Shown piece after piece: positions 1 to 64,000 of a stretch of 64,000 nucleotides of DNA (the first letter of the stretch is position 1; each line of letters opens with the position of its first letter). The notes under the pieces are model-generated. The model ran no database searches. It was not told the DNA's origin and worked only from the letters and a program-made list of their open reading frames with translations. The DNA is from Gammaproteobacteria bacterium (lineage in GTDB: Bacteria; Pseudomonadota; Gammaproteobacteria; Steroidobacterales; Steroidobacteraceae). Location of the stretch: assembly GCA_025357835.1 (NCBI GenBank), contig JANYLM010000146.1, positions 1-64,000 on the forward strand. The letters are read 5' to 3'. The translations under genes were made by a program, and so were the position numbers.

Positions 1-543
1 GCCGCGAAACTCGTCGAGCGTGTGTTCGAAGCGCCTGCAGAAGGCGCCAAACCCAATCTTCTCTGCGTCGCCCTGCCGGCGATGCAATCGCCAATCATTG
101 GCGTCGATGTCCCATCCATAGCGGCCTATGTAGCGCTTGGAGATCGGCAGTTCATTGGCGAACGTCGAGAATCGCGGATCGGACCATGCTCCGCCCGGCG
201 CCCGAAACGGGATCCTTTGACGGGAAACGAACTGCTCGAGTTGCTCATGACAGGCGATAATTTGACGGGCGATTTCGGTGCGGTGATCGCCACAAAAACG
301 GTCCAGGTTCGGGTGGCTGAACGTGTGATTGCCGAGGCGGTGTCCGTACTGGACGACCGCAGAAAACGCCGCCCGGTTGGCACGTTCTCCGAGCACGAAA
401 AAAGTGGCCGACACGCCTTCGCGATACAACAGCCGAGCGAGATCGGTTGTAATTCCGTCCGTGGGGCCATCGTCGAAGGTCAAAGAGTACTCGTTCCTTC
501 GATAATTCAAATTCCGGCCGCGCAACTCCTTGGTTAGAAACAT
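1..543 (-). CDS. polysaccharide deacetylase (NodB domain), 3' end outside window
   Basis: Reads leftward from an ATG at 543 and runs off the window after 181 codons, so the C-terminus is missing. The NodB motifs of carbohydrate esterase family 4 are visible: TFDDGP at residues 22-27 (D24 and D25, base and metal ligand), a NHTFSH stretch with H73 and H77 as metal ligands, and FRAPGG around R114. These enzymes remove N- or O-acetyl groups from polysaccharides such as chitin-like polymers, peptidoglycan or exopolysaccharide. No signal peptide is seen; the catalytic domain begins almost at once. It starts 9 nt after the upstream glycosyltransferase stop, so the two are probably cotranscribed and act on the same glycan. 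The family is certain; the substrate is unknown. Confidence 0.9.
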   Translation of the reverse strand, partial: MFLTKELRGRNLNYRRNEYSLTFDDGPTDGITTDLARLLYREGVSATFFVLGERANRAAFSAVVQYGHRLGNHTFSHPNLDRFCGDHRTEIARQIIACHEQLEQFVSRQRIPFRAPGGAWSDPRFSTFANELPISKRYIGRYGWDIDANDWRLHRRQGDAEKIGFGAFCRRFEHTLDEFRG

Positions 544-552
544 GGTCTATTC

Positions 553-1515
553 CTAAACAATTCCATGAAGTTCGAGACCGGCGAAGCGCTGGCGGCCATG
601 CTGCTCAGCAAGTCTATGCGCCTCGCGAAAATGCCAAGCCGGCGCATTGGGCTGGAAGAATTGCAGCCAGCCTCGCTCCAGGTAGGGTCCCCACCAGTCA
701 TGCGGCACGACATCGACCTGCGCCGCCGACTCATCGCGCAAGGCCCAGTCGTATATCTGGTTCAGGTCGGCGGCGGTTCGCGTGCCCGGATAGGTAACCG
801 TCTCCATCATTTTGTACCAGGCCGCTTTGCTCTGCAGCCGGATCTTGTTGGCAAACTGCAAATGAAACAGGCCTCCGCGGTCCCTACCGGAAAATAAAAG
901 CCCTTGGTCGAATGCATTGAAGGGAGACCGCCGGTGACATTGATAGGCGCTTGAAAATTTCCAACACAATTCCGCGGAATCGGCGAACGCCCAAGGGATG
1001 GCGCTGCGCTCGCCCCAGAGTCCGTCCCAACGATAAACCGTTGGCGAGTGATAAGTCGCGATCATAGGCAGAGACACCCAGCAGCCCGGGTGCGCGCTAA
1101 AGGCCAGGCCTCTCAATTGAGGCAAAAGATTTCCCGTGGGAACCTCGTCCGCATCGACGATGACGAAATGCGTGCCTCCGAGGCGCCGACCGCGCTCCAG
1201 CATCTCCTGCCGAATGTCCGCCTCCCGCCATTCGGTTTGCCCGACTCGACGCACATCGATCGGACAATTGGGAAATTCGGCCTGTGCCTCGTCAATGATC
1301 TGCGCGGTTCGATCTGTCGAGCCATGATCAGCGACTACCACCGCGTCGCAGTAAGACATGCTGACGCGAAGCGACAGTCCGAGGACCCAGTCTTCATTAC
1401 GCGTTGCCGTGAGCGCCACAAGTTTGGGCGCGAGCGAAGGCCGGGCAATCGCACGCGCGCGCCAACAGAGTCGCTTGATCGTCTGCACCGCTTTTCGGCG
1501 CAGGCCCAGGATCAC
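553..1515 (-). CDS. family 2 glycosyltransferase
   Basis: A 320-residue protein with a GT-A nucleotide-sugar-binding fold: LTATRNEDW near residue 35 (the nucleotide-binding beta strand), a VVVADHGSTDRT loop and VIVDADEVP near residue 120 as the DxD-type metal site. This matches GT2 enzymes that respond to activated sugars in polysaccharide or glycan assembly. The start is a GTG; no better ATG lies upstream in frame. The downstream deacetylase begins 9 nt after its stop, suggesting a two-gene operon. A perfect 9-bp inverted repeat lies about 104 nt upstream and may be its operator. Donor and acceptor sugars cannot be inferred. Confidence 0.85.
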   Translation of the reverse strand: MILGLRRKAVQTIKRLCWRARAIARPSLAPKLVALTATRNEDWVLGLSLRVSMSYCDAVVVADHGSTDRTAQIIDEAQAEFPNCPIDVRRVGQTEWREADIRQEMLERGRRLGGTHFVIVDADEVPTGNLLPQLRGLAFSAHPGCWVSLPMIATYHSPTVYRWDGLWGERSAIPWAFADSAELCWKFSSAYQCHRRSPFNAFDQGLLFSGRDRGGLFHLQFANKIRLQSKAAWYKMMETVTYPGTRTAADLNQIYDWALRDESAAQVDVVPHDWWGPYLERGWLQFFQPNAPAWHFREAHRLAEQHGRQRFAGLELHGIV

Positions 1516-2129
1516 AAGGGCACCCGGTTCAAAGGGTAATGATCCGCTAGCTTGGTAGACCTAGCTTTGCGCATATTGAAGAAAATGGTCAATCCTACGA
1601 CCGGAAGCCCGGAGACACGGTACTAACTTGGTTAGTACCTCCAGAGCGGGAAAATGTTACTCGATCAAATCTGCGATCAGTTTTATGAACGAGAAAGGGT
1701 CGCGCTCGGTCCACAAATACGGTGCCATTCTAACCCAATCGCTACTTGGGCGTTCCGCTCCGATACCCCTTGCCCATATGCCGGCTTTGGATTGCGTAAG
1801 GACAGTCGCCGTCTTAGATGCGGGCGCGACTTGCGTTCTATGCATATTCGCGCCATTTCAATTGGACGCTTTCGCGACTTAGGCCGCGGCCGCGGCATTC
1901 CACGATGACGAGCGAATTTCACGGCCAAAAACGGCCCCTTTTTTGTTTTGATTAATTGTCGCGGCGCTTGGATGTATAGACCTGGCCGTCCTCAAATCAT
2001 CTGGAGCCCTATCCCCCAATCTCGGCAGTCTGGCGACGTTTGGATATCTCCAGAACATGAGCCGGAACTGCCAGTACGCATGGGATACACGATGATAAAA
2101 GCAGCCGGCCGAGGATGGTCCCACGAACT
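1516..2129. other. gene-poor gap of about 610 bp
   Basis: No reading frame here has convincing coding character. The short frames on both strands lack recognisable motifs. The gap contains the inverted repeat at 1619-1639 and, near 1922-1950, a short GGCC-A5-GGCC hairpin followed by a T-rich run on the plus strand, too weak to call a terminator. It is likely the regulatory region of the glycosyltransferase-deacetylase pair plus decayed sequence. Confidence 0.5.
1619..1639. promoter_or_regulatory. perfect 9-bp inverted repeat, operator-like
   Basis: Left arm GGTACTAAC (1619-1627), spacer TTG, right arm GTTAGTACC (1631-1639); the arms are exact reverse complements. The size and 3-nt spacer suit a dimeric helix-turn-helix regulator. 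It lies upstream of the GT2 start (1515, minus strand). No T-run follows on either strand, so it is not an intrinsic terminator. The regulator is not identified. Confidence 0.5.
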
Positions 2130-2978
2130 TCACCGCTTTCTCATCACTACGAGAAAATGGTCCCCTATGCCACGAATTGCCGGCCAACCGGACACGCGCC
2201 GGTCCAAGCGCCAAAGACGATCATACCAGGTCGGGTGCTGGTCTCGGACCCATGTCAAATACGGCGGAGGCGCGAACACGCACAGTCCGCGGTAGTGTTC
2301 GAGAGCAAAGTCCTGTTCGAATGCTCGATAGAACTCGTGAGGACCATAGTAGCGCGTCCAGATGGTGTGGTTATTCATGGTCACTGGCACGACGTTTCTG
2401 GCAAAGCGCAGCATTGCTCTGGCCCACCGCCCGCGACGCAGATAGTGGGCAATCTCCCACGGACAGATTCTGCCCATGACGGTAAACACAAGGACCCCGC
2501 CCGGCTTGAGCAGGCGGGCACATTCACGAGCGACATCCACAAGTTCAGGCACGCAGTTGAGGGGGCCCAGATCGGAATACGCACCATCAAATGCGCCAGA
2601 ACCTTCCAAGCGATGCAACTCATGGGCCCCAATGTCCAGTGCCTCCACTCGATCCGATAGTCGTTGCTGCAAAGCACGATCGCGCGTCCGCTGCACCATC
2701 TGAGGCGACCAGTCTGTCGCGGTTATTCGATGACCGAGCTTGGCCATGCGGACGGCATCTAAGCCGGTGCCACATCCCAAGTCGATCAAGCGGCTGCCGG
2801 GTGAGAACTTGGCATCCAGCCAGCGCCACATTTCGCCTCGCATGTCCTGAATGAGTTCATTGTTGCCCCGAGGTCCATCGTAATCCGGTGCAACGCTGTC
2901 GAAGGCGTCTTGGGTATCGCGCAATTGAGGACGTATTGCAGGCTCTTGTAGTGAAGCCGAATGTTGGGTTCTGTGCAT
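2130..2978 (-). CDS. class I SAM-dependent methyltransferase
   Basis: A 282-residue protein with the Rossmann SAM-binding motif DLGCGTG at residues 66-72, an acidic TATDWSPQM strand (SAM ribose binding) and a post-motif stretch LLKPGGVLVF. The N-terminal DAFDSVAPDYDG segment is typical of UbiE/type 11 methyltransferases. The C-terminal part, with many Trp, Tyr and Arg residues, is probably the acceptor cap. It stands alone: 614 bp separate it from the next minus-strand gene, and a short gap separates its start from the divergent kinase-like gene at 3032. The acceptor could be a glycan, lipid or small molecule. Confidence 0.85.
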   Translation of the reverse strand: MHRTQHSASLQEPAIRPQLRDTQDAFDSVAPDYDGPRGNNELIQDMRGEMWRWLDAKFSPGSRLIDLGCGTGLDAVRMAKLGHRITATDWSPQMVQRTRDRALQQRLSDRVEALDIGAHELHRLEGSGAFDGAYSDLGPLNCVPELVDVARECARLLKPGGVLVFTVMGRICPWEIAHYLRRGRWARAMLRFARNVVPVTMNNHTIWTRYYGPHEFYRAFEQDFALEHYRGLCVFAPPPYLTWVRDQHPTWYDRLWRLDRRVSGWPAIRGIGDHFLVVMRKR

Positions 2979-3031
2979 AGTTGAAATTGGCGAGATGAAA
3001 ATTCTGTGGCCGTAATGACCGCGTTCTCGAT

Positions 3032-4081
3032 ATGCTGAGGCTACGTATGACTCCTCAGCAGGCCATCATGGTACCCGATCTATCGTCCGATCCCTTTGGA
3101 GAGCTATCCCCACAGCCCTTTGAAACGGAAGTGCAAGTATTGGGCGGGAGATTTTACTTTGAAAGCAACAGTCGGCGGCTGCTCCGTCTGGTGGACGCCG
3201 CGTACGCGGGCCTGCCGGCGCACCGACTATCGCGACCGGGACCGAAATTCCGGGTCAAGCTGGCGCTGACGCTGCCTCTCCGTTCCGGTAGTCGCGCAAA
3301 ACCCCCACGCCTCAGCATGTTGAGCGCGACAGGCTTACTCGGCGGGTCGACGGCAGATTCGAACTTTGTGCTAATTTGCGCTGCCGAGCGGTCAGCACTT
3401 GTAGTCGTGTCGCCGCAGATGTTGCGCCATGGCTATAACACTCGCTACGAATTGATCGAATTCGCGGTTTTTACGCTGGCCGCGCGCGCTCAAAAGTTGG
3501 TTTCCCTGCACGCGGCTTGCGTTGGCCACGCCGGCCGCGGTGTTTTGCTAATGGGGCCAAGCGGAGCCGGAAAATCGACCGTGGCCTTGCAATGCCTGTC
3601 GCTGGGTCTGGATTTCCTGTCGGAGGACGCCGTATTTGTCGAGCCGAAAACGATGAGGGCGACCGGCTGCGCCAACTTCCTTCACGTCCGCGCCGACTCA
3701 TTGCGCTGGCTCGAACGTACAGATGCTGCGACCATCCTCAAATCGCCAATGATCCAGCGACGCAGTGGCGTGAAGAAGTTCGAGGTGAACTTGCGGCAAG
3801 GAAGTTATAGGCTTGCCTCCTCTCCGTTGGAAATCGTCGCGATCGTATTCTTGTCGGCGCAGAGCGCAGCACCTGGCGTGCTCCTGAGGCGAGTCCGGAA
3901 GTCCGAATTGCGAGCACACTTGACGGCAGACCAAGCCTACGCGGCGAGTCGGCCCGAATGGCCTTCATTCGCCAAACGTGCTGCCTCCATCGATGCATTC
4001 GAGTTGTGCCGCGGCCTCCATCCACGTGAAGCCGCCGAGGCCCTTCAAACGCTGCTCCGAATCCAAACCCGGCTGCGCTAG
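3032..4081 (+). CDS. HPr-kinase-like P-loop protein (HprK-related)
   Basis: A 349-residue protein whose C-terminal half resembles the HPr kinase/phosphorylase catalytic domain: LHAAC at 159-163, Walker A GPSGAGKST at 175-183 and LSEDA at 196-200 in the position of the metal-binding acidic pair. The N-terminal 150 residues are not recognised. Bacteria that lack a classical PTS often carry such HprK-related proteins beside exopolysaccharide or peptide-modification genes, where they probably phosphorylate something other than HPr. The start at 3032 is tentative; ATGs at 3047 and 3068 are possible. It converges with the methyltransferase at 4078-4986, overlapping by 4 nt. No PqqD-like partner was found nearby. 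Confidence 0.75.
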   Translation: MLRLRMTPQQAIMVPDLSSDPFGELSPQPFETEVQVLGGRFYFESNSRRLLRLVDAAYAGLPAHRLSRPGPKFRVKLALTLPLRSGSRAKPPRLSMLSATGLLGGSTADSNFVLICAAERSALVVVSPQMLRHGYNTRYELIEFAVFTLAARAQKLVSLHAACVGHAGRGVLLMGPSGAGKSTVALQCLSLGLDFLSEDAVFVEPKTMRATGCANFLHVRADSLRWLERTDAATILKSPMIQRRSGVKKFEVNLRQGSYRLASSPLEIVAIVFLSAQSAAPGVLLRRVRKSELRAHLTADQAYAASRPEWPSFAKRAASIDAFELCRGLHPREAAEALQTLLRIQTRLR

Positions 4082-4986
4082 GTTTGTCCCACCACCAGCG
4101 TGAAGCTCTGCAGAAAATGAAAATCTGGGCGACGCAGCGCATATTGCTCGTGCCGCCGATCGCACAAGCGGCTTAGTTGAGCATAGTCGTCTTCCGATAA
4201 GTAGGGTTGCAGGCGTGGCCCCCAAGTATCTCGGAATATCGCCTCAAACAGATACGCTTCATCGACAGCGCCCAGGGGTGATAGGCGCTCGATCATGATG
4301 GTTCGGGCCTCGACATTGCGCAATTGCGCCTGCCGGAGCAGCCCCGCGAGCGACCGCACGCTGTTCACATCACGCTCGGCGAGACCATAACGATCTCGGT
4401 AATACTGACGTACGGCGTCATTGGTTAACCTCTCGAGCCGCGAATCCCAGGCAAAAAACATGTCCGGAACGAGCGAACTTTGGCCGAGCGCGATGCGACC
4501 TCTGGGGCGCAGGAGAGTCGACAGATAATCCACACCGGCCAACGGGTTCCGCAGGTGATTGATCGTGTTGATGCACCACACCAGATCGAACGTCCCGGCT
4601 ACCAGGCCCGCATTCAGCAAGTCGGCCTGCAGAATTGTCGTCCGCGCGCCGGTGCGGGCCCGAGCTGCATCCACGTGAGCCGCAGACAGATCCACACCCA
4701 CAGCCGTGCCGTCATCAGCTCCAACCGCGGAGAGCAGCCACCCGAGCGCTTCACCCGTACCGCATCCCGCATCGAGGACGCACATTCCGGGTCCCAACCC
4801 CAGTCCTGCGATTAGCTGTCGAAGCTCGGATTCCGCGAACGCATTGAATAGGTTCAATTTGCGCGAGTAGTCCCGCGCCGGCGTGTCGCCCAGCAAACCA
4901 GCGGTTGGCTCAATGACTGTGGCGGCCGGGGTGTTCAATGCGACAGAGGGAACGTGGCATACACTGAGTGCATGGTCAGTAGGCAA
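4078..4986 (-). CDS. class I SAM-dependent methyltransferase
   Basis: A 302-residue protein with motif I LDAGCGTG at residues 71-78, AVGVDLSAAHVDAAR for ribose binding, and FDLVWCINTINHL as motif IV. The order of motifs is that of small-molecule or lipid methyltransferases. It is unrelated in its termini to the methyltransferase at 2130-2978. Its 3' end overlaps the convergent HprK-like gene by 4 nt. About 385 bp separate its start from the end of the radical SAM gene on the same strand. With that gene it may form a modification pathway, but the acceptor is unknown. Confidence 0.85.
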   Translation of the reverse strand: MPTDHALSVCHVPSVALNTPAATVIEPTAGLLGDTPARDYSRKLNLFNAFAESELRQLIAGLGLGPGMCVLDAGCGTGEALGWLLSAVGADDGTAVGVDLSAAHVDAARARTGARTTILQADLLNAGLVAGTFDLVWCINTINHLRNPLAGVDYLSTLLRPRGRIALGQSSLVPDMFFAWDSRLERLTNDAVRQYYRDRYGLAERDVNSVRSLAGLLRQAQLRNVEARTIMIERLSPLGAVDEAYLFEAIFRDTWGPRLQPYLSEDDYAQLSRLCDRRHEQYALRRPDFHFLQSFTLVVGQT

Positions 4987-5126
4987 GTCTGACGCGATGT
5001 GAACAGTCGACGGATCATGAGGCTTGCCTGCAAGGGATAGGCGTTCAAGCGGGGCTGCCGGGGCCGCAGAAAGGCAAATTCCGAAACATCCCTAATGTGC
5101 CATGGCAACCTCTCGCAGATCCGCTC

Positions 5127-5255
5127 ATGGAGTTGGATTTTGATGCTGTTATCCGAGTTTTCGCCCAGCTCGCCACAAATGTTATTGCCAATTGGAGTGA
5201 ATACCCTCTCCGTCCCGCTCTCAGACGATTGGTAGTAACGCGGCCATTCGAGTAG
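5127..5255 (+). CDS. possible small ORF, 42 codons, unrecognised
   Basis: Within the roughly 385-bp gap between two minus-strand genes, one plus-strand frame stays open from before 5000 to a TAG at 5253 and reads as plausible protein (acidic MELDFDAV start, NWSEYPLRP near the end). An ATG at 5127 would give 42 residues, but no clear ribosome binding site is seen, and the open frame upstream has no ATG. It may be a small peptide gene, the tail of a decayed gene, or chance. A 111-codon minus-strand frame with a GTG start overlaps the same stretch and looks less protein-like. Confidence 0.2.
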   Translation: MELDFDAVIRVFAQLATNVIANWSEYPLRPALRRLVVTRPFE

Positions 5256-5370
5256 CGAGCGGTACTTCGCGCGTCGGTCGGCCGCACCAGCAAATCGGTG
5301 TCGGCCATAGGTCGATCGCCGATAGCATAGTGGCCCATCGCATGCGGCGACAATGCATGATTGGATTGGA

Positions 5371-6912
5371 TCATGGGCACTGCATCGCTAACCCGTGGCG
5401 GGCGGGCGAGCGATACCTAGGTTCACCGCTGACTAATTCCTGCCAGCGTTGATCAAGCGTACCTTTCGCGCGACGTTGGTCGGCGCTTTCCGACGATGTG
5501 GGCGCCGTCTGAAGCGATATTTGATCGTGTAGCAGATTCCTGACCGACCGGTAGAAATCGGATGTATAGGTTCCTTGAAACATCATTTCAAGATCATCGC
5601 TTTCCCGCCAGTGCGTCTTACCGCCCAGCTGCGCCTTGACTAGATCATAGAATTTGGTCCCCGGCAAGGGATAGGAGACGCTGACGCCGATCTCGTCCGG
5701 CCGTGCGGTGTCGAGCAGATCGCGCGTAGCCAGTATGTCGGTGATTTGCTCGTCCATGTACCCCAGCTGGATGAAGAAGCCGACGCGGATGCCGGCCGAC
5801 TTGAGCCGATCCCGCGCGACGCGGATTTCCGTCACCGTGGTGCCCTTGTTCATCGCGTCCAACACCCGCGGGCTGCCACTCTCCGCGCCGATCCATGCCT
5901 CCCGGCACCCGGCATCCCGCAGTGCTTCAGCCATGCGTTCGCTGACCAAGTCAGCGCGGGTCTGTATGGTGAACGGCACGTGCGCGTCCGCGGCCCTTAC
6001 GGAGGCGGTGAACTCGTTGACCCAGTCGACCCGAAATCCGAAAATATCGTCCGCGAACCAAATGTGATCGGGATTGAAGGTGCGCTTGAGATACGACATT
6101 TCCGCTGCGACCTCGGCCGAATTTCTCTGCAGATATTGATTACCCCAAATGGGCTTCGCGCACCATGCGCAGCGAAAGGGACAGCCGCGCGAGGCCGCCA
6201 TGTTCAAACTGAAGTAGCCATGCGCTTTCAGCCAAATCGCACGATAGCGATCCATGTCCACCAGATCCCACGCCGCTAGGCCGATATCAGCAGCGATCGG
6301 CATAGCCTTCGATCCACTACTGGTGTGCAGCTTGCCGCCCCTGAGTGAGGCGATCCCGCTGAGCCCGTGGACGAGATCGGCACCATCGGCATTCGGGTTC
6401 GAATCAAGCCGCGACAGCACTTCAAACAGGGCGGTCAGCCCTTCTCCGATCAATGCCAGGTCCGCACCGGCTTTAAGGTAGGACGCGGGAGCGTCGGTGA
6501 CGTCGGGGCCGGCAGCGATAACCCTGGCGCCAGCGCGCCGTGCGGATGCCATCATTTCACACGCGGCGCGACGCATCGCGCTCAAGCACATCTTGCTTAA
6601 GAAATTGAAATTATCCTCGTAGAACACGACGAGATGGGGCTGCTCCGCCTGCAGCAAGTACTCATAGTCGGCGACCCCATCGGCCAGCATGGCATCGAAG
6701 AACGATACTCGATGCCCGGCCTTGCGCAGCATGGAGACCACCTGCAACGTGGCAAGGGGCGGATAGGGTTTGGCGCGCAATACCTGCTTTTGATCGAGCC
6801 GCAGGTAGTACGAGTGGCAAACCAGGATTGAAAGCATCGGCGCTCCATCAAATGCGGCGCAGGAAATCTCTGTCCGGGCCACCGGTTCGGCCACGGCTTC
6901 ACGCACGGTCAC
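5371..6912 (-). CDS. B12-binding-domain radical SAM protein
   Basis: A 513-residue protein with two domains. Residues about 28-175 form a cobalamin-binding-like Rossmann domain (LSILVCHSYY, VVFYEDNFNF, LALIGEGLTAL). Residues about 235-450 form a radical SAM barrel with the CX3CX2C cluster motif at C244, C248 and C251, followed by WIGAESGSPRVL. This is the class B architecture (BchE/oxidative cyclase-like) used for methylation or ring chemistry at unactivated carbons. The sequence does not show whether cobalamin is really bound, and the DxHxxG base-off motif is absent, as in many class B members. It is divergent from aqpZ across a region containing an inverted repeat. Substrate unknown. Confidence 0.85.
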   Translation of the reverse strand: MTVREAVAEPVARTEISCAAFDGAPMLSILVCHSYYLRLDQKQVLRAKPYPPLATLQVVSMLRKAGHRVSFFDAMLADGVADYEYLLQAEQPHLVVFYEDNFNFLSKMCLSAMRRAACEMMASARRAGARVIAAGPDVTDAPASYLKAGADLALIGEGLTALFEVLSRLDSNPNADGADLVHGLSGIASLRGGKLHTSSGSKAMPIAADIGLAAWDLVDMDRYRAIWLKAHGYFSLNMAASRGCPFRCAWCAKPIWGNQYLQRNSAEVAAEMSYLKRTFNPDHIWFADDIFGFRVDWVNEFTASVRAADAHVPFTIQTRADLVSERMAEALRDAGCREAWIGAESGSPRVLDAMNKGTTVTEIRVARDRLKSAGIRVGFFIQLGYMDEQITDILATRDLLDTARPDEIGVSVSYPLPGTKFYDLVKAQLGGKTHWRESDDLEMMFQGTYTSDFYRSVRNLLHDQISLQTAPTSSESADQRRAKGTLDQRWQELVSGEPRYRSPARHGLAMQCP

Positions 6913-6941
6913 AGGCGCGATATACGGAGTGAGTGCTGCGA

Positions 6942-6966
6942 TCCGGAGTTAAGGTTTAACTTCGGA
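6942..6966. promoter_or_regulatory. 11-bp inverted repeat with one mismatch, operator-like
   Basis: Arms 6942-6952 and 6956-6966 around a GGT spacer; the core is AGTTAA-GGT-TTAACT, extended by TCCG/CGGA with a single mismatch. It lies between the divergent starts of the radical SAM gene (6912) and aqpZ (7050), where a dimeric regulator could control either gene. The sequence differs from the palindrome at 1619-1639. Confidence 0.4.
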
Positions 6967-7049
6967 GGGCGATTCTGGTATTTTTGTCGCCGGCCCACCC
7001 TTGCGTCGACGGCCCAGACAAAAACGACTTGAAAAGACAGGAGTCATAC

Positions 7050-7751
7050 ATGCCGCTGACAAAGAAGCTTACCGCCGAGTTCATCGGAACATTTTGGTTG
7101 GTTCTCGGCGGGTGCGGGAGCGCCGTCCTCGCCGCGGGCTTCCCACACGTAGGCATAGGACTGCTCGGGGTGGCGCTGGCATTCGGGCTTACCGTAGTCA
7201 CCATGGCCTTTGCCATAGGCCATGTGTCGGGCTGCCATTTGAACCCAGCGGTCACCCTAGGTTTAGTGGTGGGCGGCCGGCTTCCCGCCAAGGAAATGCT
7301 GCCCTACTGGATCGTGCAGGTGCTGGGAGGCATCGCCGCGGCCTGGGTGCTGGTATTCATCGCCGGCGGCAATGGCGCCGACCCCCTGGCCGGCGGTCTG
7401 GCCGCCAATGGGTTCGGTGATCATTCGCCGGGGCATTACAGCCTGGCGGCCGGCTTTGTCTGCGAAGTAGTGATGACCGCGATATTCCTATTCGTCATCA
7501 TGGGCGCCACGGATAAAAGGGCTCCCAGCGGCTTTGCGCCCCTGGCGATCGGCCTGGCGCTCACCCTCATCCATTTGATCAGCATTCCCGTGACCAACAC
7601 ATCGGTGAACCCGGCGCGAAGCACGGGCCCAGCGGTATTCGTCCAAGGTTGGGCGCTAGCGCAATTGTGGCTGTTTTGGGTGGCGCCACTGCTGGGCGGA
7701 GCCATCGGCGCGCTGGCCTATCGCTACATCATCGGTCCTACGAGGGAGTAG
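7050..7751 (+). CDS. aqpZ: aquaporin Z, water channel
   Basis: A 233-residue inner-membrane protein of the MIP family with six hydrophobic segments and the two pore motifs, HLNPAVTLG (NPA at 65-67) and SVNPARS (NPA at 187-189). Selectivity-filter residues match water-specific AqpZ: H175, T184 and R190. The start at 7050 is chosen over an in-frame upstream codon because GACAGGAG lies 6 nt before it and the N-terminus then aligns with AqpZ ([14 protein letters not shown]). Its 3' end overlaps the convergent DUF1272 gene by 14 nt. It should pass water across the cytoplasmic membrane in osmotic adjustment. Confidence 0.95.
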
Positions 7752-7983
7752 CGCCACAGGGCTTATAAATACGCTCCGCCGAGGCCGGGTGCGCCGCTAA
7801 TTTACTTGGCGGACGCCTCGGCCTGGCCACCAATTCTCCGCCGCAATTGGGGCAAAGGCCGTGCAGCACCGTGGCTGCGCACGGTGCACAAAATGTGCAC
7901 TCGAACGAGCAGATCCTGGCTTCCGTTGATTCCGGCGGCAGCGCCGTAGCGCAGCACTCACATGAGGGGCGAAGTTGCAACAT
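7738..7983 (-). CDS. DUF1272 zinc-ribbon-like small protein
   Basis: An 81-residue cysteine-rich protein: CECC at residues 8-11, [11 protein letters not shown] and LCPNCGGEL. These are the pairs expected of a structural zinc-binding protein, and the line RPSCECC...[14 protein letters not shown] is characteristic of DUF1272. No function is established for the family. It overlaps the upstream phosphoesterase by 26 nt on the same strand, so the two are cotranscribed, and it converges with aqpZ. Confidence 0.85.
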
Positions 7984-8464
7984 GCGTATCTCCCGATAAT
8001 TCGACTATTCTTGCCTTCACGGCATTGCCCGAGACCCTGATCTCACCCACGGAAATCGGCAGCTTGAACCGCCGCGGTCCGCAGCTTCCCGGATTGACGT
8101 ACAAAATACCCTCGCGTTCTTCGACCTTCGGTTGGTGGGAATGGCCGGAAACAATGACACGGACTGCCGCAGCGCCCGCATCGATATCGAGTTCCTCGAG
8201 ATTGTGGATGATGTAGACGAAGATACCACCCACTCGGATCAACTCGGTCCGCGGCAGGCGCACCGCCCAGGGCTGGGTGTCGTTGTTGCCCCTGACTGCG
8301 ATCAGGGGAGCCATGACGGCGAGTGCATCAAGAATCTCGGCGCCGCCCACATCGCCGCCGTGAACGATGTAATCGCACCCCACGAGAAATGCCCGCGCCT
8401 CGGGCCTCAGCAGCCCATGAGTATCGGAAACCAAGCCAACGCGCAACTCGCTGTCTGTGTTCAT
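7958..8464 (-). CDS. small metallophosphoesterase (YfcE/MJ0936-like)
   Basis: A 168-residue calcineurin-like phosphoesterase with the whole set of metal-binding motifs: SDTHG near residue 14, GGDVGG, RGNND and SGHSHQPKV. This compact single-domain form matches the YfcE/MJ0936 group, cytoplasmic phosphodiesterases acting on small phosphodiesters in vitro. It overlaps the downstream DUF1272 gene and begins 49 nt after the MFS gene stop on the same strand. A TAGAAT hexamer lies 9 nt upstream of its ATG and could be a -10 element. The physiological substrate is unknown. Confidence 0.88.
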   Translation of the reverse strand: MNTDSELRVGLVSDTHGLLRPEARAFLVGCDYIVHGGDVGGAEILDALAVMAPLIAVRGNNDTQPWAVRLPRTELIRVGGIFVYIIHNLEELDIDAGAAAVRVIVSGHSHQPKVEEREGILYVNPGSCGPRRFKLPISVGEIRVSGNAVKARIVELSGDTHVATSPLM

Positions 8465-8513
8465 AGCGGAGCTATTCTAAAGCTATGATCGGCAGGGTCG
8501 TGCAAACCTTTGA

Positions 8514-9833
8514 TCAGTCGGCAGAATATGGAGTAACAGCCTCGGCCTTAAGGGTCGGTAATGTGGTGACGCTGCGGATTACCGGCCGCCGCCAGGCGAT
8601 CAGCGCCAGAATCAGCGCTGTGGAGCCTGCGAAACCGAGGGCGACCCGCAGACCCAAGTGCTCACCTAGCCAGCCGCCCAGCAACGCGCCCGGTCCCGCG
8701 GGTATTAAAATGAGCCAGCGCATGGTGCTGGTCATGCGGCCCAGCATCGATGCCGGCGTGACGGACTGCCGCAGGGAAAGAAAGTTAATGAAGATGAACA
8801 CCGCTCCGACGCCGAACATCATTAGCATGAGAGCGTAGGCAACGACGCCCAAGGCATTGAGCGGGGCGACGCTCAGCAGCAGCCAGCCGGTTCCGGAAAT
8901 CGCGAATCCGAGGACCAGCGTGGGACCGGGACCGAAGCGACGCACCACGCGGTGACCGTTTGCGCTGGCGAGAACCGTACCGACGCCGAGAGTGACGTAA
9001 CTCAAGCCCACTCCCCGCTCGGACAGCCCGAGCTCGCGCGTGGCGAATAGAATTTGCACCACCATTGCCGCCTGATTGCACAGTTGCCATGCGCCGACGC
9101 AACTCGCCATGGTCACCAACAAGGGGTGGCCGCGCACGAAATTGAGTCCCTCACGCATGGCTGCCCAGAAGGCCGTGCCCTTGGCGACCGGATGCTCCTT
9201 CACCGGAACGCCGCGCAGAATCGACGCCGATATCAGCAGCAGCAAGGCGTCCGCCAGCAGGGCAACCGGCGCACCCGTTATTTTGATCAGCGCGCCCGCA
9301 GCGCCGGGCCCCGTCACTTCCGCCGCCGAGCTCGCCAGCGCGTTCTTGGCATGCGCCTCGACCAAGCGCTCGCGGGGCACGATTTGGGTAAGCACGATTT
9401 GTGCCGCACTTCCGGCGGTGGTATTCACGGCGCCGATCAAGAAACCGACGATGTAGAGCCATTGCATCGACAGCCAGCCGAACCACCATGCCAACGGCAC
9501 CGTGGCCACGGCCAGCGCTATGGACAATTCACCGACCACGTACACTGGTAATTTCCTGACGCGATCCAGCCATACTCCCGTCGGCAGCGAGAACAGCACG
9601 AAGGGAATGATCTCCATGGCCGTCAGCAGGCCCATCTGCGTCGGCGAGGCATGCATCAGCACGGCTGCGGTCAACGGCAATGCCAGCAAAGTAACTTGGC
9701 CGCCGAAGGACGAAATTAAAATCGACGTCCACAGCCGACGATAGGTCGCGTCGCGCAGCAGATCGGTGGGCGCAAGGGCAAAGCGATTCAGCCACCGATT
9801 GGGTAGCCAGGTACGAAGGGTTGCTAGATTCAT
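8514..9833 (-). CDS. MFS transporter (EntS/drug exporter-like)
   Basis: A 439-residue protein with about 12 hydrophobic segments. The loop after helix 2 reads GVWLDRVRKLPV, the conserved MFS D-R-x-R/K signature, and FSLPTGVW precedes it. The overall pattern resembles DHA3-type exporters such as EntS and macrolide efflux proteins. It begins divergently from the oxidoreductase at 9910 with only about 75 nt between starts, so expression may be shared. The substrate cannot be deduced. Confidence 0.85.
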   Translation of the reverse strand: MNLATLRTWLPNRWLNRFALAPTDLLRDATYRRLWTSILISSFGGQVTLLALPLTAAVLMHASPTQMGLLTAMEIIPFVLFSLPTGVWLDRVRKLPVYVVGELSIALAVATVPLAWWFGWLSMQWLYIVGFLIGAVNTTAGSAAQIVLTQIVPRERLVEAHAKNALASSAAEVTGPGAAGALIKITGAPVALLADALLLLISASILRGVPVKEHPVAKGTAFWAAMREGLNFVRGHPLLVTMASCVGAWQLCNQAAMVVQILFATRELGLSERGVGLSYVTLGVGTVLASANGHRVVRRFGPGPTLVLGFAISGTGWLLLSVAPLNALGVVAYALMLMMFGVGAVFIFINFLSLRQSVTPASMLGRMTSTMRWLILIPAGPGALLGGWLGEHLGLRVALGFAGSTALILALIAWRRPVIRSVTTLPTLKAEAVTPYSAD

Positions 9834-9897
9834 GGTGCCGATGGGTAGACGAAATGGTAGTGGAAAACGCGCGCCGAGGCGAGGTGCGCGTTTCGAC

Positions 9898-9903
9898 TAT
9901 AAT
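9898..9903 (+). promoter_or_regulatory. -10 hexamer TATAAT placed for a leaderless transcript
   Basis: Consensus TATAAT, then a 6-nt spacer, then the ATG of the oxidoreductase at 9910. Normal promoter spacing puts the transcript start at or next to the ATG, and no Shine-Dalgarno sequence is present. A convincing -35 is not visible, so this is a suggestion from spacing only. Confidence 0.4.
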
Positions 9904-9909
9904 AAAGAT

Positions 9910-11862
9910 ATGGCTGCATTCACACACCTCCTGCAACCGCTGCGCATTCGCGGCTGCACGCTCAAGAACCGCATCATGTCATCCGGACATGACACGACCA
10001 TACCGGTGGACGGGACGGTCAACCCAGCGCTGGTGGCTTATCAGGAAGCGCGGGCGCGTGGCGGCGTGGGCTTGATCGTGTTGCAGGTGTCGGGGGTCCA
10101 CGAAACCGCGCGCTATACCAATCATGTGCTGATGGCGACGGACGATAGTTCGATTGCCGGATACCGCAGCGTCGCGGAGGCCGTGCATCGCTTCGGCACG
10201 GTGCTGTTCGGGCAGCTGTTCCATCCAGGGCGCGAAATTGCCGAGGCGGACGGCGGGTTGCTCAGCGTGGCGTACGCACCCTCCTCGGTCCCTAACGAAC
10301 GATTTCATGTCATGCCGCGTCCGCTCAAACGGGCGATGATCGACTCCATCGTGCATGGTTATGGCGACGCAGCCCGGCGCATGCAGCGGGCGGGACTGGA
10401 TGGCGTGGAAATCGTTGCCAGCCACGGCTACCTGCCGGCGCAGTTTTTAAATCCTCGCGTCAACCTGCGCGACGACGCCTACGGCGGCGATCTCGACGGT
10501 CGCCTGCGCTTCCTGCGTGAGGTGATAGCCGATATTCGCTCCAAGGTTACCGTCGCCTTTGTAGTGGGCTTGCGAATATCGGGAACGGAAATCGACGATG
10601 CGGGATTGACGGAGGATGAGACTCTCGACGCGCTGAGCCGTCTCGATGACAGCATAGATTATGCGCATATCACGGTCGGAACCTCCGCCAGCCTCGGGGG
10701 CGCCATTCATATCGCCCCGCCGATGGCCTTGAAAACCGCCTATGTCGTCCCCTACGCTGCCCGCATCAAGCGGCAGTCGCGAATTCCGGTTTTCGTCACG
10801 GGCCGCATCAATCAACCCCAGGATGCGGAAGCCATCATTGCGAGCAATCATGCCGACGTGTGCGGCATGACGCGCGCCCTCATCTGCGACCCCGAGATGC
10901 CGAACAAGACGACGCGTGGAGCGCTCGAAGACATTCGCGCATGCATCGCGTGCAACCAGGCGTGCATCGGTCACTTTCACAAGGGATATCCCATCTCCTG
11001 TATCCAGAATCCAGTCAGCGGCCGCGAACTTCGGTTCGGCACTCTGCCTCCCGCCTCGCGCGGCAGGAAGGTTATGGTCGTCGGCGGCGGACCGGCTGGC
11101 ATGAAGGCGGCGGCGGTCGCGGCGGAGCGCGGCCATCAAGTGACTTTATACGAGGCGGAGCGGCGCCTAGGCGGTCAAGCGCTGCTGGCGCAGATGCTGC
11201 CCGGGCGTGCGGAATTCGGCGGCATCATCACCAATCTGCAGCGCGAAATGGAATTGGCCGGCGTGCAAATCCGCAAAGGCGTACGCGTCGATCAGGCCAT
11301 AATATTGGCGGAGGCACCGGATGTAGTGCTCATCGCCACCGGCGCCATTCCCTATCGGCCGGCATTTCCACAGGAAGGCGAATTGCAGATCGTGGACGCC
11401 TGGGCCGTGCTGCGCGGTCACGGAACCCTAGGCCAATCGGTGGTGGTCATCGACTGGCGCGCGGATTGGATCGGGATCGGCATTGCCGAACACTTGGCGC
11501 AGCAGGGACGAACCGTGCGTCTCGCCGTCGGCGGAATCGCCGCCGGAGAAACCCTGCCGCTGTATGTGCGGGATCAAGCAGTGGCGTCTTTACACAAACT
11601 TGGGGTCATGGTACTGCCGTACATGCGCCTGTACGGCAGCGATTCGGACAGCGTCTATTTGCAGCATATGAGCAGCGCCGAGGCCGTGGTAATCGACAAG
11701 GTGAATACTTTGGTTCTTTGCACGGGCCACATGCCGGTGGATGAGCTCTCCGATGCGCTGGAGAGTCTCCACATAGAGGCGCATGTGATCGGCGACGCGG
11801 CGTCGCCGCGCACCGCGGAGGAAGCCGTTTACGAAGGACTTAAGGTAGCCGCCGAGATCTGA
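9910..11862 (+). CDS. flavin oxidoreductase of the FadH/trimethylamine dehydrogenase type
   Basis: A 650-residue three-domain flavoprotein. Residues 1-340 are an old-yellow-enzyme FMN barrel (SHGYLPAQFLNP at 171-182, RDDAYGG at 187-193). A 4Fe-4S site follows at C345, C348, C352 and C364. Then comes a FAD/NAD-like half starting with VVGGGPAG at 390-397. The second nucleotide-binding motif is the altered VVVIDWRADWIGIG rather than GxGxxG, closer to di/trimethylamine and related N-demethylating dehydrogenases than to E. coli FadH. The cysteine that would link FMN covalently in trimethylamine dehydrogenase is absent (SSGHDTT). An ATG at 9910 is chosen because the domain starts there; the frame is open upstream across the divergent MFS gene. 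Substrate uncertain. Confidence 0.8.
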   Translation: MAAFTHLLQPLRIRGCTLKNRIMSSGHDTTIPVDGTVNPALVAYQEARARGGVGLIVLQVSGVHETARYTNHVLMATDDSSIAGYRSVAEAVHRFGTVLFGQLFHPGREIAEADGGLLSVAYAPSSVPNERFHVMPRPLKRAMIDSIVHGYGDAARRMQRAGLDGVEIVASHGYLPAQFLNPRVNLRDDAYGGDLDGRLRFLREVIADIRSKVTVAFVVGLRISGTEIDDAGLTEDETLDALSRLDDSIDYAHITVGTSASLGGAIHIAPPMALKTAYVVPYAARIKRQSRIPVFVTGRINQPQDAEAIIASNHADVCGMTRALICDPEMPNKTTRGALEDIRACIACNQACIGHFHKGYPISCIQNPVSGRELRFGTLPPASRGRKVMVVGGGPAGMKAAAVAAERGHQVTLYEAERRLGGQALLAQMLPGRAEFGGIITNLQREMELAGVQIRKGVRVDQAIILAEAPDVVLIATGAIPYRPAFPQEGELQIVDAWAVLRGHGTLGQSVVVIDWRADWIGIGIAEHLAQQGRTVRLAVGGIAAGETLPLYVRDQAVASLHKLGVMVLPYMRLYGSDSDSVYLQHMSSAEAVVIDKVNTLVLCTGHMPVDELSDALESLHIEAHVIGDAASPRTAEEAVYEGLKVAAEI

Positions 11863-13745
11863 CGGCGGGACTGCCTCGAGTCATCTGCATCCTCGCCGAG
11901 GAATCCGCCGCTTTGGTGAGCCCACAATCGCGCATACAATCCGCCTTGCGCGAGCAGCGAATAGTGATTGCCCTCCTCGACGATTCGGCCTTGGTCGAGC
12001 ACGACCAGCCTGTCCATGGCGGCGATGGTCGAGAGCCGGTGTGCGATGGCCACCACGGTCTTGCCCTCCATGAGGCGGTTGAGACTCTGCTGGATGGCGG
12101 CTTCGACTTCGCTGTCGAGCGCGCTGGTAGCTTCGTCCAGCAACAGGATGGGGGCGTCCTTGAGCATGACCCGCGCAATGGCGATGCGCTGGCGCTGACC
12201 GCCGCTGAGCTTGACCCCGCGCTCGCCCACATGGGCTTCGTAGCCCGTGCGCCCACCCGCATCCCCCAGCTTGACGATGAAATCGTGCGCCTCCGCGCGC
12301 TGCGCCGCGGCCACCATGTCCGCGTCGCCGGCATCCGGGCGGCCATAGCGGATATTGTCGCTCACCGATCGGTGCAGCAGCGAGGTGTCCTGGGTCACCA
12401 TGCCGATTTGGGCGCGCAGGCTGTCCTGCGTCGCCAGCGCGATATCCTGGCCGTCGATCAGCACCCGCCCCTGAGAAATATCATAGAAACGCAGCAACAG
12501 ATTGACGACGGTGCTTTTGCCGGCGCCGGAGCGTCCGACCAGGCCGATCTTCTCACCGGGGCGTATGTGCAGATTGAGATTGTCGATGAGGGAACCCGCA
12601 GCACTCGAGGCGGCGCCATAGGCGAAGCTCACTTGTTCGAAGCGTATGTCGCCGCGGGAGACGCGCAGCGGCAGCGCATCGGGCCTGTCGAGAACCGTCG
12701 GCGAACGCGCCAGCGTGTTGATTCCGTCCTGCACGGTGCCGATCTGCTCGAACAGCGACGCCATTTCCCACATTACCCAGTGCGAAATTCCGTTCAGCCG
12801 CAGCGCCATGGCGGTCGTCGCCGCCAGCGCGCCAACGCCTACGTGGCCTTGGGTCCACAGCCACAAGGTGACCCCTGCGGTGCTGACGATCAAGCCCATG
12901 CTCAAACAATGATTGACGATCTCGAAGCCCGTCACCATGCGCATCTGGCGATACACGGTCTGCAAAAACTCGGCCATCGCGCTCTGCACATAGCTTGCCT
13001 CGCGTTGAGTGTGCGAGAACAGCTTGACGGTGGTGATGTTGGTGTAAGCGTCCGTGATGCGGCCCGTCATCATCGAGCGTGCATCGGCCTGTGCCATGGC
13101 GACGGCACCCAGCCGCGGTACAAAGTAACCCATGGCGATGAGATAGGTCGCCAGCCATCCCATGAACGGCGCCAGCAGCCAGAGATGAAAGTTGCCGACG
13201 ACCAGCGCGATAGTGACGAAATAGATAACCACGAAGACCAGAATATCCGCGAGTATCATCCAGGTATCGCGAACCGCCAGCGCGGTCTGCATGAGCTTGG
13301 CCGCGACTCGGCCGGCGAATTCATCCTGATAGAAGCTTAGGCTCTGGGCGAGCATGTTGCGATGGAAGTTCCACCTCAGCCGCATGGTGAAATTGCCGGC
13401 GAGAGTTTGTTGTTTGAGCAGGCTCTGCAGCCCGATCAACACGGTGCTGCCGGCGAGAACGGCGGCCAGCAGCAGGAGATGACCGCGCTGCGCCGTCCAC
13501 AGCTGCGACGGCTCGACCTTGGCCAGCCAATCGACGACGCGGCCCAGCATGCTGAACAATAGGGCTTCGAACACGCCGATCGCAGCCGTGAACAAGGTCA
13601 TCGCCGCAACGTAACGCCGCACGCCGCGGGCGCAAGCCCAAAGAAAGGCGAAAAAGCCCCGTGGCAACGGCGGCGGCGGCGTGTCGGGATAAGGCGCGAC
13701 GAGTTTTTCGAAGTAACGGAACAAGGCAGGCGCTCCGGCGGTCAC
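11829..13745 (-). CDS. ABC exporter, fused membrane and ATPase domains (MsbA-like)
   Basis: A 638-residue half-transporter. An N-terminal membrane domain (about residues 45-330, six helices) carries the TTVKLF coupling segment. An ATPase domain follows with Walker A GRSGAGKST (404-412), signature LSGGQ (513-517), Walker B ILLLDE (533-538) and switch H569. It would act as a homodimer exporting a lipid or drug-like substrate. The first 40 residues, Pro-rich before the membrane domain, are unusual for MsbA. The 3' end overlaps the convergent oxidoreductase by 34 nt. Whether it is MsbA itself cannot be decided; no lpxK neighbours it. Confidence 0.88.
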   Translation of the reverse strand: MTAGAPALFRYFEKLVAPYPDTPPPPLPRGFFAFLWACARGVRRYVAAMTLFTAAIGVFEALLFSMLGRVVDWLAKVEPSQLWTAQRGHLLLLAAVLAGSTVLIGLQSLLKQQTLAGNFTMRLRWNFHRNMLAQSLSFYQDEFAGRVAAKLMQTALAVRDTWMILADILVFVVIYFVTIALVVGNFHLWLLAPFMGWLATYLIAMGYFVPRLGAVAMAQADARSMMTGRITDAYTNITTVKLFSHTQREASYVQSAMAEFLQTVYRQMRMVTGFEIVNHCLSMGLIVSTAGVTLWLWTQGHVGVGALAATTAMALRLNGISHWVMWEMASLFEQIGTVQDGINTLARSPTVLDRPDALPLRVSRGDIRFEQVSFAYGAASSAAGSLIDNLNLHIRPGEKIGLVGRSGAGKSTVVNLLLRFYDISQGRVLIDGQDIALATQDSLRAQIGMVTQDTSLLHRSVSDNIRYGRPDAGDADMVAAAQRAEAHDFIVKLGDAGGRTGYEAHVGERGVKLSGGQRQRIAIARVMLKDAPILLLDEATSALDSEVEAAIQQSLNRLMEGKTVVAIAHRLSTIAAMDRLVVLDQGRIVEEGNHYSLLAQGGLYARLWAHQSGGFLGEDADDSRQSRRQISAATLSPS

Positions 13746-13889
13746 TGCAAGAGCGAAATGTTACCGCGAATTTTTGGCCCCGGCCTTATATACGCTCAGC
13801 GGCATGCAACCGCTGAAACGCCTCTGCCAGTTCGCCGCGGGGCGCGCGGTGCACAATGTCGTTTGTGAAACTCACATTTGCTTTTATTA

Positions 13890-13976
13890 TGGTGCCCTCG
13901 CCCGGACTCGAACCGGGATGACCTTTCGATCAACGGATTTTAAGTCCGTTGCGTCTACCGATTCCGCCACGAGGGC
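13890..13976 (-). tRNA. tRNA-Leu (anticodon UAA)
   Basis: An 87-nt minus-strand gene with acceptor stem GCCCTCG/CGAGGGC, anticodon stem-loop ACGGA-CTTAAAA-TCCGT giving UAA, a long class II variable arm, T-arm GGTTCGAGTCC and encoded CCA. In E. coli the same isoacceptor (leuZ) is the third gene of the glyW-cysT-leuZ array next to pgsA. Here it lies about 9 kb away from the Gly/Cys pair. Confidence 0.97.
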
Positions 13977-14011
13977 TTAAGGGTTGAAATTGTAGCAGCT
14001 TCGATCAGTGC

Positions 14012-14698
14012 TCATAGCGCGAGCCGCTCGGCGGCGGGAACGCACCATATGTCGATGGGCACGCGCCGGCCTCGCAATTCGAATTGCGGCAATTGTAGAA
14101 ACGGCTTGGCCCCCGCAGCGGCACCGGCGGCCGCTGCATCGCGCTCGAGTGCCGCGGCCACCGTGCAAGAGAACAACACCTCGCCGGCTCGCGCGCGGCT
14201 GCAAAGCCGGGCCGCCACATTGACCGTATCCCCAACCAGCGTGGTCGTCCTATGTCGAGGCGGTCCGAGCACTCCCACCGCGACTTCCCCCTCATGCAAT
14301 CCGACTCCGATACCGGCATCGATCGACAGCTCGCTGCGCCAGCGAGCCGCAATGGGCGCGAAATCCTTCAGCATCGCATGGCCTGCAGCCAGCGCTTCTC
14401 GAGCGCCACTGACGCGACTAACGTCCACGCCGAATCCCGCCATCATTCCATCGCCCGCCATGTAGAAGACCTTGCCGCCGTGAGCCTCGGTGGCAGTCGC
14501 GAGGGTGCGGAAGAATTCCTCCAGGAGCGGCACAACGCGGACCGCAGGCAGCTGCTCGGCCATCCCCGTGTAGCCGCGCAGGTCGGCGAACAGCACGGTG
14601 ACCCGGGCGGTATGCAGCGCCGCCGGTCTCACGCGGGAGACCAGCATCGCGGCCGTGCGGCTCAAGCGAGAACTCCCTCCTCGGTGATCCGTACTCAC
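14012..14698 (-). CDS. class III adenylate/guanylate cyclase-like domain, single-domain protein
   Basis: A 228-residue soluble protein consisting almost wholly of one class III cyclase homology domain. Metal aspartates are present: D39 in LFADLRGY and D83 in AGDGMMAGFG. The transition-state pair is present: N160 and R164 in GDTVNVAAR. The purine-selecting positions are not canonical: the usual Lys four residues before the second metal Asp is Y79, and the usual Asp in the RDYTVIGD-type segment is T151. No sensory, HAMP or membrane domain is present. It may be a cyclase with unusual specificity or a degenerate one. It is divergent from the exported cupin gene. Confidence 0.8.
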   Translation of the reverse strand: MSTDHRGGSSRLSRTAAMLVSRVRPAALHTARVTVLFADLRGYTGMAEQLPAVRVVPLLEEFFRTLATATEAHGGKVFYMAGDGMMAGFGVDVSRVSGAREALAAGHAMLKDFAPIAARWRSELSIDAGIGVGLHEGEVAVGVLGPPRHRTTTLVGDTVNVAARLCSRARAGEVLFSCTVAAALERDAAAAGAAAGAKPFLQLPQFELRGRRVPIDIWCVPAAERLAL

Positions 14699-14914
14699 GT
14701 TTTGTTAAACGCCATAAATTTTTTTCCCAGGAATCCCAAGCCGTACTGCGCTCACAATCTACAGGTTCTTATCGATATGGCGCAAGGCGCTTGTGTCGCC
14801 GCGCCCGCTCAAGCGGCTGTCGATGGTTCCATGATAATCCGCCAAAGTGGTACTTCTGCCATACCACCGACAGGGGTATCTTAGGGACTCCAGCGGACAA
14901 ACGTGAGATCGGCC
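14699..14914. other. intergenic region between divergent cyclase-like and cupin genes
   Basis: About 215 bp that must hold both promoters. AT-richer patches occur near 14701-14725 and 14830-14840, but no convincing -35/-10 pair or operator could be fixed by eye. Confidence 0.4.
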
Positions 14915-15358
14915 ATGCATGACAAATACTTACGCGGAGCGGCTTTGGTGGCCGCTCTCACCCTGTGGCAGGTCTTTGCGTTCGCGGCCGGCACCCCACC
15001 CTCTTCCCCCTCCGCGTCCGCGGCCGTCGAGCAATTGATGGACAAGGACCTGATGGGTGTTCCCGGCAAAGAACTTTTGATGCTGACGGTCGAGTATCTT
15101 CCAGGCGGCGCTTCCTTGCCGCACCGGCACGACGCCCAGGTGTTCGTCTACGTACTCGAAGGTGAACTGACCATGCAGGTCGCGGGCAGCCCTGCGGTCA
15201 CGCTGCGGCCGGGTCAGACCTTTTACGAAAATCCCACCGATGTACACCTTGTCTCAGCCAATGCAAGCAAGACTGCACCCGCGAAAATTCTCGTGTTCAT
15301 GGTGAAAGACAAGAAGGCTCCGGTAACGCGCGGCATCGCGCCCAAGGAAAAGCCATGA
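14915..15358 (+). CDS. exported cupin-domain protein
   Basis: A 147-residue protein with an N-terminal signal peptide (basic start, hydrophobic LVAALTLWQVFAFA, cleavage near AFAAG) and one cupin barrel. Motif 1 includes SLPHRHDAQ and motif 2 RPGQTFYENPTDVHL. The HRH and later His residues can bind a metal. The start at 14915 (ATG) is preferred; a GTG at 14903 would add four residues. It overlaps the next gene by 4 nt (ATGA), so it is translationally coupled to the TlpA-like protein. Role unknown; the operon suggests periplasmic redox or metal chemistry. Confidence 0.8.
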   Translation: MHDKYLRGAALVAALTLWQVFAFAAGTPPSSPSASAAVEQLMDKDLMGVPGKELLMLTVEYLPGGASLPHRHDAQVFVYVLEGELTMQVAGSPAVTLRPGQTFYENPTDVHLVSANASKTAPAKILVFMVKDKKAPVTRGIAPKEKP

Positions 15359-16392
15359 ATACCATCAAAGCAATCTGCAGTCTTGCCTTGCTCTGCTGGT
15401 CTCTAGGCGCCACGCCCGCCCTGGCGGTAATCGACGGCCAGCAACGCGCACAGGCGGCCGGCCGTGCGATGCTGGGTACCCCAGCACCGAGATTGACGCT
15501 CAAGACCATTGACGGCGAAACTATCGATCTCGGCAGTCTCTACGGCAAGAAAGCCGTATATCTGAAGTTTTGGGCCACCTGGTGCGTGCCCTGCCGACAG
15601 CAAATGCCGCATTTCGAGCACACCTACGAAACGGCGGGACCGGATATGGCCGTCATCGCCATCGATGTCGGATTCAACGATTCCATCGAGGCCATCCAGA
15701 CTTTTCGCAAAAAGCTCGGGATCACCATGCCCATCGTCTTCGACGATGGCAGATTGGGTTCCGCTTTCCACCTTCGGGTCACGCCGACACACATAGTCAT
15801 CGGACGAGACGGCCGGATACAGTATGTCGGGCACCTAGCCGACAAGGACCTGGATACGGCGCTGGTCGCGGCGCGGGCGCCCGCCACCCACGGGCCGCAT
15901 GCCGAGGCCGTTGCGAACCAGGATTCACCGCCCATTGGAATCGGCGACATGCTGCCGAAGAAATCGCTGCGAACTTTGGACGGGCAGCGCTTCGAGCTAC
16001 AAAACGGCGGCGCGCAGCAAAAAGCAACCGCGCTGGTGTTCTTGTCACCCTGGTGTGAGTCCTATCTGGCGATCACGAGGCCAGAGGTTTCCGAGAACTG
16101 CCGCAAGGCCCGCGAGCAGGTCGGCGCCCTGACCGGCGATCCACGAGTGCGCTGGCTGGGAATCGCGTCCGGACTGTGGGCGAATTCCGCTGATCTGCGG
16201 GAGTATCGAGCAAAGTACAAGGTGACGATACCGCTCACCCTGGACGCATCGGGCGAGGTGTTCCGCGCGTTTCGAGTGAACGACGTCCCAACCGTCCTCA
16301 TCGCCGCCGCGGGTGACCGCATGGTGCGCCGTATCGAAGGCGGCGCGACGCTGGATGCCGCCACCTTAACCCAGGCTCTCGATACCCGCTAG
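15355..16392 (+). CDS. exported tandem thioredoxin-like protein (TlpA/redoxin type)
   Basis: A 345-residue protein with a signal peptide (LALLCWSLGATPALA) and two thioredoxin-fold units. The first (about 40-175) has the TlpA-type active site WCVPC, C77 and C80, and the cis-Pro segment RVTPTHIV. The second (about 192-345) keeps the layout (FLSPWCESY, NDVPTVLI), but its CxxC is reduced to C234 alone, with another Cys at 249. The first unit can act as a periplasmic disulfide reductase; the second may be structural or bind substrate. It is coupled to the cupin gene by a 4-nt overlap and is followed by the MBL gene after about 50 nt. Confidence 0.85.
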   Translation: MNTIKAICSLALLCWSLGATPALAVIDGQQRAQAAGRAMLGTPAPRLTLKTIDGETIDLGSLYGKKAVYLKFWATWCVPCRQQMPHFEHTYETAGPDMAVIAIDVGFNDSIEAIQTFRKKLGITMPIVFDDGRLGSAFHLRVTPTHIVIGRDGRIQYVGHLADKDLDTALVAARAPATHGPHAEAVANQDSPPIGIGDMLPKKSLRTLDGQRFELQNGGAQQKATALVFLSPWCESYLAITRPEVSENCRKAREQVGALTGDPRVRWLGIASGLWANSADLREYRAKYKVTIPLTLDASGEVFRAFRVNDVPTVLIAAAGDRMVRRIEGGATLDAATLTQALDTR

Positions 16393-16441
16393 AATTGAGG
16401 CCCGCACGAATCACTGTGCGTTTAAGAAGGCACGCACGCCC

Positions 16442-17398
16442 ATGTTCATTCGAGCCCTGGCACTGGCGGGTACATTTTACGGAGTTTGCGCCGGCGGCGC
16501 CGTGCCGATCGCGCCCGGTACCTATCTCATCGAGGGTGAAGCCACACCAAACCGCCAGCCCGACGGCAACAGCGTTATTATCGAGGCGCCGCAGGGATTG
16601 ATCGTTATCGACAGCGGCCGCCACAAGGAACATTCACAGCGAGTACTGGATTTTGCCCACGCCCAGGACCGGCCCATCGCCGCCATTATCAACTCACACT
16701 GGCACTTGGATCACGTCGGCGGCAATCCGCGCCTGCGCGCCGCGTTTCCCGGCATCCGTGTCTACGCAAGTTCGGCGATCGATGCCGCCCGCACGGGATT
16801 TCTCGTCGACTATCGCGCGCAATTGGTAACGGAAATCGCGGCCTCCGCAAAAAATCCCCAAGCGCAGGAATCCATGCGCGCAGAAGTCGCGTTGATCGAT
16901 CAGGGAGCCGCGCTCGGCCCGACCGACGTAATCGCGAAATCCGCGCCCCTGAACATTGCCGGACGCACCTTGCAGCTGCATCTGGAATCGCACGCGGTCA
17001 CCGCCGGCGATGTCTGGGTTTTCGATCCCGAGACGCGCGTGCTCCTGGCGGGTGATCTTGTGACCCTGCCGGCGCCGTTGTTCGAAAGTGCCTGTCCGGC
17101 GCGTTGGCGCACCTCGTTGGCGCGCCTCGAGAAAACGCCCTTCGATTGGCTGGTGCCCGGGCACGGCGCACCCATGCGCAAGCAGGGGCTTAACGTCTAT
17201 CGCAAGGCATTTTCCAATTTGCTCGAATGCGCGGCCGCAGATGCGGGGAAAAACCACTGTGTCGACGGCTGGATCAACGACGCGTCCGTGCTCATCGATT
17301 CCAAAGACGTGAGCTACGCGAGAACGCTTGTCGGCTACTACGTGGAGAATTACCTGCGCCATCCCACCGAACGCATACAGAAATTTTGCAGCAACTAG
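16442..17398 (+). CDS. exported metallo-beta-lactamase-fold hydrolase
   Basis: A 318-residue MBL-fold protein with a weak signal peptide (IRALALAGTFYGVCAGGA). Zinc motif HWHLDH gives H86, H88, D90 and H91; further ligands are H184, D205 and H241 in LVPGHGAP. The arrangement is that of general MBL hydrolases of the quinoprotein-relay/SoxH and subclass B3-like group rather than a proven beta-lactamase. It ends 3 nt before the convergent outer-membrane protein gene. Its position after the cupin and TlpA-like genes suggests a joint periplasmic role. Substrate unknown. Confidence 0.8.
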   Translation: MFIRALALAGTFYGVCAGGAVPIAPGTYLIEGEATPNRQPDGNSVIIEAPQGLIVIDSGRHKEHSQRVLDFAHAQDRPIAAIINSHWHLDHVGGNPRLRAAFPGIRVYASSAIDAARTGFLVDYRAQLVTEIAASAKNPQAQESMRAEVALIDQGAALGPTDVIAKSAPLNIAGRTLQLHLESHAVTAGDVWVFDPETRVLLAGDLVTLPAPLFESACPARWRTSLARLEKTPFDWLVPGHGAPMRKQGLNVYRKAFSNLLECAAADAGKNHCVDGWINDASVLIDSKDVSYARTLVGYYVENYLRHPTERIQKFCSN

Positions 17399-17401
17399 TC
17401 C

Positions 17402-18733
17402 TCAAAACGGATAGTTGAGCCCGGTGAACGCCGCGACGCCCTCGCTGCCGTAGCCAAGATCGACATATCCGACCACGAAGGGCCGCGCGATGCCGCGGAA
17501 CCCCACACCAAAGACATGGTGGAGATTACTCAGGGGATTCGTACTCGTTCGCCCAAACACCCGGCCGACATCGAGGAAGGGGGTCAACTCCACGTCCACG
17601 ACGGTCGAGGTGGCATCGAAAGACAGGACCTTGCGGCGCAGCTCCACACTGGCGGAAAAGGAATCGCGATCGTAGAAACGCCCGGAGCCGAAGCCGCGCA
17701 ACGGCTGGGGGCCGCCGATCAGGGTACTACCCCCGCCGATACTGCTGAGCGCCCAGAAGGGTACGCCGTGCGAAGTCGGCAAATAACGTATCGACACATG
17801 TCCGGCCACGATCGTGTCCCGCGCAATGGGCCAAAACACGCGCCCGTCGGCTCCCACTTCGCTGTACATGGACTCGTTCACCAAGCCATTGCGGCTGGAC
17901 AGGCCGCCATAGGCAACCAATTGCAGGCCGCGGCTGGGTACGGTCTGGTCATCGCGGGTGTCATAGACCAGGGATAGGCGATTGACGAATTGCTTGTTGG
18001 TACCCACCCCCAGGATGCGGCCGAAGCGGCTTTCGAGGGTCGCGATCTTCGCCAATGTCCCGGGCAGCACCTCGACGACCTGCAGGCGCGCGGTGTAGAG
18101 CAATTGCCAGGCATGAGTCAGATTCAGGCCGGCCTGAATCATTATCTGTTCCTGCGACTTGGTGTAATTCGTTTCGTTGATCGCGGGCGATTTATTACCG
18201 ATGCCGAAGAAACGCGGGGTACCGTCGCGATCGAATATCAGACTGGCATTGAACGACCAGCGACCCTGGCGCAGGCGCCCGCGTTGATACTCGGCATCGA
18301 ACTCGCGTTCGACGCGCTCCTTGATCCCCGCCACCACCGACCATTGTTCGTCCTCGGAAGGGAAACCAAAGATGCGTCCGTGAATACCGTAGCCGAAATA
18401 AGGATTGTGAAGCACATCAGGCGCGATGATGCGATCGATCTCGTGATTCTCATTGGCATGCAGCCAGGTCGGAATGACACCCAGCGTCGTACCGCTGTTC
18501 GGATCAACGTCTATTTCAGGCACTGGAATGAACGGCGCCGTGGCAGGATTGAACCACCTCGACAGACCCTTGCTGGATGTGCCAGGCGGCAGCGGGATGG
18601 GACCGGGCACCGGTGCCTGGGTCGGCTCATTCTCGGGTGTGACCGCCCAGGATGCACTCGTCAGCAGTACTGCGAGCAGCACCGAACTGCGGCGCATGCG
18701 CCGCATCAGGCGGGTCTTGACCTCGGCATTCAC
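17402..18733 (-). CDS. BamA/TamA-family (Omp85-like) outer membrane barrel protein
   Basis: A 443-residue protein with a signal peptide (MRRSSVLLAVLLTSASWA) and a C-terminal surface-antigen (D15) barrel: alternating aromatic strands, VYDTRDDQTVPSRGLQ, LRGFGSGRFYDRD, and a terminal Phe (LNYPF) as the outer-membrane insertion signal. The N-terminal part is too short for the five POTRA domains of BamA, so it is a stand-alone Omp85 relative. Its start overlaps the nucleotidyltransferase stop by 4 nt, making it the last gene of a six-gene operon. It may deliver or expose the operon product at the outer membrane; this is inference. Confidence 0.8.
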   Translation of the reverse strand: MNAEVKTRLMRRMRRSSVLLAVLLTSASWAVTPENEPTQAPVPGPIPLPPGTSSKGLSRWFNPATAPFIPVPEIDVDPNSGTTLGVIPTWLHANENHEIDRIIAPDVLHNPYFGYGIHGRIFGFPSEDEQWSVVAGIKERVEREFDAEYQRGRLRQGRWSFNASLIFDRDGTPRFFGIGNKSPAINETNYTKSQEQIMIQAGLNLTHAWQLLYTARLQVVEVLPGTLAKIATLESRFGRILGVGTNKQFVNRLSLVYDTRDDQTVPSRGLQLVAYGGLSSRNGLVNESMYSEVGADGRVFWPIARDTIVAGHVSIRYLPTSHGVPFWALSSIGGGSTLIGGPQPLRGFGSGRFYDRDSFSASVELRRKVLSFDATSTVVDVELTPFLDVGRVFGRTSTNPLSNLHHVFGVGFRGIARPFVVGYVDLGYGSEGVAAFTGLNYPF

Positions 18734-19497
18734 TGTCCGGCTACCGACAAGGGCTGAAGCTGCGGCAACACTTCATGCGCGGCGCGCACCACGTCGGTGG
18801 GAAAATCGATCTCGATCCACGGCGCCCCGGTCACATCGGCTACCTCGAAGACGTGGCTGCGCTCGCGCAGCAAATCGCGCACCGCTTCTTCATGGGGCAT
18901 ATGCGCGCAGTCGCGCGCGACATAGTCTGCCACCAGCGCCGCAAGCCGGCGCGCGCCGGCATGATCGAAGCGGAAGAAGCCAACCGACTCGCCGATGGTG
19001 TCGTACTTCAAATCCGCCGCGAGCTGCTTGCGCAATTCGATGGGCACGCCGCCGCTAATGCATAGCTTGACGGGCTCGTCGCCGGCCTCGAAATCGCGGT
19101 CGATCAGCACGCGGTTGACCGATTGCTGGCCCGCCACCAGCGCGTTCGCGATGCGCTCGTCGTACAGCACATCGGCATCCATCAACAGAACGTCGCCGCC
19201 GCGGGTCATGGCGTCGGCAACGGTGTGCACGGTCAGCACACTGCCGAGTTCGAAGCGCGGATTCAGCACGATCTCGGGCCGGGGCTGCCAGCGCAACCGG
19301 TCGAGTTCGGCCTCCACCCGTTCGTGACGGTAGCCAAGCGCCAAAACGATGTCGTGAACACCGGCATTTTTGAGCACGCGCAAATGCCGTTCGAGCAGGC
19401 TCATGGCGCCGAATTGCAGCAGGCATTTGGGCATCTGCCTGTCGTCGGCTTGTTGCAGTCGCAGGCCGCGGCCGGCCGCGAGAATAATGGCGCGCAT
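18730..19497 (-). CDS. sugar/alcohol-phosphate nucleotidyltransferase (phosphocholine cytidylyltransferase-like)
   Basis: A 255-residue NTP-transferase with the signature ILAAGRGLRL at the N-terminus, the Lys-containing PKCLLQFG, and VLLMDADVLYD as the metal-binding Asp segment. The size and pattern match the family annotated as phosphocholine or inositol-phosphate cytidylyltransferases, which make CDP-alcohols. It sits in an operon with a CDP-alcohol phosphotransferase, so a CTP:phospho-alcohol cytidylyltransferase is the likeliest role. The alcohol is not known. It overlaps the downstream barrel protein by 4 nt. Confidence 0.82.
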   Translation of the reverse strand: MRAIILAAGRGLRLQQADDRQMPKCLLQFGAMSLLERHLRVLKNAGVHDIVLALGYRHERVEAELDRLRWQPRPEIVLNPRFELGSVLTVHTVADAMTRGGDVLLMDADVLYDERIANALVAGQQSVNRVLIDRDFEAGDEPVKLCISGGVPIELRKQLAADLKYDTIGESVGFFRFDHAGARRLAALVADYVARDCAHMPHEEAVRDLLRERSHVFEVADVTGAPWIEIDFPTDVVRAAHEVLPQLQPLSVAGQ

Positions 19498-19530
19498 TGA
19501 AATCCTTTGGATAATTTGGCGGCGGGAATA

Positions 19531-20511
19531 TTACACGGCGGCAGTGCGGGCGCGCGACGCAAGGTGCAGGTACAGCAGGCCCGGCGCACCCAGCAGAAGT
19601 TCGCGTGCCCGCTTCGCGAGGGACAGTGCCAATGCCGCGTCGGGCGGCAGGCCCGCCAGCGGCGCGAGCAGCAAGTATCCGCCCTCCTGCACACCAAGCG
19701 CACCGGGAATGGCGAAGGCCGCGCCGCGAATGGCTTGCCCCAGGCTTTCCAGCAGCAACGCATCCATCCATCCCACCGGACGATGAATAAGCTGCAAAAT
19801 CAGATATACCTCACCGGTGCCGACCAGCCAACCGACCAAGCTCAATAAAAAACTGGCGGCCACCGGCCCGCCGCGGCCGTAGGTGAGCTGCACTTCGACA
19901 TCGATGGCTTCAGCCTGGTTCATCCACCGCGACCAATCGCGCTTGCCTGAAAATCGCGTGGCGGCGCGCATCACCTTGCTGAAGAAGCCACGCCGCTGCA
20001 TCCAATAAAATCCCCCCACCTGCAGCGCCAGCAGGCCGCTCGCTATTAACGACGAGGTACGCAGCGCCTGCTCTGAAATATGGCTGGCCTGCGCGCTCGC
20101 CAAGGCAGCGCCCAGAAGCGCGAAAGCGATTTGCGCGAAGGTTTGCAGCGTGGTGCTGACCGTAATGGCCGCGGCCGCGTTCTGCATGCTCATACCGCGC
20201 TGCGCCAGATGGCGAGCCATCAGCACCGGGCCGCCGATCTGCCCTGCCGGCATCAAGCTATTGGCGGATTCACCCGCCCAGCGCGCTAGCAGTGCATCTC
20301 GCATGGAATCGCGCGCCTTGCCGCCGACGAACAACACACGAATCGCCACGGCATCGAGCAGCAGCGGCAGCAGATGAAATAGCGCAACCAGCACCAGTCC
20401 CCAGCCGGCCAGCGCCAGGGTGGCCACCACCGCCGGCAGTCCTTGCGAGACCAGCAGACCGATGAACAGCAGCACACCCGCCGACAAGGCCCAGGCCGCC
20501 GCCTGCGTCAT
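19531..20511 (-). CDS. flippase-like integral membrane protein (lysylphosphatidylglycerol synthase TM domain)
   Basis: A 326-residue protein with about 8 hydrophobic segments and the LPG_synthase_TM pattern (AGESANSLMPAGQIGGPVLMARHL, here split over residues about 79-102; later FAIPGALGVQEGGYLL). Members of this group flip or modify lipids; the aminoacyl-transferase domain of MprF is absent, leaving only the flippase-type part. It overlaps the 2OG oxygenase by 4 nt. In this operon it could flip the product lipid across the inner membrane. Confidence 0.8.
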   Translation of the reverse strand: MTQAAAWALSAGVLLFIGLLVSQGLPAVVATLALAGWGLVLVALFHLLPLLLDAVAIRVLFVGGKARDSMRDALLARWAGESANSLMPAGQIGGPVLMARHLAQRGMSMQNAAAAITVSTTLQTFAQIAFALLGAALASAQASHISEQALRTSSLIASGLLALQVGGFYWMQRRGFFSKVMRAATRFSGKRDWSRWMNQAEAIDVEVQLTYGRGGPVAASFLLSLVGWLVGTGEVYLILQLIHRPVGWMDALLLESLGQAIRGAAFAIPGALGVQEGGYLLLAPLAGLPPDAALALSLAKRARELLLGAPGLLYLHLASRARTAAV

Positions 20512-21341
20512 ACGCTTGCGCCTCCCGCGGCGGCGCGATCCTTGCGGTGGCGGCGAAATACCTGGCGAAAGCCGAAGTAAGCGACCGCGTCCTTCAAATT
20601 GGAAATGACACGCCGCCAGGGACGCATGGTCGGGTCCGTCACGTATTCAAAGGTCAGCGACACACGCATTTCATTTTGGGCCAGCGGCGTGATGCGGTGG
20701 CGTAATTTGTCTCCGTCGAAAAACACCAACCCCCCCGGTGGGAGTCGCACCGAACCCGGCACCATCCCGACACCGGGCTCACGCGTGTGCAATTCGTAGT
20801 CCAGCCGGCACGAGGATTCGTCGACGACACCCAGCAGCAAGGTGTAGCGGCGGCCGGCATAATAAGAAGTATCGTAGTGCCAACCGATGTGGTCGCCGGG
20901 TCGCGTATAAAAATACAGCGCATAGGCGTGCGGATCCTGGGGCGGAGACTGTTGCAAGCGTTCGCCGGCCAGCCGCCCCAGCCAATCGATCAGGGTCGGC
21001 GAGCGATATAGATCGGCAACGAACGGCGCCAGACGGTCGATGGTGTGGCGGCTTACGCTGCCGCCCTGCTTGTGGCCCGGCAGGAAATTGCGGTTCACCG
21101 ATGCCCTTACCGCGCCGACGGCGGCGGTCAGTTTCGCAGTGATTTCGGGCGCCAGAAAGTCCTCTAGATAGACGAAAGCACCCTGCGCAACGAACTCACG
21201 GCGCAGGGGTTCCACCGCGAAGTTCCGCAGCCGCAAATTCATGAATTGCTCGGCATTCGGCGCCGTTTGATTTGCGCCAATTCGCACAGACGCGGTAATG
21301 CTCTGCGGAAGCTGGCCGCTCCCCGTATCGGGCGCGGCCAT
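20508..21341 (-). CDS. 2-oxoglutarate/Fe(II)-dependent oxygenase
   Basis: A 277-residue double-stranded beta-helix oxygenase. The iron triad is visible: H155 and D157 in GWHYDTSYY and H215 in DKLRHRITPL, followed by R226 as the likely 2-oxoglutarate anchor. GGLVFFDGDKL is typical of prolyl-hydroxylase-like members. Its ATG directly follows the TAA of the preceding CDP-alcohol phosphotransferase gene; an internal Met34 is an alternative start. It would hydroxylate a substrate of the operon pathway, perhaps the lipid head group or an acyl chain. That is inference. Confidence 0.8.
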   Translation of the reverse strand: MAAPDTGSGQLPQSITASVRIGANQTAPNAEQFMNLRLRNFAVEPLRREFVAQGAFVYLEDFLAPEITAKLTAAVGAVRASVNRNFLPGHKQGGSVSRHTIDRLAPFVADLYRSPTLIDWLGRLAGERLQQSPPQDPHAYALYFYTRPGDHIGWHYDTSYYAGRRYTLLLGVVDESSCRLDYELHTREPGVGMVPGSVRLPPGGLVFFDGDKLRHRITPLAQNEMRVSLTFEYVTDPTMRPWRRVISNLKDAVAYFGFRQVFRRHRKDRAAAGGASV

Positions 21342-22004
21342 TTAGTGCGCGACCCGCGCGGCCTGACGCCGCGGCACCCGACGGTAGTCGATCACCACCC
21401 AGACAGCGAACAGCGGAGCGCACAGCGCCGCCGCAACCAGAAACGGCAGTACGGCATCGCCAAGAGTCACCAGAGGCAGCAAGTACAACACGTCTTCGGT
21501 TTCGAACCCACCCAACGAGCCTTGTCGGCTGGCAGCCTTGCCGGCCATGTCCTCGATGCGCATGCGCAAAAAGAAAATCAGCGCGATGGCGCAGCCGGCA
21601 AGCAGTCCGAGCACGGCCGGAGGGATCTGCAAGGAGTTCGCTGGATTGTCACCCACGCCGATGCCGATGGCGATAAACAGCAGTATGGTCACCACGGCGT
21701 CGCTTGCCAGGTCGTATACATGTCCGATCCGGCTACTTTTGCCGCTTATGCGCGCCAATTCGCCATCCGTATGATCTAGAAAATTAGACAAGACCAGCAG
21801 CAACGCGGCCAGATTCGACCAAACGTAGGTTCCGGGTAGAAACGCCGCTGCGGCCGCAAGACCCACCCCTAAGCGGACCGTTGTCAGGTGATTGGGCGTG
21901 ACCCAGCTATCTTTGAGCGGCGCGACCAGATGGCGTGCCAGGCGCGCATCCCATGGACGCTGCGCCACGGGGCCTGAATACCTTGTACGCTCGGGTGTCG
22001 ACAT
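21342..22004 (-). CDS. CDP-alcohol phosphotransferase family membrane protein
   Basis: A 220-residue membrane protein with the complete family motif D-x2-D-G-x2-A-R-x8-G-x3-D-x3-D: D77, D80, G81, A84, R85, G94, D98 and D102. About six hydrophobic segments follow. Such enzymes join a CDP-alcohol to an alcohol acceptor, releasing CMP, as in phospholipid synthesis. It is distinct from pgsA at 23416-24018 and is flanked by the Rieske gene (9-nt gap) and the 2OG oxygenase (0-nt gap). With the nucleotidyltransferase it makes a plausible two-step head-group transfer route. Confidence 0.85.
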   Translation of the reverse strand: MSTPERTRYSGPVAQRPWDARLARHLVAPLKDSWVTPNHLTTVRLGVGLAAAAAFLPGTYVWSNLAALLLVLSNFLDHTDGELARISGKSSRIGHVYDLASDAVVTILLFIAIGIGVGDNPANSLQIPPAVLGLLAGCAIALIFFLRMRIEDMAGKAASRQGSLGGFETEDVLYLLPLVTLGDAVLPFLVAAALCAPLFAVWVVIDYRRVPRRQAARVAH

Positions 22005-22013
22005 GATGCGGGC

Positions 22014-23111
22014 TTATTCGATGGGCTTGCCGCAGCGAGCCAGTACGGCGCGAAGGTCGCGTATGGGCGGAAACACTTCATTGTTCCAGTCCGCGCCCTG
22101 GGCGTCATAGGCCCGCTGTTCGTGTTCCACGATCTCCTTATCCTCGCGGAAAATATTTTCCGTAAACCAAGTCACGAATGGCCACACCGCGTGAATGATT
22201 CCCGGCATTCGCGGCTTCTTCACCGATAAGTAGCCGTAGGTGCGATTGGTGCGCTGCTCGGCGTCCAGCGGCGTATAGCCCAGCCACACGTCGAGCACCG
22301 GATCATCGGATTGCTGGATGTCGCGCCCCACCCAGACCTTCAGGCTCTGGGTTGGATAGTCGGTGCGAATCCGCATATGGTCGCAGAAATCCTTCTTGGC
22401 CTCGCCGCGCTTGCGCATCAAGTCCACGATGACGTGTTCGCCCATCGAGGATTTCCCTTCGGTACGGCTGAAGCTGTATTCCACCTGCGCCCAATCGTCG
22501 CCGTGTTGCCTCCCTAAGCACCGGGCCCTGATCGAGCCCATCTGCTTGCGGTGCATGAACTGGTGATTCATGTCGAAAAGATTCTCGTGCATGAAAGTGT
22601 AGTGGCAAGCCACTTCGCGGTTAAGCTGCCGCGTCTTGTAGTCCTTGCGCTGCGAGGAACCCAGACCCCCGGGCAGTCGGCTCTGCGCCAAGGCCGCATC
22701 GCCGGGAAAGACGAAGATCAGGCCGTCCAGTTCGCGCGCGGGATAGCTCTTGACTCCGGTTGGCAGCCGATCCGTGCCGAGATAGGGCACGTTCACGCAT
22801 TTTCCCGTCCGATTGTAAGTCCAGCCGTGATAATGGCACTTGAGCTCATCGCCGCTCACCACCCCAAGGTGCAAGGGCACCTGGCGGTGCGCGCAGCGAT
22901 CCTCGAGTGCGAACACCTGCCCGCTCTTGCCGCGGTAGAGCACAATGGGCAGCCCGGCGAAACGGCGCCCGAGCGTTTTGCCTGTCTTGAGTTCTTCGGA
23001 CCAGGCCATGGGATACCAATGATCGGGATGCGCGCCCACACGACGCAAGTCGAGTGCGTTCGGTGAATTAGCGGCAGATATGCTGACTAGCTGGGAACTG
23101 TCTTCGGACAT
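22014..23111 (-). CDS. Rieske non-heme iron oxygenase, alpha-subunit type
   Basis: A 365-residue oxygenase. The Rieske 2Fe-2S ligands are C73 and H75 (CAHR) and C92 and H95 (CHYH). The mononuclear iron site reads NLFDMNHQFMH with D180, H183 and H187; the three-residue spacing between the two His is that of carbazole-dioxygenase-like and other single-component-type Rieske enzymes. No reductase or ferredoxin gene is adjacent, so electrons must come from elsewhere. It is the first gene of the six-gene operon and starts about 38 nt from the 3' end of tRNA-Cys on the same strand. Substrate unknown. Confidence 0.85.
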   Translation of the reverse strand: MSEDSSQLVSISAANSPNALDLRRVGAHPDHWYPMAWSEELKTGKTLGRRFAGLPIVLYRGKSGQVFALEDRCAHRQVPLHLGVVSGDELKCHYHGWTYNRTGKCVNVPYLGTDRLPTGVKSYPARELDGLIFVFPGDAALAQSRLPGGLGSSQRKDYKTRQLNREVACHYTFMHENLFDMNHQFMHRKQMGSIRARCLGRQHGDDWAQVEYSFSRTEGKSSMGEHVIVDLMRKRGEAKKDFCDHMRIRTDYPTQSLKVWVGRDIQQSDDPVLDVWLGYTPLDAEQRTNRTYGYLSVKKPRMPGIIHAVWPFVTWFTENIFREDKEIVEHEQRAYDAQGADWNNEVFPPIRDLRAVLARCGKPIE

Positions 23112-23149
23112 CGTCGGGTTCCAGTCGATGCCCGGGATGGTACCCGAAA

Positions 23150-23223
23150 TGGAGGCTAGGAGCGGAATCGAACCGCTGTACGCGGCTTTGCAGGCCGCTG
23201 CATGACCACTCTGCCACCTAGCC
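23150..23223 (-). tRNA. tRNA-Cys (anticodon GCA)
   Basis: A 74-nt gene with acceptor stem GGCTAGG/CCTAGCC, anticodon loop CTGCAAA giving GCA, T-arm GGTTCGATTCC and encoded CCA. It lies downstream of pgsA and tRNA-Gly in the order seen in E. coli (glyW-cysT). A terminator-like hairpin separates it from tRNA-Gly. Confidence 0.97.
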
Positions 23224-23229
23224 TTGGTG

Positions 23230-23261
23230 AAAAATAACCAACCCCGGACTTGCCGGGGTTG
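23230..23261 (-). terminator. intrinsic terminator-like hairpin between tRNA-Gly and tRNA-Cys
   Basis: On the minus strand a 9-bp GC-rich stem (CAACCCCGG, loop CAAGT, CCGGGGTTG) is followed by GGTTATTTTT. Plus-strand arms are 23239-23247 and 23253-23261. It could end the pgsA/tRNA-Gly transcript or act as a processing site in a common tRNA precursor. Confidence 0.6.
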
Positions 23262-23272
23262 TGGTCAGAAAC

Positions 23273-23348
<76 letters not shown>

Positions 23349-23415
23349 CCTAAACAGACGCGCAATTGTAGGGCCGCGCCGCCGAGAGTCAAGGAGAACG
23401 CAGTGCGAAATGGCG

Positions 23416-24018
23416 CTAAAGCCTTGAACTACCCCGCAATTCGGGCCAAGCCAAGCGTAGGTATTGAACCATGGACCAGAGCGTGAGCACCGCCGCCACG
23501 GCCGTCAACACCAACCCCAACTTGTACGTCGGGATGCCGAAAAGGTTCTGCCGAAACAGCAACAGCGACAGTCCGACGATCTGCATAATGGTCTTGTACT
23601 TGCCCAGCACCGACACCTTGATGCGAGCCCGGGCGCCGATTTCAGCCATCCATTCACGCAGCGCCGACACAGCGATTTCGCGGCCGATGATGACCACCGC
23701 GACTATGACCATGAACCAGCGCGGATCCTTGCTGACGATCAATACCAATGCGGCGGCAACGATGAGTTTGTCGGCGACCGGGTCCAAGAAGGCGCCCAGG
23801 CGCGAAGTTTGGCCCAATTTGCGGGCGTAATAACCGTCCAAGCTGTCGGTTATGCCGGCCAGAGCGAAAGCCGCGCACGCCGCCGGATCGGCGTAGGGAT
23901 AGGGTAGCAAGTAAAACAACGCGAGGATCGCGGGAATCATCAAAATGCGCAGCCACGTCAGCGTGTTCGGCACATTCCAATGCGATTGACCGTCAGCGCC
24001 CTGGGTGGAGGTGCTCAT
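23416..24018 (-). CDS. pgsA: CDP-diacylglycerol-glycerol-3-phosphate 3-phosphatidyltransferase
   Basis: A 200-residue membrane protein with the CDP-alcohol phosphotransferase motif DSLDGYYAR...GAFLDPVADK (all four Asp present) and a typical PgsA start NVPNTLTWLRI. It makes phosphatidylglycerol phosphate, the committed step to phosphatidylglycerol and cardiolipin. It overlaps uvrC by 26 nt and is followed by tRNA-Gly and tRNA-Cys, the classical gammaproteobacterial order. Confidence 0.95.
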   Translation of the reverse strand: MSTSTQGADGQSHWNVPNTLTWLRILMIPAILALFYLLPYPYADPAACAAFALAGITDSLDGYYARKLGQTSRLGAFLDPVADKLIVAAALVLIVSKDPRWFMVIVAVVIIGREIAVSALREWMAEIGARARIKVSVLGKYKTIMQIVGLSLLLFRQNLFGIPTYKLGLVLTAVAAVLTLWSMVQYLRLAWPELRGSSRL

Positions 24019-25876
24019 AAATTACCTCGGCGAGCTCGCGCCCTAACCCTCGGATTTGCACGAAATCCTCGACTCCGGCACGCAAAATCCCCTGCAAGCC
24101 ACCGAACTGTTTCAGTAGCTCGCGTCGTTTGACGGGCCCCAAGCCCGGAATAGTTTCCAGTATCGACTGGTTATGACGCTTGGCCCGTTTGCGCCGGTGT
24201 CCCGTGATCGCGAAACGATGCGCTTCGTCGCGCACGCGCTGAATCAGATGTAGGGCTCGCGAGTCCGCAGCCAGTATAGTGGGCGTCCCCTGCCCCAACA
24301 AGAACAGTTGCTCCTGGCCCGGTCGCCGGTCGGCGCCCTTGGCGACGCCTATCAACATAATTCCGTCCATGCCCAGCTCCTTAAGCACCGCGGCAGCCTC
24401 AGCAAGCTGTCCCTTGCCACCGTCGATGAGCAAGATGTCCGGCTTGGGAGTTTCGCCGTCGCGCACGCGCTTATACCGCCGCGTCAGAGCCTGGTGCATG
24501 GCGGCATAGTCATCGCCGGGTTGAATCCCGCCGATGTTGAAGCGCCGGTAATCGCTCTTGATCGGACCCTCCTCGCCGAACACCACGCACGAAGCCACCG
24601 TATCGGTGCCGCCGGTGTGACTGATGTCGAAGCATTCGATGCGGTTCGGCGCCTCCTCCAGATCAAAGGCCTCGCGCAAATCTTCCAGGCTGGACTCGAT
24701 GCTGGCGCGCGCCAGGCCGCGCATGGTCAGCGCCTGTTCGGCGTTGTTGTGCATCATCTCTAGCCAGCGCGCGCGAATGCCGCGCACCGAGGCGGCAATG
24801 CGCACCTTGCGGCCGGAGCGCTGTGCCAGAGTCGCCTCGAGCAGGGTCATTTCATCGAACTCGCTCTCGACGATGATTTCCTGCGGCGCCTCTCGATCCA
24901 GATAGTACTGCGTGACGAAGGCCGCCAGGACTTCTGCCGGCTCGGCCAGAGGAGCTTTGGGAAAAAATGTCGTGCTCCCCAAGCTTTGGCCGGCGCGAAT
25001 GAACATTAAGGCCACGCAGTACTCGCCGTTGCCCGCCGCGACCGCAATGACGTCTGCATCGTGATCGATGTCGGCGGTAACGATTTGCTGCGCCTGAACG
25101 GCCTTGAGTTTCGCCATCTGGTCGCGCAGCTGCGCGGCCTCTTCGAAGTGCAGGCGCTCCGCGGCTGCCTCCATACGACGGCCGAGGTCCTGGCTCACCT
25201 CGTCGTTGCGCCCTTCCAGTACCTTGATGGCCGCGCCCACGTCGTGTGCGTAACTGTCCTTGGAAATGAGGCCCACGCAGGGCGCCGTGCAGCGCTGGAT
25301 CTGGTATTGCAAGCACGGCCGCGAACGATTGGCGAAGTAGGTATCGTCGCAATTTCGCAGGCGAAATAGCTTCTGCACCTGCTGCAAGGTCTCGCGCACC
25401 GCGCCGGCCGACGGGTAAGGCCCGAAGAACCGCCCCGGCTGCTTGCGCGATCCCCGGTAAAAGGCGAGGCGCGGAAACTCGTGCTGGGTGTCGAAATGTA
25501 GATAGGGAAAGCTCTTATCGTCGCGCAATACCACGTTGAATCGCGGCCGATACTTTTTGATGAGATTGAATTCCAGCAACAGCGCTTCGGTGTCGGAATT
25601 CGTGATGGTGACTTCCATGCTCGCGGTTTTCGCGACCAGCGCCAGGACCTTGGGCTGCATGTTGCTGGGCAGAAAGTACGACCCCACCCGGCTCTTGAGA
25701 TTGCGCGCCTTGCCCACGTACAGAATCTCGGCCTTCGCATCGAGCATTCGGTAGACGCCCGGACGGCCCGGCAGGCTATCGACGAAGGCTTTGGCGTCGA
25801 ATGGGGCCGCGGCAGCGTTTGCGGGCGCAGCCGCCGGGCCGGGCAAGGCCAGGGGTGATTTTCGCTCCGCGTTCAT
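23993..25876 (-). CDS. uvrC: excinuclease ABC subunit C
   Basis: A 627-residue protein of normal UvrC length. It has an N-terminal GIY-YIG domain (PGVYRMLD...ILYVGKARNLKSR), a UVR motif region (RMEAAAERLHFEEAAQLRDQ), a C-terminal RNase H-like endonuclease part (RIECFDISHTGG) and helix-hairpin-helix ends (ETIPGLGPVKRRELLKQFGG). It makes both incisions in nucleotide excision repair with UvrA and UvrB. It overlaps the UDG gene by 4 nt and pgsA by 26 nt. Confidence 0.97.
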   Translation of the reverse strand: MNAERKSPLALPGPAAAPANAAAAPFDAKAFVDSLPGRPGVYRMLDAKAEILYVGKARNLKSRVGSYFLPSNMQPKVLALVAKTASMEVTITNSDTEALLLEFNLIKKYRPRFNVVLRDDKSFPYLHFDTQHEFPRLAFYRGSRKQPGRFFGPYPSAGAVRETLQQVQKLFRLRNCDDTYFANRSRPCLQYQIQRCTAPCVGLISKDSYAHDVGAAIKVLEGRNDEVSQDLGRRMEAAAERLHFEEAAQLRDQMAKLKAVQAQQIVTADIDHDADVIAVAAGNGEYCVALMFIRAGQSLGSTTFFPKAPLAEPAEVLAAFVTQYYLDREAPQEIIVESEFDEMTLLEATLAQRSGRKVRIAASVRGIRARWLEMMHNNAEQALTMRGLARASIESSLEDLREAFDLEEAPNRIECFDISHTGGTDTVASCVVFGEEGPIKSDYRRFNIGGIQPGDDYAAMHQALTRRYKRVRDGETPKPDILLIDGGKGQLAEAAAVLKELGMDGIMLIGVAKGADRRPGQEQLFLLGQGTPTILAADSRALHLIQRVRDEAHRFAITGHRRKRAKRHNQSILETIPGLGPVKRRELLKQFGGLQGILRAGVEDFVQIRGLGRELAEVIYEHLHPGR

Positions 25877-26520
25877 CCCGGCCGCGCAGCGAGCGCGAGG
25901 TCACGCGCCCTGCTGATAACGCCCTCGAACATGACGGTCGTCAGCCGCCGCGTCTGGGTGTTGTAGCGGCTGCAATGATAGGAATCCACCAACACCCGGC
26001 CGGCGCCCAGCGAGTATTCCGCCGCATGCGCAAAGCGATGCGCGCCGATCGGTAGATCACTGGCGCGTAGCACCGCCGCGTGGGCGATGGCTCCCAGCGC
26101 CAGGATCACCTGTAACTTAGGACTTTGCCTAAGCTCGGCGCGAAGAAATGTATTGCAGATCTTTATTTCCGCGGGCAGCGGTTTGTTGGCGGGCGGCAGG
26201 CACTTCACCGCATTGGTAATGCGCGCCCCGGAGAGCTTCAGACCATCATCGGCGGCGGTGGAAACGGGGCCGCTGGCCAGCCCGAACTTATGCAGGGTGG
26301 CGTACAGGAGTATTCCGGCATGATCCCCGGTAAAGGGCCGGCCGGTGCGATTAGCGCCGTGCATGCCCGGCGCCAAGCCGACGATGAGTAATCGCGTGTC
26401 GGGATCGCCAAATGCCGGAACCGGACGACAAAAATAATCCGGCTCATCCAAGCGCACGGTATCGAGAAATGCGGCTAGGCGCGGACAGCGGCGACAACCG
26501 GAATCAAAAGTGCTGTTCAT
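25873..26520 (-). CDS. uracil-DNA glycosylase, family 5 (UDGb) type
   Basis: A 215-residue glycosylase. Motif A reads GLAPGMHGANRTGRPFTGD, matching family 5 (UDGb), which lacks the polar catalytic residue of family 1. The C-terminal motif reads SYHCSRYNTQTRRLT; here the usual HPS is HCS. Paired cysteines (CRRC near residue 9; C106 region and the later Cys) may hold the Fe-S cluster of this group. It removes uracil or deaminated bases in base excision repair. Its stop overlaps the uvrC start (ATGA), coupling two repair genes. An intrinsic terminator ends about 30 nt upstream of its ATG. Confidence 0.85.
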   Translation of the reverse strand: MNSTFDSGCRRCPRLAAFLDTVRLDEPDYFCRPVPAFGDPDTRLLIVGLAPGMHGANRTGRPFTGDHAGILLYATLHKFGLASGPVSTAADDGLKLSGARITNAVKCLPPANKPLPAEIKICNTFLRAELRQSPKLQVILALGAIAHAAVLRASDLPIGAHRFAHAAEYSLGAGRVLVDSYHCSRYNTQTRRLTTVMFEGVISRARDLALAARPG

Positions 26521-26552
26521 ATCGGGCGGGTAGTCGCAATTCTCGCTGGGAC

Positions 26553-26589
26553 AAAAAAAACGGGCTACGCGGAAACTCCGCGTAGCCCG
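26553..26589 (-). terminator. strong intrinsic terminator
   Basis: On the minus strand a perfect 13-bp stem (plus-strand arms 26561-26573 and 26577-26589, 3-nt loop) is followed by eight T residues. It terminates whatever is transcribed leftward from the 26590-26930 region or from the class II DAHP synthase, just before the UDG gene. Confidence 0.85.
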
Positions 26590-26930
26590 CCGTCGATCAC
26601 GCGCGGCTTTGGACTAACCCGAGCGCAACCCAACCTCGCCGCAGACCCTTAAGGGCTGGAAATCGTCAGACTCCTTGCGACCCGAAAACATTCCGCGCAA
26701 CGCGTCATTAAATACTTGTGTCGTCTGAGCTTGGAGGCCGGGCGACACTCAATCTCAAGGGGCGGGAAAGGATTGCAAGTCAGAATAGCATCTGCACGCA
26801 TCGAGGCAAGTCGGCTTTTCAAAAACCGCCGGCGAGGTTCTAGAGCAACTCTAGATATTCTCTATAATAGATTGTTTTTATTAACAATATTCATCCGGAG
26901 TGCTTTTGACATAATCCTTTGCCGGCTGTG
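26590..26930 (-). ncRNA. possible small RNA or long 3' UTR ahead of the terminator
   Basis: About 340 bp without a coding frame between the class II DAHP synthase stop and the terminator at 26553-26589. On the minus strand an AT-rich stretch with TATTAT (about 26864-26869) could be a -10, and a perfect palindrome TCTAGAG-CAA-CTCTAGA (26839-26855) and ATTGTT/AACAAT arms (26871-26888) lie beside it. A transcript starting there would be about 300 nt. I looked for 6S RNA, RNase P, SRP RNA and tmRNA signatures and could not establish any of them. Either an sRNA or the 3' UTR of the aro gene. Confidence 0.35.
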
Positions 26931-28319
26931 CTAAACCGGGGCTTTTGGGGGCTTGCCCGTTCGCCTGTTGGCGCCGGCCCGGCGCGCAATCACCATGGCC
27001 AATTCCAAGGCCTGTTCGGCGTTCAGGCGCGGGTCCACCTGCGACCTATATGCGCGCGCTAGATCGGCCTCCGCCAAACCCCGCGCGCCACCGATGCACT
27101 CGGTCACATCTTCGCCCGTGAGCTCGATATGGACCCCGCCCAACATGGAGCCCTCCTCCTCGTGGATGCGGAAGGCAGCCTCCACCTCGCCCAATATATT
27201 GTCGAAGCGGCGCGTCTTCACACCGCCCGCCGTGGTTTCGGTATTGCCGTGCATGGGGTCGCAAACCCACAGCACCTGGGAACCCGTGGCTCTCACCGCC
27301 TTGATCATGGCGGGAAGCCGCTGCTCGATGTCCTTGACGCCGAAGCGATGGATAAAGGTCAAACGGCCGGGCTCGTTCTGCGGATTCAGCACGTGAACCA
27401 TTTCTTGGAGCCACTCGGCGCTCATCGCCGCGCCCACTTTCACCCCGATGGGATTGGCGATGCCGCGGAAATATTCGATGTGCGCGCCGTCGATGTTGGC
27501 GGTCCGCATGCCGATCCAAGGCATGTGCGTGGACAGGTTGTACCAATGCTTCTGACGCTCGATGTAGCGAGTCTGCGCCTGCTCGGACAGCAAGTGCAGC
27601 CCTTCATGGCTGGTATAGAAGTCTCCGCGCGTGGCAGCATGTACCCGCTGGCCGCTCATGGACTCGAAGAAATCCAGCGACTCGGCGATCGAGTCGACGA
27701 TATTTCGATAGGCATCGTGCAGCGGCGCGTGGCGCAAAAAGCTCAGGTCCCAGTATTCCGGATGATGCAGATCGGCGAAACCGCCGTCGATCAAGGCGCG
27801 CACGAAATTCAAGGTCAGGGAAGCGCGCTCGTAGCCGCGCAGCAGCAGTTCCGGGTCCGGTTCGCGCTCCGCCGCGGTGAATCCCGGCCGATTGACATTG
27901 TCGCCGCGGTAGCAGGGCAAGGTCACTGCATCGCGGGTCTCCGTATCGGCCGAGCGCGGCTTGGCGTACTGGCCGGCAAAGCGGCCTACGCGGATGATGG
28001 GCTTTTTCAGCCCTTGCAGCAGCACCAGACTCATCTGCAACAGGATCTTCAGGCGTCTGGCGATATTGTCGGATTCACAATCCTCGAAGCTCTCGGCGCA
28101 GTCGCCGCCCTGCAGCAGGAATTGTTCGCCGCGCTGCGCCTGGGCCAGCTTCGCGCGTAGCGCCTCGACTTCCCAGGAGACCACCAGCGGCGGCAAGCGG
28201 CTCAATGCTCCCACGGCTCGCTCCAGAGCTTGCCGGTCGGAGTAGTTGGGCTGCTGGGTTGCGGGGCGGGTGTGCCAACTGGCGGGATGCCAACTCGTCA
28301 AGGCGGGGCTTTTCGACAT
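26931..28319 (-). CDS. class II 3-deoxy-7-phosphoheptulonate (DAHP) synthase
   Basis: A 462-residue protein of the plant/actinobacterial class II type: [11 protein letters not shown] near residue 69, [27 protein letters not shown] and [18 protein letters not shown]. It condenses phosphoenolpyruvate and erythrose-4-phosphate in the first step of the shikimate pathway. A second, class I enzyme is encoded at 51235. It is divergent from the aldehyde dehydrogenase with about 69 bp between starts. A long non-coding stretch and a strong terminator follow it. Confidence 0.95.
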
Positions 28320-28388
28320 GTGGTGATGCTAGCGTTGTCGGCCAACCCAAGTCAAAATGCGCGCCCTACGAACGTCCGGAATTTTACT

Positions 28389-29915
28389 ATGCACACCACC
28401 GATCCCCTGCAGGCCCTGGGACTTCTCGAAATCAACCCCGGCTCTTGGTCCGGCAGCCACGGCTGGAGCCGACAAACCGATGGGCCGTTGATTGATTCCA
28501 TCAATCCTGCGACGGGCAAGCGGCTGGCGCAGGTTCGCGGCGCCACGCCCGCGGACTACGAGCAGGTGATGGCCGCGGCCGTCGCCGCCGCCGCCGCCTG
28601 GCGCCAAGTGCCGGCACCGAAGCGCGGTGAGATCGTGCGGCTCATGGGGGAGGAGCTGCGCAAGTACAAGGACGCGCTGGGTACATTGGTGTCCATGGAA
28701 AACGGCAAGATCAAGGCCGAGGGCGACGGCGAGGTCCAGGAGATGATCGACATCGCGGATTTCGCAGTTGGTCAATCCCGCATGCTGTACGGCCTCACTA
28801 TGCACTCCGAACGGCCGCAGCACCGCATGTACGAGCAGTGGCATCCGCTGGGCGTGGTGGGTGTAATTTCCGCCTTTAATTTTCCCGTTGCCGTGTGGTC
28901 CTGGAACGCGTTCCTGGCGGCCATCAGCGGCAATGCCACGGTATGGAAGCCCTCGCCCAAAACCGCTCTGTGTTCGCTGGCCGTGCAGCACATCTGCAAT
29001 CGGGTGCTGGAACGCCATGCGTTGCCGGCGATTTTCCAGATCTTCATCGACGCGGGCACCGAGCTCGCGATGCGCTTCGTCGATGACCGGCGCGTGGCGC
29101 TGGTTTCATTTACCGGCTCCACCCATGTGGGCCGGCAAATCGGCGTGAAAGTCGCGGAGCGGCTTGGCAAGAGCCTGCTGGAGTTGGGCGGCAACAATGC
29201 CATCATCATCGACGACACCGCGAATCTCGACCTGGCGGTGCCGGGCATCGTTTTTGGTGCGGTGGGTACCGCGGGTCAGCGCTGCACCACGACGCGACGC
29301 GTGCTGGTGCATCGTTCGCGCGCCACCGAGCTGGAGCGGCGGCTGATCGCAGCCTATGGGCAGGTGCGCATCGGCGACCCGCTCAAGCCGGACACTCTGA
29401 TGGGACCGCTGATCGACACGGGCGCCGTGGCGCGCTATTCGGCGGCGATCGCCACGGCACAGGCCGAGGGTGGACAGCTACTGTGCGGCGGCAAGGCGTT
29501 ACCGGGACCGGGCAATTTCGTGGAACCGGCGATCATCCGCGCCAACGCCGGCATGGCGGTGGTGCGTACTGAAACCTTTGCGCCGATTTTGTACCTGCTC
29601 GCCTATGACACCCTTGATGAGGCGCTGGCCATACAAAACTCCGTCCCCTATGGCCTCTCTTCGGCGGTGTTCACGGACCGGTTGCAAGTGGCCGAACGCT
29701 TCCTGTCCGCCGACGGCAGCGATTGCGGCATCGCCAATGTGAACTTAGGCACCTCTGGCGCGGAGATCGGCGGCGCCTTCGGCGGCGAAAAAGACACCGG
29801 CGGCGGCCGTGAGGCGGGTTCGGATTCCTGGAAGGCCTACATGCGGCGTCAGACGAACACCATCAACTGGAGTTCGGAGCTGCCGCTGGCGCAAGGCATT
29901 CGGTTCAACGTTTAG
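28389..29915 (+). CDS. aldehyde dehydrogenase, ALDH7 type (L-piperidine-6-carboxylate/alpha-aminoadipic semialdehyde dehydrogenase-like)
   Basis: A 508-residue NAD-dependent dehydrogenase. Catalytic residues are visible: N164 in FNFPVAVW, E265 in [10 protein letters not shown] and C299 in [14 protein letters not shown] and QRCTTTRR, with the C-terminal [19 protein letters not shown], are marks of ALDH7/AmaB, which acts in lysine degradation. The frame is open upstream across the DAHP synthase; the ATG at 28389 is chosen because it fits family length. No other lysine-catabolic gene is nearby, so the assignment rests on sequence only. Confidence 0.88.
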
Positions 29916-29947
29916 TTCGTTGGTCGCTGCGAATACCCAGAAGAGGA

Positions 29948-30004
29948 GTAGGTACACACGGGGCGACCACTAAATCCGCCAGTGGTCGCCCCGTGTGTAC
30001 CTAC
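29948..30004. repeat. 24-bp perfect inverted repeat with 9-nt loop (REP/MITE-like or terminator hairpin)
   Basis: Arms 29948-29971 and 29981-30004 are exact reverse complements around the loop AAATCCGCC. The symmetry continues imperfectly about 12-15 nt further out on each side (CCAGAAGAGGAG against the complement of CCCCCTTTTCTGG). It starts 32 nt after the ALDH stop. A short T-run follows on the plus side (CCCCCTTTTCT), so it could terminate that gene, but it is far longer than needed. The outer sequence resembles the single copy at 48866-48894, suggesting a dispersed palindromic family. Confidence 0.7.
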
Positions 30005-30079
30005 CCCCTTTTCTGGTCTGGGCCGCCGATGGGTCTAAGGTTTTCTTGCAGGAGAACTTAAGAGAGGTGGTGACCGTTA

Positions 30080-30229
30080 TCATGTTTCAGTCAGTTCTCG
30101 CATTTCCCGCGCCTTCACCTCACGGCCAATCCGTTTGGCGCTCGCAATCTCTGCCAGCCGCAGCTCATACACGGACTGAAGATTGAGCCACGACTGCGCA
30201 TCGCCGCCAAAGTAGCGAGCCTCATACCG
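30080..30229 (-). pseudogene. C-terminal remnant of HigA-type antitoxin
   Basis: Directly downstream of the HigB gene the minus strand encodes YEARYFGGDAQSWLNLQ and on to a TGA at 30080-30082. That is the end of the XRE/HigA antitoxin family (the RYFGxDAxxWLNLQ line follows the helix-turn-helix). The expected first half, including the DNA-binding domain, is missing: a TGA stands in frame just upstream at 30230-30232, only 8 nt after the toxin stop. No ATG suits this piece. It looks like an internal deletion. Confidence 0.75.
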
Positions 30230-30240
30230 TCAACTCCAGT

Positions 30241-30522
30241 TCAGTAGTGGTAGTCCACTATTTCGACGCCTTCAGGGCCCGCATCGGTCCATCGGAAGCA
30301 GATCGGCCACTTGTCGTTGACGCGGATGCTGTGCTGCCCGAGGCGGTCTCTGTCCAATGCTTCGAGCCGGTTGCCTGGCGGCGACCGCAAAAACTCCAGC
30401 GTCGCGGCCGCCTGCAATTGAGTCAGTTTCCTCGTGGCCACTTTCGCGATTCCGCGGAAGCGAGCCGACTTTCCCGTTTCAAAGAGCTTCTGCGTATCGG
30501 TGCACTTGAAGCTCTTTATCAT
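30241..30522 (-). CDS. higB: HigB/RelE-family toxin, intact length
   Basis: A 93-residue protein matching the plasmid-maintenance killer (HigB-1) family: MIKSFKCTDTQKLFETGKSA at the start, FRGIAKVATRKLTQLQAA in the middle, RLGQHSIRVNDKWPICFRW and the terminal VEIVDYHY. These toxins cleave mRNA on the ribosome. Length and all blocks appear intact. GGAG lies about 10 nt before the ATG. A TTAACGTTAA palindrome upstream is the likely autoregulatory operator. The adjoining antitoxin gene is truncated, so either the toxin is inactive or it is neutralised by another antitoxin. Confidence 0.88.
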   Translation of the reverse strand: MIKSFKCTDTQKLFETGKSARFRGIAKVATRKLTQLQAAATLEFLRSPPGNRLEALDRDRLGQHSIRVNDKWPICFRWTDAGPEGVEIVDYHY

Positions 30523-30543
30523 ATTTGAGGAACTCCATAACGC

Positions 30544-30553
30544 TTAACGTTAA
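30544..30553. promoter_or_regulatory. TTAACGTTAA palindrome upstream of higB
   Basis: A perfect 10-bp palindrome, with neighbouring partial copies (AACGCTTAACG, TTAAACGT), 22 nt upstream of the higB start. HigA-type antitoxins bind such AT-rich inverted repeats to repress their operon. With the antitoxin truncated, repression here is doubtful. Confidence 0.45.
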
Positions 30554-30628
30554 ACGTCAATCCGATTCCCTCACATAACTTCCCTAAGAGATCGACATCG
30601 GCCTCGCCGTACATTCGAGGTAAAGCTG

Positions 30629-33600
30629 TTAACGATTGAGCCAGGCTTCGATGGCCGCTGCCCGCTGTTCCAGGCGAGTCGCCGAGATAGGGCCTAGCGT
30701 TTTGAGTTCTTGGGAGTACAGCGACACGCGGTATTCTTCGATCCAGCTTTGCAAGTCGTCAAGTTCCGGGATCCAGCGCATTTCTGCGCCGACCCGCGTC
30801 GCCAGGGTCTGATGACGCGCTGACCATTCGTGAAGTTCCTTAGCGATATGCGGCGACTCGCTGCCTCGCGCCCTGCCGCGTTGCCAGCGCCGCTCCTCGG
30901 CCTTCAAATAGCGTGGCAGCTGGCGGAGCCAATCCATCGAAAGGGATTCGAGGTTGCCGGCGTCCAGCAGCAGCCGCAGATGCTCGTTGGCCTCGTCTAC
31001 CGCGTCGGCCGACGATTGAGTACGCGCGGCGTCGAGCGCCCGGCGCACCGCGCGCGCCTCCTTGAACCAGCCCATGGCGGTCGCCGCCATTTCCTCCAGG
31101 CAGGGATGCAGGCGTGCGCGTCCTTGGTCGACGGCGCTTTCAAACGATTCCCGGCTGCGCGGCGCGTCGGCGTCGCCGAAACAGGCGCGGCGAAATACCA
31201 GCTGCAGCATGGTCTCGTTCAGGGCGCCGCTCTGAACGTAGGGGCTGGCGGCGAGCATTAATGTGGCATTGCCCGCAATGGCCTTGCCGATATCGCGCGC
31301 CTGGGCCGCGAGCAGACCACGCGCCAGATACACGGCGCCCCGCCGCCAACTGCGCGCTGCCTCGGCAGCGGACCATTCATACCGCACCTCCAGTCCCTGA
31401 CTGCCTCGCGCCAGCGTCGGGAACACCCACACCGTGCCCTGCTCGAGCGCCAGCGGCACAGTGTCGGGCAATTCGTCGATCTCGAAGCGTCGCCAGGCGC
31501 CCAAGACCCCATATGTGGCCTGCGCGCGGCGTTCGAGTTCGGCTCGGGCGGCGACGGCGCTGGCGCGACGTAATTCCGCCAGAGTCTTCCCGTACGCCAG
31601 GTCCTTGCCGTCAGCGGTCACAGTGAGTTGCGGCATTAAATGAGTGGGCACCGCGGTAAGATCGAATCGCAGCAGCGCATCGGGGATACCGCGCTGCTCC
31701 TTCAGCCAAACTTTGAGGCTTTGCGGGTCCGCGGCGGCAACGCCCCTAGCCGCCAAAAATTGCGCGGCCGTCGCCCCGATCGGAATCAAATTCCGGCGCG
31801 CATCCTTGGGCAGGGAGCGCAGCAGCGCCTCGATTCGCGGTTCGGCAAGTCCGGGCACCGCGGCGTCCACGGCGGCGCGAGTGAGTCCGGGCAATGCCAG
31901 CATCGGTATGCGCAAACTGGCGCCGTCCCGAGATTCTCCAGGCGCAAAGCGGTATTCGACGGGGATGGACAGCGCATTCACACTGGCGACTTCGGGAAAT
32001 TTCGCGAGCGCCTCAAGCTCCGGGATGCGGGCGAAAATATGTTCGGGGTCCAAAGTCACGGCGCGCTGTCCGGCATCTGTTAGATGCCGAGTGAAATACT
32101 CCAGCGTGGCCGCGCTCGATACCTGCCGCGGCAGCGCTCGGTCGTAGAATTCAACGAAAGCTTCGGCGCTTTGCAACAGATCGCGCGTGCGCAGGCGTTC
32201 CTCCATCCGCTGCACATCGCGGACCGCAGCATCATTCTCCAGCAGCCACTCCGGTCTGCGCTGCAGACGCTGGTACACCAAGGCCTCGCGGGCGAATATG
32301 AGTCGCGCTTCCTCCGGCGCAATGGGGCCGTAGTTCACGACTCGATTTGCGCTCAAGGTCAATCCAAGGAAGCCGATGCGCTCGCGCGCCACCACCTCCT
32401 CGCGCGCCTCGTCCCAATCGGGTTCAAGATATTCACGCTTCAACAGGTGTGCGGCGGCCGACTCGATCCACTGCGGCTCGATTTCCGCCACGCGCCGCGC
32501 GAAGACTCGCGATGTCTCGACGATATTCGCCGCCATGACCCAGCGCGGCCGCCGCCGCGCCAAGGGCGACCCGGGAAAGATATGGAAGCGTACGTTGCGG
32601 GTGCCGAGATAAGCGCCCTCCTCGCCGCGTACACCCACCATGGTGCAAAAGCCGGCGAGCAGCGAGCGATGTATGCCCGTGTAGCTGGCCGCCTGCCGCT
32701 GCGCCGTGATGCCAAGGTCCGCCGCGCGCTCGGCGACCTGCGCATACACATCGTCCCATTCGGACAGCCGCAGCAGCGAAAACCGCCGCTCCTTGCACCA
32801 GCGCCTCAGCTCGCGTCGCGGGCCTTCGCGAGCCTTGCGGTACGCCCGCCAGATTTTCACCAGGGAGACAAATTCGGACTTGTGGTCGTCGAAAGCGGCG
32901 CCAAGGCCGGCGTCTGCGGCGCCGCTCGCGGCAGCGCTGTTCGAAACGCCGGGGCTCCCGGCAGTGGGACCTGCGGCCGCGGCGATGCGAACGTCAGGCA
33001 CACTCAGGCCCGCTACGATGGCCAGTAACTCGCTCTCGGCGTGAAAGTGCTTGCTCTCCAGCAAGGCCCGCGCCAGACGCGGATCGAGCGGCAGCCGCGC
33101 CATGGCGCGGCCGCGGCGGGTGATCCGCCGTTCCTCGTCCAATGCCTGCAATTCTTGCAGCAGCCGGTAACCGTCGCTGAGCGCGCGTGAATCGGGCGCA
33201 TCGATGAAGGGGAAATTCTCTGCCTCGCCCAGCTCGTCCGCGGCCAGGCGCAGCAGCAAGGCTGCGAGATTCGTGCGCAGAATCTCCGGCTCAGTGAAGG
33301 CTAGGCGCTCGTCGAAGTCAGCTTGAGTGTACAGCCGCAGGCACAGTCCCGGGCCCAACCGGCCGCAGCGGCCCTTACGCTGATCGGCGCTGGCGCGCGA
33401 TATGGGCTCTATGGGCAGTCGCTGCAGGCGACTGCGCGGGCTGTAGCGGCTGATTCGCGCCAGCCCTGAATCGATGACCGATCGAATACCCGGCACGGTA
33501 ATCGAGGTCTCGGCCACGTTGGTCGCCAACACGATCCGCTGCCGCGAGCCGTGCTGAAATATCTTGCTCTGTTGCTCCCACGACAGCCGCGAATACAGCT

Positions 33601-34432
33601 CCAGGACCTCGACATCGGTGCGCAATTCGCGCTGCAGGTGCTCGCCCACATCGCGTATCTCGCGCTCGCCGGGCAGAAACACCAGAACGTCGCCACTGCC
33701 GAGCGTGCCCGGTTCCGTCGCGATTTCCAGGTACGCCTCCAACACGGCGGCAGGCAGATCGGGATCCTCCGCGTCATCCGGCGCTTCGCGGTAGCGCACT
33801 TCGATGGGATGGCCGCGGCCACTGACGGTGATGATGGGCGCAGCATTGAAAAAACGCGATATGCGCTCGACGTCTAGAGTCGCCGACGTCACGATCACCT
33901 TTAGATCCGGCCGGCGCGGCAGCAGCCGCTTCAGCACGCCCATCAACAAATCGACGTTCAGAGTACGCTCGTGCGCCTCATCGACAATGATGGTGTCGTA
34001 ACGGCGCAGCTTCGAGTCCGACGCCAGTTCCGCCAACAACACACCGTCGGTCATCAGCAGCAGGCGCGTAACATCGGATGCCTGATCGGCGAAGCGCACG
34101 CGAAAGCCGACGCTGCGGCCCACGGGCTGGCCGACTTCCTCGGCGATTCGCGCAGCCAGGGCGCGCGCCGCCAGTCGCCGCGGCTGAGTATGCGCGATCA
34201 GGCCATCCAGGCCGCGGCCCATTTCGAGGCAGTACTGCGGCAATTGAGTGCTTTTGCCCGAGCCGGTGTCGCCGGCGACGATCAAGACTTGGTTTAGGCG
34301 CAACGCCTCCATGATCGCTTCGCGCCGCGCCGAGATTGGCAATTCAGCGTCGTGTTTGAAAACGAGCTGCGCCGCTCCACGCGCGGCGCTGGCTGCCCGC
34401 CGCTCAGGCGATGTCCGCTGCTCACTCGCCAC
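30629..34432 (-). CDS. hrpA: ATP-dependent RNA helicase HrpA
   Basis: A 1267-residue DEAH-box helicase of HrpA length. N-terminal motifs: I AGDTGSGKSTQLPQ, Ia TQPRRLAA, II VDEAHERT, III VTSATLD; then motif V NVAETSITVPG and VI DQRKGRCGRLGPG. These are followed by the HA2, OB-fold and long HrpA-specific C-terminal region. An Ala/Gly-rich insertion of about 30 residues (near residues 475-510) is extra. It is involved in mRNA processing and rescue of stalled ribosomes in E. coli. The start overlaps mazG by 11 nt. Confidence 0.95.
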   Translation of the reverse strand: MASEQRTSPERRAASAARGAAQLVFKHDAELPISARREAIMEALRLNQVLIVAGDTGSGKSTQLPQYCLEMGRGLDGLIAHTQPRRLAARALAARIAEEVGQPVGRSVGFRVRFADQASDVTRLLLMTDGVLLAELASDSKLRRYDTIIVDEAHERTLNVDLLMGVLKRLLPRRPDLKVIVTSATLDVERISRFFNAAPIITVSGRGHPIEVRYREAPDDAEDPDLPAAVLEAYLEIATEPGTLGSGDVLVFLPGEREIRDVGEHLQRELRTDVEVLELYSRLSWEQQSKIFQHGSRQRIVLATNVAETSITVPGIRSVIDSGLARISRYSPRSRLQRLPIEPISRASADQRKGRCGRLGPGLCLRLYTQADFDERLAFTEPEILRTNLAALLLRLAADELGEAENFPFIDAPDSRALSDGYRLLQELQALDEERRITRRGRAMARLPLDPRLARALLESKHFHAESELLAIVAGLSVPDVRIAAAAGPTAGSPGVSNSAAASGAADAGLGAAFDDHKSEFVSLVKIWRAYRKAREGPRRELRRWCKERRFSLLRLSEWDDVYAQVAERAADLGITAQRQAASYTGIHRSLLAGFCTMVGVRGEEGAYLGTRNVRFHIFPGSPLARRRPRWVMAANIVETSRVFARRVAEIEPQWIESAAAHLLKREYLEPDWDEAREEVVARERIGFLGLTLSANRVVNYGPIAPEEARLIFAREALVYQRLQRRPEWLLENDAAVRDVQRMEERLRTRDLLQSAEAFVEFYDRALPRQVSSAATLEYFTRHLTDAGQRAVTLDPEHIFARIPELEALAKFPEVASVNALSIPVEYRFAPGESRDGASLRIPMLALPGLTRAAVDAAVPGLAEPRIEALLRSLPKDARRNLIPIGATAAQFLAARGVAAADPQSLKVWLKEQRGIPDALLRFDLTAVPTHLMPQLTVTADGKDLAYGKTLAELRRASAVAARAELERRAQATYGVLGAWRRFEIDELPDTVPLALEQGTVWVFPTLARGSQGLEVRYEWSAAEAARSWRRGAVYLARGLLAAQARDIGKAIAGNATLMLAASPYVQSGALNETMLQLVFRRACFGDADAPRSRESFESAVDQGRARLHPCLEEMAATAMGWFKEARAVRRALDAARTQSSADAVDEANEHLRLLLDAGNLESLSMDWLRQLPRYLKAEERRWQRGRARGSESPHIAKELHEWSARHQTLATRVGAEMRWIPELDDLQSWIEEYRVSLYSQELKTLGPISATRLEQRAAAIEAWLNR

Positions 34433-35252
34433 GCTTGACTTCTTGCCAAAGCCTCTCTTGCGCCTCGAGGCTCAGCTTCGCGAAAATCTCGCCGCGCTGC
34501 GCCGCCAGGGATTCCATGCCGCGAAATCGCCGTTCGAACTTGGTGTTTGCCGCACGCAACGCCGCTTCGGCGTCGACCTCGAGTTTGCGGGCCAAATTCG
34601 CGGCCGCGAACAACAGATCGCCGATCTCTTCAAAGATTTTCGGGGACACGCCCCGCTCTGCCTGGGAAGCGTTCGCGGGCGAGGCGTTCGGTTGCGCATT
34701 GTGCTCGGCGGCCTCGCGTACTTCCGCGAGCTCTTCGGCCACCTTGTCCGCGGTCTGACCAGCGTGCTCGAAATCAAAACCGGCGCGCGCCGCCCTTTTG
34801 CTCAGCTTGAAGGCGCGCATCAGCGCCGGCATGGCCTGCGGCACTCCGTCCAAGTGACCGGTTTGAGGGTCGGGCGCGGCGCCACGTTCCTGTGCCTTGA
34901 TCTCTTCCCAGTTGAGGCTTTGCTGCGCGGGCGTCAATGAACCGCTCGAGCCGAAAACATGCGGGTGGCGGCGGATCAGCTTGTCGCAGATCGCACCGGC
35001 CACCGCCTCGAAATCGAACTGGCCCGCCTCGCTGGCGATCTGCGCGTGAAACACCACTTGAAACAACAAATCTCCCAGTTCGTCCTTGAGATGCCGCATG
35101 TCGCCGCGTTCAATGGCGTCCGCGACTTCGTAGGCCTCTTCGATGGTATACGGCGCAATACTCGCGAAGGATTGCTCTCGATCCCAGGGACAGCCGTCGG
35201 TCGCGCGCAGGCGCACAATGATGGACAGCAATTCGCGCATCCGACTCGTCAC
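34422..35252 (-). CDS. mazG: nucleoside triphosphate pyrophosphohydrolase MazG
   Basis: A 276-residue protein with two MazG helical domains: CPWDREQSFASIAPYTIEEAYEV with ELGDLLFQVVFHAQIA in the first (metal-binding Glu and Asp present) and EEIGDLLFAAANLARKL in the second. It hydrolyses NTPs and dNTPs to monophosphates, with a house-cleaning or stringent-response role. It overlaps the NUDIX gene by 4 nt and hrpA by 11 nt, forming a fumC-NUDIX-mazG-hrpA string. Confidence 0.95.
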   Translation of the reverse strand: MTSRMRELLSIIVRLRATDGCPWDREQSFASIAPYTIEEAYEVADAIERGDMRHLKDELGDLLFQVVFHAQIASEAGQFDFEAVAGAICDKLIRRHPHVFGSSGSLTPAQQSLNWEEIKAQERGAAPDPQTGHLDGVPQAMPALMRAFKLSKRAARAGFDFEHAGQTADKVAEELAEVREAAEHNAQPNASPANASQAERGVSPKIFEEIGDLLFAAANLARKLEVDAEAALRAANTKFERRFRGMESLAAQRGEIFAKLSLEAQERLWQEVKRGE

Positions 35253-35917
35253 TGCGGTTTTTCGCCGCCGGCCTGCAACATGCGGCGCAATGTCATCAAC
35301 ATGCCGGCCGTCGCGCCCCAGATGTTGCGCTCGCCGTAGGGAATGTCGTGCACCTCGAAGGTCAAGTCTCCTAGATTGCGGCGGCGGGATTTGTGATTGG
35401 CCGAATCTAAGATGAATTCCAGCGGCACTTCGAATACATCATGCACTTCAGCCTTGGCTATGCGCAGCTGATAGTCCGGATTCACGAAGCCCACCACGGG
35501 CGTCACCCGAAACCCGGTGATGACGTGGTGATCGGGAAGATATCCCGCGAATTCCACGAAGTCGGGCAACAGACCGATCTCTTCATAACTTTCGCGCAGC
35601 GCCGCATGCCAGGCATCCTGGTCCTCGGGCTCGATGCGCCCGCCGGGGAAGCTGATTTGGCCGGCGTGATCCTTGAGCGTCTCAGCGCGCTGCGTCAACA
35701 GCACCGTCAATCCCGACTCGTGATCCACCAGCGGCACCAGCACGGCCGCGGGCACCCGCCGCGCGGGGAGCGAGGCACGCACTCTGGACACGACCTCAGC
35801 CGAGGCACCGGCCAACCACTGCATTTCGTCCGCCGGACTGGATGGCCGGAGATCCAGAGACTCGCGAATATGCGCCTTGGAGTAAAGAGCATCCATCAAT
35901 CTTCTAAGCACCGGCAC
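35249..35917 (-). CDS. NUDIX hydrolase, CoA pyrophosphatase-like (NudL)
   Basis: A 222-residue NUDIX protein. The box GRIEPEDQDAWHAALRESYEEIGL follows GX5EX7REUXEEXGU, here in about residues 104-127. It is preceded by LLTQRAETLKDHAGQISFPGG, split here by the LKDHAGQISFPGG motif typical of CoA pyrophosphatases. It should hydrolyse CoA or acyl-CoA pyrophosphate bonds. Tight overlaps with fumC (14 nt) and mazG (4 nt) place it in one transcript with them. Confidence 0.88.
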   Translation of the reverse strand: MPVLRRLMDALYSKAHIRESLDLRPSSPADEMQWLAGASAEVVSRVRASLPARRVPAAVLVPLVDHESGLTVLLTQRAETLKDHAGQISFPGGRIEPEDQDAWHAALRESYEEIGLLPDFVEFAGYLPDHHVITGFRVTPVVGFVNPDYQLRIAKAEVHDVFEVPLEFILDSANHKSRRRNLGDLTFEVHDIPYGERNIWGATAGMLMTLRRMLQAGGEKPQ

Positions 35918-37298
35918 CGTGGATGCCGCCCTCGGTCAACGTCTTCGGATCGAGCAGGCGGCGCAGTTCATCGACGCTCAGGTGACTCATTTCCGCGGCG
36001 ACCTCCAAAATGGGCCGCCCTTCGGCATAGGCCTTCTTGGCGATAGCCGCGCCTTTTTCATAACCGATGAGGGGATTGAGCGCCGTGACCAAGATCGGAT
36101 TGCGAGCTAGCGCATCCTGCAATCGCGCCTGGTTGACGGTGAACCCTGCGAGCGCGTGATCCGCTAAATTACGGCTGCCGATGCCGAGCAATTCCACACT
36201 TTGCAATAAATTATAGGCAATCACCGGCAGCATGACGTTGAGCTGAAAATTTCCCGAGGCCGCGGCGACGGTGATGGTCGCATCATTGCCCATCACCTGG
36301 GCGGCCATCATGGCCACGGATTCCGGCACAACGGGGTTCACCTTACCCGGCATGATGCTGCTGCCGGGCTGCAGAGCGGGCAGCGCTATTTCACTCAAGC
36401 CGGCCAGAGGTCCGCTGTTCATCCAACGTAGGTCGTTCGAAATTTTCATCAGGCTCACACTAAGGACCTTGAGTTGGCCGGACAGTTCCGCGGCCGTGTC
36501 CTGGCTCGACAATGCGGCGAAGTAATTGTCGCTGGGCCGGAATGCCAGCCCGGTGCTCGCCGCCAGGCCACGTGCGAATACGGTGCCGAATTGCGGCCTG
36601 GCGTTGAGCCCTGAGCCGACGGCGGTGCCGCCCTGCGCCAGCTGGTACAAGCGCGGTGTGACCGACTGCAAGCGCGCCACGGCAGCGTCGATCTGCGACC
36701 GCCAACCCTTGAGTTCCTGCGCCAGAGTGATGGGCACGGCATCCATCAGATGGGTGCGACCCGTCTTGACCACATCGCCCAAATCAGCGGCCCTCTCAGC
36801 CAGGACCGTGCGCAGACGTTCGAGCGCCGGCAGCAGATTCTCCTGCAATAGGAGAGCCGCGGACACGTGAATTGCGGTGGGCACCACATCGTTGCTGCTT
36901 TGGCTCATGTTCACGTGATCGTTCGGATGCACGGCACGCGATGCCGAACGCGAGGCCACGGTGGCGATGACCTCATTGGCGTTCATGTTGCTGCTGGTGC
37001 CCGACCCTGTTTGAAATACATCCACCGGGAATTGGTCATCGTACCGGCCCGCGGCGACATCGAGCGCCGCAGCCTGGATGGCCAGCCCTAGATCCGGCGC
37101 CAAATCGCCCATTTCCACGTTGGCGCCTGCCGCGGCATGCTTTATTAGCCCCAATGCGCGAATGAAGGCCCGCGGCATGCGCAGCCCCGTGCTGGGGAAG
37201 TTTTGCACGGCGCGCTGGGTTTGCGCGCCCCATAGGGCATTCGGCGGCACTTCGAGCGCGCCCATACTGTCACGCTCGACGCGAGGGGTTGCCGGCAT
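35904..37298 (-). CDS. fumC: class II fumarate hydratase
   Basis: A 464-residue member of the fumarase/aspartase superfamily. Signature GSSIMPGKVNPVVPE, with RVERDSMGALEVPPNALWGAQTQRA at the N-terminus split across residues 6-30, and the TGRTHLMDAVPITL catalytic-base region. The iron-independent enzyme interconverts fumarate and malate. It is divergent from purB, another member of the superfamily, with 73 bp between starts. Confidence 0.95.
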   Translation of the reverse strand: MPATPRVERDSMGALEVPPNALWGAQTQRAVQNFPSTGLRMPRAFIRALGLIKHAAAGANVEMGDLAPDLGLAIQAAALDVAAGRYDDQFPVDVFQTGSGTSSNMNANEVIATVASRSASRAVHPNDHVNMSQSSNDVVPTAIHVSAALLLQENLLPALERLRTVLAERAADLGDVVKTGRTHLMDAVPITLAQELKGWRSQIDAAVARLQSVTPRLYQLAQGGTAVGSGLNARPQFGTVFARGLAASTGLAFRPSDNYFAALSSQDTAAELSGQLKVLSVSLMKISNDLRWMNSGPLAGLSEIALPALQPGSSIMPGKVNPVVPESVAMMAAQVMGNDATITVAAASGNFQLNVMLPVIAYNLLQSVELLGIGSRNLADHALAGFTVNQARLQDALARNPILVTALNPLIGYEKGAAIAKKAYAEGRPILEVAAEMSHLSVDELRRLLDPKTLTEGGIHGAGA

Positions 37299-37371
37299 CG
37301 CGCCTTACTCCGCTGGTTCAATCGTTTACGGTAATATTGGCGATTCTACACTTAAAGCGACCTGTGCCCCG

Positions 37372-38748
37372 ATGCCTACCTCCTCTGTTGACGCGCTTTC
37401 ACCCCTCGATGGCCGGTACGCCGGCAAACTGGCGGCGGTCCGCTACTTATTCAGTGAAGCGGGCCTGGTGCGAGAGCGCGTGCGTGTGGAATGCGCCTGG
37501 TTTCTGGCGCTTGCCCAAGGGCCGGCTGCGTCTGCTCTGGCCCAGCTGTCGCCTGCGGCCCGCGATTTGCTCGCTACTCTGGCCAAGGACCCGGCCGGCG
37601 CCGACGTGGCGGCTATCAAGCAAATAGAAGCGCGCACCAATCACGATGTAAAAGCGGTCGAAATTTGGCTGCGCACTGAACTCAAGACGCATGGAGCGAA
37701 CGCCGCCGAGCTTGAATGGCTGCATTTCGGCTGTACCTCCGAAGATATCAACAACCTCGCCTACGCGCTCATGTTGAAAGGCGCTCGCGCGACTTTGCTG
37801 CTGCCCATGCTCGATGGCATAGGGGGCGTGCTCGATTCTCTGGCGCAGCGACACGCAGCGGCGCCCATGCTGTCGCGCACCCATGGTCAGACCGCTACCC
37901 CAACCACGGCGGGCAAGGAACTCGCCAACCTTGCCGCCCGGCTTAAGACCCAGCGCGCCGCCATCGAGCGCGTCGTCATCCTCGGCAAGATGAACGGCGC
38001 CGTCGGTAATTTTAATGCGCATGTGGCGGCCATGCCGCAGGTGGATTGGCCGGAGTTCAGCCGGCGCTTTGTCGAATCCTTGGGGTTGGTATCGAATGCC
38101 TTTACCACGCAGATCGAGCCTCATGATTGGATTGCCGAGTACTGTCATGCACTCATGCGAGCCAACACTGTGCTGCTCGATCTCGCGCGCGACATGTGGA
38201 GCTACATCTCGCTCGGTTATTTCAAGCAGAGTGCGGTGGAAGGCGAAGTCGGCTCCTCCACCATGCCGCACAAGGTCAATCCTATCGATTTCGAAAACGC
38301 CGAGGGCAATTTGGGATTGGCCAATGTGCTGCTGGGCCATTTCGCCGACAAGCTGCCCGTGTCGCGCCTGCAGCGCGACCTGACGGACTCCACCGTGCTG
38401 CGCAATCTAGGGGTGGCGATCGGACATTCGGTGCTGAGCTACGGGTCGCTCAACAAGGGGCTGGGGAAAATCGAACTCGACAGGGTACGATTGGCAGAAG
38501 ACCTCGACCATGCTTGGGAGGTGCTGGGTGAGGCCGTGCAGACGGTGATGCGCGCCCACGGCATTCCCGATGCCTATGACCGGTTAAAATCCTTCACCCG
38601 AGGCCGGCCCATGGACAAGGCCTCCATGCGAGCGTTCATCGCCTCGCTGGAATTGCCGGCGGTGGAGAAGGATGGTCTGCTGCGCCTGGAACCCAAGGAT
38701 TATGTGGGTTTGGCGCCGCTACTGGCGCGGCGTGCCGGTGAACCATAA
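37372..38748 (+). CDS. purB: adenylosuccinate lyase
   Basis: A 458-residue lyase, close to the E. coli PurB length. N-terminus SPLDGRYAGKL, the SRTHGQTATPTTAGKE segment with its catalytic His, and the signature GSSTMPHKVNPIDFEN. It acts twice in purine synthesis, releasing fumarate each time; fumC stands divergently next to it. The ATG at 37372 is chosen; the frame is open further upstream through the fumC promoter and start. Confidence 0.95.
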   Translation: MPTSSVDALSPLDGRYAGKLAAVRYLFSEAGLVRERVRVECAWFLALAQGPAASALAQLSPAARDLLATLAKDPAGADVAAIKQIEARTNHDVKAVEIWLRTELKTHGANAAELEWLHFGCTSEDINNLAYALMLKGARATLLLPMLDGIGGVLDSLAQRHAAAPMLSRTHGQTATPTTAGKELANLAARLKTQRAAIERVVILGKMNGAVGNFNAHVAAMPQVDWPEFSRRFVESLGLVSNAFTTQIEPHDWIAEYCHALMRANTVLLDLARDMWSYISLGYFKQSAVEGEVGSSTMPHKVNPIDFENAEGNLGLANVLLGHFADKLPVSRLQRDLTDSTVLRNLGVAIGHSVLSYGSLNKGLGKIELDRVRLAEDLDHAWEVLGEAVQTVMRAHGIPDAYDRLKSFTRGRPMDKASMRAFIASLELPAVEKDGLLRLEPKDYVGLAPLLARRAGEP

Positions 38749-38849
38749 GTCATCGATTGCACCTTTCACCGTCCGAAACGTGACGCAGTTAGCACGGGGC
38801 ATTCCAAGCCAAACGGTACTATCTCTCAAAGTACGCGAGGTGGGGCAAA

Positions 38850-39440
38850 ATGTCCGTAAACCTCCAATCGAGGCTCAAGGTTATGGCGGGTAGCACGGAA
38901 GAACGGACGAAGCCGGCCGCGGACAGGGTTCCTGGCAAAGGAGCAGACCTGGCTACGGGATCGGGCACCCGTACCATTCTGACCACCATGCCGGAGGTTC
39001 GCGAAGCCAGCCTCAAGGTAGCCAAGTCGGCCCAGCGCCTGCTGTCCATTTTCACCCAAGATCTGGAACCCCTGGTCTATGGGGAAGAGCCCTTCCTCGA
39101 GGCCATCAAGCGGCTGGTACTGGCGCGTTCCTACGCCAAGGTACGTGTTCTGCTCGCTGATCCCTCGCGAGCCATGGTCGACAATAACCGCTTTCTTGCA
39201 TTGGCGCGCCGCCTCACCAGCTGCATCGATTTACGCGCCATGAGTCCCGAATACCCTGCCAGCGCCGGCGCATTCATCATTGCGGATGACAGGGCCCTGG
39301 TGTATCGATTGCAGGCGGATCGCTGGGACGGAATCTCCGATTTGAACGATCCGGCCGTCGTGCGTCGCTACTTGAACTTCTTCGATGAAGTGTGGCAAAC
39401 CAGCATGCAAGAATCGCAAATGCGGCAAATGCTCATGTAG
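38850..39440 (+). CDS. conserved-looking hypothetical protein
   Basis: A 196-residue soluble protein I do not recognise with confidence. The first 45 residues are low-complexity and charged; the rest reads as an alpha/beta domain (SAQRLLSIFTQDLEPLVY, SYAKVRVLLADPSRAMVD, SAGAFIIADDRALVYRL, RYLNFFDEVWQTS). This layout recalls phospholipase-D-like backbone folds used for binding but lacks the HKD motif. It lies between purB and mnmA on the same strand, 38 nt before mnmA, so it probably belongs to that housekeeping group. ATG at 38883 is an alternative start. Confidence 0.7.
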   Translation: MSVNLQSRLKVMAGSTEERTKPAADRVPGKGADLATGSGTRTILTTMPEVREASLKVAKSAQRLLSIFTQDLEPLVYGEEPFLEAIKRLVLARSYAKVRVLLADPSRAMVDNNRFLALARRLTSCIDLRAMSPEYPASAGAFIIADDRALVYRLQADRWDGISDLNDPAVVRRYLNFFDEVWQTSMQESQMRQMLM

Positions 39441-39466
39441 CTTTCGGTCCGCTGCGGCCCACCCCG

Positions 39467-39472
39467 TATAAT
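39467..39472 (+). promoter_or_regulatory. -10 hexamer TATAAT placed for a leaderless mnmA transcript
   Basis: TATAAT followed by a 6-nt spacer (GGGCAG) and the ATG of mnmA at 39479. The expected transcript start coincides with the ATG. The -35 region (TTTCGG, about 39442) is weak. The same arrangement occurs at 9898 and 54742. Confidence 0.4.
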
Positions 39473-39478
39473 GGGCAG

Positions 39479-40654
39479 ATGCCGCCCGCCCTCTCTGATT
39501 CGCCGCTTTCTGTCCCCGATCCTAAGCTTTCCGGACCCGTCATTGTCGGCATGTCAGGCGGCGTTGACTCGGCCGTTGCCGCACTCCTATTGCAGCGCGA
39601 CGGCTTCGCGGTGCAAGGGCTGTTCATGTCGAACTGGGAGGAGGAGGAGGACTCCTACTGCACCGCCGCGGCCGATTTTCAGGATGCGCGCCGGGTGTGT
39701 GACACCCTAGGGATACCCCTACATAGGGTGAGCTTCGCCGCACAGTACCGCGAACAGGTTTTCAAGTTTTTCCTGCGCGAATACTCCGTGGGCCGAACCC
39801 CCAACCCCGACGTGCTGTGCAATCGCGAAATCAAATTTGGCGTCTGTCTGGACTACATGCATCGTCTGGGCGCTGCCTGGATCGCCACCGGGCACTATGC
39901 CCGCCTGCAGCACACAGCCTCGGGACCTATGCTCCTGAAAGCGGCGGACAGCACCAAGGACCAGAGCTATTTTCTTCACGGGGTCGCCGCATCGGCCTTC
40001 CGCAACACCCTGTTTCCCATCGGCGAGTTGCGCAAGTCAGAGGTGCGCCGGCTCGCGCATGCGGCCGGATTGCCGGTGTACGACAAGCCCGACAGCACCG
40101 GCATCTGCTTTATCGGCGAACGGCCTTTTCAAGAATTCCTCAGCCGCTATTTACGCACTGAGCCGGGACCGATCGAGAACGACCGCGGATTGGTTTTAGG
40201 CGAGCACCGCGGCCTGGCGCTGTACACCCTGGGGCAACGATCCGGTCTCGGTATCGGCGGCCGCGCCGGAACCGCCGCGGCACCCTGGTACGTGGCTCAC
40301 AAAGTCACCGAGCGCAATGCACTCATCGTGGTGCAGGATCAAGACCATCCCCTGCTGCTCTCCGATGCCTTCGATGTGGAGCAGATGCACTGGTTGAATT
40401 CAGGCGCTGCCGTCGAGCAAGCATTCGAATGTGCGGTCAAGACGCGGTATCGGCAGAGTGATTTGAAATGCACGGTGCAACTGTCCGACGCTCGCGGCGC
40501 GGGCGGCGAGAATGGCGCCGCCCCCGAGCAAAACTGGCGCGTAACCTTGAGCCAGCCCGCGCGCGCCGTCACGCCCGGCCAGTACGCCGTGTTCTATGAC
40601 GGTGCACATTGTTTGGGCGGCGGCGTCATCGCGCGACGATTCAATTCCCACTAG
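39479..40654 (+). CDS. mnmA: tRNA-specific 2-thiouridylase MnmA
   Basis: A 391-residue enzyme that inserts sulfur at U34 of tRNA-Lys, -Glu and -Gln. The PP-loop is GMSGGVDSA near residue 24. Catalytic cysteines lie in DVLCNREIKFG and STGICFIGER. ATGHYARL and KDQSYFLHG are characteristic. The start at 39479 is chosen to fit the family; the frame is open 29 codons further up, overlapping the preceding gene. Confidence 0.96.
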   Translation: MPPALSDSPLSVPDPKLSGPVIVGMSGGVDSAVAALLLQRDGFAVQGLFMSNWEEEEDSYCTAAADFQDARRVCDTLGIPLHRVSFAAQYREQVFKFFLREYSVGRTPNPDVLCNREIKFGVCLDYMHRLGAAWIATGHYARLQHTASGPMLLKAADSTKDQSYFLHGVAASAFRNTLFPIGELRKSEVRRLAHAAGLPVYDKPDSTGICFIGERPFQEFLSRYLRTEPGPIENDRGLVLGEHRGLALYTLGQRSGLGIGGRAGTAAAPWYVAHKVTERNALIVVQDQDHPLLLSDAFDVEQMHWLNSGAAVEQAFECAVKTRYRQSDLKCTVQLSDARGAGGENGAAPEQNWRVTLSQPARAVTPGQYAVFYDGAHCLGGGVIARRFNSH

Positions 40655-40678
40655 CCGCCCGTCGCCCGTGGAATGACT

Positions 40679-40684
40679 TATAAT
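40679..40684 (+). promoter_or_regulatory. -10 hexamer TATAAT for acnA
   Basis: TATAAT about 24 nt before the acnA ATG, followed by a T-rich stretch and GGAGGGG (about 40699-40705) as a strong ribosome binding site. Unlike mnmA, acnA therefore has a normal short leader. No good -35 is visible. Confidence 0.45.
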
Positions 40685-40707
40685 TCTTTTTTTTCCGTGG
40701 AGGGGTC

Positions 40708-43401
<2,694 letters not shown>

Positions 43402-43404
43402 ATT

Positions 43405-43911
43405 ATGTCTCTTTCCATGCATACTGCCACGGTGCCCACTTGCACTCGCGCATTGAACAGCCTCGCGGCCATTCTCGAGAAGGCGGCGGCACACGCCGAG
43501 GCTCGTAAGATCGATCCTGCGGCATTGCTCGGCACTCGATTGTTTCCGGACATGCTGCCTCTGGCAATGCAGATCCAGCTCGCCAACGATTCGGCGCGCA
43601 GCGGCGCCGCTCGGCTCGCAGGAGCGGAAGTTCCGGCCTTCGAAGCCAAAGAACGGGGCTTCGCAGACTGGATCGCCGCCACGCGCGATACCATCGTCTT
43701 TCTCGAATCACTGCGGTCGACGCAGTTTGAGGGAGCCGCAGATAAAACCATCACTTGGCAGACTCGAAGTTCAACCAAGAGCATGCAGGGCACCCCCTAC
43801 CTGTTCCATCATGTGCTGCCGAATGTGTTTTTCCATGTCACCACGGCGTACGACATCCTCAGGCAATCGGGCTTGGAAATTGGCAAGCAGGATTATTTGG
43901 GGAAATCTTAA
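43405..43911 (+). CDS. DUF1993 family protein
   Basis: A 168-residue soluble, mainly helical protein matching DUF1993 (LFPDMLPLAMQIQLANDSAR, split here over residues 45-65; later GTPYLFHHVLPNVFFHVTTAYDILR, residues about 130-154). The fold is of the DinB four-helix type. Function unknown. It begins 3 nt after the acnA stop, so it is probably cotranscribed with it. Confidence 0.85.
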   Translation: MSLSMHTATVPTCTRALNSLAAILEKAAAHAEARKIDPAALLGTRLFPDMLPLAMQIQLANDSARSGAARLAGAEVPAFEAKERGFADWIAATRDTIVFLESLRSTQFEGAADKTITWQTRSSTKSMQGTPYLFHHVLPNVFFHVTTAYDILRQSGLEIGKQDYLGKS

Positions 43912-44064
43912 CTCGGTAATTCGATGTACGGGTCGCCTCTGGGTACAAGCGCGTCAAAGTGCCGCGTAATGGCACGGCCTCACAGCCACGCCCGACGCGG
44001 CACATACGGGAGAACCACCACGGCAACCAACAGCGCGGTGTTGCGTCCCGCTACTATGGTGAGC

Positions 44065-44085
44065 GGCCGGGCTTGAAGCCCGGCC
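44065..44085. terminator. GC-rich hairpin between convergent genes
   Basis: Arms GGCCGGGCT (44065-44073) and AGCCCGGCC (44077-44085) around a TGA loop, between the DUF1993 gene and the convergent secreted-protein gene. Neither side has a long T-run, so it may be a weak bidirectional terminator or simply an mRNA-end stabiliser. Confidence 0.4.
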
Positions 44086-44113
44086 TTCTGGTAAGTAACT
44101 TGCGATTCTAACT

Positions 44114-44560
44114 TTACTTCAAGTCGAGCTGCTGTCCCGTCCACGAACCTAGAACACGCCGGATCTTGCCGCGATCGACCGCGCCCTTATTGGCCGCCGC
44201 CACGGAGCCGTTCACCTCGGTGGATATCGCATCGCCCTTGGCGGTTGCACCGTCCAACGCGGCCCAGTTCTTGTAATAGACAACCAGATAAATGTCCGGA
44301 TCATTTTCGCCGCGCGGCTCCACCGAGACGACTTTATAGCCGGTGCTGTAACCGGCCTTCTTCGCCGCTTCCTGCGTGGCCTTCCAGGTGGTGTCGAGGA
44401 ATTTCATGTACTCGTCAAACTTCCCATATTCAGTACGTATTGCGGACACCCTGACTACCGTGCCTTCGGTGAATGGATGTTCATCCGCGACAGCAACGAC
44501 GCTGGTTAACGCAAGACCCAGGAAAGCCGCAAGCGCAGCGATGCCATTTTCGATCTTCAT
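44114..44560 (-). CDS. small secreted protein, possibly dimeric alpha/beta-barrel
   Basis: A 148-residue protein with a clear signal peptide (LAAFLGLALTSVVAVADE, cleavage near AVA-DE) and one compact domain (GTVVRVSAIRTEYGKFDEYMKFL, split over residues about 33-55; DIYLVVYYKNWAALDG). The pattern of a long strand, helix and YYKNW strand resembles dimeric alpha-beta barrel proteins. No active-site motif is obvious. GAGGAGA precedes the ATG. Function unknown. Confidence 0.75.
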   Translation of the reverse strand: MKIENGIAALAAFLGLALTSVVAVADEHPFTEGTVVRVSAIRTEYGKFDEYMKFLDTTWKATQEAAKKAGYSTGYKVVSVEPRGENDPDIYLVVYYKNWAALDGATAKGDAISTEVNGSVAAANKGAVDRGKIRRVLGSWTGQQLDLK

Positions 44561-44671
44561 AATTTCTCCTCGAGTATTTTAATTTGTTCTACTAGAGATA
44601 CGCGGAGTCGGGCCGACCCCAGACTCCGCCGAACATATTAAACCCAAGGAATGCATGTTGCGGGGCAATAA

Positions 44672-45781
44672 TTAATCCTCGTCACTCTCCTCGTCAAAAT
44701 CGAACGGCGGCGTCAGACCGGTGTAGTCGCCGATGCGCTTGGCGTCGTACGGCCCATTCAGCCCCTGGCTGGTATTTTGCTTACCGAACCCAGGGGCATT
44801 TAGGTTGCCGTAATGGGCGACAATCGTGCCCGCCTTGTCGACGATTATTACCCGGTGATTGAACTGATCGCTGATGATGGTCTTGCCGCCGTGCGTGCGG
44901 ATCGCGCGCGTCGGCAGCGGCGCCACATTGCTATGCGGGTCGGTTTTCGTCATGTACTGCCACACCGGCTGATCGTGTGCGTCGACTTCCACGATGCGAC
45001 TGTTGTTGGAGTCGGTGAGCAGGGTATGGCCATTCGGCAGCCGGCTGGCGAAGGCTACGCCGCTGACGCTGCCGCCGGCGGTGAAGGTGCTAACGATTTT
45101 GTGATCCCGGGTGACCTCGATAGCGCGATTGTTGTTCTCGTCGCTGATCAGGATATGGCCGTTCTCCAACAGTTCGGCGGCGTTGGGGTTGTTAAGCTGG
45201 TTGGGGCCGTTGCCCGCTATGCCGGTCTGCCCGTACTGCCATAGGATTTCTTTATTAAAATCGACCTCGATTATTCGCTGATTCCCCTGGTCGGTGATCA
45301 GCACGGTCTGATCCGGGGTCCAGGTGTTCTGCACCGGCGTGTTGAGTTCGCCCGGCGCCGCGCCGGTGACGCCGAATTGGCCGTATTGCCAGATGATGCG
45401 ACCGTGACGGTTGACCAGCAGCACGCGGTTGTCGGCACAGCCGCCAGGACATGCCGGCTCGAAACCGGCGGGAACTCCGGTACCGGCCATCAGAGTGGCG
45501 CTGCCGACGCGCTGCGCATCGTTGACGCCGACGATAGACTTCGCGCTGGTGTCGGCCGGGCCGACACCAAACTGCCAAACGATTTCACCGGATCGGTCGA
45601 TCTCGATGACACGGTTGTTGAACTGGTCGGAAATCAGCAGATTGCCGTCATGATTGAAGTGGGGCGGGTGGCCCAAGGCCACGCTGGTGCCCAACACCAT
45701 CAGAGCGGCAACGCCCAGCCCGGTGCGAAAGCCGATGCGGCTGCGACGCCACTCCCCCACCACATGTTTGCAGTCCAGCAT
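44672..45781 (-). CDS. exported NHL/PQQ-like beta-propeller repeat protein
   Basis: A 369-residue protein with an N-terminal signal or anchor (GLGVAALMVLGTSVALG). It has five to six repeats of the form LISDQFNNRVIEID..GEIVWQYG, i.e. blades of a beta-propeller, and ends in an acidic tail (DFDEESDED). The start at 45781 is chosen over an upstream in-frame codon because AAGGAGAT lies 5 nt before it. The repeats suggest a binding or scaffold function in the periplasm or outside; no enzyme motif is seen. Confidence 0.82.
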   Translation of the reverse strand: MLDCKHVVGEWRRSRIGFRTGLGVAALMVLGTSVALGHPPHFNHDGNLLISDQFNNRVIEIDRSGEIVWQFGVGPADTSAKSIVGVNDAQRVGSATLMAGTGVPAGFEPACPGGCADNRVLLVNRHGRIIWQYGQFGVTGAAPGELNTPVQNTWTPDQTVLITDQGNQRIIEVDFNKEILWQYGQTGIAGNGPNQLNNPNAAELLENGHILISDENNNRAIEVTRDHKIVSTFTAGGSVSGVAFASRLPNGHTLLTDSNNSRIVEVDAHDQPVWQYMTKTDPHSNVAPLPTRAIRTHGGKTIISDQFNHRVIIVDKAGTIVAHYGNLNAPGFGKQNTSQGLNGPYDAKRIGDYTGLTPPFDFDEESDED

Positions 45782-45990
45782 TAGCCATCTCCTTCGGTTG
45801 AGGTGAATCGTCGCTCCAGTCCGTTTGTGCCGGCTCCGTTGCAAAAGGTTGCCGCGCTGAACGCGTACACTGTGGATCGACCGTGCCACAGATGGCGATC
45901 AATGATCATGCGGCAGCGCGATCAACCTCCGCCGTCGAGCAGTTTGATGTCCTCGGCGTGTTGATAGTCAAGTATAGAACCGAGGCCGAC

Positions 45991-47322
45991 TCAATGAACC
46001 GCCGACGGAACGCTCCCAGCCTCGACCAATACCATTGCACCCGGATTGAGGTGCTTCTTAACGGCGCTATTGACCTGGTCGCGCGTCAAGGCGTTGACGG
46101 CGGCCGGGTACTCGACCAGCCGGCTCACATCGTAGCCGCGCTGCACATTGGTCAGAATGGCATTTGCCAGTCCGGTGGTGGTCGATAAGCCGACGAGGTA
46201 GCTGCCGACCAAGCCTTGCTTGCGTGACGCCAATTCCTGATCGGTGACGCCGCCTGTCCACCACCGGTCAAGTTCGCGCCGGGTCGAAGCCAGCCCCTTG
46301 TCCAGAAGAGCCGGCGCAAAACTGGCCGAGATATACCAGCCACCGTCGACGATGCTGTCCTCGGAAACCGCGGCCCCAATGTTGTACGTCAGCCCCTCCT
46401 TGTCGCGCACTGTGCCCATCAAACGTCCGGTGAAACCGCTGCCCAGAATCGCCGTGCCCACGCGCAGAGCCAGTGCATCGGGGTCCTGGTACCGCAGTCC
46501 GGTAGGTTGCCCGATGATCACCGACACGCTGGGTTTGTCGGCGAGCGGCACCGACGTAGTCTGAGCCGCCGTCAAGGTGGCGGGCGTTGCCGGCCGTACG
46601 AAATCCTGGCCGCCGGCCCAGCCGGAAAACGCCTTGCCGATCTCGAGCTGGGTTTCGGGCGTGGTCACGTCGCCGACGACTACCAGAGTCATGTGCGCAG
46701 GGCCATAGTACTTTGCGTGAAAGGCCTTGAGCTCATCGAGGGTAGCGGCCTTCGCAGCGGCCTCGTACTCGCCGATCGCGTGCGGCCGATTCGGATGACC
46801 GTGAGGAAATGCCGCTCGGCCGAAAGCCTCTTGCGCACGCGCTTCGGTGTTCTGCGCCGAGGCTTCCAAGGCGCCGATGAATTGCTGTTTCGCCTTGTTG
46901 AATTCCTGCATCTGCAAGGCCGGGGTGCGCAGTTCCGCGGCAATCAGCCCGACCACCAGGCTCAGATCCTTCTTGAGGCACTTGGCACGAATCTCCACGG
47001 ATTGCGTGCCCACGCTGAAAGCGATTTCAGCGCCCACATTGGCCAATCGTTCGGCAATCACAAACTTGTCGAGAGTTTTCGTGCCGCGATCGAGCATCAT
47101 GCCGGCGAGCGTTGGAATCGCAATATTGCCCGACTGCACCATGGCGTCGCCCGCCGGCAGCGATCCTAATATCACCACCACGTCCTTCACGTCGGTGTGA
47201 TACGTGATTAGATCGATTCCGGCGACCCGCGCGCGCTGGCTTTGGTCCACCGTATCCGCACCAGCCCCACTCGCCGCGGCGCCGCTCACCAATAACGAAG
47301 CAGTCAACATAAGATGTCGCAT
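45991..47322 (-). CDS. M16 family peptidase-like protein, non-catalytic partner
   Basis: A 443-residue M16 homologue with a signal peptide (MLTASLLVSGAAASGAGA). It lacks the HxxEH zinc motif in the position where its partner has it, so it is the non-catalytic B-type subunit. The C-terminal M16 part is typical (GSGFTGRLMGTVRDKEGLTY, split over residues about 290-310). Its ATG overlaps the stop of the catalytic gene by 1 nt (TGATG), which fixes the start and suggests equal synthesis of the two chains. Located in the periplasm. Confidence 0.88.
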   Translation of the reverse strand: MRHLMLTASLLVSGAAASGAGADTVDQSQRARVAGIDLITYHTDVKDVVVILGSLPAGDAMVQSGNIAIPTLAGMMLDRGTKTLDKFVIAERLANVGAEIAFSVGTQSVEIRAKCLKKDLSLVVGLIAAELRTPALQMQEFNKAKQQFIGALEASAQNTEARAQEAFGRAAFPHGHPNRPHAIGEYEAAAKAATLDELKAFHAKYYGPAHMTLVVVGDVTTPETQLEIGKAFSGWAGGQDFVRPATPATLTAAQTTSVPLADKPSVSVIIGQPTGLRYQDPDALALRVGTAILGSGFTGRLMGTVRDKEGLTYNIGAAVSEDSIVDGGWYISASFAPALLDKGLASTRRELDRWWTGGVTDQELASRKQGLVGSYLVGLSTTTGLANAILTNVQRGYDVSRLVEYPAAVNALTRDQVNSAVKKHLNPGAMVLVEAGSVPSAVH

Positions 47323-48767
47323 CACGAGCCCTTCTCCACCGTCGGCGGCACCGGGATAAACCAGCCCGTCGTACTCTGATCCTCTTTGAGATATTCCTTG
47401 GCGACGCGCTGCACGTCCGCCGCGGTCACCTGCTGCACCCTTTGTGGAAAGGTCACATACAGTGTCCAATCGCCCACCGCGATCCACTCGTTCATTTCTC
47501 CGGCAATCGCCGCCGTGCCATCGCGCTTGTAGGCGTCGGCGGCGATGTATTGCTGCTTCACTCTGGCCACTTCGGCCGCGGTGACCCCGTCGGCCTTGAC
47601 CTTGGCGATTTCCGCCAGCAGAGCTTTCTCGACTTCTGCATGTATGGCGCCAGGCGCGAGAACGGCATACACCGTGTGCAGCGACAGGTCGCGATGCAGG
47701 TCGGTGCCGGCGCCGGCGTTCAACGCCAGACCTTGATCGACGAGGGCCCGATACAGCCGTGCATTCTTACCCGAACTCAAAATGGCATCGAGCATATCGA
47801 GCGCCGGCTGATCGGCGTCCCGACCGTTCGGAACCTTATGAGCGATGATCACGGTCCCGAGTTCTCCCGGGCGCTTGACGGTGACGCGGCGTTCCCCGCT
47901 CTGCGCCGGCTCCTCGGTGTAAATCGCGGGGATGACCGCCGCGGAATGCGGGTAGACGCCATAGTATTTCTTCACCAGCCCCAAAGTCGCCGCGGGTTCA
48001 AGGTCGCCGATCACCGTTACCGTCGCATTGTTAGGCCAGTAGAACGTGTCGTAGAACTCGCGCAATTTGGCGGTAGGGATATGTTCGATGTCGCTCTTCC
48101 AGCCGATGGTCGGATGATGGTAAGGAAGTGCTTCGTAAGCCGCCGCCGTCACCTCTTCCATGAGCACGCTGTCCGGATCGTTCTTGCCGCGTTCGAATTC
48201 GTTGCGCACCACGGTCATTTCCGACTGCCGATCGGCTTCACGCAGCCACAGATGGCGCATGCGGTCGGCTTCGATGGCGATATACCCTTCCAGATTCTCG
48301 CGGCCGATGGTCGCGAAGTAGTTGGTGCGGTCAAAGGAAGTGCTGGCATTGAACTGACCGCCGACGCGTTCGAGGTATTGCTTGACGCTATTGCCCTTCG
48401 GGTCGTTGAAGCCCTCGCTGCCCTTGAACATCATGTGTTCGAGGATGTGCGTAGCCCCAGTGGTGCCCGTCACCTCGTTGCGTGAGCCGACCTGGTAGGT
48501 CACCTGCAAAGTCACCACCGGCGCCGAGTGGTTGGGCACCAACAGCACGGTGAGACCGTTGCTGTCGAGCCTATACTCGTCTATTCCGCCCAGTGACTTC
48601 ACGAAAGTAAAGCCGGCCACGGCTACTGCTCCGGTTTGCGGCGTTTCCGCGAGCGGCGGCGACACGGCTGCGGCCCATGTCGCAGGCATCAGCGCGGCCA
48701 ACGAAGCTACGCACAAGCACGCAGCCCAGGTAGTCCGAGATCCAGGAAATCCGACTCCATCACTCAT
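47322..48767 (-). CDS. M16 family zinc peptidase, catalytic subunit (pitrilysin/YmxG-like)
   Basis: A 481-residue periplasmic peptidase. Signal peptide [20 protein letters not shown]; inverted zinc motif HILEH within [15 protein letters not shown], with the downstream Glu about 75 residues later ([14 protein letters not shown] region). It would degrade short peptides together with the partner encoded just downstream. The start at 48767 is preferred to an in-frame codon 16 residues upstream, because GGGGAGA precedes it and the signal peptide follows it. Confidence 0.9.
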
Positions 48768-48865
48768 ACAGTCTCCCCACACCGTTCGTGCATCAATCGA
48801 AACGCAATCCCCCATTCTAATACGATATATTCACCCCATAGCTTGTATTGCTCAGCGGCTTGAGG

Positions 48866-48894
48866 CCAGGAAAGGGGTAGGTAAGTGTCATTCC
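48866..48894. repeat. single REP-like sequence upstream of the HAD gene
   Basis: CCAGGAAAGGGGTAGGTAAG and the bases following it resemble the outer flank and start of the palindrome at 29938-30016 (CCAGAAAAGGGGGTAGGTAC on its complementary arm). No second arm is seen here. Such GGGGTAGGT-type units recall the dispersed palindromes mobilised by RAYT transposases in gammaproteobacteria; this assignment is inference. Confidence 0.35.
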
Positions 48895-48898
48895 GCTC

Positions 48899-49579
48899 AT
48901 GACTGCTTCAGAATCCGCCGCGCCGCGCCGCTGGGTAGCCGTATTCGATCTCGATGGCACCTTGACCTGGCGCGACACTCTCCTGCAATTTGTGATGAGC
49001 TTTCTGCGCCAGTATCCGTGGCATATCTTCGGCTTCTGGCGCCTGCCGTACGCCTTGTTCAGCTACCTCGCGCAAAATCGCGATCGAGGCCTGCTGAAAT
49101 CACGAGTCATTCGTATGGCCATGCGCGGCGCCACCCGCACTGCCATCGACGGTTGCGCCGAGTCCTTTGCGAACTCCCTGCGGTCGCACCACCGACTGAG
49201 ACCGGCTGCTCTGGCAACGCTCGAGGCGCATCGCGCGGCCGGCGACCACCTAGTATTGCTGTCGGCGAGCCCGGATTTATACGTAGCGCGAATCGGCCGG
49301 CTTCTGGGGTTCGAACGCACTGTATGCACCGAAGTTCAGTGGCGGGGCGACCGGCTGGACGGAGCGCTGAAGACCGCAAATCGCCGCGGTGCCGAAAAGT
49401 CGTTGTGCCTGACCCGGCTGCGCGCTCAATACCCCGAACTGCCCGTCGTCGCCTACGGAAACAGCGCCTCGGACCTCGATCATATGCGCCACGCCGATCG
49501 CGCATTGCTGGTGAACGCCAATGCCCCGGCACGCGCCCTGGCTGTGCAATACGGGATACCCTGCGCGAATTGGACTTAA
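48899..49579 (+). CDS. HAD-superfamily phosphatase (HAD-IB, SerB-like)
   Basis: A 226-residue HAD hydrolase with motif [11 protein letters not shown] (nucleophile Asp), motif II LLSASPD and motif [16 protein letters not shown]. Layout and length match HAD-IB proteins that act as small-molecule or lipid-head-group phosphatases. No Shine-Dalgarno sequence is visible; the REP-like sequence runs up to 4 nt before the ATG. It is followed by msrP after about 77 nt. Confidence 0.85.
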
Positions 49580-49656
49580 AGCTGCAGGAACAGAAACAAA
49601 CGCCGGGTTCGACCGGTCTACCCCATAGACCTATACTCAAGATTAAAGAGAAAGCC

Positions 49657-50619
49657 ATGCGCAAGAGATCAGCGGATTCGGTCGAGATCGTGCCGTCCGA
49701 CATAACGCCGTTCGAGAAGTACCTGTCGCGGCGGGCTGTGCTCGCAGGCGGTATCGGTCTGGCTGCTGTCCAAAGCATCGGTGGGTTCGCCCGCAGCGCC
49801 TATGGCCAGTCAACGGGCGCTCTGGCCTACACGCGCAATGCGGAATTGAGCGTGACGGAGCCGGCTAATTCGTACCAAGACATCACCACGTACAATAATT
49901 TTTACGAATTCGGCACGGATAAATCCGACCCGTCGGAGCACGCGCAGAAGTTTCGCACCCAGCCATGGAATGTCACCATAGGCGGCGAGGCCGAAGTGAC
50001 CGGGACTTTCAGCCTGGAAGACATCCTCAAGCCTCATCCCTTGCAAGAGCGCATCTACCGGCTGCGCTGCGTCGAAGCCTGGTCGATGGTGGTGCCCTGG
50101 GTGGGCTTCCCCTTGGGCGATTTGCTGATGCGATTCAAGCCCACATCGAAGGCGAAATTCGTTGAATTCAAGACTCTATACGATCCGAAGCAAATGCCCG
50201 GCCAACGATCTTCCGTGCTCGAATGGCCTTATGTGGAGGGGCTGCGCATCGATGAGGCCATGCATCCCCTGACTCTCGTGGCAGTAGGGCTATACGGCAA
50301 GACCTTGCCGAACCAGAACGGCGCTCCGCTGCGGCTGATCATTCCTTGGAAGTACGGCTTCAAGGGGATCAAATCCATTGTGAGCATCAAGTTCGTGGAG
50401 CGCGCGCCGCGCACCACCTGGGCGGGCGCCGGGGCCAATGAGTATGGATTTTTCGCCAACGTCAACCCGTCCGTCGATCATCCGCGATGGAGCCAGGCAA
50501 CCGAACGGCACATTGGCGCCAGCGCATTCGGTCCGCGCCGCCCCACCCTGCCGTTCAACGGCTATGCCGCGCAGGTGGCCGGTCTTTACACCGGGATGGA
50601 TCTGCGGAAATTCTTTTGA
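49657..50619 (+). CDS. msrP: protein-methionine-sulfoxide reductase catalytic subunit MsrP
   Basis: A 320-residue molybdoenzyme with a twin-arginine signal ([10 protein letters not shown]25-R26) and the molybdopterin-ligand cysteine C138 in [15 protein letters not shown]. It repairs oxidised methionine in periplasmic proteins, taking electrons from MsrQ. The start at 49657 fits the Tat signal; the frame is open far upstream across the HAD gene. It overlaps msrQ by 1 nt (TGATG). Confidence 0.95.
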
Positions 50620-51272
50620 TGTGGCAGGTGCGTTGGGTCGTCAAGCCCATGGTGTTTCTGGCCTGCCTGATTCCCGCCGTGCACATCGGGCTGGGGGCGC
50701 TGAACGCCGCGGGGGTGCTACACGTCGGCAGCATTTCCTTGGGGGCTGATCCGGTCAAAGTCATGCTGCACACCTGCGGCCGCTGGACGCTCAACTTCCT
50801 AATGATCACCTTGGTGCTGACCCCTCTGCGTGACCTGACCCATTCGGTGTTCTGGCTGCGCTTTCGGCGCATGTTCGGGCTATTCGCTTTTTTCTATGTG
50901 CTGCTGCATTTATCTGTGTACTTGCTGCTCGATCAGAGCGGCAACTTAAGCGCGCTGTGGCAGGACATCGTCAAACGGCCCTATATCACCATCGGCATGT
51001 TGGGGCTGCTGCTGCTGATTCCGCTGGCGCTAACTTCCACCGCCAAGGCGCAGCGCCGCTTGGGGAGGCGCTGGACCCGATTGCATCGCCTGATCTACTT
51101 GATCGCGATTCTCGGCGTATGGCACTTCTGGTGGCAAGTGAAAAAAGACATCCGCGAGCCGCTGCTGTATGTCTGCGGCCTCACGATTCTATTGGGGTAC
51201 CGCCTATGGAAACACCGCCAGTCCCTGGCTCGCCTCAGCGTTGCACGCTTTGCAAGGACTGATGGAGCTTGA
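50619..51272 (+). CDS. msrQ: heme-binding membrane subunit MsrQ
   Basis: A 217-residue inner-membrane protein of the ferric-reductase-like domain family with about six helices and heme-ligand histidines in LHTCGRWTLNF, FYVLLHLSVYL and LHRLIYLIAILGVWHFWW. It passes electrons from quinones or flavins to MsrP. The ATG at 50619 overlaps the msrP stop. The 3' end overlaps the convergent DAHP synthase by 38 nt. Confidence 0.93.
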   Translation: MWQVRWVVKPMVFLACLIPAVHIGLGALNAAGVLHVGSISLGADPVKVMLHTCGRWTLNFLMITLVLTPLRDLTHSVFWLRFRRMFGLFAFFYVLLHLSVYLLLDQSGNLSALWQDIVKRPYITIGMLGLLLLIPLALTSTAKAQRRLGRRWTRLHRLIYLIAILGVWHFWWQVKKDIREPLLYVCGLTILLGYRLWKHRQSLARLSVARFARTDGA

Positions 51273-52302
51273 TCAGCAAGCTCTCGGTGGTTTGCCAATC
51301 GATGCAGGGGTCGGTGATGGAGATGCCGTATTCCAGCTTGCTCAAGTCCTTCGGAATGGTCTGATTCCCCGCCTTCAAGTGGCTCTCGAGCATGAGCCCG
51401 ACAATGGAGCGGTTGCCGTCGACTATTTGCGTGACGCAGTTTTCGGCCACGACGGGCTGCAGACTGGGATCCTTGTTGGAGTTGCCGTGGCTGCAGTCAA
51501 CGACGACGGTGGCGGGTAGCCCTGCCGCCGCCAGCTCGCGCTCCGCCACGGCAATGCTCACCGCATCGTAGTTGGCTCGGCCGCCGCCGCCGCGCAGCAC
51601 CAGGTGCGCATGCAGGTTGCCGCGAGTACGGAATACCGCCGACTGTCCCTGCTGGGTTATGCCGAGAAAATGATGCGGGTGCCGTACTGACTGCAAGGCA
51701 TTGATCGAGGTCGCAAGCGAGCCGTCGGTGCCGTTCTTGAAGCCCACCGGCGTCGAAAGTCCGCTGGCCATTTCGCGATGCGTCTGCGACTCGGTGGTAC
51801 GGGCGCCGATGGCCGTCCAGGTGATGAGCTCGGATAGGTACTGCGGCATGATGGGATCGAGAGCTTCCGTACCTGCGGGCAGCCCCATCTCGGCGACGTA
51901 GAGCAATAGCTCACGCGCCATGAGAATGCCCTTTTCAATGTGAAACGAATCATCCAAGTCAGGGTCGTTGATCAGGCCCTTCCAGCCCACGGTGGTGCGG
52001 GGTTTTTCGAAGTACACGCGCATGATGGGCAGCAGCGTGGAGTCGACTTGAACGGCCAAGGCTTTGAGACGATCGGCATATTCACGGGCCGCAGCCACAT
52101 CGTGGATGGAACACGGTCCGACGACCACGAACAATCGCGGATCGCGGCGCTCCAATATGGCGCACACGGTTTCGCGTGATTTGAACACCGTTTCGGCGGC
52201 TCGCGACGTGAGCGGCAGGCGATTCTTGACTTCTTCCGGTGTCGCCAAGAGGTCGCTGGATACGACATTGACGTTCTGCAATTGATCTTGGAAATTCTTC
52301 AC
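51235..52302 (-). CDS. class I DAHP synthase (AroF/G/H type)
   Basis: A 355-residue enzyme with VVVGPCSIHDV, MRVYFEKPRTTVGWKG, TESQTHREMASGLSTPVGFKNGT (residues about 180-203) and VVDCSHGNSNKD. It catalyses the same first shikimate step as the class II enzyme at 26931, usually under feedback control by an aromatic amino acid. The GTG at 52302 leaves an 8-nt gap after the dioxygenase gene; a TTG at 52335 would overlap it. Cotranscription with tryptophan dioxygenase looks likely. Confidence 0.93.
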   Translation of the reverse strand: MKNFQDQLQNVNVVSSDLLATPEEVKNRLPLTSRAAETVFKSRETVCAILERRDPRLFVVVGPCSIHDVAAAREYADRLKALAVQVDSTLLPIMRVYFEKPRTTVGWKGLINDPDLDDSFHIEKGILMARELLLYVAEMGLPAGTEALDPIMPQYLSELITWTAIGARTTESQTHREMASGLSTPVGFKNGTDGSLATSINALQSVRHPHHFLGITQQGQSAVFRTRGNLHAHLVLRGGGGRANYDAVSIAVAERELAAAGLPATVVVDCSHGNSNKDPSLQPVVAENCVTQIVDGNRSIVGLMLESHLKAGNQTIPKDLSKLEYGISITDPCIDWQTTESLLIKLHQSLQSVQR

Positions 52303-52310
52303 TGTTCGGC

Positions 52311-53168
52311 CTACATGGAGGTTCTGATGGTCCAAAGTTCGGGAAAGAACTTCAGTTCCAACGCTTTCGTTAAATACGACACGCCGCCCGTCCCGCCGGT
52401 GCCGCGCTTGTTACCTATGATGCGCTCCACCGTCTTGACATGGGCGAATCGCCATAACTGAAACTTGTAGTCCAGGTCGACCAGGCGTTCCGCAAGCTCG
52501 TATAAATCCCACTCCTTGACGGAGTTGTGATAGACGCTGAGCCAAGCCGCCGCCACCGGCTTGCTGGCCTGGTAGGGCTGCGTAAAATCGCGATCGATGG
52601 CCTCCGGCGGCACGTCGAGCCCGCGCCGGCTTAGGAGGCGCAGGACCTCATCGTACAGGCTGGGCGCGCGCAACGCGCGTTCCAACATCTCGTAGGTCGG
52701 AGGATCGGCGCGAAACACCTTGATGGTATCGGCGTTCTTGTTGCCGATGAGGAATTCCAGCATCCGATACTGGGGCGATTGAAAGCCCGAGGATTTTCCC
52801 AATGTATTGCGAAACGCCGAATAATCCGACGGAGTGATCGTCGCCAACACATCCCAGGATTGCAGCAACTGCTGTTGGATAGTCGACACGCGGGACAGCA
52901 TCTTGAATGTGGGGCCCAAGTCATCGCGGCGCACGCAGTCCACCGTCGCGCCGAGTTCGTGCAGGCACAATTTCATCCACAGCTCGGAGACCTGATGAAT
53001 GACGATGAACAGCATTTCATCGTGCTGGTAGGACAGTGGATGCTGGGAGTCGAGCAGCTTGTCCAGGTTCAGGTACTGCGAGTAACTTAGGGACTCGCTC
53101 AGGTCCCAATGAACCTGCTCGTCGCTCAAATCGACGAAGGGCTTGACCGGCGGAGAGCTTTCGCGCAT
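52311..53168 (-). CDS. kynA: tryptophan 2,3-dioxygenase
   Basis: A 285-residue heme dioxygenase of the normal length. Visible blocks: LSYSQYLNLDKLLDSQHPLS, HDEMLFIVIHQVSELWMK with the proximal/distal His region, and GFQSPQYRMLEF. It opens the indole ring of tryptophan to N-formylkynurenine. The ATG at 53168 is chosen because the frame upstream overlaps the metallopeptidase gene; the gap to that gene is 5 nt. Kynurenine-pathway partners are not in the window. Confidence 0.95.
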   Translation of the reverse strand: MRESSPPVKPFVDLSDEQVHWDLSESLSYSQYLNLDKLLDSQHPLSYQHDEMLFIVIHQVSELWMKLCLHELGATVDCVRRDDLGPTFKMLSRVSTIQQQLLQSWDVLATITPSDYSAFRNTLGKSSGFQSPQYRMLEFLIGNKNADTIKVFRADPPTYEMLERALRAPSLYDEVLRLLSRRGLDVPPEAIDRDFTQPYQASKPVAAAWLSVYHNSVKEWDLYELAERLVDLDYKFQLWRFAHVKTVERIIGNKRGTGGTGGVSYLTKALELKFFPELWTIRTSM

Positions 53169-53173
53169 CTCTT

Positions 53174-53902
53174 TCAAGTCTGGAAGACCCAGTCGGGCAC
53201 CGTGCGCCAGCCCGCCAACAAGTCGCTGTCCAAGCGCCGGTAGTCGGGTTCGATCTTTTCCACCAGATCCCAAAATTTCGCCGAATGATTCATATGCTTG
53301 GTATGCGCCAGCTCGTGAACGAATAAATATTGCACGACCTCCCGCGTCAGGAACAGCAGCGAGCAATTCAAGCTCACTGTGCCGCGCGTCGAGCAACTGC
53401 CCCAGCGGGTGCGCTGACATCGAATGGACACGCGCGCCACCGAATAATTCAGCTCGCTCGCCAATTGCAGCAGCCGGGGGGCCAATCGCTCATGCGCGGC
53501 GCGCTTTAGCCAAATCTGCAGCAAGGCGCGGGCGCCCGGCTCGTCCGGAGCCTGCACCACGATACGGTCCATGGTTTGCTCAAGGCCGCGTTTCGGCCCG
53601 TTGCGCCAGTCCACCGCGAATTTCTCGTTCGTGCAGGCGAAAGAGATAGCCTCCGGCACCGCGACGCTGGGCGACGCAAAGCTGCGCATGGCGGCGACCT
53701 TGCGATCGATCCAAGGCGTGAATCGCTGCACGAAGTCGCGCACCGTGTGAGCCTTGACGCCCGGGGGCACCACAATTTCCACGCGGCCGCCTACATGCAC
53801 GCGCGCCGTTAGCCGCCGCGCACGCGGGCTGACCCGAATGGCGAATGGATCGCTGGAGCTACGAGTTTCGAACAGCGATAACTGCGTGCCTTGTGGCTTC
53901 AT
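53174..53902 (-). CDS. zinc metallopeptidase of the YgjP/DUF45 type
   Basis: A 242-residue cytoplasmic protein with HExxH motif VHELAHTKHMNHSAKFW, where the third ligand His follows a few residues later, and RWGSCSTRGTVSLN upstream. This is the YgjP-like metallopeptidase family (M48-related), whose targets are poorly known. It begins 48 nt after the TPR gene stop and is followed within 5 nt by kynA, so it may be cotranscribed with it. Confidence 0.88.
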   Translation of the reverse strand: MKPQGTQLSLFETRSSSDPFAIRVSPRARRLTARVHVGGRVEIVVPPGVKAHTVRDFVQRFTPWIDRKVAAMRSFASPSVAVPEAISFACTNEKFAVDWRNGPKRGLEQTMDRIVVQAPDEPGARALLQIWLKRAAHERLAPRLLQLASELNYSVARVSIRCQRTRWGSCSTRGTVSLNCSLLFLTREVVQYLFVHELAHTKHMNHSAKFWDLVEKIEPDYRRLDSDLLAGWRTVPDWVFQT

Positions 53903-53950
53903 CGCGCCGAATCATACCAGGTTCAGCCGGCAGCGCCGACGGACTCACGC

Positions 53951-54697
53951 TCAGCGCCGCACCAAGATAGCCAACTGTCGCTGCGCCTCTTTGTAGTCGG
54001 GTGCGGCGATTAGGGATTTTTCAATCCAGTTGCGGGCGCCCAATTGATCGCCGCGCGACTGCAGCTCCCGCCCCAGAGCCAAGTAAGCCTCCGCATGCCC
54101 CCAGCCGGGCGTCTCGACGCTAGTGGCCGAGGATGCATCGAACAACTGCACGGCCAGCTGTAACTGCGCGAAAGCGCGTTGCTGCTCGGCGGAACCGGGC
54201 TTCGTTTCGCGCAGGCCATCCATGCTCGCGAGAAACACCGCGCGCGGATTGCGCGGCGCCAATTTGAGCGCGGCTTTGAGCCTTTCATCCGACCTTGATC
54301 GCAACAACACCGACTCGATCTTCCTATGGTTGGCCAGCCCGGAGTAGCAGGCGGACTGGAGGATCAGCGCCTCCACCGACTTAACATCTCGCGACAGCAG
54401 CGGCTTGAGCGCGTCGATACAATCCGCAAACGCGGACTCGGCCTGGTGAGCGGCATGGGCGCCGGCCATTAGGCCGCGGCGATACTGGGCGTGCGCCAAA
54501 TGATATCGCAGCGGCGCGTTAGCCGCATCCGCCCTGACCTGAGTGGTCAAATCCTGAATCAAATTCACCAGGCCATTGCCATCCTCACTCTGATACGCGT
54601 AGAGAATTTGCGCCTGTAAATCGCCGCCCTGCTGCCCCGCGGCCGCCGTAGCCAGCAGCAGCAGCGCCGATACCAAGAGATTTCTGGCGACGAACAT
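53951..54697 (-). CDS. exported TPR-repeat protein
   Basis: A 248-residue protein with a signal peptide (ARNLLVSALLLLATAAAGQ) and TPR-like helices (PLRYHLAHAQYRRGLMAGAH; AEAYLALGRELQSRGDQLGARNWIEKSL, residues about 205-232). It is probably a periplasmic protein-protein interaction factor. The ATG at 54697 is chosen because GGGAGTG precedes it and the signal peptide starts there. It is divergent from tatD. Confidence 0.82.
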   Translation of the reverse strand: MFVARNLLVSALLLLATAAAGQQGGDLQAQILYAYQSEDGNGLVNLIQDLTTQVRADAANAPLRYHLAHAQYRRGLMAGAHAAHQAESAFADCIDALKPLLSRDVKSVEALILQSACYSGLANHRKIESVLLRSRSDERLKAALKLAPRNPRAVFLASMDGLRETKPGSAEQQRAFAQLQLAVQLFDASSATSVETPGWGHAEAYLALGRELQSRGDQLGARNWIEKSLIAAPDYKEAQRQLAILVRR

Positions 54698-54741
54698 CTT
54701 GAAGACACTCCCATACGCCCTAAAATTGCGGCGCTCCCGAT

Positions 54742-54747
54742 TACAAT
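54742..54747 (+). promoter_or_regulatory. -10-like TACAAT placed for a leaderless tatD transcript
   Basis: TACAAT, 6-nt spacer GATGGC, then ATG at 54754. No Shine-Dalgarno sequence. This is the same spacing as the elements before 9910 and 39479. Confidence 0.35.
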
Positions 54748-54753
54748 GATGGC

Positions 54754-55554
54754 ATGAAGATAGCATTAATCGATATTGGGTCGAATCTCACGCATGACAG
54801 CTTCGCACCGGATCGTGACGCAGTGATGGCACGCGCTCTGGAGGCCGGCGTACGGCGCCAGGTGGTCACCGGTGCCGATATTGCCGGTTCGAGCCTGGCA
54901 GCGGCGCTGGCGGCCGCCCACCCCGCCCGCTTGTCGAGCACGGCCGGCGTACACCCTCATCATGCACAGAGCTTCGATGCCTCCGGGCGCGCCGAATTGG
55001 AGGACCTGCTGCTACTGCCCCAGGTGGTGGCCGTGGGCGAATGCGGCCTGGACTATTATCGTAGTTTCTCGCCGCCCGATGCGCAGCGCGCAGCCTTCAT
55101 CGGCCAATTGCAAATCGCGGCCACGGCACGCAAGCCGGTATTCCTCCATCAACGCGATGCACACGGCGACTTTGTAGCCATTCTCAAGGAGTTTCGCCGC
55201 GAACTGACCGGCGGCGTCGCGCATTGCTTTACCGGAAGCCGCGCGGAACTGGACGACTACCTTGCGCTCGACCTGCATATCGGAGTCACTGGCTGGGTGA
55301 ACGATGAACGCCGCGGCCAGCAACTGCGCGAGGCGGTTCCGCACATTCCGGCCGGCAAACTGATGCTCGAGACCGATGCCCCCTATCTATTGCCCCGCGA
55401 TCTCGTCCCGTATCCCAAATCGCGCCGCAATGAACCCGCCTTTCTGCCTCACATCGCACGTACCGTCGCGCAATTGCGCAGCGAACCCCTAGAGCACCTA
55501 GCCGCATCGACCACGCATAATGCGCTCCGATTTTTCGGGCTCGACGACGCCTAA
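54754..55554 (+). CDS. tatD: TatD family deoxyribonuclease
   Basis: A 266-residue metal-dependent hydrolase. N-terminus IDIGSNLTHDSFAPDRD and TAGVHPHHAQ, as in E. coli TatD itself, where the first HxH of the wider family is replaced. Further metal-site segments are VGECGLDYYR, FLHQRDAH, VAHCFTGS and LETDAPYLLPR. It is a 3'-5' exonuclease thought to act in oxidative DNA damage repair. The 3' end overlaps the convergent NERD gene by 4 nt. Confidence 0.93.
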   Translation: MKIALIDIGSNLTHDSFAPDRDAVMARALEAGVRRQVVTGADIAGSSLAAALAAAHPARLSSTAGVHPHHAQSFDASGRAELEDLLLLPQVVAVGECGLDYYRSFSPPDAQRAAFIGQLQIAATARKPVFLHQRDAHGDFVAILKEFRRELTGGVAHCFTGSRAELDDYLALDLHIGVTGWVNDERRGQQLREAVPHIPAGKLMLETDAPYLLPRDLVPYPKSRRNEPAFLPHIARTVAQLRSEPLEHLAASTTHNALRFFGLDDA

Positions 55555-56150
55555 AGATTAGTGAATAGATGCGGGCTAGGCCGCAATTGCGCCACCAGCC
55601 GGCTCCACGCCTCAGAGAATTCGACAAAAGGCGGCGACGATATCAAGCTGCGATCGACGACCGGAAATTCCACTTCGATGCCGTCCAGCATCAGCACCCA
55701 TTTCGGAAAGCCCTTGGTAAATTTGCCGACATTGGAAAACAGCAGGCGCCCTTCAACCGGCACCTCGCCCACCAGAGCCTTCACGGCTGCGATTCGGTCA
55801 TACAACGAAGGCTGCGGGTTATCGAAAGTGTAGCGGCGGCCCCGGCCCATGACCGTCCAGTCGCTCATTTGGTCTCCGCCGAAGATCAGCCCGGCCACGC
55901 GGCGCGTGTCCAGCACCAGCACGCCGCGCGGCGTGAGCAGCAAATGGTCGATGTGGATGAACCCGCCCATGCCGTCGGGAACGAGGACCTGGTGCACAGC
56001 TTCGAAGGCGACGCGTTCCAAGCGCGCCAGCAAGGCACTGCGGCGGGCGCGACGCTGGTACACCCGCAAACCCCAGTAGCCGCCGGCCAGAAGCAACACC
56101 GCGACGGCGCCGATCCCAATCAACTCCGGGTCTATTTCAATGCTGGTCAT
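55551..56150 (-). CDS. membrane-anchored NERD-domain protein
   Basis: A 199-residue protein with one N-terminal membrane segment (about residues 10-30) and a NERD domain (FEAVHQVLVPDGMGGFIHIDHLLLTPRGVLVLDTRR, residues about 48-83). NERD domains are nuclease-like (restriction-enzyme fold) and often accompany DNA- or RNA-processing functions; here the D-x(n)-GVLVLDTR core is present. It overlaps thrC by 4 nt, so it is the last gene of the thr operon transcript. The link to threonine synthesis is unexplained. Confidence 0.83.
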   Translation of the reverse strand: MTSIEIDPELIGIGAVAVLLLAGGYWGLRVYQRRARRSALLARLERVAFEAVHQVLVPDGMGGFIHIDHLLLTPRGVLVLDTRRVAGLIFGGDQMSDWTVMGRGRRYTFDNPQPSLYDRIAAVKALVGEVPVEGRLLFSNVGKFTKGFPKWVLMLDGIEVEFPVVDRSLISSPPFVEFSEAWSRLVAQLRPSPHLFTNL

Positions 56151-57454
56151 TCGAGAGCTGCGGCCAGAGCCTCAAGAGTCGGCGGCAAATCCACGGCATG
56201 CTGCGGCAACCGCAGCAGCCGATCCAGACTTTCGGGAATCGTCACGGGCTTGCCGATAATGGGTTCCACGATTTCATTGAATTTCGCAGGATGCGCGGTG
56301 GCGACTACTACCCAGGGGCGGTCACGGCGTTCCGCAACGCTCAAACGGCTATAGACTTCTGCCGCCGTTGCGGTGTGCGGGCACCATTCGCGTCCATAGC
56401 GCATGAAGTCTTCTCCGATACGACTTCGGATTGTAGCGTCATCGACACTGTCCGCGCTCAATTGTTCGCGAATCTCGCTCAAGCTCGGATACAGCGCCCG
56501 CATGCGCTCCATATTGCTGGGGTTACCGACATCCATGGCCGAGGCCAGGGTCGCGATACTGGGGCGCGGCTGCCAAACTCCGTTCTTCAAGAAATCAGGG
56601 ACGGCGCGGTTGACGTTATGCGCCAGGACTATGCGCTCTATGGGGAATCCGAGTGCCCGAGCCCAGACCGCGGCGAAGGCATTGCCGAGGTTGCCGGCCG
56701 GAATGATGTACGACGCCTTGGCATGGGTGCGGCGCTCGATCTCCAGACTCGACGCCACGTAGTACACCATCTGCGGCAGCAACCGGCCGATATTGATGCT
56801 GTTGGCGGAACTGAAGCGGTGCCCACGATTCAAGCGCGCGTCGCTGAAGGCCTCTTTCACCAGCCGCTGGCAATCATCGAAAGTCCCGGCTATGCGCAAC
56901 GATGAGACATTGTCTCCCCAACAGGTGAGCTGCTGCTCCTGCCGGGGACTGACCAGACCTGCCGGGTACAGGATCACCACCCGCACCCAGGGGCGCTTGT
57001 GGAAGGCCGCAGCCACCGCGCCGCCGGTGTCCCCAGAAGTCGCTACCAATATGGTCAGGGTCTGAGGCTGCCCCGTTTCCAAACGCTCCAAGCTCGCGGC
57101 CAAGAAGCGCGCGCCGAAGTCCTTAAACGCGGCCGTCGGTCCGTGAAACAGCTCAAGTGCAAATAAGGGGTCCGGACATCCCGCCACCGCGGTGGTCGGA
57201 GCCGGCACATCAAGCGCCGCATCCGCAATCTCGCCAAGTGCCCGCCGCAACCGGTCGCCCTCGAAGAACCCGGCAAGGGCCCCGCGCGCGATCTCCGGCA
57301 AGCGCGAACCGGCTACGCAAGAGCCGACGTCCACGGCGGGCAGGTGCGAGGGGATGTACAAGCCGCCATCGGGCGCGAGTCCTTGGGCGATGGCCTCGCT
57401 CAGGCTCACGGCTGGCGCGGCGCCTCGCGTGCTCACGAACCTCGGTTCTGACAT
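56147..57454 (-). CDS. thrC: threonine synthase
   Basis: A 435-residue PLP enzyme. N-terminus FVSTRGAAPAVSLSEAIAQGLAPDGGLYIP (residues 5-34), PLP-lysine segment FHGPTAAFKDFGARFL, and VATSGDTGGA for phosphate binding. It converts O-phosphohomoserine to threonine. The start is the ATG at 57454, overlapping the thrB stop by 1 nt (TGATG). Confidence 0.96.
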   Translation of the reverse strand: MSEPRFVSTRGAAPAVSLSEAIAQGLAPDGGLYIPSHLPAVDVGSCVAGSRLPEIARGALAGFFEGDRLRRALGEIADAALDVPAPTTAVAGCPDPLFALELFHGPTAAFKDFGARFLAASLERLETGQPQTLTILVATSGDTGGAVAAAFHKRPWVRVVILYPAGLVSPRQEQQLTCWGDNVSSLRIAGTFDDCQRLVKEAFSDARLNRGHRFSSANSINIGRLLPQMVYYVASSLEIERRTHAKASYIIPAGNLGNAFAAVWARALGFPIERIVLAHNVNRAVPDFLKNGVWQPRPSIATLASAMDVGNPSNMERMRALYPSLSEIREQLSADSVDDATIRSRIGEDFMRYGREWCPHTATAAEVYSRLSVAERRDRPWVVVATAHPAKFNEIVEPIIGKPVTIPESLDRLLRLPQHAVDLPPTLEALAAALE

Positions 57455-58386
57455 CAGGCTTTCACCACTCTGGCGCCGTAATTTTCCATACCCGAAATCC
57501 AATAATCCGACTGCAAGCCGTGCGCGGCGAAGGCGGCGACCATGGCGCCGCGCACCGCTTCGGCGTCTTGGACCTCGGCCCATGCAAATACCGTCGGACC
57601 AGCCCCGGAGATCGAACAACCGAGAGCGCCGGCCGACATGGCGCCCTGTTGAACGTCCTTGAATCCCGGGATCAACGAATGCCGCTGCGGCTCGATGATG
57701 ACATCGTTGAAGGAGTCGCGAATCATGTCCAGATCGTTCGAATAGCAGCCGCTGATGAACCCGGCCAGATTGGCGCTGGCCCAAACGAAATCCGAACGGC
57801 TGATATCGGTTTTAAGGATGGCGCGCGCCTCGCGGGTTCCGAGGTACATGTGCGGATGCGCCAACACACAGCGCACCGAAGGGGGGACGGGAATCTGCTT
57901 CACCCGCGGGTGATCGATGCCCACGGTGAGCGTCAAACCGCCGAACAGGCAGGGCGCGATATTGTCGATATGCGCAGAGCCGCTGGCGACAATTTCCCCC
58001 TCCATGGCGAACTTCAACAGCTGCAGCCGCGGCAGCGGCGCCTGCAGCAGTGCATTCGCGGCAACCACCGCCGCCACCGCGGAAGCCGCCGACCCACCCA
58101 AGCCCGAACCAAGCGGGATGCCTTTATCTATATCCATTTCAAAACCGAAATCCAGCCCAAGCGCCGCACGCAGGGCCTGCACAGCGCGGCCCGCCGTGTT
58201 GTTCGCCGGCTCCACCGGCAAATCACCGGCAATTCCGCTGATGGAGCGAATCCGTACCGTGGGCTCAGTGATCCGGCGCAGGCGCACCTTGTCGCCGAGA
58301 GCCTCGACCGTGTGTCCTAAAATATCGAAACCGATGCCGACATTGGCAACAGTGGCCGGCGCGAACGCGGTGACATCGGTAAGCAT
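57454..58386 (-). CDS. thrB: homoserine kinase
   Basis: A 310-residue GHMP kinase: N-terminal ATVANVGIGFDILGHTVEALG (residues 11-31), ATP loop GIPLGSGLGGSAASAVA, and C-terminal GCSISGAGPTVFAW. It phosphorylates homoserine. Its ATG overlaps the thrA stop by 1 nt (TAATG) and its stop overlaps thrC by 1 nt. Confidence 0.96.
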   Translation of the reverse strand: MLTDVTAFAPATVANVGIGFDILGHTVEALGDKVRLRRITEPTVRIRSISGIAGDLPVEPANNTAGRAVQALRAALGLDFGFEMDIDKGIPLGSGLGGSAASAVAAVVAANALLQAPLPRLQLLKFAMEGEIVASGSAHIDNIAPCLFGGLTLTVGIDHPRVKQIPVPPSVRCVLAHPHMYLGTREARAILKTDISRSDFVWASANLAGFISGCYSNDLDMIRDSFNDVIIEPQRHSLIPGFKDVQQGAMSAGALGCSISGAGPTVFAWAEVQDAEAVRGAMVAAFAAHGLQSDYWISGMENYGARVVKA

Positions 58387-60857
58387 TACAAATGGGCCCC
58401 AAGATACGCGGATAACCGCAACAGATCCGAAAATACGCCGGCCGCGGTCACTTCAGGGCCCGCGCCGGGACCCTGCACGATCAATGGATTGTCGCAGTAT
58501 CGGCGAGTCGCGAAGCGCACGACGTTATCGGTCAACGCGATGTTCGCGAAGGCGTGTTTAGCATCCAGGCGCACCAACCCAACGGTTGCGTTGCCGTCCG
58601 CATCGACCCGCCCGACGTAACGCAGGACTTCATTCTTCTGTCGCGCATCAGCCAGCAGCGTCGCCATCGTGGCGTCGAACTCGGGAAGACGCGCCATGAA
58701 TTCATCGACGCTGCATGTCTCGAGTGCCTTCGGCACCAGCCCTTCCACGTGCACGTCCGTCATTTCCAGGGTCAATCCCATTTCGCGGCCCAGAATGATG
58801 AGCTTGCGGGCCACGTCCATCCCCGACAGATCATCGCGCGGATCGGGCTCCGTATAGCCCTTGGTCTTGGCGGTACGCACGATCGATGAGAACGACTCGC
58901 GGCCGTCGAACACATTGAACAAGTACGCCAGCGTGCCGGAGAAAATGCCTTCGATGCGAGTGATCTCATCGCCGGTTTCGCGCAGGTCGCGCAGAGTCTG
59001 GATGATGGGCAAGCCCGCGCCCACCGTGGCTTCGTACAAATAATGCGTGCCGGCCGCACGCCGCGCCTCCTGCAACGCGCGGTAGAACGGCAGCGTGCTG
59101 CTGTTGGCTTTCTTATTGGGCGTCACGATGTGAATGCCGCGGGTCAACCACCCGACGTAGTTCTTGCTCACATCGGCGCTGGCCGTGCAATCGACGATGA
59201 CGCTGTGCGGTATGTAGTCCGCTTGCACGTGGGCGGCGAATTTTTCAAGATCCAGCGGCTCTGCCGCCTCGGCGAAGCGTTGCTCCCAACGGTCGAGATC
59301 CACCGCCGTTTCTTCCAACAGCATGCGTTTGGAGCTCGCGATGGCACGCACCCGCAAATCCAGATTCTGGGCGCGCAAACGTGCGATCTGCGTCTGTATC
59401 TGTGCCAGCAACACGCGGCCAACGGTGCCCGGTCCGATTAAGCCTATCGACAGAGTGTTCGGCGACAAGTAGAAGGCAGCATGCACGGCGCGCAACGCCT
59501 TCGCGGCGACCTTGCCGTCCACCACCACCGAGATATTGCGTTCGGAGGCGCCTTGAGCGATGGCCCGCACGCTGATGGAGGCATCGCCCAGCGAGTTGAA
59601 CACCTTCGCCGCCACCCCGTGCGCGCCGGCCATGCCGTCGCCCACCACCGCCAGAATGCTCATCCCTAAACCGATTTCCACATGCTGAATTTGTCCGTCG
59701 CGCAATTCCGCATCGAATGCGCGCCGCACGGCTTCCTCGGCCCGTACCGCCTGCGCCTCGGGGATGGCGAAGCAAATGGAATGTTCGGAACTGCCCTGGG
59801 AGATCAGGATTACCGAGATCCCTGAATCACGCAACGCACCGAACAGGCGGTGCGCGGTGCCGGGGACACCGATCATTCCGGCGCCTTCGAGGTTTACTAG
59901 CGCGACCGGGTCGATAGTCGTAATGCCCTTGACCTGAAGCGCCGATTTTGGGTGAGCACAGATCAGCGTGCCGCGCTTCTGCGGGGCAAATGTGTTGCGG
60001 ATATAAATGGGGATGTCGCGCGCCACCGCCGGCTCCATGGTCTGCGGGTGAATCACCTTGGCGCCGAAATACGCAAGCTCCATGGCTTCGTTGTAAGACA
60101 GCTGGTCGATGACCTGGGCGTTGGGCACCAACCGCGGATCGGCGGACAGCACGCCGTCGACATCGGTCCATATGATGATTTCCGCCGATCCCAGCAAGGC
60201 CCCGAAAATCGAGCCGGAAAAATCGCTGCCGTTGCGGCCCAAGGTCGTCTGACTTCCGTTGAGCGTGCTCGCCACGAAGCCCGTCACCACCAGGCGGCCG
60301 GTGAACCCTAATGGCACGAGCCGCTTCAGATTCGCTTCGCTCACCGGCCATTGAACCGCCGGCCCAAGCGAGCCCCATTCGACGATGATGACTTCGCGCG
60401 CATCGATCCACAGCACATCGCCCTTGATCCGCGCGCGCTCGCGCAAGAAGGGAGCAAACAGCCGTGTCGACCAAATTTCACCGTAACCCGAAATCACATC
60501 GCGCATGGGGTGCGTGGAGCCGCGAATGAGGCGCACGGTTTGCAGCATGCCGGCGATGTCGCGGCAATCCTTCTCTAGCTGAGTGTAGTAGCGCGCGCAG
60601 GCTTCGTTCGAAACCAGCGCTGCCGCCAGCTCTATGTGCCTGTGCTTGAGCGCCTCGATGGCCGGAACGAAATCACCATCGGGCTCTTCCGCCAGGGTGA
60701 CCAAGCCCAGCAGCGCATCCGTCACGCCGCGGCAGGCGGACAGCACCACCGCTTCGCGCGGATTGGGCGAGGCCTCCACGATCTCTGCGACCCGGCGGAA
60801 ACAACCGGCGTCGGCGACGCTGGACCCTCCAAACTTATGTACGATCCATTTGTCCAT
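58386..60857 (-). CDS. thrA: bifunctional aspartokinase I/homoserine dehydrogenase I
   Basis: An 823-residue fusion. Aspartokinase domain (about 1-295) begins with VHKFGGSSVADA and contains FSGSIFGALLGSAEIIIWTDVDGV (residues about 203-226). Regulatory ACT segments follow (about 315-455). Homoserine dehydrogenase (about 465-823) starts with SIGLIGPGTVGRVLL and includes GTLAYLFNVFDGRESF and YTEPDPRDDLSGMDVARK (the lysine signature). It supplies homoserine for threonine and is normally feedback-inhibited by threonine. The start at 60857 fits the fold. No Thr/Ile-rich leader peptide or attenuator could be seen upstream. Confidence 0.96.
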   Translation of the reverse strand: MDKWIVHKFGGSSVADAGCFRRVAEIVEASPNPREAVVLSACRGVTDALLGLVTLAEEPDGDFVPAIEALKHRHIELAAALVSNEACARYYTQLEKDCRDIAGMLQTVRLIRGSTHPMRDVISGYGEIWSTRLFAPFLRERARIKGDVLWIDAREVIIVEWGSLGPAVQWPVSEANLKRLVPLGFTGRLVVTGFVASTLNGSQTTLGRNGSDFSGSIFGALLGSAEIIIWTDVDGVLSADPRLVPNAQVIDQLSYNEAMELAYFGAKVIHPQTMEPAVARDIPIYIRNTFAPQKRGTLICAHPKSALQVKGITTIDPVALVNLEGAGMIGVPGTAHRLFGALRDSGISVILISQGSSEHSICFAIPEAQAVRAEEAVRRAFDAELRDGQIQHVEIGLGMSILAVVGDGMAGAHGVAAKVFNSLGDASISVRAIAQGASERNISVVVDGKVAAKALRAVHAAFYLSPNTLSIGLIGPGTVGRVLLAQIQTQIARLRAQNLDLRVRAIASSKRMLLEETAVDLDRWEQRFAEAAEPLDLEKFAAHVQADYIPHSVIVDCTASADVSKNYVGWLTRGIHIVTPNKKANSSTLPFYRALQEARRAAGTHYLYEATVGAGLPIIQTLRDLRETGDEITRIEGIFSGTLAYLFNVFDGRESFSSIVRTAKTKGYTEPDPRDDLSGMDVARKLIILGREMGLTLEMTDVHVEGLVPKALETCSVDEFMARLPEFDATMATLLADARQKNEVLRYVGRVDADGNATVGLVRLDAKHAFANIALTDNVVRFATRRYCDNPLIVQGPGAGPEVTAAGVFSDLLRLSAYLGAHL

Positions 60858-61039
60858 GCTACACGCGCGCCCTTTCAGCCTGGGCGTTCTCATCGCTCCC
60901 AAACCATATAAGTTGATGAATTGCGGTGCGAAACCGCTAGACAGCCCGGAACTTTAATCGCACGGCAGGGAGGCTAGCAAGCAATTCCGCTCCCCATCAG
61001 GCCGATCGCGCCGCTTGCCTGCGGCCGGCGACCGCTTCC

Positions 61040-63295
61040 CTAAGGTTGGCCGCGCCTCTTACTTAAGCCGGCACTGCGGCCGGGCCTGCCGCTCTGGCCG
61101 CGGCCCGACTTGGGCAGACCCGTGTGTTGGGTTCGAAACGGCAGCGTCGGCGCAGCCGGGCGCTTGAGGGAGTTTCGCACACCGGTTCCCACGGGCTGGT
61201 AGGCCGGGATTAGATGATGCCTGCCGTTGCCGATTAAATCCGCACGGCCCAGGCGCTTCAACGCCTCGCGCAGCACCGGCCAATTCTCAGGGTCGTGATA
61301 ACGCAGGAAGGCCTTGTGCAGGCGGCGCACCTTGATGCCCTTGGGTATGATGACTGCCTCGCTGGAGCGCGTAATCCGCTTGAGCGGATTTTTCCCCGAG
61401 TGATACATGGCAGTGGCGGTGGCCATGGGCGAGGGCAAAAACGCCTGCACCTGATCGGCGCGAAAACCGTTCTTCTTCAGCCACAGCGCCAGCTCCAGCA
61501 TGTCCTGATCGCGGGTGCCCGGGTGAGCCGCGATGAAGTATGGAATTAGATACTGCTCCTTGCCCGCCTCTCTCGAGTACTTGTCGAACAGTTCCTTGAA
61601 TCTGTAGAACGCACCGACACCGGGCTTCATCATCTTCGACAGCGGGCCCTCGCCGATGGCCTCGGGCGCGATTTTCAGGTATCCGCCGGTATGATGGGTG
61701 GCAAGTTCCCGGACGTACTCGGGCGACTCGATCGCCAGGTCGTAGCGCACGCCGGAAGCAATCAATACCTTTTTGACGCCTTTCAAGGCGCGCGCTCGAC
61801 GGTATAAATTGATAAGCGGCGCGTGGTCGGTATTGAGGTTGGGACACACACCAGGGAACACACAGGAGGGCCGGCGGCACGCCGACTCGATAGTGGGACT
61901 CTTGCATTGCAACCGGTACATGTTCGCGGTCGGGCCGCCGAGATCGGAAATCACTCCCGTGAATCCGCTGACCTTATCGCGAATGGTTTCGATTTCCCGT
62001 ATGACCGAGTCTTCGGAACGGCTCTGAATGATTCGGCCTTCGTGCTCGGTGATCGAGCAGAAGGTACAGCCGCCAAAGCAGCCGCGTTGAATCGACACGG
62101 AAAATCGAATCATATGATAGGCGGGAATTTTCGCCGTGCCGTACGCAGGGTGCGGGCGGCGGGCGTAGGGCAATTCGTAGATCGCATCCATATCGGCCGT
62201 GCCTAAGGGAATCGGCGGAGGATTCAGCCACAACTCCAAATTGCCGTGTCGCTGCACCAGGGCGCGCGCATTACCGGGATTCGCCTCCAAGTGCAAAATG
62301 CGCGACGCGTGCGCGTACAGAACGGCATCCCGACTCACTTGTTCGAAGGACGGCAGGCGGATGACGCTGTGTTCGCGCTGCGCGTTCGGCACCTTGCGGT
62401 AAAACTTGACCACCGTTTCCGCGGCGCCGGGAACCGCGCGTGGAGCTGGCACTGCCGCAGCGGCCGCGATAGAGGATGCACCCGCAACGCTGGCCGGCAC
62501 CGCTGCCTTAGGCGGCGCCTGCGCCGCACGGCGATCTTCCTCGCTGGCGTAGGGGTCAACGGGCGGATTCAATGGCCCCGGCGCATCCAACTCGCTGGAA
62601 TCTATTTCCACCCAACCCGACGGCATGCCGCGTCTTAAATAAGCCGTGCCGCGCAAGTCGGTGATCTCGCTCAAGGTTTCGCCCGCATCGAGGCGCTGCG
62701 CAATCGCGCCGATTTGTCGCTCTGCGTTGCCGTACACCAGCAGGTCCGCCTTGGAGTCCACTAAGACCGAGCGGCGCACCTGCTCCGACCAGTAATCGAA
62801 ATGCGCGATACGCCGCAAACTGGCCTCGATGCCACCGATCACGATCGGAACGGTTTTGTAGGTTTCGCGAATTCGCTGCGAATAGACGATGACGCAGCGA
62901 TCCGGGCGTCTGCCGCCCTGCCCTCCGGGCGTATAGGCATCATCGCTTCGTACACGGCGATCCGAGGTGTAGCGATTCACCATCGAATCCATGTTGCCGC
63001 CGGTGACGCCGAAAAACAGGCGCGGCTCCCCCAAGACCTCGAAATCCCGAGTGCTGTGCCAATCGGGCTGGGCAATGATGCCCACCTTGAACCCCTGCGC
63101 CTCCAGCACCCGGCCGATGATGGCCATGCCGAAGCTGGGATGATCCACGTAGGCATCGCCGGTGACGATGATGATGTCGCACTGCGTCCAACCCAGTGCC
63201 GCCATTTCGGCACGGCTGGTCGGCAGGAACGCCGCCGGTTTAAGGCCGGCGGCGTGCTCTTTTATGCCGGAAAATAATGGGGCGGCTGCTTGCAC
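61040..63295 (-). CDS. ygiQ: YgiQ family radical SAM protein
   Basis: A 751-residue protein with the YgiQ N-terminal domain ([21 protein letters not shown]) and a radical SAM site CFGGCTFC (CX3CX2C) followed by [14 protein letters not shown]. The C-terminal tail is long and basic ([20 protein letters not shown]). An Ala/Pro-rich insertion of about 45 residues (roughly 255-300) separates two conserved blocks and is unusual. The start is a GTG at 63295. The reaction is not established for the family. Confidence 0.9.
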
Positions 63296-63353
63296 GCCCG
63301 CGATTAAGCCTGAAACATAAGCTTAAGTACAAGGGAATCCCCCCTTTTTTACA

Positions 63354-64000
63354 TCAGCCTATATCGATGGGAACGTAGATCTGAGCGTCCTCCCGCTGGA
63401 TCAGCAAGGCGACGCTGTGGCCGGCCCGCGCGACTTCCCGCTTCAGGTCCGCCACCGACGCGACCCCCGCGCCATTGACGCCCAGCACCACATCGCCCGC
63501 CTGCAATCCCGCGGCCAGCGCCGGACCCGAAACGTCCTCGACCAGCAACCGGCCCCGCGTATGCAACTCCTGTTGTTCCTTCGGCTCGAGCGGCCGGACC
63601 GCAAGGCCAAGTTTGCCGCCGCCGTCTTCACGGTCGTTGCGCGCGTTCCGCGCCGGTTCGTCGTCCAGCAGCACGGTCTTGACATCCACCTCACCGGCCT
63701 TGTGATCGTGCCATAGGCCGATGTGCGCCTCGCTGCCCGGCACAATGTCGGCGATGAGCGTCGGCAAATCGAAGGAATGATCGATGCTGTGACCATTGAC
63801 GCTGGTGATGACATCACCGGGTTTCAGGCCCGCCCGCTCGCTCGGACCCTTGGGGTCCACGGAACTGATCAGCGCGCCGTGCGGGGTACCCAAGCCGAAG
63901 GTCGTTGCCAGCTTTTGATCGACTTCTTGAACGGCGACGCCGATGCGGCTACGGCTCACCTTACCCTTGGCCAGCAACTGATTCTTCACGTTAAGCGCCA
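63354..64000 (-). CDS. Do-type periplasmic serine protease (DegP/MucD-like), 5' end outside window
   Basis: The frame enters from the right edge and reads ALNVKNQLLAKGKVSRSRIGV, the hinge after the protease domain of Do-like proteases, followed by two PDZ domains (SRIGVAVQEVDQ...GPSERAGLKPGDVI and LAVRPLEPKEQ...GPALAAGLQAGDVVLGVNG). The Ser-protease domain lies beyond the window. It acts in periplasmic protein quality control. A GTG at 63989 is not the true start because the frame is open to the window edge. Confidence 0.88.
   Translation of the reverse strand, partial: ALNVKNQLLAKGKVSRSRIGVAVQEVDQKLATTFGLGTPHGALISSVDPKGPSERAGLKPGDVITSVNGHSIDHSFDLPTLIADIVPGSEAHIGLWHDHKAGEVDVKTVLLDDEPARNARNDREDGGGKLGLAVRPLEPKEQQELHTRGRLLVEDVSGPALAAGLQAGDVVLGVNGAGVASVADLKREVARAGHSVALLIQREDAQIYVPIDIG

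Follow-up and report, generated by a model that had tools for sequence, protein, structure and literature searches.

A packed six-gene operon in a gammaproteobacterial lineage without PEP mutase, with a probable link to hopanoid lipids

Gene content and layout of the locus

The window, meaning the whole stretch of 64,000 nucleotides that was analysed, carries an operon-like set of six open reading frames on the minus strand (Table 1). All six closely packed genes proposed in an initial annotation of this DNA were recovered from the ORF list of the window. The gaps given there were likewise recovered, with 9 nt between the Rieske and CDP-alcohol phosphotransferase genes, 0 nt between the phosphotransferase and 2OG oxygenase genes and 33 nt between the flippase and nucleotidyltransferase genes. 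Of three annotated overlaps, however, only two are present, each of 4 nt (2OG oxygenase/flippase and nucleotidyltransferase/Omp85). The operon may be transcribed from a promoter located before the tRNAs or from a promoter of its own.

Table 1. Features of the operon and its upstream flank in window coordinates.
Feature	Position	Strand	Basis
Rieske oxygenase (Rieske + VanA_C), ortholog of hopanoid-linked family	22014..23111	-	Pfam, NCBIfam
CDP-alcohol phosphotransferase (CDP-OH_P_transf), core cassette gene	21342..22004	-	Pfam, NCBIfam, motif
HalD/BesD-type Fe(II)/2OG oxygenase with HxD	20508..21341	-	Pfam, NCBIfam, alignments, fold
HpnL membrane protein (TIGR03476 above cut-off)	19531..20511	-	Pfam, NCBIfam, alignment
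PntC/LicC-like cytidylyltransferase (MobA-like NTP transferase)	18730..19497	-	Pfam, NCBIfam, alignments, fold
Omp85-superfamily outer-membrane barrel	17402..18733	-	Pfam, NCBIfam, locus comparison
tRNA-Cys, just upstream of the operon	23150..23223	-	

Pfam and NCBIfam agree with the annotated families of all six proteins, and the protein described as an LPG-synthase-type flippase is more specifically HpnL (NCBIfam TIGR03476, 307.3 bits against a curated cut-off of 195.65). Active-site motifs reported as intact were indeed seen in four enzymes: D(x)2DG(x)2AR(x)8G(x)3D(x)3D in the CDP-alcohol phosphotransferase, LAAGxGxRL...PK in the nucleotidyltransferase, CxH...CxxH in the Rieske protein, and HxD (as HYD) with a distal His, both invariant across alignments, in the 2OG enzyme.

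The 2OG enzyme shares its fold with the lysine halogenases HalD and BesD and with their hydroxylase homologue. It scores over the cut-off of the Pfam HalD model (45.4 vs 26 bits) but far under that of BesD (26.3 vs 450 bits). HalD/BesD halogenases lack the acidic iron ligand, and halogenation was set aside given the HxD motif, so the enzyme probably hydroxylates its substrate instead of halogenating it. Near the phosphotransferase gene, a PhnY-like enzyme occurs at 7 of 80 loci and a HalD-like enzyme at 49 of 80, with both together at none. The Rieske protein has SdmA, a 4beta-methylsterol monooxygenase, as its best NCBIfam match (E 1e-43); the Rieske domain is shared, but the score of 149.7 bits lies well under the SdmA cut-off of 600. 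Orthologues were found in 37 of 53 chosen genomes, comprising 37 of the 48 positive and none of the 5 negative for squalene-hopene cyclase (SHC). The gene belongs to a hopanoid-linked oxygenase family, an assignment that is new here. Its gain upon loss of PEP mutase (PepM) was rejected as an explanation, since close orthologues occur in PepM-positive genomes and in SHC-positive genomes without the phosphotransferase gene.

A conserved core associated with phosphonate and hopanoid genes

The CDP-alcohol phosphotransferase, 2OG oxygenase, HpnL and nucleotidyltransferase genes form a widely conserved core. They recur in this order at 23 of 80 phosphotransferase loci (L014-L035, L055), in proteobacterial MAGs and in Paraburkholderia/Burkholderia, which is far beyond chance. 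Comparison with other genomes therefore upheld the co-occurrence of four of the six annotated genes, while the Rieske and Omp85 genes are looser partners. The window holds all four core genes together, as does a pepM-type phosphonolipid cluster. In most genomes examined the phosphotransferase gene of the core is accompanied by PEP mutase, and all three genes for 2-aminoethylphosphonate (AEP) accompany the core in many loci. In many loci of proteobacteria and cyanobacteria, the nucleotidyltransferase gene is followed by PepM, Ppd and PhnW; one representative of each scored above its curated cut-off, and Ppd was detected at all four of L015, L017, L018 and L021. In the nearest PepM-positive loci, the Omp85 gene follows downstream of the AEP genes. 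Among 200 genomes from the family of P. xenovorans LB400, which we take to be the Burkholderiaceae, 110 carry both PepM and the phosphotransferase gene, 3 the phosphotransferase gene alone and 2 PepM alone (relatedness ignored), and the two genes can be far apart within a genome. Two genomes (G108, G143) showed PepM fragments only, at contig ends. The phosphotransferase gene is absent in 5 of the 7 PepM-positive genomes among 98 relatives of the window genome, which indicates that PepM serves other products too.

SHC scored above its cut-off in 112 of the 113 phosphotransferase-bearing genomes of the LB400 family, in 47 of 49 genomes of phosphotransferase loci (covering 49 of the 80 loci) and in 11 of 11 phosphotransferase-bearing relatives vs 30 of 98 relatives overall, with relatedness ignored in each count. 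These sets (113, 49 and 11) overlap slightly: LB400 (G109) is counted among both the 49 and the 200 genomes, and L014, L016, L018 and L026 of the 49 are apparently G008, G011, G023 and G021 of the 98. Within the 200 genomes, the phosphotransferase gene occurs in 1 of 64 SHC-negative genomes and is missing from 24 of 136 SHC-positive ones. Genome size may explain part of this contrast, since 18 of the 20 SHC-negative genomes listed (of 64) are smaller than 3 Mb. The gene is nearly confined to SHC genomes, as a hopanoid accessory gene would be. In several lineages HpnA, HpnG, HpnN, SHC and SQS or HpnI and HpnJ are encoded near the core, and in two genomes (G001, G027) the PepM-less operon adjoins SHC-HpnG-HpnA. 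The window's own genome encodes SHC, HpnA, HpnH, HpnJ and a second HpnL, all above cut-off. The lipid acceptor is hence probably a hopanoid, which is new relative to the printed phosphonolipid prediction.

A Foldseek search of 350,542 PDB chains with the nucleotidyltransferase model returned PntC (6pd2) as the best match by E-value (TM 0.81), with IPCT ranking just behind. The window enzyme shares the PF12804 fold of PntC and LicC and keeps the positions of the catalytic Arg and Lys (R13 and K24; PMC6697681). By our alignment reading, D107 stands where PntC of T. denticola has E104, a residue close to the amine, and where LicC also has Asp, whereas E203 corresponds to E196. The enzyme is 23% identical to 6pd2 and, as a further difference from PntC/LicC enzymes, carries no transaminase fusion. 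A nucleotidyltransferase domain fused to PepM was rejected as the AEP activator: the catalytic Arg is absent in 34 of 34 readable cases, being replaced by G (20), E (10), N (3) or D (1), while the remaining 3 of 37 were too short to read. LAAGxGxRL is present in 53 of 56 copies of the separate enzyme (of the other three, one has Arg before Met and two lack the stretch), which makes this enzyme the better candidate for AEP activation. From these residues we infer that the fused domain may be inactive.

Loss of PEP mutase and the present head group

PEP mutase has been lost from the lineage of the window, which is a new observation. The best TIGR02320 match in the window genome (G000, 94.4% complete) reaches 104.9 bits vs a cut-off of 319.55, and with the same model none of G001, G008, G010, G014, G019, G021 and G027 had a match at E 1e-45. 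The congener G011 retains a truncated PepM (288.7 bits), with a deletion scar that fuses PepM to Ppd. No Ppd match was found within window positions 15001-26000, and no ORF for Ppd or AEP transaminase between the nucleotidyltransferase and Omp85 genes. Despite the loss, the core is under purifying selection (dN/dS mostly 0.05-0.2) and its enzymes, under constraint similar to that in AEP makers, carry no fixed change. A substrate switch visible in sequence was rejected, as no group-fixed difference separates PepM-less from PepM-positive core enzymes when columns are sought that hold in all but one PepM-less and at most 10% of PepM-positive sequences. One internal column was flagged in the nucleotidyltransferase (window residue 153), with Ile in 7 of 8 PepM-less vs Val in 36 of 40 PepM-positive sequences, and is thus not fixed. 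The 2OG enzyme showed such columns at ragged ends only, HpnL four (two internal) and the phosphotransferase none; the phosphotransferase alignment includes L110, whose internal deletion lowers the invariant count.

Two of nine PepM-less or PepM-truncated relatives (G014, G019) have internal deletions in the core, which may be decaying there. In at least three cases (P. phosphatilytica, G211 and the window clade) PepM seems to have disappeared while the core was retained. Nodes inside the window clade are weak in the four-protein tree and the PepM-positive L021 is placed within, such that single and repeated loss are indistinguishable there. With PepM lost, the lineage has no known source of AEP: the AepX-type AEP importer (TIGR03261) had no match in the window genome or in 25 other genomes of its family, and scavenging through AepX was rejected for the window genome.

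The ancestral head group would have been AEP from PepM-Ppd-PhnW, with the three genes deleted in the window lineage between the nucleotidyltransferase and Omp85 genes. The head group must then come from elsewhere; candidates are scavenged AEP, phosphoethanolamine or another compound. A swap from C-P to C-O-P chemistry, with phosphoethanolamine or another endogenous phospho-alcohol used by unchanged enzymes, is possible if doubtful. Only one oxygen separates phosphoethanolamine from AEP, and the repeated loss of PepM with the core kept, the missing AepX match and the core enzymes without group-fixed differences are all consistent with such a swap. Yet the 2OG enzyme has been kept intact, and a phosphate ester would not survive a step analogous to hydroxylation of the carbon next to phosphorus. 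We also know of no characterised PntC that uses phosphoethanolamine. The organism could instead take AEP from its surroundings and still make an AEP-hopanoid, by analogy with choline scavengers that use LicC. Constraint on the core close to that in AEP makers and a nucleotidyltransferase whose best PDB fold match is an AEP-specific enzyme suggest this route, but AepX, the importer searched, had no match in the window genome, and we regard scavenging as somewhat unlikely.

The acceptor, too, could still be a glycerolipid. The same cassette might act on diacylglycerol, in an ordinary phosphonoglycerolipid pathway whose presence in hopanoid producers is coincidental. Choline/ethanolamine phosphotransferase, which uses diacylglycerol, is among the distant PDB sequence relatives of the phosphotransferase (E 0.00037). 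The available main text of PMC5987646 draws a general phosphonolipid pathway without the string "hopan", and its abbreviations include DAG and AAG. Diacylglycerol is universal, however, whereas the phosphotransferase gene keeps almost entirely to SHC-positive genomes and in several lineages has hpn genes around it, which makes a diacylglycerol acceptor unlikely. CDP-inositol-type chemistry leading to a compatible solute or an inositol lipid would fit the best NCBIfam matches of the nucleotidyltransferase (IPCT/DIPPS) and the phosphotransferase (archaetidylinositol phosphate synthase), both below cut-off, as well as the fold rank of IPCT. Set against the PepM co-occurrence and the PntC match, such an unrelated use is very improbable.

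A predicted hopanoid lipid pathway and known systems

We suggest, with moderate confidence, that the operon encodes the half of a hopanoid phosphono- or phospholipid pathway in which the head group is attached. In the predicted order of steps, the nucleotidyltransferase would use CTP to activate a small aminoalkyl phosphonate or phosphate, which the phosphotransferase would pass from CMP onto a bacteriohopanepolyol hydroxyl. Hydroxylation of the head group, probably at the position adjacent to phosphorus, would fall to the 2OG enzyme; HpnL and the Omp85 barrel would carry the product towards the outer membrane, and the Rieske enzyme would oxidise the hopanoid part. The head group would be charged and probably phosphonate-like. 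The lipid head-group pathway of the initial annotation, in which CDP-alcohol phosphotransfer comes after nucleotidyl activation, is retained as a prediction and sharpened to a phosphonolipid core, probably on hopanoids. That annotation contained neither the phosphonate link nor the hopanoid link nor the absence of PEP mutase. Its statement that no characterised pathway has this gene set is still fair, as the literature searched yielded a prediction (PMC5987646) and no characterisation.

A broader proposal is tentative, its chances slightly short of even. Hopanoid phosphonolipids, with AEP or hydroxy-AEP on bacteriohopanepolyols, would constitute an unrecognised lipid class, with genes in over half of the 200 genomes sampled from the P. 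xenovorans family, in Nostoc-type cyanobacteria and in Gammaproteobacteria. Several lineages including that of the window would have kept the attachment machinery after losing C-P synthesis, fed by a scavenged or substituted head group. The function of HpnL is not established (PMC12583986), and the proposal, if true, would provide a testable context for it. Hopanoids serve bacteria as major surrogates of sterols and are geological biomarkers. Should a polar phosphonate be attached to them in many producers, current inventories may lack a head group, and phosphonate synthesis would gain a role in the membranes of these bacteria and cyanobacteria. PepM-less lineages represent a natural experiment on the feasibility of head-group swapping.

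The printed prediction is presumably that of Gagunashvili and Andresson (2018). In its available text, a phosphonolipid pathway is predicted from this gene set in a lichen Nostoc and a Burkholderia (PMC5987646). The window shares with the cluster described there the CDP-alcohol phosphotransferase, OG-Fe(II) oxygenase, NTP transferase and hpnL. In contrast to that cluster, it has no adjacent pepM, ppd or AEP transaminase gene, its genome has no pepM above cut-off, and Rieske and Omp85 genes are added. Terpene-phosphonate clusters have also been suggested in Acetobacteraceae, with mention of an "undiscovered terpene-phosphonate" (PMC8776678). These belong to another lineage than the window, and the transferase core is absent from the part of that description available; the shared feature is a linkage of pepM with genes for hopanoids or terpenoids.

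Operon layout and spread of the core

The six open reading frames lie as the initial annotation placed them, and Pfam and NCBIfam profiles upheld its family assignments, with the flippase narrowed to HpnL (307.3 bits against a cut-off of 195.65 in NCBIfam). The five junctions measure +9, 0, -4, +33 and -4 nt, so that the reported gaps hold and the three reported overlaps are reduced to two. Genes for tRNA-Cys, tRNA-Gly and pgsA are located upstream. A promoter-like site precedes the tRNAs and a terminator-like hairpin lies between them, in a region with 4 promoter-like and 10 terminator-like sites versus 1.7 and 6.8 in shuffles. Two genes converge on the operon, and the second product has a quinoprotein relay hydrolase as top NCBIfam match (86 bits, cut-off 300).

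Searching species genomes with the CDP-alcohol phosphotransferase (CDP) yielded 93 relatives and 80 retained loci from proteobacterial metagenome-assembled genomes (MAGs), Paraburkholderia/Burkholderia and cyanobacteria, both Nostoc-type and others. The core order of CDP, 2OG oxygenase, HpnL and nucleotidyltransferase (NTP) genes recurs in 23 of the 80 loci. In the cyanobacterial loci, HpnL was not detected in the vicinity of the core. Omp85 follows the core, directly or behind genes for 2-aminoethylphosphonate (AEP) synthesis, in several closer relatives of the window. Two Brasilonema loci and one gammaproteobacterial MAG (L040, L047, L060) each carry two neighbouring CDP genes, and in three loci the core adjoins a gene for a large protein of roughly 750-810 aa (cluster c58). 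Three MAG records titled Klebsiella pneumoniae (L048, L083, L085), with hopanoid genes and the cassette's CDP gene, look like mislabelled bins.

Coordinates of the operon and of related features in compared genomes
Feature	Genome	Locus or contig	Positions	Strand
Six-gene operon	G000 (window)	JANYLM010000146.1	17402-23111	-
Thioredoxin-like, then metallo-beta-lactamase-fold protein	G000	JANYLM010000146.1	15355-17398	+
Hopanoid locus	G000	C6		
Cluster c58 protein	G010	L108	11088-13511	
Cluster c58 protein	G019	L111	7860-10118	
Cluster c58 protein		L036	7534-9792	
Cluster c7 radical SAM protein		L049	8017-9684	
Adjacent Rieske and Omp85 homologues	G003	L159	7716-10556	
Adjacent Rieske and Omp85 homologues	G015	L165	8558-11009	
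Internal operon deletion	G014	C391 (L110)		
Internal operon deletion	G019	C52 (L111)		

Association with AEP and hopanoid synthesis

In many loci the genes for PEP mutase (PepM), phosphonopyruvate decarboxylase (Ppd) and AEP aminotransferase (PhnW) lie 3' of the nucleotidyltransferase gene. One representative of each scored above its curated cut-off, and all 31 open reading frames of the PEP mutase cluster contain the motif EDKxxxxxNS. PEP mutase exceeded the cut-off in 42 of the 49 genomes of CDP loci versus 0 of 14 controls. Of 200 genomes sampled from the P. xenovorans LB400 family (PEP mutase counted at E 1e-70, CDP at E 1e-20), 112 carry PEP mutase (111 above cut-off), 113 the CDP gene and 110 both. 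The CDP gene occurs without PEP mutase in G211, where the core reading frame looks intact, and in G289 and G319, where core frames are short or broken; the reverse holds in G154 and G336. The association is more than linkage, because in LB400 the two genes lie ~1.8 Mb apart on one replicon. Counter-evidence comes from a set of 98 relatives, as 5 of 7 genomes with PEP mutase lack the CDP gene. A B12-binding radical SAM gene (cluster c7) lies near the CDP gene in L049 and 22 more cyanobacterial loci; the L049 protein, whose top NCBIfam match is the PhpK-type P-methyltransferase family (76 bits, cut-off 600), possibly adds a phosphonate or hopanoid tailoring step.

The lipid of the cassette is probably a hopanoid. 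Squalene-hopene cyclase (SHC) exceeded the cut-off in 11/11 CDP-bearing relatives versus 30 of all 98, and in 47 of the 49 genomes of CDP loci (exceptions G108, G141). In the LB400 family it did so in 136/200 genomes overall and in 112/113 of those with the CDP gene (exception G301). These 136 comprise 109 with PEP mutase and CDP, 3 with CDP only, 1 with PEP mutase only and 23 with neither; the 64 SHC-negative genomes include 1 with CDP and 2 with PEP mutase. The SHC counts are raw genome counts that ignore kinship and genome size. The core is flanked by HpnA, HpnG, HpnN and squalene synthase genes in many gammaproteobacterial MAGs, by HpnI and HpnJ in some cyanobacteria, and by HpnN-like genes in some LB400-family members. 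In two close window relatives (G001, G027) the operon adjoins SHC, HpnG and HpnA. The window genome keeps its hopanoid locus away from the operon, with SHC, HpnA, HpnH, HpnJ and a second HpnL above cut-off and HpnG slightly under.

The Rieske enzyme is read as a putative hopanoid oxygenase recruited into the operon. Of 53 genomes selected for the test, 37 have orthologues, CDP-lacking genomes among them; the split is 37/48 SHC-positive versus 0/5 SHC-negative genomes, and no orthologue was found in the two cyanobacteria included (G124, G132). In G105 the gene is close to HpnH, and in nine other regions it lies apart from recognised hpn genes. Rieske and Omp85 homologues are adjacent in two SHC-positive congeners lacking the core and the CDP gene (G003, G015), which suggests an older hopanoid pair.

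Persistence of the core without PEP mutase

No PEP mutase exceeded the cut-off in the window genome (best match 104.9 versus 319.55 bits). Among 11 CDP-bearing relatives, the gene is present in G023 and G047, absent from eight, and a remnant in G011. The six nearest PepM-positive loci (L015, L017-L021) share the order NTP-PepM-Ppd-PhnW-Omp85, and in the window NTP overlaps Omp85 by 4 nt; the simplest account is the loss of three genes from the operon. The G011 remnant (also L016) matches PEP mutase through residue 220 and then the C-terminal portion of the decarboxylase (36 codons, E 1.6e-11). It has lost the fused NTP domain and is followed by an intact-looking transaminase frame. The remnant reads as a single deletion that starts within PepM and stops close to the Ppd end.

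All four core genes remain in 7 of 9 PepM-less or PepM-truncated genomes. In the congeners G014 and G019, internal deletions have fused distant core genes or brought them next to each other; decay and faulty assembly are both possible causes. With synonymous sites near saturation and one Omp85 pair not computable, most window-clade pairs had a dN/dS of roughly 0.05-0.18; two CDP pairs reached 0.20 and 0.23, the pair with the deleted G014 copy 0.43, and the remaining pairs (PepM-positive or Paraburkholderia) gave 0.03-0.28. No residues are fixed differently between PepM-less and PepM-positive enzymes in the NTP, 2OG and CDP alignments, and one NTP column leans without fixation. PepM-less P. phosphatilytica and G211 are nested among PepM-positive relatives in the tree, and the core has therefore probably persisted through at least three losses of PEP mutase. 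The AEP importer AepX had no match in 26 genomes of the window's family, the window genome included; four LB400-family members had matches, all under cut-off.

Predicted chemistry and relation to known pathways

When the nucleotidyltransferase model (pLDDT 92.8) was compared with 350,542 PDB chains, Foldseek ranked T. denticola PntC first by E-value (2.8e-18, TM 0.81), with inositol-phosphate cytidylyltransferases and LicC behind it. In the sequence alignment R13 and K24 of the window enzyme correspond to R15 and K25 of PntC, both reported as required for activity (PMC6697681). Where PEP mutase carries a fused NTP domain, that domain is without the equivalent arginine in 34/34 readable cases (of 37), so that AEP is more likely activated by the separate enzyme. 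The 2OG enzyme model (pLDDT 82.4), whose sequence has the HxD motif, best matches the folds of HalD, HalB, BesD and their hydroxylase homologue. The 80 loci include 49 with the 2OG gene no more than 9 kb from the CDP gene, 7 with a PhyH-type gene, none with both and 24 with neither, several of the last on short contigs. At the NCBIfam thresholds applied, the two PhyH-type proteins scanned matched a single family, the methylphosphonate hydroxylase PhnY (bit scores 208 and 207 against a cut-off of 500; E 1.5e-61 and 4e-61). The pattern suggests that the two types are alternatives for a single step, hydroxylation beside phosphorus. Hydroxy-AEP is in the abbreviation list of PMC5987646.

The hopanoid link and the persistence of the core where C-P synthesis is missing merit testing in the laboratory. 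Functions of hpnA, hpnB and hpnL are described as not established (PMC12583986), and terpene-phosphonates have been proposed in Acetobacteraceae (PMC8776678). The literature searched, chiefly titles and openings of abstracts outside most subscription journals, yielded no report of hopanoid phosphonolipids or of Rieske enzymes acting on hopanoids. A lichen Nostoc and a Burkholderia carry genes for a CDP-alcohol transferase, OG-Fe(II), NTPT, pepM, ppd, AEPT and hpnL, read there as a predicted phosphonolipid pathway (PMC5987646). The lipid head-group pathway proposed initially stands in outline and is refined to a PepM-less variant of this predicted phosphonolipid cassette, with a hopanoid as the probable lipid.
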